From a virus, in the IMG/VR virus record IMGVR_UViG_3300037247_000128, positions 1 to 23,522 of that record: a stretch of DNA of 23,522 bases, one strand, 5' to 3'. Positions 1 through 23,522 of the stretch are shown here, piece after piece; position 1 is the first letter of the stretch, and every line of letters starts with the position of its first letter. Position numbers and translations under genes: made by a program. Under the pieces are notes generated by a model. It saw only the letters and a list, made by a program, of their open reading frames with translations, was not told the origin of the DNA and searched no databases.

Positions 1-2119
1 TTTCTGCTTCTCTCTTTTTTACAGCTCGTTCTGAAGAAGCTCTTTTTTCAGCATCTAACTTTTCCTGGTTAATCAACGCTTGTTGAACAGGAACGCTAGT
101 CATATAATTATAAGCTTTTTCTAAGTCTTTTTTATTTTCTTGAGTGTCACTTAACTTACTATCAGCTAATTCAAGTTCCTGAGCTGCTTTCATTCCAGCT
201 ACTTGAGCGTTTAAAGCAACCTGTACGTCTTGAGGAATGTTAGGATCGTTTACTACTTCACCGTTTTCATCAAATACAATAGGAGCTTGTAACAAATCAA
301 CAGTACTATTACCTACTGTTATACCGGTAACACTTTCTGTAGAGTCAAGGTTTACTTTACTATTGTATTCATAAGACGTTGGTATAGTACCATTTTCTTG
401 ACCGTCTTGAATAGCGGTAAGAAGAGAAGCTTTTCTTTGAGCCTTTTCTGTTTTAAGTTCAGACTCAAAGTTTTCTACAGTTCTCAAGTTTGCTCTGTTA
501 GCAAATACTTTTTCACTGTTTACATACTGGTTAGACTTCATGTACCAATCTTCTAAATAATCGATACGGTCTAAAGCTTCTTGTGCTTTCTTTTTATAAT
601 TGTCTTTAGAATCTGGATCAGTGTCAAGACCTTCTGCCTTCCCATCTCCGTCTCTAATAGCCCTGTAAGCTTTTCTTAAGTTATCAATAGTACCACCTTC
701 CATAGCACGGTACGCTTGAACATCTACTAGTTTATCTTTGATAGCTGCAACTTTAGCTTTTCCTTCAGGTGTTGGATCTTGCTGCGCTTCTTTTAGTTGG
801 TCAAATACTACAGCCATTTCAGCTGTGTTTTTAAATGCGGTAGTTACAGTAGTTGCATCGTTTGCTGTTGCGATAGCATCTTGTACTTGCATTTCTTTTT
901 GTTGGATAGCATAACGTTCGTTATGAGCTCCCATTTTAGAAATCCTACTTCCAGCCGCATCTCTTTCTGTTGGCAAAAGATTAGTAGCTCCAGTAAGTGC
1001 AGTTTGACCAGCACCACCTATTGCTCCCCAGAATCCAGACTCAAGTCCTTCTAAAGAAACTATATCGTTAAGAACATTTTTAGCTCCGTACTTTTGACCT
1101 TTACCATAAGCTTCACCTGCCTTTTGAGCAAGGTGGTTAATTTCTTCTTCAGCAAATTCCTGAGCACTTTCGTAACCCAAAGCTTTTACTGTATTCTTAG
1201 CAGTCATCTTTTTTAGGATCTGCGCTGTAGCTTTTGGAGCAGATACAAATGCTGATGCTGATGACATGTTTAACAAGATGTTAGCCTTGTTTATATTATA
1301 AGCCATAGCGGCCGCGTCAGCAGCTTTCTTTTTAGCTTCTTTTTCTGTAGCACCTTTCTTTAAGTTATAGTCGTAAGTCGACTTCATAACATCCATAGCC
1401 ACACCATATCCTTCCATATGGTTAGATACATAAGCATTAGCTAATCCGCCAGCACCTTGAGCAAAAGCAGATTCACCAGCAGTCATAGTTTTAGTTAGAC
1501 GAGCTGCTACTTCAGCGTTTTTAGTTTTGTTTAATGCAGAAAGGTAACGACCACCTCTTGCAACACCAGAAAATACTTTACCGATTGCTGCACCAGTTAA
1601 GTAACTAGTAAGTACAAAACCTGCAGCTGATTCAACAACACCAGAGATGTTTTCCATCCACCAACCTGAGTCACCCCAGGCAAATGATTCACCACGATTC
1701 TCTTGATAGATTGGAGCAAACTCATCTACATTCTCTTTCCAGTCATTCATCAACTGATAAAGAGCATTTCCTCCTACAGAACCATCATCAAAATCTTGTC
1801 CGATCTCAGGTAATGTAGTTAAGTTTTGTATAATAGTAGCTGGAAGTTTACCAATAACACGAGAAGCACCGTTGAGAAATTGTTCTCCGGTGCTTTGGTT
1901 TTCTCCACGTTTACGATTCCAAGATGCTTTAGTATCTTCAGTAAGAGGTACATTAAGTCTTTGATATTCAGAAATATCATGCTCAGTGTAACCTCCTTGT
2001 AAAGAACCTTTACGAGTTAAAGCTTCATCAAAATCTCTATTACCAGCCAAGGCAGGTTTAGGGCTATCTCCTAATACTTGTGCTCTTATTTGCTGTGGTG
2101 TTAATTTTCCTTCTGGCAT
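1..2119 (-). CDS. Large internal virion (cargo/ejection-type) protein, truncated at the left edge
   Basis: An open frame starts at ATG 2119 (protein begins MPEGKLTPQQ) and runs without a stop to position 1, giving 706 complete codons; the C-terminus lies outside the window. I translated it by hand. Residues 155-190 form an Ala/Gly-rich hydrophobic segment (around VESAAGFVLTSYLTGAAIG) that could enter a membrane. Much of the rest is Ala-, Lys- and Glu-rich and probably helical, with long charged helices near residues 430-560 and at the end of the visible part. The start lies 4 bases after the stop of the 818-residue gene, so it belongs to the same transcript. In crAss-like phages the genes after the tail muzzle encode very large cargo proteins that are packed in the virion and leave with the DNA; position, size and composition fit that role. 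No enzyme motif was recognised. The assignment is from context plus composition, not a recognised domain. Confidence 0.7.
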   Translation of the reverse strand, partial: MPEGKLTPQQIRAQVLGDSPKPALAGNRDFDEALTRKGSLQGGYTEHDISEYQRLNVPLTEDTKASWNRKRGENQSTGEQFLNGASRVIGKLPATIIQNLTTLPEIGQDFDDGSVGGNALYQLMNDWKENVDEFAPIYQENRGESFAWGDSGWWMENISGVVESAAGFVLTSYLTGAAIGKVFSGVARGGRYLSALNKTKNAEVAARLTKTMTAGESAFAQGAGGLANAYVSNHMEGYGVAMDVMKSTYDYNLKKGATEKEAKKKAADAAAMAYNINKANILLNMSSASAFVSAPKATAQILKKMTAKNTVKALGYESAQEFAEEEINHLAQKAGEAYGKGQKYGAKNVLNDIVSLEGLESGFWGAIGGAGQTALTGATNLLPTERDAAGSRISKMGAHNERYAIQQKEMQVQDAIATANDATTVTTAFKNTAEMAVVFDQLKEAQQDPTPEGKAKVAAIKDKLVDVQAYRAMEGGTIDNLRKAYRAIRDGDGKAEGLDTDPDSKDNYKKKAQEALDRIDYLEDWYMKSNQYVNSEKVFANRANLRTVENFESELKTEKAQRKASLLTAIQDGQENGTIPTSYEYNSKVNLDSTESVTGITVGNSTVDLLQAPIVFDENGEVVNDPNIPQDVQVALNAQVAGMKAAQELELADSKLSDTQENKKDLEKAYNYMTSVPVQQALINQEKLDAEKRASSERAVKKREAE

Positions 2120-2123
2120 AATT

Positions 2124-4580
2124 TTATAATTGTCCGTCTCCTTCTGCTCTTAATAAATATTCGTAAGCTGCTTCACCTGTCAAAGTCATTGGTTTTTCAA
2201 TAACTTTTCCACTTGTATCTTTAACAGCATCTAAGTTAATCTTAAAGTTAGAATCATTAAAGAAGGTGTAAGCACCATTCTGTTCTCCTGACTTTAAGTT
2301 ACGAGGTATTTTTACTGTACCCCCTGGTATTTCATAATTAGATCTACCAGAATTGACAGCTTCGAATAAATACTGATCTACTTTGTATGGGTAAACTTCT
2401 GTAGTTGTCCCATCATTGTTTTGTAAAGATACAGGTTTTTGTAAACTTTGTCGCAAGTTAGTAAAAGAAGTATTTGTAATAGGCATATGATATTCTGTCC
2501 CATCTACATTAACGGATAAGAACCTACGTCCATCAGAACCAAAGCTTCTAGATAAAAGTGGTAAACCTACATCAGGGTTAGCTCCATCGTGACCATCTGA
2601 ATATGCTTTTAACACTTCACCAAATGTCAGATCTTTTTTACTAGCTTGTTCACCACCCATGGCTTTAACTTTAACGCTACTTAACGTTTGAATGTTGTTA
2701 TCTGTAAAGAGCTCTCTGATTGCTTTAGTTTGTTTATCACTAGCAGCTTGATCATATGTCAAATGCATCTTACCATCATTTCCTTGTACATAACTGTATT
2801 GAGGGAATGTTGTATTACCAGAGCTAGTTTTAACAAAACCTTTTGCTGATTCTTTGTATTCTTTGTCTAACGCAGCGCTATATCTAGTTTGATATTCTCT
2901 GTACTTACTAACGTTCTTCTTTATACTATTCGACGCGTCAGCCCAGGCTTTAGCTTCTTTATAATATTCTGGGTCAGCTTTAGCCATAGGGCTATTAGGA
3001 CCGTCTTCAGCAAATCTTCTAGTAAGATCAGAAGGAGTCTTTATTAGACCAGAATATTGAGACATGCGTGAACCAGAAATACCATAGTATTTATTTAACT
3101 CATCTTCTTTCTGATTAAGAAGTTTCATTCCTACACTAGTAATAATATTAGTTGGTCCTGAGTATAAACCACTGATTACACTACTAAACTGACTTGGAGA
3201 TAAACCTAATGCTGCCATATCTTTTTCTATTGCTTTTTTAGTAGCACTAGCTTCTGGCATACGTTCTGTAACTCTACTTTCTATTTCGTTTTTACGAGCC
3301 ACTTGATTCTCATAAGCATGAGATAAGTTATCTAATGCGTCAAAAGCATCTGGTGATAAAGCTTTTTTAAGTTTGTCACGAGTAGTCGGATTATTTAACT
3401 TAGTAAATACGTCTGTAAAACTAGGGTTATTACTTAATCCTACTGCTTCAAACCCTCCTATACTTTCACTATTAATAAGTTTGGTAGCTTCGTTCATGTA
3501 CTGAGTTTCTGACGTTTTAATAGCAGCTGCCATTGACGCACTATCTACAGTATCTTGTACACCTAATAATTCTGATTGAGTTGCTAACGTTACGTTAGTG
3601 ATAGGGTTGATTGCATTTTGTTCTGCTGCAGCAAATTGTGGAGCGTTTCTCCAAACAAGGTCTTCTTCGTAACCTGCATATCGCATAGCTTGAGCGCCAG
3701 CTTCTGCGTGAATTACTTCGTTGATTTCACTTTGAGGTATGTTGTCATGAATGTCAGTTATCTTAGCTGTTGCTTTTTCTTCATCGCTAAGTTGGTTGTA
3801 GTGCTCTATAGCTAACCTTCTTTTTACCGTTTCTACATGACCAGAAGAATTACTAAGATCTTCTACGTTAGCTTGATAAGCTCTTTGAAAACTAATACCT
3901 TTTTCACCTTTAGTAAACTGAGCATAATAACCTCCCACAACACCTTCGTATCCACCACGACTTCCTGCAGCTTTACCATTAGCATCATATTCAATCTTTC
4001 TATCAACTAAGGATTCTTTTGTAGCTTTCTTTAAAGCCTGGTCTTCTTTTTCAGTCCAGCCTTCTGCTACAATAGTTGCCATATCATTAATACCGCCACC
4101 ATCTCTAGCATATTGCTCACTTACTATACCTCCAAAAGCTAAATCAACAGCAGAGTGTGTTTTAGATGCTTTTTCTCTATCTCTTTGTAGTTCTTCAAAG
4201 TCTTTTTGAATCTGGTAACCTTGTACAAGTTCTCCTAATTCACCACTTTGATAATCTTGACCCATGACTTGTCCTAACTGGCGAACACGAGCTTCTGCTT
4301 CACCTGCTGTAAGATCACCTCCGTTCATTTCCATGATGTTATTAAGCTCATCTTGATAAGCTTTGGTTTTACCACCTAGTGTTTCAGTGTCTTTGTCACG
4401 GTATGCTTTTAGCTTTCCAAGGTATGCTCTTTGAGCTTCCATGTTTTTAGCAATAGCATCGTACTCAGCTTGTTTGTTTTCTGCAGCACGCTGCATTAAC
4501 TTAAAAGGAGGTGGTACATGTTGAGAAACATAAGTCTGCATGTAGTCAGCCTTCATAGGCTTCATAAATCGATTCGCCAT
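2124..4580 (-). CDS. 818-residue putative internal virion (cargo) protein
   Basis: A complete 818-residue protein (MANRFMKPMK...) ends in TAA. It is hydrophilic, and its N-terminal ~120 residues are rich in Lys, Glu, Gln and Ala in a pattern typical of long helices (KQAEYDAIAKNMEAQRAYL). The N-terminal run ADYMQTYVSQHVPPPFKLMQ resembles starts of large structural proteins in other Bacteroidota phages; this is recollection, not a search. No catalytic motif, signal peptide or clear membrane segment was seen. The start ATG lies one base after the stop of the preceding gene (TAAGATG), implying translational coupling, and another large protein begins 4 bases downstream. Its place third after the muzzle gene suggests one of the cargo proteins that fill the capsid or tail lumen. 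A tail or tip protein is an alternative. The coding call is near certain; the function is inferred from context. Confidence 0.72.
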   Translation of the reverse strand: MANRFMKPMKADYMQTYVSQHVPPPFKLMQRAAENKQAEYDAIAKNMEAQRAYLGKLKAYRDKDTETLGGKTKAYQDELNNIMEMNGGDLTAGEAEARVRQLGQVMGQDYQSGELGELVQGYQIQKDFEELQRDREKASKTHSAVDLAFGGIVSEQYARDGGGINDMATIVAEGWTEKEDQALKKATKESLVDRKIEYDANGKAAGSRGGYEGVVGGYYAQFTKGEKGISFQRAYQANVEDLSNSSGHVETVKRRLAIEHYNQLSDEEKATAKITDIHDNIPQSEINEVIHAEAGAQAMRYAGYEEDLVWRNAPQFAAAEQNAINPITNVTLATQSELLGVQDTVDSASMAAAIKTSETQYMNEATKLINSESIGGFEAVGLSNNPSFTDVFTKLNNPTTRDKLKKALSPDAFDALDNLSHAYENQVARKNEIESRVTERMPEASATKKAIEKDMAALGLSPSQFSSVISGLYSGPTNIITSVGMKLLNQKEDELNKYYGISGSRMSQYSGLIKTPSDLTRRFAEDGPNSPMAKADPEYYKEAKAWADASNSIKKNVSKYREYQTRYSAALDKEYKESAKGFVKTSSGNTTFPQYSYVQGNDGKMHLTYDQAASDKQTKAIRELFTDNNIQTLSSVKVKAMGGEQASKKDLTFGEVLKAYSDGHDGANPDVGLPLLSRSFGSDGRRFLSVNVDGTEYHMPITNTSFTNLRQSLQKPVSLQNNDGTTTEVYPYKVDQYLFEAVNSGRSNYEIPGGTVKIPRNLKSGEQNGAYTFFNDSNFKINLDAVKDTSGKVIEKPMTLTGEAAYEYLLRAEGDGQL

Positions 4581-4581
4581 C

Positions 4582-6513
4582 TTAGTCTGTAATTATCGTT
4601 CCGTCTGGTAGTATTGAATACGTCCCAGGTTTAATAGTATTATTCTTTTTCTTTTTCTTATAAACTAAACCTTTTTCAGCAACAGGTGTAAAGTCTCCTG
4701 TTTCAGGGTCTAACTGATAAAACTGCTCATTAGATTGAGGCTTACCTTTATACTGAAGGTTTTGGTTTTGATCGTAGTTATATTTACGAGTTCCAATAAA
4801 ACGCATAGTACGTTCATCTTGTTCTCTTAACAACCTATCTCTGTTTTTAGCGTAAGCCATTTGTTCACCATACTGACCTAATTCTGCCATTTCAGTAGCA
4901 GCAGTATCAAGATAACTTCTTGTAGCAGCTCTGTTCATAGCATCTTTGTCATCATCCTGACGAGCCATGGCCACGTTAGTTTGATTAACTTGATTACTTT
5001 GTTGGTTGTTATAACGATCAGTTTCATACTGTAAAGCGCGTTCTCTGCTATTAACAGCTTCAGTAGCTTTATAATACTGATTTCCAATTTGTTCGTTCAC
5101 ACCAATATTAACATCACGTCCTACAGCGTTAACTGCTTTTTTCATGAAGTTACGATTCTCAATGTTTTCTGCTTCAGCTTGTTGTGATTGATCTTGATAC
5201 TCTAAAGGATTATATTCTACCTGACGTCTCGTAACTTGCTCGGTTGGTTCTAAACCTCTAACTAAGTTATTAGCCACAGACGCATATTTCATTGCTGTAT
5301 TAGCTCCTCCTATAATATCGTTAGTCATTTTACTACCTTGACCAGAACCTGCTGTTTCCTCCTTTTTAGTAGGAGTATTGTTTTTCTTAGCAGCGGTTTC
5401 TTTCTTAGTTGTTTCAGCTGGAGTTTCAGTAGTGTAACGTTCTTCTACTTCACCTTCAACAGAAGGTGTTACTACTTCTTGCTCAGGTGTTTCAACCGGA
5501 GTTGAAGCTTCAACAGGATTTTTCCAATCGCCAAATACTCTTTCACGAGTAACTTCCATACTAGTGAGAGGGTTATCTTTATCAGCTGTGTTTTGATTCT
5601 TTTTATCCCATGCGGCTGTATCAGACTTCCAATTTTTAGCACCTGTTCTTTTTACTTGAACTTTACCAGTATCTGTATCAAGTCTATAGTCCCAGCCGTT
5701 CTGAGATTTTTCTATATACTTTTGCTTAGGTGCTTCGGCTCCTTCAGGAGGAGTTATATCGTACCGACCTTGAGCTTCACCCATGTCAATAGCATTGTCA
5801 TCGTAATAACCTACTACATTTCCATATGCGTCACTAACAGGGTCATCTTTATAACCGTCCTCATATTGTTTATAGTTCATACCTTGTTCAGCATAACCAT
5901 AATCTTCATCTGTAGGTAAAGCGTCTCTTCTTTTTTCTAAACGTTTCTTAGCGCGTTTATCTCCGTAAAGATTATAGCGTTTTAAATCGTTTAACGCAGA
6001 TCTAAAATCTTTCTCGTTGTTTTGAGTAGGAAACACAGCATCTCCTTCTTCCATTGAAATCATATAACCACCTTCTTCGTGCGTAGGTGCACCAGCTGCT
6101 ATAGTTTTAATGTTAAAGTTTTTGTCTACATGGATTTCTCCGATGCCTTTATATCTACCTCCATCACCTTCGATTTCAGCCACCATACTATTGTTTGCAT
6201 TCATACCGTTTTCAGCTTGTTGAGCTACTTGTACGTTAGATCTATTTGCCCTACCACTTAAAGAATCTACAAATTCGTTTCGATTTTCTTGCTGAGCGAG
6301 CATTTCTTTTTCTTTCTTTTGTCCAGCTAGTCCTCCAAAAAGACCAACTGCTCCTCCTGCAAGACCACCAACTATAGCTCCAGCAGGTCCTAAAAAAGCA
6401 CCGGCTTGAGCTCCTACAGCTGCTCCACCAGCTGTGCCTAATGCTACGTCTCTTCCGGAACGAACGTCTGTTTCAGGTACTCTTTGTATTCCATATATGT
6501 TGCTGTCGTTCAT
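4582..6513 (-). CDS. 643-residue putative internal virion protein with N-terminal glycine-zipper membrane segment
   Basis: Residues 24-64 are a Gly/Ala-rich hydrophobic stretch (GGAAVGAQAGAFLGPAGAIV onward) with GxxxG spacing, as in membrane-inserting phage ejection proteins, followed at once by a charged KKEKE run. Residues 111-208 form a compact block (EIHVDKNF, HEEGGYMISMEEGDAVFPTQ, ALPTDEDYGYAE) that I recall as a recurrent domain in Bacteroidota phage structural proteins, though I cannot name it. Residues 334-395 are a Thr/Pro/Glu/Lys-rich low-complexity linker. The C-terminal third is Gln/Asn-rich and helical, and near the end there is a run of five lysines before the final KPGTYSILPDGT. 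The start codon overlaps the muzzle gene stop (TAATG). Being next to the muzzle gene fits a cargo protein ejected with the genome. Membrane insertion is inferred from the glycine zipper only. Confidence 0.72.
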   Translation of the reverse strand: MNDSNIYGIQRVPETDVRSGRDVALGTAGGAAVGAQAGAFLGPAGAIVGGLAGGAVGLFGGLAGQKKEKEMLAQQENRNEFVDSLSGRANRSNVQVAQQAENGMNANNSMVAEIEGDGGRYKGIGEIHVDKNFNIKTIAAGAPTHEEGGYMISMEEGDAVFPTQNNEKDFRSALNDLKRYNLYGDKRAKKRLEKRRDALPTDEDYGYAEQGMNYKQYEDGYKDDPVSDAYGNVVGYYDDNAIDMGEAQGRYDITPPEGAEAPKQKYIEKSQNGWDYRLDTDTGKVQVKRTGAKNWKSDTAAWDKKNQNTADKDNPLTSMEVTRERVFGDWKNPVEASTPVETPEQEVVTPSVEGEVEERYTTETPAETTKKETAAKKNNTPTKKEETAGSGQGSKMTNDIIGGANTAMKYASVANNLVRGLEPTEQVTRRQVEYNPLEYQDQSQQAEAENIENRNFMKKAVNAVGRDVNIGVNEQIGNQYYKATEAVNSRERALQYETDRYNNQQSNQVNQTNVAMARQDDDKDAMNRAATRSYLDTAATEMAELGQYGEQMAYAKNRDRLLREQDERTMRFIGTRKYNYDQNQNLQYKGKPQSNEQFYQLDPETGDFTPVAEKGLVYKKKKKNNTIKPGTYSILPDGTIITD

Positions 6514-9500
6514 TATCGTATGTTTTGTTCAAAGATAGTTCTTATTTCACGTAAAACAAAGGTAGAATCTTTAGCCACACCGTTATCTAAGTTATCATAA
6601 GTGTACTTAAACTCAGCGTACTGGCCTTTTATTCTTTCTCGAATTACATAGTCTTCACCATTATTAGTGATTGTTACTGTTCCACCATATGTTTCCCAGA
6701 TGTTGTTTAAGTCGAATAAACTTTGTGAATTATCGACTACTGCGTCTCTAGGTACGGCGATGTTATAATTATCGTTACGGAACTTAAAGAAAGTTTCGTT
6801 TACTGCCTTAGATGGAGCAAAGCTATTTCCTTCTATAAAGTTCTGTTCAGTTGTATTTTGTTTGTTACTGGTTACTTGATACGTGGAAAAGAAATCATTA
6901 GGTGTCTTTAATCCGTCTTTATCAGTAATCTCAGCGGCTACAATTTGGTTCATGAAAGCTACACTTACTCCCGTAGCAACTGAAATATCTAACTGTGTAG
7001 GATACACTGTCCCAAAGAACTCACCTTTCAATCCTGTATTCATTTCCCATGTTACACCATCTTTGATAAAGAACACTCTATTATCATAAGGTATAAGTAC
7101 ATCTGGTTGATACGAATGAAAAGAAGTCCATGAGTTCATTAAAGCTGAATAAGACATAGTAAATCCTTGTTCACCTTGTTTTACTATCCAAGCTCTTCTT
7201 TGCTTATAATCATACCCTCCGGTAAATCCAATACCATTGTAAGGGTTGTCTATCAAGTTAGCGTTATCTGTAGTAACGTTAGCTAAGTCAAATGCCTCAC
7301 CAAACTTAATTAATCCTAGAGGCATATTCTTGTGTAAGAATGTATACATTCCAGCTTGAGACATGTCTTGTAACTGAGGTCCGTTTTTAGTAACGCCAAG
7401 AAGAAATACTTTACCCTGAAGAACATCCGGGAATATATAACCTAGTTGACTATGTACACCACCAAACTGAGAAATAGTACCGCCGTAACCACCATCGGTA
7501 GTCAGAACTTCTATACTAGGTCTAGCAAACAAAGAACCTGTTCCTAAAACAACTTCACTAATGTTACCTCCTGCAATAGTAGCTGCAGGCTCAGCAAAAG
7601 TTCTCCAACAAGACTTTGTTGTATGTAAATACAATGTAGTAGCATGTACAAACGAATCCCAAATAGGACCAGTGTTTGCCGGCAAGTCATTATAGTTGTT
7701 AACCAAGAAAGAACGATACGAGTCTACTACAGCATTATCTCTAGCTTCTTCACTGTATATAGTTCGATTTTCAAAAGAACTAACTTCAGCTGAAACAGAC
7801 CCACGTATGTAAAACTCACGAAGGTTATTTTCAAAACTATACAAACCGTTGTAGGCTCTTATGTTACCAAAGTATGCATAAAAGTTTTCTAAGTTTTCTT
7901 TAGGACTTGGCTCATTAGGGAAATAGTTTTGACGTTCTTCGTCTTCTGGTCTATGTCTGTAGTAAGTGTTAATGTCAGATTCTACAAAGTAGTAATGACA
8001 CGCTCTTAAATCATAACCTTCTGCTTTAAACTGATCACGTCCTTCAGGCCCTGGTGTAATATGTTGATAAGCAACACTACGTCTAGATTCAGTCTCAAAA
8101 GGTTTGTTAATAGAAGCGTCTGCGTTTCTATCGTATGGGTAATACCATATCAACCCTCCAGTATTAAAGCTAAATTTAGTGATAAAAGTATCACCGTTAA
8201 ATATACCACTAAAGTTAAATATAGGATTACCACTCTGACTTAGTACTTCTTTTCTACCAATCGGTATGAATTGTGCTGTAGCAAGTTCTCCGTATTGAGT
8301 AGGGTTGTCTATCTCAATGTTATACAAGTGATTCTTTATGTCTATCTTTTGCCCAGAAGGTATTGTACTACCTCCTACTTCTCTTTTTATTTCACCACCA
8401 AAGTTAGTACCTGTACAATCATTAAGGCAGGTTGCTGCCTTGTTTCTTGCGGATACTCTGTGATCTATAAATAAATCAACTGTGTTTGCGTCAATAAATT
8501 CATGCTCTGAGTTAAAGGACCAATCTGTTGTGTCGTTGTCGTAAGATGAAGTAGCATTATCGTTTATTACAAATACTTCTAAACCACCTTGTGTCCAACG
8601 TGTTGTAGTTTTAACAGGTCTGTTTGTATCGGTACCAATAGCTGAATTACGTCGAATACCCCCAGGTCTGTTTTCTGCGTCACGAATAACTCGGTTGTTC
8701 AAATCGTCATAAACAAAACTAGTATTGTAACCAGTATAATTACCGTGCATATCATGGTAAGCATATCCTTCTGTGGTATCAAATTGCCCATCGCCTTTAA
8801 ATTTATTAGGAGTAGATAGTGTTGTAAACGCTTCCCCTTCTAATAATAACCATGGTTTCATTTCAGCACCATTTAGCTCAGCTGCAGAAAAACCTGTATC
8901 AGCCGCTAATAATGTTTCTGGGCTGTGAAAGAATGCTCTATTACCTCTTACATCAGTATTTAGTTTTTTACCGTTTTCGAATGTGCGACTTCCTGATAAT
9001 GTGTTTTCAGAAGCGATTGCTCCTGGCCAACATATACCGCGGAAAGAATGCCCAGAAGATCTTTGTTTTGAATCTCCGCTTACATTCATACGAGCGACAT
9101 TGTTAAAGAATGGCATCTCTTGTAAACAATAACTAGATCTGACATTTTCTTGAGTAGTACCGTCTATGACACCACTATTATCACAATGATCAGCTGTCTC
9201 GACTAATCGGTTAATTAAACCTTGCGCGAGTACACTTTTGTTAGCGTCGCTATTACGACGTTCTCTAACAAAGACAATCTCTTGTACATCTTTGAGTATC
9301 GCATCTGGTATAAAGTTACTAGGGTCAAACTCAAACCTTAGTCCTATAGTTCTTACATTTGCTGAACTTCCACCTCTATCTATAAAGTGAGGTTCTTGTG
9401 TTAAGTTAGGTATTACATGATGTCTTACATTACGTTCTATACCTGCAAATCCTGCAGTATCTGGATCATCATCTGGTTCATCACCTGGGTAAAATTGCTC

Positions 9501-11603
9501 AAGAGGGTACTCTCTATCAGATACAAACGTACCTAAAACTCCACTTGAGTTTCCTGTATTATAATTTCCAACTGAAGGATAAAACTTACCAGTATCAGCA
9601 GAAGAAGTAGCAGGAGCTGGTATATGATACACAAAGCTTGAAGAACCGTCTTTAAAGATAAGAGCGTATCCAAGTGAATACACTTCTCCTCTACGATAAC
9701 TTCTAGAATCATATAAAACCTTCTCGTCTAAGTGGTCTGTAAAACTTTCTTCAGAAGGATCACTACTTGACGATTGATTAAGATTTACACCTAAAGAAAC
9801 TGTTCCGGTAGGACTAGTATCATCAGAGAGTAAAGAATTTTGTATATCTGTAGAAGTTAACACATCATTTTGTGTAATCTGTAAACCTGCAGAATCAAAA
9901 GTATAAGTTATCTCACCATCGCCTGTTAGTTCTACATTAGAAGCGTATATAAGCGAAGGCGTGTTGTTACCTCCTGATACAGTAGCATCTCCTGATAAGT
10001 TACCGGTATATGTTATAGCATCGCCTTCATTACTAAAATCTGTTATAATAAACGTTTTGTTTACACCGCCATCTTCTTTAGGTATTGCAGCATATTCGTT
10101 TGATGTTTCGATAGTGTTTATAACAAGGTTTAAACTTTCAACGTTACTATTAACATCTCCTGTTATAAAGAAACTATTTGGGTTAGTATCAGCACTGTTA
10201 GTAGTAGCGGTGTAAACATTACCGTTAAACTCAACCGTGTCTCCGTTTTGTACCCCAGTAACATCTATTAAAGCAGTACTAGGCGCACCGTTGGTAGTTA
10301 AACTATGGTTAAGACCACCATAAGTTACGGTGCCTAAGTTTCTTATAATACTATTAAAAGAAGAGCTGTCTGAGAAAGTAAATGAGTTAAAAAGATCACC
10401 TGAAAACTTTACAGCAACACTATTGGGCGATCTGTATTCTATACTAGTAAAACTAAACAAGTTACCATTAGAACTAGTTATTGGCTCACCTTCTCTACCA
10501 GAATATTTAAGTTCTTTAACTTCATACTTGACAGTAATGTTGTTAGCTGCTTTTTGAAGCGCTTCGTTATCTATCGTATCGTCAGATAAGTTTGATAAGA
10601 ACAAACGATTGTTTTTCTGTTCAATACATTTTGCTCTTTTATAAGCAATAGGAACTTGTCTTATCTCTGCTCTAGTAAGCGCTGTTTCTTCACCTGTTTC
10701 TACAGTAGAAAAAGTAAATGATACGGTGTCAGATGTTATAGGTAATCTAGCTATAGACCTTGCTTGAAATGTTGTTCCTTGGTCATAGTAACAAACAACT
10801 ATCTCTAACTCTTGATAGTTTTGATCGATATTACTTATCTCAAGTAATATGTTTTTGTTAACTTCAGTGTCTTCATAATAAGCACCAGCATAACCATTTA
10901 CACCTTGACTTTTAGGCGTTGGTACAATACTTATCTGATCTGAAGGTAAGCCAAAAGTAGTTACTCCTCCATTATCAGTTATATAACGCGTGATGAATTG
11001 ATATACTCCAGGACGAAGTGAACCAGCAACATCTTCGACAATTTCTGTCAGACTAAATACTGGTAACTCTTGATCGAAAACTAAACGAGTTTGTGCTAAG
11101 ACTTCTCCTACTTCCGGAGCATCTTCAAGTTCTACACGACCAAAAGGATTGAAGTTATCTGTGTAGTAAACTACTCGAGACCCATTAATCACTTTACGTG
11201 CAACCATATCAATAGGTCTTTCGATAGACCAGTTGAATTCTTTGTTGTCTATAGGAAATGTCCCATCAGCTGCTATTGGTGCAGAAGGATGATAAAACCC
11301 ATAGTCAGGATCTAAGTCAGAAGAATCTTCTCTGATATAACCCAACTGAGAATTACCTTGTTCGTCACACAAAGCAACAATAATATCGTTGTTTAAAACA
11401 GTATAACCGACAGGTTTCATTGTACCAGGAAAGCTAACTGAATCAAGTAATTTAGTACCAGACTCGTTAACTAAGGCATAGATATTTCCATCCTCACTTA
11501 AGTGAGTAAAGTTTAAACCATATCTGTAAGTTTCAGGTATCTGTCCTGCAGGGTGAACATCTGAGTTCATACCCTTTGCGAATTTGTTACTATTTTCTGC
11601 CAT
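6513..11603 (-). CDS. Tail muzzle / P22 gp10-like stabilisation protein, 1696 residues
   Basis: The N-terminus (KFAKGMNSDVHPAGQIPETY followed by RYGLNF) matches the opening of P22 gp10-like tail stabilisation proteins, which form a beta-propeller cap at the end of short tails; in crAss-like phages the enlarged version is the tail muzzle. Further family-like stretches are YKRAKCIEQKNNRLFLSNLS at residues 321-340, YRRGEVYSLGYALIF near 636-650, and RNVRHHVIPNL further on. Between the first two of these, roughly residues 370-625, lies a Ser/Thr/Asn-rich insertion holding a beta-module (residues 442-545). The rest is rich in aromatic and Asn/Gly beta-strand-like sequence, with no membrane segment. 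It is the largest complete gene in the window. The start overlaps the ring/adaptor gene by 14 bases, and the stop overlaps the next start. It probably closes the tail and takes part in host contact or genome release. The family call is from remembered motifs. Confidence 0.78.
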   Translation of the reverse strand: MAENSNKFAKGMNSDVHPAGQIPETYRYGLNFTHLSEDGNIYALVNESGTKLLDSVSFPGTMKPVGYTVLNNDIIVALCDEQGNSQLGYIREDSSDLDPDYGFYHPSAPIAADGTFPIDNKEFNWSIERPIDMVARKVINGSRVVYYTDNFNPFGRVELEDAPEVGEVLAQTRLVFDQELPVFSLTEIVEDVAGSLRPGVYQFITRYITDNGGVTTFGLPSDQISIVPTPKSQGVNGYAGAYYEDTEVNKNILLEISNIDQNYQELEIVVCYYDQGTTFQARSIARLPITSDTVSFTFSTVETGEETALTRAEIRQVPIAYKRAKCIEQKNNRLFLSNLSDDTIDNEALQKAANNITVKYEVKELKYSGREGEPITSSNGNLFSFTSIEYRSPNSVAVKFSGDLFNSFTFSDSSSFNSIIRNLGTVTYGGLNHSLTTNGAPSTALIDVTGVQNGDTVEFNGNVYTATTNSADTNPNSFFITGDVNSNVESLNLVINTIETSNEYAAIPKEDGGVNKTFIITDFSNEGDAITYTGNLSGDATVSGGNNTPSLIYASNVELTGDGEITYTFDSAGLQITQNDVLTSTDIQNSLLSDDTSPTGTVSLGVNLNQSSSSDPSEESFTDHLDEKVLYDSRSYRRGEVYSLGYALIFKDGSSSFVYHIPAPATSSADTGKFYPSVGNYNTGNSSGVLGTFVSDREYPLEQFYPGDEPDDDPDTAGFAGIERNVRHHVIPNLTQEPHFIDRGGSSANVRTIGLRFEFDPSNFIPDAILKDVQEIVFVRERRNSDANKSVLAQGLINRLVETADHCDNSGVIDGTTQENVRSSYCLQEMPFFNNVARMNVSGDSKQRSSGHSFRGICWPGAIASENTLSGSRTFENGKKLNTDVRGNRAFFHSPETLLAADTGFSAAELNGAEMKPWLLLEGEAFTTLSTPNKFKGDGQFDTTEGYAYHDMHGNYTGYNTSFVYDDLNNRVIRDAENRPGGIRRNSAIGTDTNRPVKTTTRWTQGGLEVFVINDNATSSYDNDTTDWSFNSEHEFIDANTVDLFIDHRVSARNKAATCLNDCTGTNFGGEIKREVGGSTIPSGQKIDIKNHLYNIEIDNPTQYGELATAQFIPIGRKEVLSQSGNPIFNFSGIFNGDTFITKFSFNTGGLIWYYPYDRNADASINKPFETESRRSVAYQHITPGPEGRDQFKAEGYDLRACHYYFVESDINTYYRHRPEDEERQNYFPNEPSPKENLENFYAYFGNIRAYNGLYSFENNLREFYIRGSVSAEVSSFENRTIYSEEARDNAVVDSYRSFLVNNYNDLPANTGPIWDSFVHATTLYLHTTKSCWRTFAEPAATIAGGNISEVVLGTGSLFARPSIEVLTTDGGYGGTISQFGGVHSQLGYIFPDVLQGKVFLLGVTKNGPQLQDMSQAGMYTFLHKNMPLGLIKFGEAFDLANVTTDNANLIDNPYNGIGFTGGYDYKQRRAWIVKQGEQGFTMSYSALMNSWTSFHSYQPDVLIPYDNRVFFIKDGVTWEMNTGLKGEFFGTVYPTQLDISVATGVSVAFMNQIVAAEITDKDGLKTPNDFFSTYQVTSNKQNTTEQNFIEGNSFAPSKAVNETFFKFRNDNYNIAVPRDAVVDNSQSLFDLNNIWETYGGTVTITNNGEDYVIRERIKGQYAEFKYTYDNLDNGVAKDSTFVLREIRTIFEQNIR
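6530..6537 (-). promoter_or_regulatory. Possible internal TAnnTTTG promoter box before the 643-residue gene
   Basis: On the minus strand TATCTTTG matches the Bacteroidota -7 consensus TAnnTTTG, with its last G 16 bases before the start of the 643-residue gene. It lies in the coding end of the muzzle gene (residues TIFE), so it may be coincidence. If real, it would give the cargo genes a separate message. Confidence 0.25.
9969..10280 (-). other. Inserted beta-module inside the muzzle gene
   Basis: Residues 442-545 of the muzzle protein read as a small repeat-type domain: VQNGDTVEFNGNVYTA, then NSFFITGDVNSNVESLNLVI, then a distal NEGDAITYTGNLSGDATVSG. This order (hydrophobic ligand-like strand, an ITGD turn, a Leu/Ile helix, and a closing strand) is familiar from domains repeated in phage tail and decoration proteins. 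It lies within a longer Ser/Thr/Asn-rich insertion (about residues 370-625) between two conserved parts of the propeller-like protein. It may be surface exposed and variable. This is pattern recognition only. Confidence 0.45.
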
Positions 11604-12456
11604 CTAAGTTAAGACTTTGAGCTCTCCCTAATGAAGAGTATGACGTAAGATCTAAGTTTGTTTCGGGAATAAGCTTTAACCACTGATTCTTAAAACGTTC
11701 TAATTGTGCAAGGTCTGGCATATTAGCTCCTGCTCTTGCTTGTACACAACATCTGTTCCATTGTTGTCTACAGTATTCCATGTCTTTCATACGCGGGTTC
11801 CTCAGTAATTCTGGGTTACGCATACTCATTTGGTAAGCTACTTTCCAGAATAAAGCATCACGAAAAGACACATCATCTGGTACGAGAGGCCAGCCTCTCT
11901 CATCCGTTGGGAAAGAAAGGTATTGGATTTCAATAAAACCGTTTTTAAATCCTGTCGTAATCTTGTTGAAGTTGATGTTAAAATCATTGCTTGTATGTCT
12001 ATGATCAGTGACTTTACCGATCAGGTTTCCGTTATAGTTTAACTTATTCGATAGCCCGTCGATAGTATTAATATCAGATACCTTACTTAATCCAGGTACC
12101 GCAATGATTTTATAGCGTTGATAACCATCTAATGATTCATAGTCAACACCTCCGTCATTCAGTAAGTTTATTAGAGTATCTGAGTACAATCCTCCAGTTG
12201 TAGAAGAGTCACAATCTACAGACATACTTTTGTTCATCTGAATAACTTTGTAAACATCACAAGGTAACACTCCAGTATAATCAGTAATCATAACCAATCC
12301 TGATTTTTCTATAAACTGTGGGTATGCTCCGATGTGCTGTAAAGCATCTGCCATCCATTCAACAAAGTCACCAAAAGGTATGTCGTTTTGACCAAGTGCT
12401 AAATCAGTTACGATTTTGGAAATCACTCGGTCTATTTTTTCCATGTTGTATATCAT
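11590..12456 (-). CDS. Ring/tail adaptor-type connector protein, 288 residues
   Basis: A 288-residue soluble protein with an N-terminal helical part (MEKIDRVISKIVTDLALGQN, then FGDFVEWMADALQHI) and a later block IEIQYLSFPTDERGWPLVPD followed by a helical run with RDALFWKVAYQ. That last pattern, in which a beta-strand and a 'P-D-D' turn lead into a long helix, is typical of the small ring or adaptor proteins stacked between portal and tail in podoviruses (T7 gp11/P22 gp4-like in role). The gene lies directly before the muzzle gene and overlaps it by 14 bases; its start overlaps the IHF-like gene stop (ATGA). A second ATG four codons in (MEKIDRV) is possible. The stop is TAG, showing that TAG terminates translation here. 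I favour a tail-proximal ring protein; the exact position in the tail is inference. Confidence 0.68.
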   Translation of the reverse strand: MIYNMEKIDRVISKIVTDLALGQNDIPFGDFVEWMADALQHIGAYPQFIEKSGLVMITDYTGVLPCDVYKVIQMNKSMSVDCDSSTTGGLYSDTLINLLNDGGVDYESLDGYQRYKIIAVPGLSKVSDINTIDGLSNKLNYNGNLIGKVTDHRHTSNDFNINFNKITTGFKNGFIEIQYLSFPTDERGWPLVPDDVSFRDALFWKVAYQMSMRNPELLRNPRMKDMEYCRQQWNRCCVQARAGANMPDLAQLERFKNQWLKLIPETNLDLTSYSSLGRAQSLNLDGRK

Positions 12457-12881
12457 GAGAAGAATCGTTTATGCCCTCCGGGCTGTTTCATTATCTTAGC
12501 TAACGAACGACTGTTCGCTCGCGTTGCGTGAAATGAGTAGTATATAAGATTGGTAACTAAGTTGTTACGCTTGCTCCACGCCCATCTTGAACTATAACCA
12601 TCAGAATGAAAGTTAAGGTGGTATATCCTTTTACCTGCTAACTTACTTGCGTTCAAGTCAATAGGTGGGTTTTCAGGATCTGCCTGATACTTTTTTATCC
12701 ATATACTTCCCATTGAATGAGGGAGTTTGACTACTCGTCCGGATAAAGCATCTTCTACAATAGCTTTATTAAAAGCACAACATATCTTTCGATACAATGC
12801 TTTGTCTATATCATGACCGGTTTTTTTCTTATAAAACCTATGTGCGTGAGTTAAACTATAACCTTTACTTACCTCTGGCAT
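12453..12881 (-). CDS. Small IHF/HU-like tail-module protein, 142 residues
   Basis: Residues ~28-65 (RKICCAFNKAIVEDALSGRV then VKLPHSMGSIWIKK) follow the HU/IHF core pattern: a helix, then 'G-x-V-x-L-P', then a glycine-centred turn and a short strand. The C-terminal half (HLNFHSDGYSSRWAWSKR, then NLIYYSFHATRANSRSLAKI) is an Arg/Lys-rich extension that I recall from crAss-like structural modules. Proteins annotated as IHF subunits are a known oddity of this module in crAss-like phages, and they are likely to be structural tail parts rather than free DNA-bending proteins. The gene overlaps the upstream ring gene by 17 bases and the next gene by 4 (ATGA), so all are co-translated. Its last ~50 bases are locally GC-rich with two small inverted repeats. 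Fold assignment is moderate; the role is uncertain. Confidence 0.62.
   Translation of the reverse strand: MPEVSKGYSLTHAHRFYKKKTGHDIDKALYRKICCAFNKAIVEDALSGRVVKLPHSMGSIWIKKYQADPENPPIDLNASKLAGKRIYHLNFHSDGYSSRWAWSKRNNLVTNLIYYSFHATRANSRSLAKIMKQPGGHKRFFS
12473..12483 (-). repeat. Small hairpin before the ring/adaptor start
   Basis: On the minus strand GCCC-GGA-GGGC can fold into a 4-bp hairpin 16 bases before ATG 12456. A second one, CGAAC-AGTC-GTTCG (12504-12517), lies just upstream. Both sit in the end of the IHF-like gene and could influence coupling to the next gene. They are short and may be incidental. Confidence 0.3.
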
Positions 12882-13566
12882 ATTTTGCTACTTGATCTGC
12901 GCTGTCGTTGGAAATATCCATCGGCATGCTTGTTAGAATACTAAGTTCAGTTTGTGCTACCATCTTAACAATAGTATCTACATAGTGTAGCGGCATTTTA
13001 TACTCAAAGTCTAAAGAATCCTCATCTATACAGTCATCAGTATTATCACAATCGCAAGTTCTAAAAGATTCTGCTCTAATAGGATCTTCAAAAATACCTT
13101 GTATATTAATGTGCGATAACATTAAACTTGGAGGGTTAATGATATAAATATAACCGTTTTGATAATACCATCTTGTTTCAGAACCGGTATACTTATTTGC
13201 ATGTGACCAATAAGCCCCGTTATGAGTATCTTTGATATAAGGCCTGCCGTTAAGATTACCTACAAAAGTTAAGTTGAGTGACGAATCTGTTTCAATAGAT
13301 TTAGGTACTTGTTCAACAGTTCTAATTATACAAGCGTCAATATCACAACATTCATTCTTGTCAGCCATTTGTACAGGAACAGAGCCAAGATTTTGAACCC
13401 ATTGTTCTTTAATCATACGGCCTTTCATGACATCTTGTCTGAAAAGTTTAGCTCTATAGTACCCTACCATAAAAGCAACCTGCGCGTCAGAAAGGTTCTC
13501 GTCATCAGACTCTATACCACCCGCTAAAAGGTTCTTAATATTATAGACTATTTGGGATAATAACAT
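12865..13566 (-). CDS. Connector/ring protein, 233 residues, first gene of the tail block
   Basis: The protein begins MLLSQIVYNIKNLLAGGIES, with an amphipathic helix, then 'DDENLSDAQVAFMVGYYRAK', a pattern common in head-completion and ring proteins that sit under the portal. The middle is beta-rich (LNLTFVGNLNGRPYIKDT, SETRWYYQNGYIYIINPP), and the C-terminal helix (MPLHYVDTIVKMVAQTELSI) resembles the closing helix of such connectors. No membrane segment was found. The start ATG is 4 bases after a TAnnTTTG box and about 30 bases beyond a strong terminator, so this gene opens a new transcription unit. It has no Shine-Dalgarno-like sequence, in keeping with Bacteroidota. I judge it a ring protein of the tail by motif style and location; the specific ring is not resolvable here. 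Confidence 0.68.
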   Translation of the reverse strand: MLLSQIVYNIKNLLAGGIESDDENLSDAQVAFMVGYYRAKLFRQDVMKGRMIKEQWVQNLGSVPVQMADKNECCDIDACIIRTVEQVPKSIETDSSLNLTFVGNLNGRPYIKDTHNGAYWSHANKYTGSETRWYYQNGYIYIINPPSLMLSHINIQGIFEDPIRAESFRTCDCDNTDDCIDEDSLDFEYKMPLHYVDTIVKMVAQTELSILTSMPMDISNDSADQVAKYARGK

Positions 13567-13593
13567 GTCACAAATATAGGTCTTTTTTGTGAC
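13567..13593. repeat. Perfect 8-bp inverted repeat overlapping the promoter box
   Basis: GTCACAAA at 13567-13574 is the exact reverse complement of TTTGTGAC at 13586-13593, with 11 bases between. The left arm contains the TTTG of the promoter box. It could be a protein-binding operator or a hairpin in read-through RNA; the two cannot be told apart from sequence. Confidence 0.55.
13571..13578 (-). promoter_or_regulatory. TAnnTTTG promoter box for the tail block, 4 bases before ATG
   Basis: The minus-strand sequence TATATTTG matches the Bacteroidota -7 element exactly. Its last base is separated from the ATG at 13566 by only four bases (TGAC), so transcription would start at or next to the start codon. 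No well-placed -33 TTG was found: a TTTG at 13593-13596 has a 14-base gap, shorter than usual. It lies just downstream of a terminator, where a new promoter is expected. Confidence 0.6.
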
Positions 13594-13600
13594 AAAAAAA

Positions 13601-13623
13601 AGAGGGACCGGAAAGGCCCCTCT
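13601..13623 (-). terminator. Intrinsic terminator after the 423-residue gene
   Basis: On the minus strand AGAGGGGCC-TTTCC-GGTCCCTCT forms a 9-bp GC-rich stem (one G-T pair) with a 5-base loop, followed by seven T residues (13594-13600). It lies 23 bases after the stop of the 423-residue gene. This is a textbook rho-independent terminator and separates that gene from the tail block. Confidence 0.9.
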
Positions 13624-13646
13624 GAGATTACGCTCTAGAAGAGAGC

Positions 13647-14918
13647 TTATACAAACGATATGTCAGGGAACCCAACAGAACCGTCTGCTCCAAAAAATCC
13701 GTTAAGGATATGAAGGAAGTTGTCACCTGTTCCAAGACCTTGATCTGTACCCTTAGGGATATAAACTGCAGTTTGTAAAGGTGAAGTATAAGTCCCTTGG
13801 AAATCACCTGGCATTACTTCGTAATGTGTGATTACAACAGAATCATACTCAACATCAACTTGAACTTGAGAGTTGATACGATTGTCATCAAAACGTCTCT
13901 TAGAAGTATCTCCTAAGTAACCTTTTGCTTGCTCTTCTTCATAAGCAACTTGTTTCCAGTATCCGTTACCTGGAGCTAAAGCTCCTTCGATAGTTTCTAA
14001 AGCAGCTGATGTAAAATCAGTGTCAGAAGCTTCATTAAAGTAAGCATTGTAGTTTACCCATTCGTAACGACCCCATGGTTCGTTAGCACCTCTGCTCAAT
14101 AAAGCTTCTTGCTCAAGTCCTGTCAATTTAAACCCAAACTCAGTTGGAGTATCGATAGTACCGATGTTAGCAGATTGAAGAGTTGCGTTAGTAAGACCTT
14201 GGTAAGGAATATCTAATTTGATAGTGTCAGCATCTACTACTGCAGCTACCTTATAGATAGGACCTCCAAAACCAGGACCACCAATTCTGATATAACCACC
14301 TGGGGCAGTAATACCATGACCTACTGAAATTACGATATCAGAACCGTTAATTACAGCCGCGTTAGCAGATAATGCTGTGAAAGTACCATCAGATACTCTT
14401 TCTAGTTTTACTAGATCAGAATTAAAACTTGCGTCATAATCTTTTTGAACATAATTACAGATGATACCATCTATAACATTTTCTGTTGTTGAGTTAGCTG
14501 ACCCGTTGTAAAAGTAGTCACCAAATGTTTGGCGCATACCGTTAGTACGGTGATCATCTAATATTGAAAGTCTCAACCTGTACTCAGTAGATACATCAGT
14601 AACAAGACCTGTTCCGGCTGTTCCGTTGTATCCTAAAAAGACACGTTTCTGCGCAGGAGCTGCAAACTTTGCACCTTCGTACGCAGATACCGTGTTACCT
14701 TGTATAGGGGAAGACAAGATTGCGATTCCGTCAGCGATACCAGCTGCGATGTAAACACTTTTGTGCTTAGGGATCAACAACGCATCAGCATTGGTTGCTA
14801 CCACAGTACCCGCTTCGTCTACAAGCAATAAATCTCCTTGCTTGATTCCAGGTAAGGTAGTACCTGCATTTGTTCCAGAACCGATCAATACGCGGTTCAC
14901 TTTGTTGTAGTTAGACAT
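13647..14918 (-). CDS. Beta-rich virion structural protein in its own transcription unit, 423 residues
   Basis: The protein has alternating short hydrophobic strands and Gly/Ser/Thr-rich turns, for example IKQGDLLLVDEAGTVVATNA near the N-terminus, IVISVGHGITAPGGYIRIGG and YKVAAVVDADTIKLDIPYQG in the middle, and VQVDVEYDSVVITHYEVMPG near the end. It has no membrane segment and no catalytic motif. The style is that of tail-tube, hub or decoration proteins. The gene has its own TAnnTTTG box 7 bases before ATG and a strong terminator directly behind it, so it is probably expressed alone and strongly, as for an abundant virion component. A tail hub/barrel protein or an auxiliary capsid protein are the two best options; I cannot choose between them. 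I do not recognise the family. Confidence 0.65.
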   Translation of the reverse strand: MSNYNKVNRVLIGSGTNAGTTLPGIKQGDLLLVDEAGTVVATNADALLIPKHKSVYIAAGIADGIAILSSPIQGNTVSAYEGAKFAAPAQKRVFLGYNGTAGTGLVTDVSTEYRLRLSILDDHRTNGMRQTFGDYFYNGSANSTTENVIDGIICNYVQKDYDASFNSDLVKLERVSDGTFTALSANAAVINGSDIVISVGHGITAPGGYIRIGGPGFGGPIYKVAAVVDADTIKLDIPYQGLTNATLQSANIGTIDTPTEFGFKLTGLEQEALLSRGANEPWGRYEWVNYNAYFNEASDTDFTSAALETIEGALAPGNGYWKQVAYEEEQAKGYLGDTSKRRFDDNRINSQVQVDVEYDSVVITHYEVMPGDFQGTYTSPLQTAVYIPKGTDQGLGTGDNFLHILNGFFGADGSVGFPDISFV

Positions 14919-14925
14919 GATTAGT

Positions 14926-14933
14926 CAAATTTA
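14926..14933 (-). promoter_or_regulatory. TAnnTTTG promoter box for the 423-residue gene, 7 bases before ATG
   Basis: TAAATTTG on the minus strand matches the Bacteroidota -7 element, in the 25-base gap between two genes. Seven bases (ACTAATC) separate it from ATG 14918, leaving little or no leader. No TTG was found at the usual -33 distance. The box sits in a near-palindrome (GTAAATTTGAC). Confidence 0.55.
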
Positions 14934-14943
14934 CAGTTAAACT

Positions 14944-15675
14944 TTATTCACTAGTTTGGACATTAAGAGGACCTTGTGTTTGTACTCTCGGTGATCCTAT
15001 GTTCTCAAGGGCTACTTGAATAGCTTCTTGTAACAATTCTTTATGCAAATGCTCAGAGAGCTCACATTCCGAAACAGGGTTTCCGTACGTTCCGATATTT
15101 AGTAACCTTGCTCTTTTCAAGAAAGTAACTTGGAAACCCTCTACTACTAAAGTAGGCGCTGTCCATATCATGATGTTTCCGTTTTCAAAGAAGATTATAG
15201 GTCTTCCTTTTTTAGGTTTGTTAAAAGGATCATCTGTGATACCTCCTATATCATCATGCTGAACAAGCTTGACTTTAGACCATTGACAACAAGTTACATC
15301 ACTTTTACAAGTTCGAGCACTAGCTTTTAAATAAAACATGTACTCTTCCTCAGCTGGAGTAACTAGAAGAGCTTCATCGAATAAGTTCGATAAGTCAGCT
15401 TCGTAAACGTTATCATCGATGTCTTGATAAGCAGGGTTAATGCTTAAGCTCGCAAACTTCGTGACAACTAGTTCCTTGAGATCCTCAGTACGTTTCTGAA
15501 TTTCTTCAAAACCAGAACGGTAAACATTGTTTTTACCATATCTTTGTTTGATGATTCGCTCTTGGGCTTCGTTAAGATAGATATCTATCTCTCCATCCAA
15601 GAACTCAGGATATGCTGAAGAATCGGCCTTATCAAAAAAGACCTTAAACTCTCTATGAAACTCTTCTATAGTCAT
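14944..15675 (-). CDS. Connector/ring protein, 243 residues
   Basis: The N-terminus (MTIEEFHREFKVFFDKADSS, then DIYLNEAQERIIKQRYG) is the helical opening I associate with ring/adaptor proteins that bind under the portal in crAss-like phages: a short 'EF' helix and a 'LNEAQE' helix. The middle (FYLKASARTCKSDVTCCQWS) contains three cysteines in nine residues. The C-terminus has a strand (VEGFQVTFLKRARLLNIG) followed by a helix (ELSEHLHKELLQEAIQVALE), the usual ending of such adaptors. The start overlaps the stop of the 270-residue gene (TAATG), so the two are coupled. It most likely forms a dodecameric ring at the head-tail joint. The general role is fairly secure; the family name is not. Confidence 0.72.
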   Translation of the reverse strand: MTIEEFHREFKVFFDKADSSAYPEFLDGEIDIYLNEAQERIIKQRYGKNNVYRSGFEEIQKRTEDLKELVVTKFASLSINPAYQDIDDNVYEADLSNLFDEALLVTPAEEEYMFYLKASARTCKSDVTCCQWSKVKLVQHDDIGGITDDPFNKPKKGRPIIFFENGNIMIWTAPTLVVEGFQVTFLKRARLLNIGTYGNPVSECELSEHLHKELLQEAIQVALENIGSPRVQTQGPLNVQTSE

Positions 15676-16487
15676 TACTTCTTAATCTCTTTTTTGTAAG
15701 CTGATTGAATACCCATTGCGATTTGTTGATTTTCAACATCTTTAATGTACGCAATAGATTCTTCTAATCCACTTCCTAACATGATATCCTCAAAATATAG
15801 AGGCATGTCAGTACCAGTACCTGTTCCATGTTTCTTCACAATACCAGCTTTGATAAGCTTCATGAAGTAAACTTTGTCTTTGAACAACTTGTCTCCAACA
15901 ACGTTTAGGAACTTTCCTGGATCTTCTTCAACTAACTCTCCAAGTCTGTTTTGGCAAACTTCAAAGTCAAGATCAGAAGGGTCTTTACCAAACATAAACA
16001 ATGCATCGACTGTTTCTGCTTGAGTAAGTTTAACATACTTAGCGTATGCTTGTGCGATAACGTTACGTTTCGAGTTAGAAACTTTAGCTTCACCCGACTC
16101 AGTTATCATAATATATTCAGCAGCTGCGTTAGTTCTTAATTCACTTACGCTTAATACTACTGTTGGGTCTGCTTTTAAAATCTGATACTGTAATCTCTCA
16201 CGAGGGTTACTAGTATTTATTGTTAGACCGTCTGCAGGAATAGCTATTTTATAAGTACTCCAGTACTTAGAACTTTTTGCTAAACTTCCTCTTTCTAAAC
16301 CAAGAGATTGTTCAAACTCGATTTCTTCTTTTTCAGTCATTCCGGTGCGTAATGCTCCGGTATCTCTGTTAAGACCAGGAACGTACTCGTCTTTACAGTT
16401 GTCATACATTGGTAATGTTTTACCAGTCTTTGGGTCTTTAGCGCCCCAGTTGATAAGTCTATCGACCTTTTTTATTTTCGTTATCAT
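15675..16487 (-). CDS. 270-residue putative virion protein downstream of the capsid gene
   Basis: A soluble, mixed-charge protein. The N-terminal ~60 residues are extended (MITKIKKVDRLINWGAKDPK), then come RERLQYQILKADPTVVLSV and a helical region (SKRNVIAQAYAKYVKLTQAE). It ends in KKEIKK. No catalytic motif, signal peptide or membrane segment was seen. The gene follows the capsid gene after an intrinsic terminator and overlaps the next connector gene by one base, so it is made with a ring protein. The start is preceded by AAAGGGAAGAC, a weak Shine-Dalgarno-like run. A minor or auxiliary capsid protein, or a head-completion protein, would fit. I do not recognise the family, and the role is by location only. 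Confidence 0.6.
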   Translation of the reverse strand: MITKIKKVDRLINWGAKDPKTGKTLPMYDNCKDEYVPGLNRDTGALRTGMTEKEEIEFEQSLGLERGSLAKSSKYWSTYKIAIPADGLTINTSNPRERLQYQILKADPTVVLSVSELRTNAAAEYIMITESGEAKVSNSKRNVIAQAYAKYVKLTQAETVDALFMFGKDPSDLDFEVCQNRLGELVEEDPGKFLNVVGDKLFKDKVYFMKLIKAGIVKKHGTGTGTDMPLYFEDIMLGSGLEESIAYIKDVENQQIAMGIQSAYKKEIKK

Positions 16488-16515
16488 GTCTTCCCTTTAA
16501 AACAATTTTAAAAAA

Positions 16516-16545
16516 GACCCCCTCTTAATCACAGAGGAGGGGGCC
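16516..16545 (-). terminator. Intrinsic terminator after the major capsid gene
   Basis: On the minus strand GGCCCCCTC and GAGGGGGTC pair over 9 bp (one G-T pair) around a 12-base loop, followed by six T residues (16510-16515). It starts 16 bases after the capsid stop. It should end most transcription from the scaffold-capsid unit. A degenerate promoter-like TAAAATTG (16504-16511; five of six fixed positions) lies in its tail before the next gene. Confidence 0.88.
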
Positions 16546-16561
16546 ATGTTATTTGTGAATC

Positions 16562-18028
16562 TTAGCAGATTCTTAAGATTAATTCACCACACGATGTTGG
16601 ATCCTCAACCATGATACCACACTGGCTTAAGAAGTGAACTTCATAACCATCAATACCACTTGCACGTTGTGTTCCGATAGAACTAGCTACACCGCCCATT
16701 GGGTCAGTAGAACCGTTAACATGCCACATCGCCATATCTGAGTTTTTCATCGCAACTTTGCGGATATTAGAAGCGCCATTCTTACGACCGAAGTTTAAGA
16801 TAGTAAATCTGTAAGATTCGATTGGTTTCCCAGTTAATGGGTGATACTCTCTGTTTCTAACGATGTCATCGTATGGAGGGAATTCTTTAAGAGTAAGCTC
16901 GATTCCGTTCATGAACTTCACAGTTCTGAAGTAACCGTCTACAGTTAAGTCATCTCCTTTTCCAGTGATGAATGTACCGTTATCAGTAATGGTAATACCA
17001 TTAGAGTTGTTGTACTCTTTCATCGCTCTGTCAAACTCTCTCATACCCATCTTACCAGTTAAGGCAACGAACTTATGATCTCCACCCCACTTGTCAGCTG
17101 CGTAGCTTAAGTCAAGTAAGAACTCGTCCAAGATTTCGTAAGTAAGAGTTGTGTAATAACGCTTGTTAGCTGGTGAGATTTGCTCTCTAAAACCTGCTCC
17201 GTGATAGATAGGTCTTTTGTTCTCTCCTTCTAAAGTAACAATCCCTTGCGAGTTTTTGTTATACTTAGAGTAGATGTAAGATCTATCAATTTCTCTGTAC
17301 CACTTAGCCATAGCAGTCCACTCAGCTAATTTAGTCCAAAGTTTAGTTGATTTAGAAGGATCAGCTGGATCAAACAACTCGACAACCATAACAGCTTGGG
17401 CTGCTTCCCTTGTCACTTTGTAAGTCTTACGCATTGTCGTAAGTTGGTTACGCAATTTGTAAGGAGTAGTATATCCGTGTCCACCACCCTTGTTAGAGTA
17501 TTCTTCAACTGAACTCCAATCTTTAGACCATCTAGCTCCTGGTTGTAAGAACTTAGGATCACAGAATGCTTCGTAAGAAGGATCAGTTAATTGAACAGTG
17601 TAGACATAACCTGAACCTGTTTGATAAGGCTCACTTAATACGTGAACTTGAGTTCTTGTATCATCAGCGATAAGGTTGTCAGATATTTCGAACCATTTCT
17701 CCGCCAAGATAATCTTGAACGGCATACCAGCGTATCCAGGAGAAGCATTACCTTCATCTGATGATTGCTGAACTTCGATAGCTCTTTCTGATTGTGAGTG
17801 TAACATCCACTCGTATTCTCTGTCAGTAACATATTGTGTGTTACCGATACCTCCAGTTAACAGAGACAAAACGTTATTATCCTGTATACCAAAAGCATAA
17901 GCTAACACAGAACCTACTTTTTCAGGCTCTGTCAAGTATGCGTTTGACAGGTGGTTTGTTTCCGTCAAACCTGAGAAGTCTCTAGATTGATACACCTGTA
18001 AAGGTGATACTTTAGTAGTACTTGCCAT
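16562..18028 (-). CDS. Major capsid protein, 488 residues
   Basis: The N-terminal stretch VYQSRDFSGLTETNHLSNAY, followed by TEPEKVGSVLAYAFG (residues 12-47), closely matches what I remember of crAss-like major capsid proteins, and the length is typical of that HK97-fold family. Further along are NREYHPLTGKPIESYRFTIL and a C-terminal GTQRASGIDGYEVHFLSQCG region. It assembles the icosahedral shell on the scaffold protein and portal. The gene follows the scaffold-like gene by 20 bases with an A-rich leader (ATAAATACGAATAACT) and no Shine-Dalgarno sequence. A strong terminator directly downstream isolates it, consistent with very high expression. No exact TAnnTTTG box lies in the short gap upstream, so it is probably read from the box before the scaffold gene. 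Conventional stop TAA. Confidence 0.87.
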   Translation of the reverse strand: MASTTKVSPLQVYQSRDFSGLTETNHLSNAYLTEPEKVGSVLAYAFGIQDNNVLSLLTGGIGNTQYVTDREYEWMLHSQSERAIEVQQSSDEGNASPGYAGMPFKIILAEKWFEISDNLIADDTRTQVHVLSEPYQTGSGYVYTVQLTDPSYEAFCDPKFLQPGARWSKDWSSVEEYSNKGGGHGYTTPYKLRNQLTTMRKTYKVTREAAQAVMVVELFDPADPSKSTKLWTKLAEWTAMAKWYREIDRSYIYSKYNKNSQGIVTLEGENKRPIYHGAGFREQISPANKRYYTTLTYEILDEFLLDLSYAADKWGGDHKFVALTGKMGMREFDRAMKEYNNSNGITITDNGTFITGKGDDLTVDGYFRTVKFMNGIELTLKEFPPYDDIVRNREYHPLTGKPIESYRFTILNFGRKNGASNIRKVAMKNSDMAMWHVNGSTDPMGGVASSIGTQRASGIDGYEVHFLSQCGIMVEDPTSCGELILRIC

Positions 18029-18048
18029 AGTTATTCGTATTTATAGTC

Positions 18049-19203
18049 TTACATCGACCAAGGAATGTTTCCAAGATCTTGATTTGTTCTTTTTACTTCA
18101 TTAGCTGACCTCTTTGGCGCAGCGTTCGGATCTGTCACTCTTGACAGTTTTCTTCTTAAAGTTCTCGCTTGTTTAGTAGCGATGTCTTTAGAAAGCTTTT
18201 CTTTATCAAAACCTTCCATTGCAAAGTATGCATATAATAGTCGGTTTTCTGCGGTGTCTTCTTTGTCAAATTTAGACTTACCTTCTTTGTCTTTTTTAGT
18301 GATGTAGTCATAAAGCTTTTTAGCTTTTGCTTCAGTAACTTTAAACCCAGATAATTCTCTAGTTTCCATTACTGTTGTTTTAAAACCTTCAGCTTGTTCT
18401 GCAGCCAATTTAACTTGTTCTGCTTTACTAGCTTCTGCTTTTGCAAGAAAGTCAGCATTCTTTTTTTCTTGAAGTTTAGCTAACTTTTTTCTGGCTACAC
18501 CAGCTTGTTTTTTTAAGATACCGCCTTCGATATAATCGTTGACAGCTTCTTTAATTTCTTCTTCGTCGAATTCTTGTTCTTTTAACAAGTCTTCCACAAG
18601 ATGGATTTGATTTTGTGTGTAATCATTTCCGTCTTTGTCTTCTAACGGTATCGTGTTAAAGTCGATTTGCTTAGACATTTTTTCAAAGTCTCCAACATTA
18701 CCTCCTTTTTCTAACACTTCTAGTAACTTTCTAGCGTCATCTCCTAAGTTCTCTTTATAGGCAGATATTGCAGCTGTACTTTTCTTTTCAACCGTTTCGT
18801 TGATCAGTTCTTTCAATCCTGCTTCTGTATCGAAGTCATAATCTTTTTCTGACTCTTCGTCATAAAATAGAACATCGTCATCAACTAGACCTTGTGCTAA
18901 AGACTGGAACTGTGTAGGTTCATCTTTAACTGGTTCATCCGGTGTTTTTGTAGAGGCATCTTCCTTTCCTTCGTCTACTGGTGTTTCCACCGCTGCGTCC
19001 TGTTTCTCTACGACGTCTTTTACCGGGTCCTCCCCTGGATCAATTTCTACTTTCTCAGGCTCTTCCTGATCTATTTGAGTAACACCAGACTCTCCTGATT
19101 TTATTACTTCTACTTTTACTTCTGATGCTGCGTCTCCGTCTGCATCATATTTGCTCGTATCTATGTCCCAGACATTTGCAAAACTTGTTTCTTCCTTCCC
19201 CAT
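18049..19203 (-). CDS. Scaffold-like protein, 384 residues
   Basis: The N-terminal ~130 residues are strongly acidic and low in complexity, rich in Asp, Glu, Val, Pro and Thr (EEPEKVEIDPGEDPVKDVVE). From about residue 190 there are long charged helices (EQEFDEEEIKEAVNDYIEGG; KKLAKLQEKKNADFLAKAEA) likely to form coiled coils, and the C-terminus is basic (QARTLRRKLSRV). Acidic start, helical body, basic tail and a place directly before the capsid gene are the classic marks of a capsid scaffolding protein, which gathers capsid subunits on the portal and is later removed. No protease motif (for example GxSxG) was seen. The start at 19203 is 4 bases after a TAnnTTTG box. Function rests on composition and location; the coding call is secure. 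Confidence 0.72.
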   Translation of the reverse strand: MGKEETSFANVWDIDTSKYDADGDAASEVKVEVIKSGESGVTQIDQEEPEKVEIDPGEDPVKDVVEKQDAAVETPVDEGKEDASTKTPDEPVKDEPTQFQSLAQGLVDDDVLFYDEESEKDYDFDTEAGLKELINETVEKKSTAAISAYKENLGDDARKLLEVLEKGGNVGDFEKMSKQIDFNTIPLEDKDGNDYTQNQIHLVEDLLKEQEFDEEEIKEAVNDYIEGGILKKQAGVARKKLAKLQEKKNADFLAKAEASKAEQVKLAAEQAEGFKTTVMETRELSGFKVTEAKAKKLYDYITKKDKEGKSKFDKEDTAENRLLYAYFAMEGFDKEKLSKDIATKQARTLRRKLSRVTDPNAAPKRSANEVKRTNQDLGNIPWSM

Positions 19204-19207
19204 AATT

Positions 19208-19215
19208 CAAAGTTA
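19208..19215 (-). promoter_or_regulatory. TAnnTTTG promoter box for scaffold and capsid, 4 bases before ATG
   Basis: TAACTTTG on the minus strand matches the Bacteroidota -7 element exactly. Four bases (AATT) separate it from ATG 19203, the same spacing as at the tail-block promoter. It lies in the largest gene-free gap of the window (84 bases). No clear TTG at -33 was found. Confidence 0.6.
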
Positions 19216-19275
19216 AATTAGTTTTCTTAAAAATCCATAAAGTTCGTGTACTTCGTAATGAGGTAAACAAACTCA

Positions 19276-19300
19276 AAGGGCGTTAAGTTACTTTGCCCTT
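19276..19300 (-). terminator. Weak hairpin at the end of the 604-residue gene
   Basis: On the minus strand AAGGGC and GCCCTT pair over 6 bp around a 13-base loop that contains the TAA stop, followed by TGAGTTTGTTT rather than a clean T run. It could be a weak terminator or attenuator before the scaffold promoter. It is far less convincing than the two terminators further left. Confidence 0.35.
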
Positions 19301-21102
19301 CCGTTAGCTTTTCGCCCAGGTTTCATGTAACACCCGTACTTAGCCATGAGTCCTCTCGCTCCGTTAGTATTAATACCATCTCTAAAAGTACCATACAACT
19401 CATTATTTCTTTGTTGATACATAGCTCTCTGTTCATCAGTGAGTTGTAGTTCAGGAGCTCCTTGTTGCATATCAGACACAGGAGTTTGAGACGTATCCAT
19501 CTCTTCTTCTGTAGGATTTTCAGCAACTGGCATAGTACCTTCCATTTCTTTTTTAGCTTTACGTTCATCAAAAGCGGTACCTACTGTCCCTAAAGCTGAG
19601 CCAGCCATACCTATAGTAGCTCCTGTTTTAGCAACATCGGCATCTCCAGATAAACCTCCAAACAAAGAAGTTAATCCTCCTACACCACCCATTATACTAC
19701 CAGCAGCAGCTAAACCTCCCATATACTTAGGGGGAGAGTCTGACTTCATTCCTTTTTTATACTTTTTCATATCTTCATTTTTATATCCTTGTGAAGAATA
19801 ATATTCAGCTAATTCTGCGCCAGCTACGAGTACGCCTGCTTGATTTTTAAAAGCGTGCCTAACAGCTTCTTGTCCAGATAGTTGTTTTAATTCTCCTCTT
19901 TTTTGAGGAACTGGTTTATCACCTTCAATTATTGTAGGGTACACTAAAAAACCTTCTTTACCTATATCAGTATAAGCCATTCTATGAGTTGACACAGTTC
20001 CGTCATTATTCTTAATAACTTTTCTGTCCGGGTCATTAGCTCTTTGTATAAAGTTTTGTCCGCGATTACGGTAGTTCAATACCTTACTCATGGCTTCATA
20101 CTCTAAGTTTTTTTTAGGATCTGGAGGAGGGTTTGCTACTCCTTTTCCATACCTTTTCATATTTACACCGCCTGGGTATTTGTTTATATCTTTAGTATTG
20201 TATTCTTTAAGGGCATCCTTAGTATCTTTACCGGCAACACCATCGTAAGTACCGTCTTTCTTTAAAGAAGAACTCATATCGTAACCTTTGTCAGCCAAAT
20301 TCTTTTGTAACGTCTGTATATATTTTTTTCTCAAGTCCTTTCCGTTAGCTGCGCCGAACTCTCTATTGTCAGTGAACAAAGGTAACATGTTTTGAGCGTT
20401 CTTAAACATCTCTTTACTATCACTTATATCCCTATCCATCGTCTCCTTATAGTCCTTAGATGTTCTTCCACTAACATCCATCACAGCATACCTATCTTGC
20501 ATCTTCTTTAGAGTGTTAGCTGGAGTCTCAAGGCCTTCACTCCTCTTTAAGTTAAAAGCATCACACTGACCGTCGGCACAGTTGTTAGTAAAAAGGTCCC
20601 AGTCTGTTCCGTCTTCCAGTGCTTCATCATATTTGTCGAACCACTTCAACTGATCATCATAAGACCTGCCGTAAATTCTGTATGTTGCGCTAGGTTCTAC
20701 TTCTGAGTCCCCAGAAGTAAATGTTTTACCAGGTCTCGCATCTATGGCGGCTGGGTTTTCTACAGCGTTAACACCAGTCTCATGTCTGTTAGAAGATATG
20801 TGACCAGGAAGGAACCCTCCATTCTTACTAAAGTTAGAACCGATATTGTAGTACTCTACATCAGTATCCGTATAATCTCTATAACCTTCATCTTTCTTTT
20901 TACCGTTTGCTCCATAGGCTTTGAACTCTTGGTTAGGGGTACCTTTATACTTAGTATTATAACGTTTGCCCCTGTATAAGAACTCTTTCTTGCCATCTTT
21001 TTTGGCAGACTTATAAGCCTTGTCAAAAGAGTCCTCTTCGTCGTAATCTTCTACTCCCCAGTTCTTAGGGTTGTACCAATATGATGCGTGTTCTTCTGGC
21101 AT
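19288..21102 (-). CDS. Mosaic virion protein: permuted papain-like motif, peptidoglycan-binding motif, Gly-rich segment
   Basis: Residues 1-64 carry a small motif (KKEFLYRGKRYNTKYKGTP) seen at the start of many Bacteroidota phage proteins. Residues ~84-205 look like a circularly permuted papain-type (NlpC/P60- or LRAT-like) domain: a His in LPGH (His101) comes first and a Cys in TNNCADGQC (Cys175) later, as in permuted families. Residues 256-303 fit a peptidoglycan-binding fold (IQTLQKNLADKGY, DGVAGKDTKDAL). Residues 333-440 contain NFIQRANDP and DGTVSTHRMA, a block common in phage internal proteins. Residues 461-512 are a Gly/Ala-rich hydrophobic stretch. Two near-identical linkers, NMKRYGKG (314-321) and DMKKYKKG (444-451), part these blocks. 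The start overlaps the portal stop (TAATG) with AGGAG upstream, so it is coupled to portal translation. It may be a wall-acting ejected protein; activity is unproven. Confidence 0.68.
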   Translation of the reverse strand: MPEEHASYWYNPKNWGVEDYDEEDSFDKAYKSAKKDGKKEFLYRGKRYNTKYKGTPNQEFKAYGANGKKKDEGYRDYTDTDVEYYNIGSNFSKNGGFLPGHISSNRHETGVNAVENPAAIDARPGKTFTSGDSEVEPSATYRIYGRSYDDQLKWFDKYDEALEDGTDWDLFTNNCADGQCDAFNLKRSEGLETPANTLKKMQDRYAVMDVSGRTSKDYKETMDRDISDSKEMFKNAQNMLPLFTDNREFGAANGKDLRKKYIQTLQKNLADKGYDMSSSLKKDGTYDGVAGKDTKDALKEYNTKDINKYPGGVNMKRYGKGVANPPPDPKKNLEYEAMSKVLNYRNRGQNFIQRANDPDRKVIKNNDGTVSTHRMAYTDIGKEGFLVYPTIIEGDKPVPQKRGELKQLSGQEAVRHAFKNQAGVLVAGAELAEYYSSQGYKNEDMKKYKKGMKSDSPPKYMGGLAAAGSIMGGVGGLTSLFGGLSGDADVAKTGATIGMAGSALGTVGTAFDERKAKKEMEGTMPVAENPTEEEMDTSQTPVSDMQQGAPELQLTDEQRAMYQQRNNELYGTFRDGINTNGARGLMAKYGCYMKPGRKANGRAK

Positions 21103-23507
21103 TATTTTTCTCCTGTGACTTTGTTCTTCAACGCAGTCTTGTTGTTATCTTTATTCATACGCTCTTTAGACCTAATGTCTTCCATCTTGACAGCTCGATC
21201 TTTAGCATTTTCTGATTGTGTAGTAGCCCTATCTGCAGCTTTGTTTGCTGCTTCAGATGCGACCCTACTCTGATCAATAGCTAATCTCGCTGCCTCCATA
21301 GCTTCTAAGCTTCCTGAATCTGCAGTGTCAGTATCAAAACCGGTAGCTTTTATACCAGCTTCCATAAGTTTAGCTTCACGATCTAATGCATTTTGCTCAG
21401 CAATAAAGTTTCTTTCAGCTTCTTTTTCTGCAGCTTGTGCTTCAATCATCTGTTGTTGCATTTGTTGTTGTTGCTGCATTTGAGCTTGTTCTTGCTCTTG
21501 TTTCTTAGCTTCAGATTCTCTGATCTTATTAGATAACTCAGATACACTTTCTGCTTTGAACATTGATATAATGTCACTGAAGCTAGCTTTATCAGCTGAC
21601 AACATCATAGTAGACATTTGCTCTAGTTTCTGGAATATCATGTTATCTCTAGACGAGTTAGTCAAGAATATACCATAATCAGAATCTGAGAACTTATCCA
21701 TGTCAATCTCAGCGTTTATCCTTTGGACATCGTCTACAATGTATTGTAGCTTTTTAGATGATGGATAAGCAAACTTTGCCGTTTCTAACAATTGAGTAAG
21801 AACACTTTTCTTAATCTCGTTGTGAATATAGAACCAAGGTTCTGTAATATATGAAGAGTTATTAGTCGCGGCTCTAGTTGCCGTTGCTGTTTCACTAGCA
21901 CTAACTGACCCTTCTCTTTGTGGTGTAATACCTACTATCTTATCGACTAATTGTTCAATCTTTGAAAGTATTCCTACATACTGACCAACTGCTTGGCTAA
22001 GCCCCATGTCAATATTAGAGAACTGATTAAACTGACTTGTCTGTCCTTGAAACTTATCTTTACCTTCCTCAAACGAATTGATAAAAGCAATCCCAACATT
22101 ATCAAACATATACATCCACTTATCTAAGTCAATGCCTTCTGAACGTGGAATTTGAGCGATATCCATCACCATCTTCTTACCCTTAGCTTTCGCAAGCTCC
22201 ATTTCTAATCGGTACCAGATGATATTATACAAGTACTGATGTGGTTTAAGTAAGTCTACTAGTGACGTTTGAACAGAGTTAGTTGCATTATATACGCGAC
22301 CGATGTAAGGAAGTTTAACTTCACTTGGGTTATCCATCGATCGAGATTGGTTCGGCATAGGCTCAATGTTAAGAAACATATCACCAATTTGTGTACCGTG
22401 CCATACATCAGGAATCCATCGCCATTCTAACGAATATCCTGCTTCTTTCATTTCTGGAGATAACTTAAACGACTCGTCAACAATACCTTCTTGTTCTTCA
22501 CCGTTCTCGTCGTCATAACGTACAAAACCAATTTTCTTCATTGATTTCCATACTACATGAGTAACTCTATATTGACTTGAGTTTGACTTAGATTTTGTAG
22601 AGTTAGAACCATGTTCAAAAAAATCTACCTGATCTTCAGTATAACCAAAGCCAGGTACCATGTTGTTGTTTATAGCCTGTGTTAAATCACCATCATCTAT
22701 GCGTTTAACTTCATCTGGTGTTAAGTACTCACCATACTCATCAAGTATCTGACCAGCTGTCATCCAGCGATCTTCTCTAAACCAATCACCATCTTCAATA
22801 CAAGGATTGTCAGGGTTTCTATCAAAGTCACAGTTTAACGGATTACAAACACGTTGTCTAGGTTCGCCGTTAACTATACCGACATAATGCACTTCTTCAG
22901 CAGCTATCATAGCATGCTCCCAACCTTCGTTAAATTTAAGTGCAAGTTTTTCTTTATGTTCTAAATACTTAAGTATGTCTGCGCCCCATTGCTCTCTAAT
23001 ATCAGTAAGACTACTTTGAGCATACTTTAAAACTTGTTCAAATGTTTCAGGCTCAACAGGTTCACCTGTATTCGGATCTGTTTGTTGTATTTGAGGTATA
23101 CCAGATTCTTTAGCAAGTATGTCTTGTGCTGTTTTAAGTAAAAGCTTTTTAGTTTCGTCTTCTTTCCAACTAAGAGCTTCTCCGTTTGTAGCCATGACTT
23201 GCCAGTTAAAAGGTCGACTCATTTCCTCACCTTTTAACAAGTTAATCTTATTAACGATGAGATTAATGTCTCGCATCTTAGCTGGTTGATTACCTGCTTT
23301 TTTATCACCTACTCCATACGGGTCTAACACATGTTTGAAGTCTTTCTCATCCATGATAGAGTTTACAAGATCATAATTGATTTGTTTTCTAGCCCACGAA
23401 GTACGACCGTTATCTGTAGTAGATTCACCCATGTTAGCGACTGATGCAACACATTGTTCTCTCCACTTCTTACCTTTTTTAGAACTAGGTAATTTTTGTG
23501 CGGGCAT
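21102..23507 (-). CDS. Portal protein, 801 residues
   Basis: Residues ~38-66 (WARKQINYDLVNSIMDEKDF and on to VLDPYG) and 88-102 (INLLKGEEMSRPFNW) match the opening of crAss-like portals, as do EDGDWFREDRWMTAGQILDE and, later, YRLEMELAKAKGKKMVMDIA and the region TPQREGSVSASETATATRAA. The length (~800) is typical. Twelve copies would form the DNA-entry ring at one capsid vertex, contacting terminase during packaging and the ring proteins afterwards. The C-terminal ~150 residues are a long Gln/Ala/Glu-rich coiled coil, including a near poly-Gln run (QMQQQQQMQQQ) at about residues 669-689. The start is 15 bases from the window edge, so its upstream signals are not visible; the terminase gene would be expected there. 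The stop overlaps the next gene (TAATG). No frameshift or missing part was seen. Confidence 0.87.
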   Translation of the reverse strand: MPAQKLPSSKKGKKWREQCVASVANMGESTTDNGRTSWARKQINYDLVNSIMDEKDFKHVLDPYGVGDKKAGNQPAKMRDINLIVNKINLLKGEEMSRPFNWQVMATNGEALSWKEDETKKLLLKTAQDILAKESGIPQIQQTDPNTGEPVEPETFEQVLKYAQSSLTDIREQWGADILKYLEHKEKLALKFNEGWEHAMIAAEEVHYVGIVNGEPRQRVCNPLNCDFDRNPDNPCIEDGDWFREDRWMTAGQILDEYGEYLTPDEVKRIDDGDLTQAINNNMVPGFGYTEDQVDFFEHGSNSTKSKSNSSQYRVTHVVWKSMKKIGFVRYDDENGEEQEGIVDESFKLSPEMKEAGYSLEWRWIPDVWHGTQIGDMFLNIEPMPNQSRSMDNPSEVKLPYIGRVYNATNSVQTSLVDLLKPHQYLYNIIWYRLEMELAKAKGKKMVMDIAQIPRSEGIDLDKWMYMFDNVGIAFINSFEEGKDKFQGQTSQFNQFSNIDMGLSQAVGQYVGILSKIEQLVDKIVGITPQREGSVSASETATATRAATNNSSYITEPWFYIHNEIKKSVLTQLLETAKFAYPSSKKLQYIVDDVQRINAEIDMDKFSDSDYGIFLTNSSRDNMIFQKLEQMSTMMLSADKASFSDIISMFKAESVSELSNKIRESEAKKQEQEQAQMQQQQQMQQQMIEAQAAEKEAERNFIAEQNALDREAKLMEAGIKATGFDTDTADSGSLEAMEAARLAIDQSRVASEAANKAADRATTQSENAKDRAVKMEDIRSKERMNKDNNKTALKNKVTGEK
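21108..21113 (-). promoter_or_regulatory. Shine-Dalgarno-like site for the mosaic protein gene
   Basis: AGGAGA on the minus strand lies 5 bases before the ATG at 21102, inside the last codons of the portal gene. It is the clearest Shine-Dalgarno-like sequence in the window; most other starts have only A-rich or uninformative leaders, as expected for a Bacteroidota host. Part of the signal may simply reflect the codons for GEK. Confidence 0.4.
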
Positions 23508-23522
23508 TGCCGCCCCAACTTG

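What the first reader, a model, noticed from the sequence alone, without database searches (positions are those of the whole stretch)
19288..21102. Mosaic protein with permuted papain-like and peptidoglycan-binding motifs between portal and scaffold
The 604-residue protein joins a His101...Cys175 permuted papain-type motif, a peptidoglycan-binding motif (256-303), the 'DGTVSTHRMA' block and a Gly-rich hydrophobic segment (461-512). A wall-degrading or amidase-type protein translated from the portal message, rather than with lysis or tail-tip genes, suggests a head-located ejected enzyme that opens the cell wall or modifies a host lipid or peptide on entry. Motif order is seen; the fold and activity are inference.
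Basis: partly seen in the sequence, partly recalled or inferred. Interest (0 to 1): 0.6.

Follow-up and report, generated by a model that had tools for sequence, protein, structure and literature searches.

The report
Modular crassvirus cell-wall-opening cargo protein
A crAss-like phage carries, between its portal and scaffold genes, a patchwork protein that joins a probable cysteine peptidase, a cell-wall-binding domain and a swappable tail; it most likely rides in the virus particle and loosens the bacterial cell wall when DNA enters.

Summary
The 604-aa ORF is real (19288-21102, minus strand; its ATG overlaps the portal stop codon). The window is a Crassvirales fragment. The protein is a five-module mosaic: NWGV (9-60), papain-like (57-227), PG_binding_1 (256-304), DGT block (331-446), Gly-rich/basic C-terminal module (456-602). 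The first three travel as one unit in seven other viral contigs (30-39% identical). His101 is the only invariant histidine and Cys175 is invariant in all eight. In related proteins the position after NWGV is filled by known wall-acting families (SLT, LysM); one relative carries SLT plus the papain unit. In 13 distinct loci an NWGV protein lies 0-7 nt after a muzzle homolog, the place of virion cargo gp45 of PhicrAss001. The portal-scaffold slot varies from 0 to 845 aa among phages with 56-81% identical portals. Best reading: a modular, virion-packaged, ejected ('polyvalent') peptidoglycan hydrolase. AlphaFold failed on the papain region (pLDDT 49-60), so fold, His-Cys contact, virion presence and activity remain inference. 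The lipid (LRAT) idea has no support. Rivals: endolysin, prohead protease, injected effector, head fibre.

The parts
19288..21102 (-). 604-aa modular protein, the finding
   Evidence: ORF with ATG start, overlaps portal stop by one base
20923..21078 (-). NWGV module, residues 9-60 (NPxNWGVxDY...FxxAYxxAKKxG..F...KRYN)
   Evidence: local HMM; recurs in about 30 other viral proteins
20422..20934 (-). papain-like module, residues 57-227
   Evidence: full-length homologs in L111-L117; fold not confirmed
20800..20802 (-). His101 codon (PGH motif)
   Evidence: only invariant His in 8 homologs
20578..20580 (-). Cys175 codon (FTNNCAD motif)
   Evidence: invariant in 8 homologs
20191..20337 (-). PG_binding_1-like domain, residues 256-304
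   Evidence: PF01471 at cut-off for isolated domain; 41.7 bits in homolog L112
19765..20112 (-). DGT block, residues 331-446
   Evidence: recurring domain in slot proteins, muzzle+1 proteins and Schitoviridae
19297..19737 (-). C-terminal Gly-rich/basic module, residues 456-602
   Evidence: leave-one-out HMM 8e-11; shared with L003, L008, L013, L103
21102..23507 (-). portal protein, upstream neighbour
   Evidence: phrog_6547 1.3e-142, P22_portal 3.5e-10
18049..19203 (-). scaffold-position protein, downstream neighbour (384 aa, acidic)
   Evidence: position before the MCP; no family match
6513..11603 (-). muzzle protein (gp44-like)
   Evidence: PF25731 1.6e-42
4582..6513 (-). 643-aa protein at the gp45 (cargo C1) position of this genome
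   Evidence: position after muzzle; weak Gly-zipper match; no CARG1 match

Best explanation
The protein is a modular virion cargo ('polyvalent') protein of a crassvirus. Proposed steps: it is made with the portal (shown: overlapping genes), retained in the procapsid through its C-terminal Gly-rich/basic module (inference), and ejected ahead of or with the DNA (inference). In the periplasm the PG_binding_1 domain holds it on peptidoglycan (domain shown, binding inferred) and the His101/Cys175 papain-like domain cuts peptide bonds of the wall as an amidase or endopeptidase, opening it locally for the DNA channel (residues shown conserved, fold and activity inferred). NWGV and DGT are recurring adaptor or linker domains of such proteins (recurrence shown, role unknown).
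For: His101 and Cys175 invariant in 8 homologs, in one unit with a PG-binding domain. After the same NWGV module other proteins carry SLT transglycosylase (2.7e-11, 5e-11, 2e-13) or are followed by LysM (1e-35); L113 joins SLT (2e-8) and the papain unit in one chain. NWGV proteins start 0-7 nt after a muzzle homolog in 13 distinct loci, the position of gp45, which is in PhicrAss001 virions (PMC10172136). The DGT block also occurs in three of these muzzle+1 proteins. L119 has an NWGV...PG-binding protein in the same portal-MCP slot. Sister phages lack the hydrolase part or the whole gene, as expected of accessory cargo. PG-attacking domains are known in injected polyvalent proteins (PMC5512222).
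Against: No structure or activity; both AF2 models are poor. No Pfam peptidase family matches the window protein; Peptidase_C92 and PPPDE gave none. No CARG1 (gp45) domain in it. No virion proteomics for this group. In PhicrAss001 the same interval also holds lysis genes. The C-terminal segment is not clearly transmembrane.
Confidence: 0.58

Rival explanations
1. It is an endolysin or lysis-accessory enzyme that acts from within at the end of infection and is not in the virion.
For: Peptidase plus PG-binding domain is a common endolysin layout; PhicrAss001 keeps its lysis cassette in the portal-MCP interval; no other endolysin was found in related contigs with Amidase_2, Peptidase_M15_3 and Phage_lysozyme.
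Against: Close relatives have the slot empty or filled by proteins without a recognisable hydrolase, yet must lyse. The unit sits in 0.8-2.3 kilo-residue multidomain proteins next to muzzle genes. No similarity of its modules to PhicrAss001 gp27-gp30.
Confidence: 0.14
2. It is an injected effector: the papain-like domain acts on a host protein, peptide or lipid in the cytoplasm, not on the wall.
For: Polyvalent proteins carry many such effectors, and peptidases in them are proposed to act on host proteins (PMC5512222). Papain-like folds include non-wall enzymes (general knowledge).
Against: The unit always carries a PG-binding domain (8 of 8) and swaps with SLT. No LRAT or PPPDE profile match.
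Confidence: 0.12
3. It is a prohead maturation protease, since many phages place one between portal and scaffold.
For: Position between portal and scaffold, a cysteine-peptidase-like motif, and a metallopeptidase-like HENIH protein annotated 'protease' in the same place in cr115_1.
Against: The slot is empty in L010, L016-L018 and phi14:2, so no essential maturation step can depend on it. A PG-binding domain makes no sense there, and the same unit occurs next to muzzle genes.
Confidence: 0.05
4. It is a head fibre or capsid-surface protein displaying a wall-binding enzyme.
For: gp21, a head fibre, directly follows the portal in PhicrAss001 (PMC10172136).
Against: No similarity of any module to gp21. 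gp21 binds the capsid through its N-terminus (PMC10172136), whereas here the shared part is C-terminal, basic and Gly-rich.
Confidence: 0.06

Closest known systems
Polyvalent proteins of phages and conjugative elements (Iyer et al. 2017, PMC5512222)
   Same: Several unrelated domains in one chain, encoded among virion genes, with PG-attacking domains and recombinable parts
   Different: The text of that paper mentions neither papain nor NlpC; the NWGV, DGT and C-terminal modules and the crassvirus slot are not described there as far as searched
PhicrAss001 cargo protein C1 (gp45; PF25725 CARG1)
   Same: Crassvirus virion cargo context; relatives of the NWGV module sit at the gp45 gene position
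   Different: The window protein has no CARG1 domain and lies after the portal; gp45 has no PG-binding or papain-like match
SLT-bearing ejected proteins such as T7 gp16 (general knowledge)
   Same: Would work alike: a head-stored enzyme opens the wall during DNA entry; sister NWGV proteins carry SLT
   Different: The enzyme here would cut peptides by a cysteine, not glycan; no sequence relation tested
Lnb_N / DUF4105 (PF13387), a papain-like family by general knowledge
   Same: Sub-threshold match (11.3 bits) on the NNCAD motif of homolog L111
   Different: No match for the window protein or the other homologs
Littlefix gp26 (Schitoviridae)
   Same: Contains the DGT block (6e-19)
   Different: Stand-alone 147-aa protein of unknown function next to the terminase gene

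Membership tests
PG_binding_1 (PF01471) | Profile match over the curated cut-off | tested here: met
   23.0 bits against a cut-off of 23 for the isolated window domain (18.7 in the whole protein), 41.7 in homolog L112; best E among A1 members 1.9e-5
Permuted papain-like (NlpC/P60-type) hydrolases | Conserved His then Cys dyad | tested here: met
   His101 and Cys175 invariant in 8 sequences
Permuted papain-like (NlpC/P60-type) hydrolases | Match to a family profile | tested here: not met
   no Pfam peptidase match; PF05708 and PF05903 none; PF13387 only 11.3 bits on one relative
Permuted papain-like (NlpC/P60-type) hydrolases | Fold bringing His and Cys together | tested here: inconclusive
   AF2 pLDDT 59.7 and 49.4; Foldseek meaningless
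Polyvalent proteins | Several disparate domains in one chain | tested here: met
   five modules, each found in other combinations
Polyvalent proteins | Encoded among virion genes | tested here: met
   between portal and scaffold; relatives next to muzzle
Polyvalent proteins | Packaged and injected | not testable with these tools
   needs virion proteomics
Crassvirus cargo protein C1 (gp45) | CARG1 domain (PF25725) | tested here: not met
   no match for the window 604-aa or 643-aa protein, while gp45 scores 222 bits
Endolysin | Lysis from within; present in all lytic relatives | tested here: inconclusive
   hydrolase part absent from the slot in many relatives, but their endolysins were not identified
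Crassvirales (the window) | Crassvirus MCP, ring, muzzle and portal in the crass order | tested here: met
   PF23898 3e-141, PF25710 3e-16, PF25731 1.6e-42, phrog_6547 1.3e-142

The most novel reading that the evidence does not exclude
The portal-scaffold slot is a cargo bay: a short Gly-rich, basic C-terminal module acts as a portable packaging/ejection tag, and crassviruses fuse different domains (papain-like PG peptidase, PG-binders, DGT, others) in front of it to load them into the virion.
Probability: 0.3. Interest if true: 0.75.

Novelty: new variant of a known kind. Interest (0 to 1): 0.52.

Why it matters
How crassviruses, among the most abundant gut phages, get DNA through the wall of Bacteroidota is not known; the 2023 virion study describes cargo proteins, but its text mentions neither peptidoglycan nor lysozyme. 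This work points to a defined family of candidate wall enzymes and to two genome positions where they are plugged in. If the shared C-terminal module proves to be a packaging tag, it would give a handle on how crassvirus cargo is loaded.

Tried and rejected
Whole-protein and papain-region searches of viral contigs and of the phage collection found no relatives of the papain part; the whole-protein phage search found only the DGT block in Schitoviridae. The homologs came from a codon pattern for FTNNCAD. A second pattern, NNCxDxVCD, gave no new members. Bacterial and archaeal genomes: no relatives. AF2 on residues 1-312 and on the L112 papain core: low confidence, Foldseek matches meaningless. 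Prion-like PDB hits of the Gly-rich segment are low-complexity noise. A weak match of residues 91-155 to MCPs of distant relatives (E 0.004 in a small set) is treated as chance. Homology of the window's 643-aa protein to gp45 or to the C-terminus of the L137 protein could not be shown. Head-fibre gp21 homology rejected.

Full report
OBSERVATION. The ORF 19288-21102 is on the minus strand, 604 aa, ATG start. Its ATG overlaps the portal stop (TAATG). The record is a linear 23.5-kb virus fragment. MCP PF23898 (3e-141), ring PF25710 (3e-16), muzzle PF25731 (1.6e-42) and portal phrog_6547 (1.3e-142) place it in Crassvirales. Gene order: portal, this gene, 384-aa scaffold-position protein, MCP, rings, muzzle, 643-aa protein, 818-aa protein.

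FAMILY. Ordinary searches found no relative of the N-terminal half. A codon pattern for FTNNCAD retrieved four, and the alignment built from them retrieved more. Residues 9-304 form one unit (NWGV, papain-like, PG-binding) that recurs whole in seven other contigs (L111-L117; 30-39% identical to the window, 41-54% among themselves). His101 (PGH) is the only invariant histidine; Cys175 (NNCAD) is invariant, with Cys180. The same pattern-based search found no relative in the collection of 84,980 bacterial and archaeal species genomes.

MODULES. Local HMMs give NWGV 9-60, papain-like 57-227, PG-binding 256-304, DGT 331-446, C-terminal 456-602. The DGT block is found in slot proteins of other crassviruses (nearly alone in L098), in Schitoviridae phage Littlefix gp26 (6e-19) and in three muzzle+1 proteins (about 1e-6). 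The C-terminal module passes leave-one-out tests for the window, L003, L008, L013 and L103, but not for L012; for the short slot proteins (L005, L006, L015, L088 and the like) the similarity is weak and partly judged from the alignment.

DOMAIN SWAP. In other proteins NWGV is followed by an SLT transglycosylase (L125, L127, L129), by LysM repeats after another domain (L126), or by an unassigned domain plus PG-binding (L118-L120, L122-L124, L133, L135, L136). L113 has SLT, then NWGV-papain-PG-binding in one chain. Lysozyme-like sequence after NWGV in L132 and L134 was judged by eye only and is not confirmed by Pfam. The swap is the strongest argument that the papain-like domain acts on peptidoglycan.

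PLACE. In 13 distinct loci (L115, L117, L122, L125-L130, L132, L134-L136) the NWGV gene starts 0-7 nt after a muzzle homolog; in L137 it follows 746 nt on; in L114 one small gene intervenes. Muzzle identity was confirmed by Pfam for L117 and L127 but not for L126; the others rest on BLAST. In PhicrAss001 that position is gp45, a cargo protein seen in virions by mass spectrometry and cryo-EM, part portal-bound and part in the tail barrel (PMC10172136). L119 has an NWGV...PG-binding protein in the same portal-MCP slot as the window.

SLOT. Among phages with 56-81% identical portals the portal-scaffold slot holds 845, 653, 326, 260, 244, 134, 127, 120, 106 aa or no gene (L010, L016, L017, L018). 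MCP-anchored loci add 475, 313, 308+139, 188, 159, 145, 130 aa and further empty slots. In L086 a PG-binding-like 308-aa protein (13.8 bits, weak) and a 139-aa protein resembling the C-terminal module are separate ORFs. Gut crassvirus cr115_1 has a HENIH-motif 'protease' there; PhicrAss001 has fibres and lysis genes there; phi14:2 has nothing.

STRUCTURE. AF2 on window 1-312 with 8 sequences: pLDDT 59.7, good only for the PG-binding part. AF2 on the L112 core: 49.4. Both put a short strand at or next to the His motif, but confidence is too low to use. Foldseek gave nothing.

MECHANISM. Shown: family, invariant residues, PG-binding domain, swap with wall hydrolases, variable slot, shared C-terminal module. 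Inferred: papain fold, catalysis, packaging, ejection, local wall opening, tag role of the C-terminal module. The Gly-rich segment is not hydrophobic enough to be called transmembrane.

RIVALS. Endolysin, injected effector, prohead protease and head fibre are weighed in their own sections. The endolysin case is the most serious, because no other endolysin was found in related contigs with three families, although those contigs may be incomplete.

NOVELTY. Polyvalent injected proteins with PG hydrolases are known (PMC5512222). The papain-like family, the NWGV and DGT modules and the crassvirus slot were not found described in the papers searched. Hence a new variant of a known kind. No preprints and few subscription papers could be searched.

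Noticed in passing
L079:8502-8966 (cr115_1): The portal-slot gene of a human-gut crassvirus encodes a HENIH-motif metallopeptidase-like protein annotated 'protease', with an in-frame TAG at codon 13 (recoded stop).
   Followed up: partly
L020:2656-3720; L023:10205-12442; L024:10624-12975: More distant crassviruses fill the same slot with other modular proteins: DUF192, an HEKNH motif, and a constant start (MDNATRKELL...) and end (KCYTCVGRKRRV in L025, L026, similar in L032).
   Followed up: partly
L115:3837-10757 and L025:4636-7341: A 2307-aa muzzle+1 protein and a portal-slot protein share a near-identical block (LAAPKGNMYGQNQVL...INAHEKNHG), a second link between the two genome positions.
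   Followed up: no
L118-L120, L122-L124, L133, L135, L136: An unassigned conserved domain (GKPFEIYDRIYYKDYG) sits between NWGV and PG-binding, where the papain domain sits in the window; possibly another wall enzyme.
   Followed up: no
L148:2178-2762 (Tortoise microvirus 70): An NWGV-like stretch ends a 194-aa ORF of a single-stranded DNA microvirus (E 1.4e-7), so this short module crosses virus realms.
   Followed up: no
L112:6840-9581: NWGV and PG-binding occur twice in one protein; the first copy has a different middle domain with an EELLHS motif in place of the papain part.
   Followed up: no
window 4582-6513: The 643-aa protein after the muzzle has an N-terminal Gly-zipper-like segment (weak Pfam hit, 0.007) and no relative in the phage collection, although it holds the gp45 position.
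   Followed up: partly
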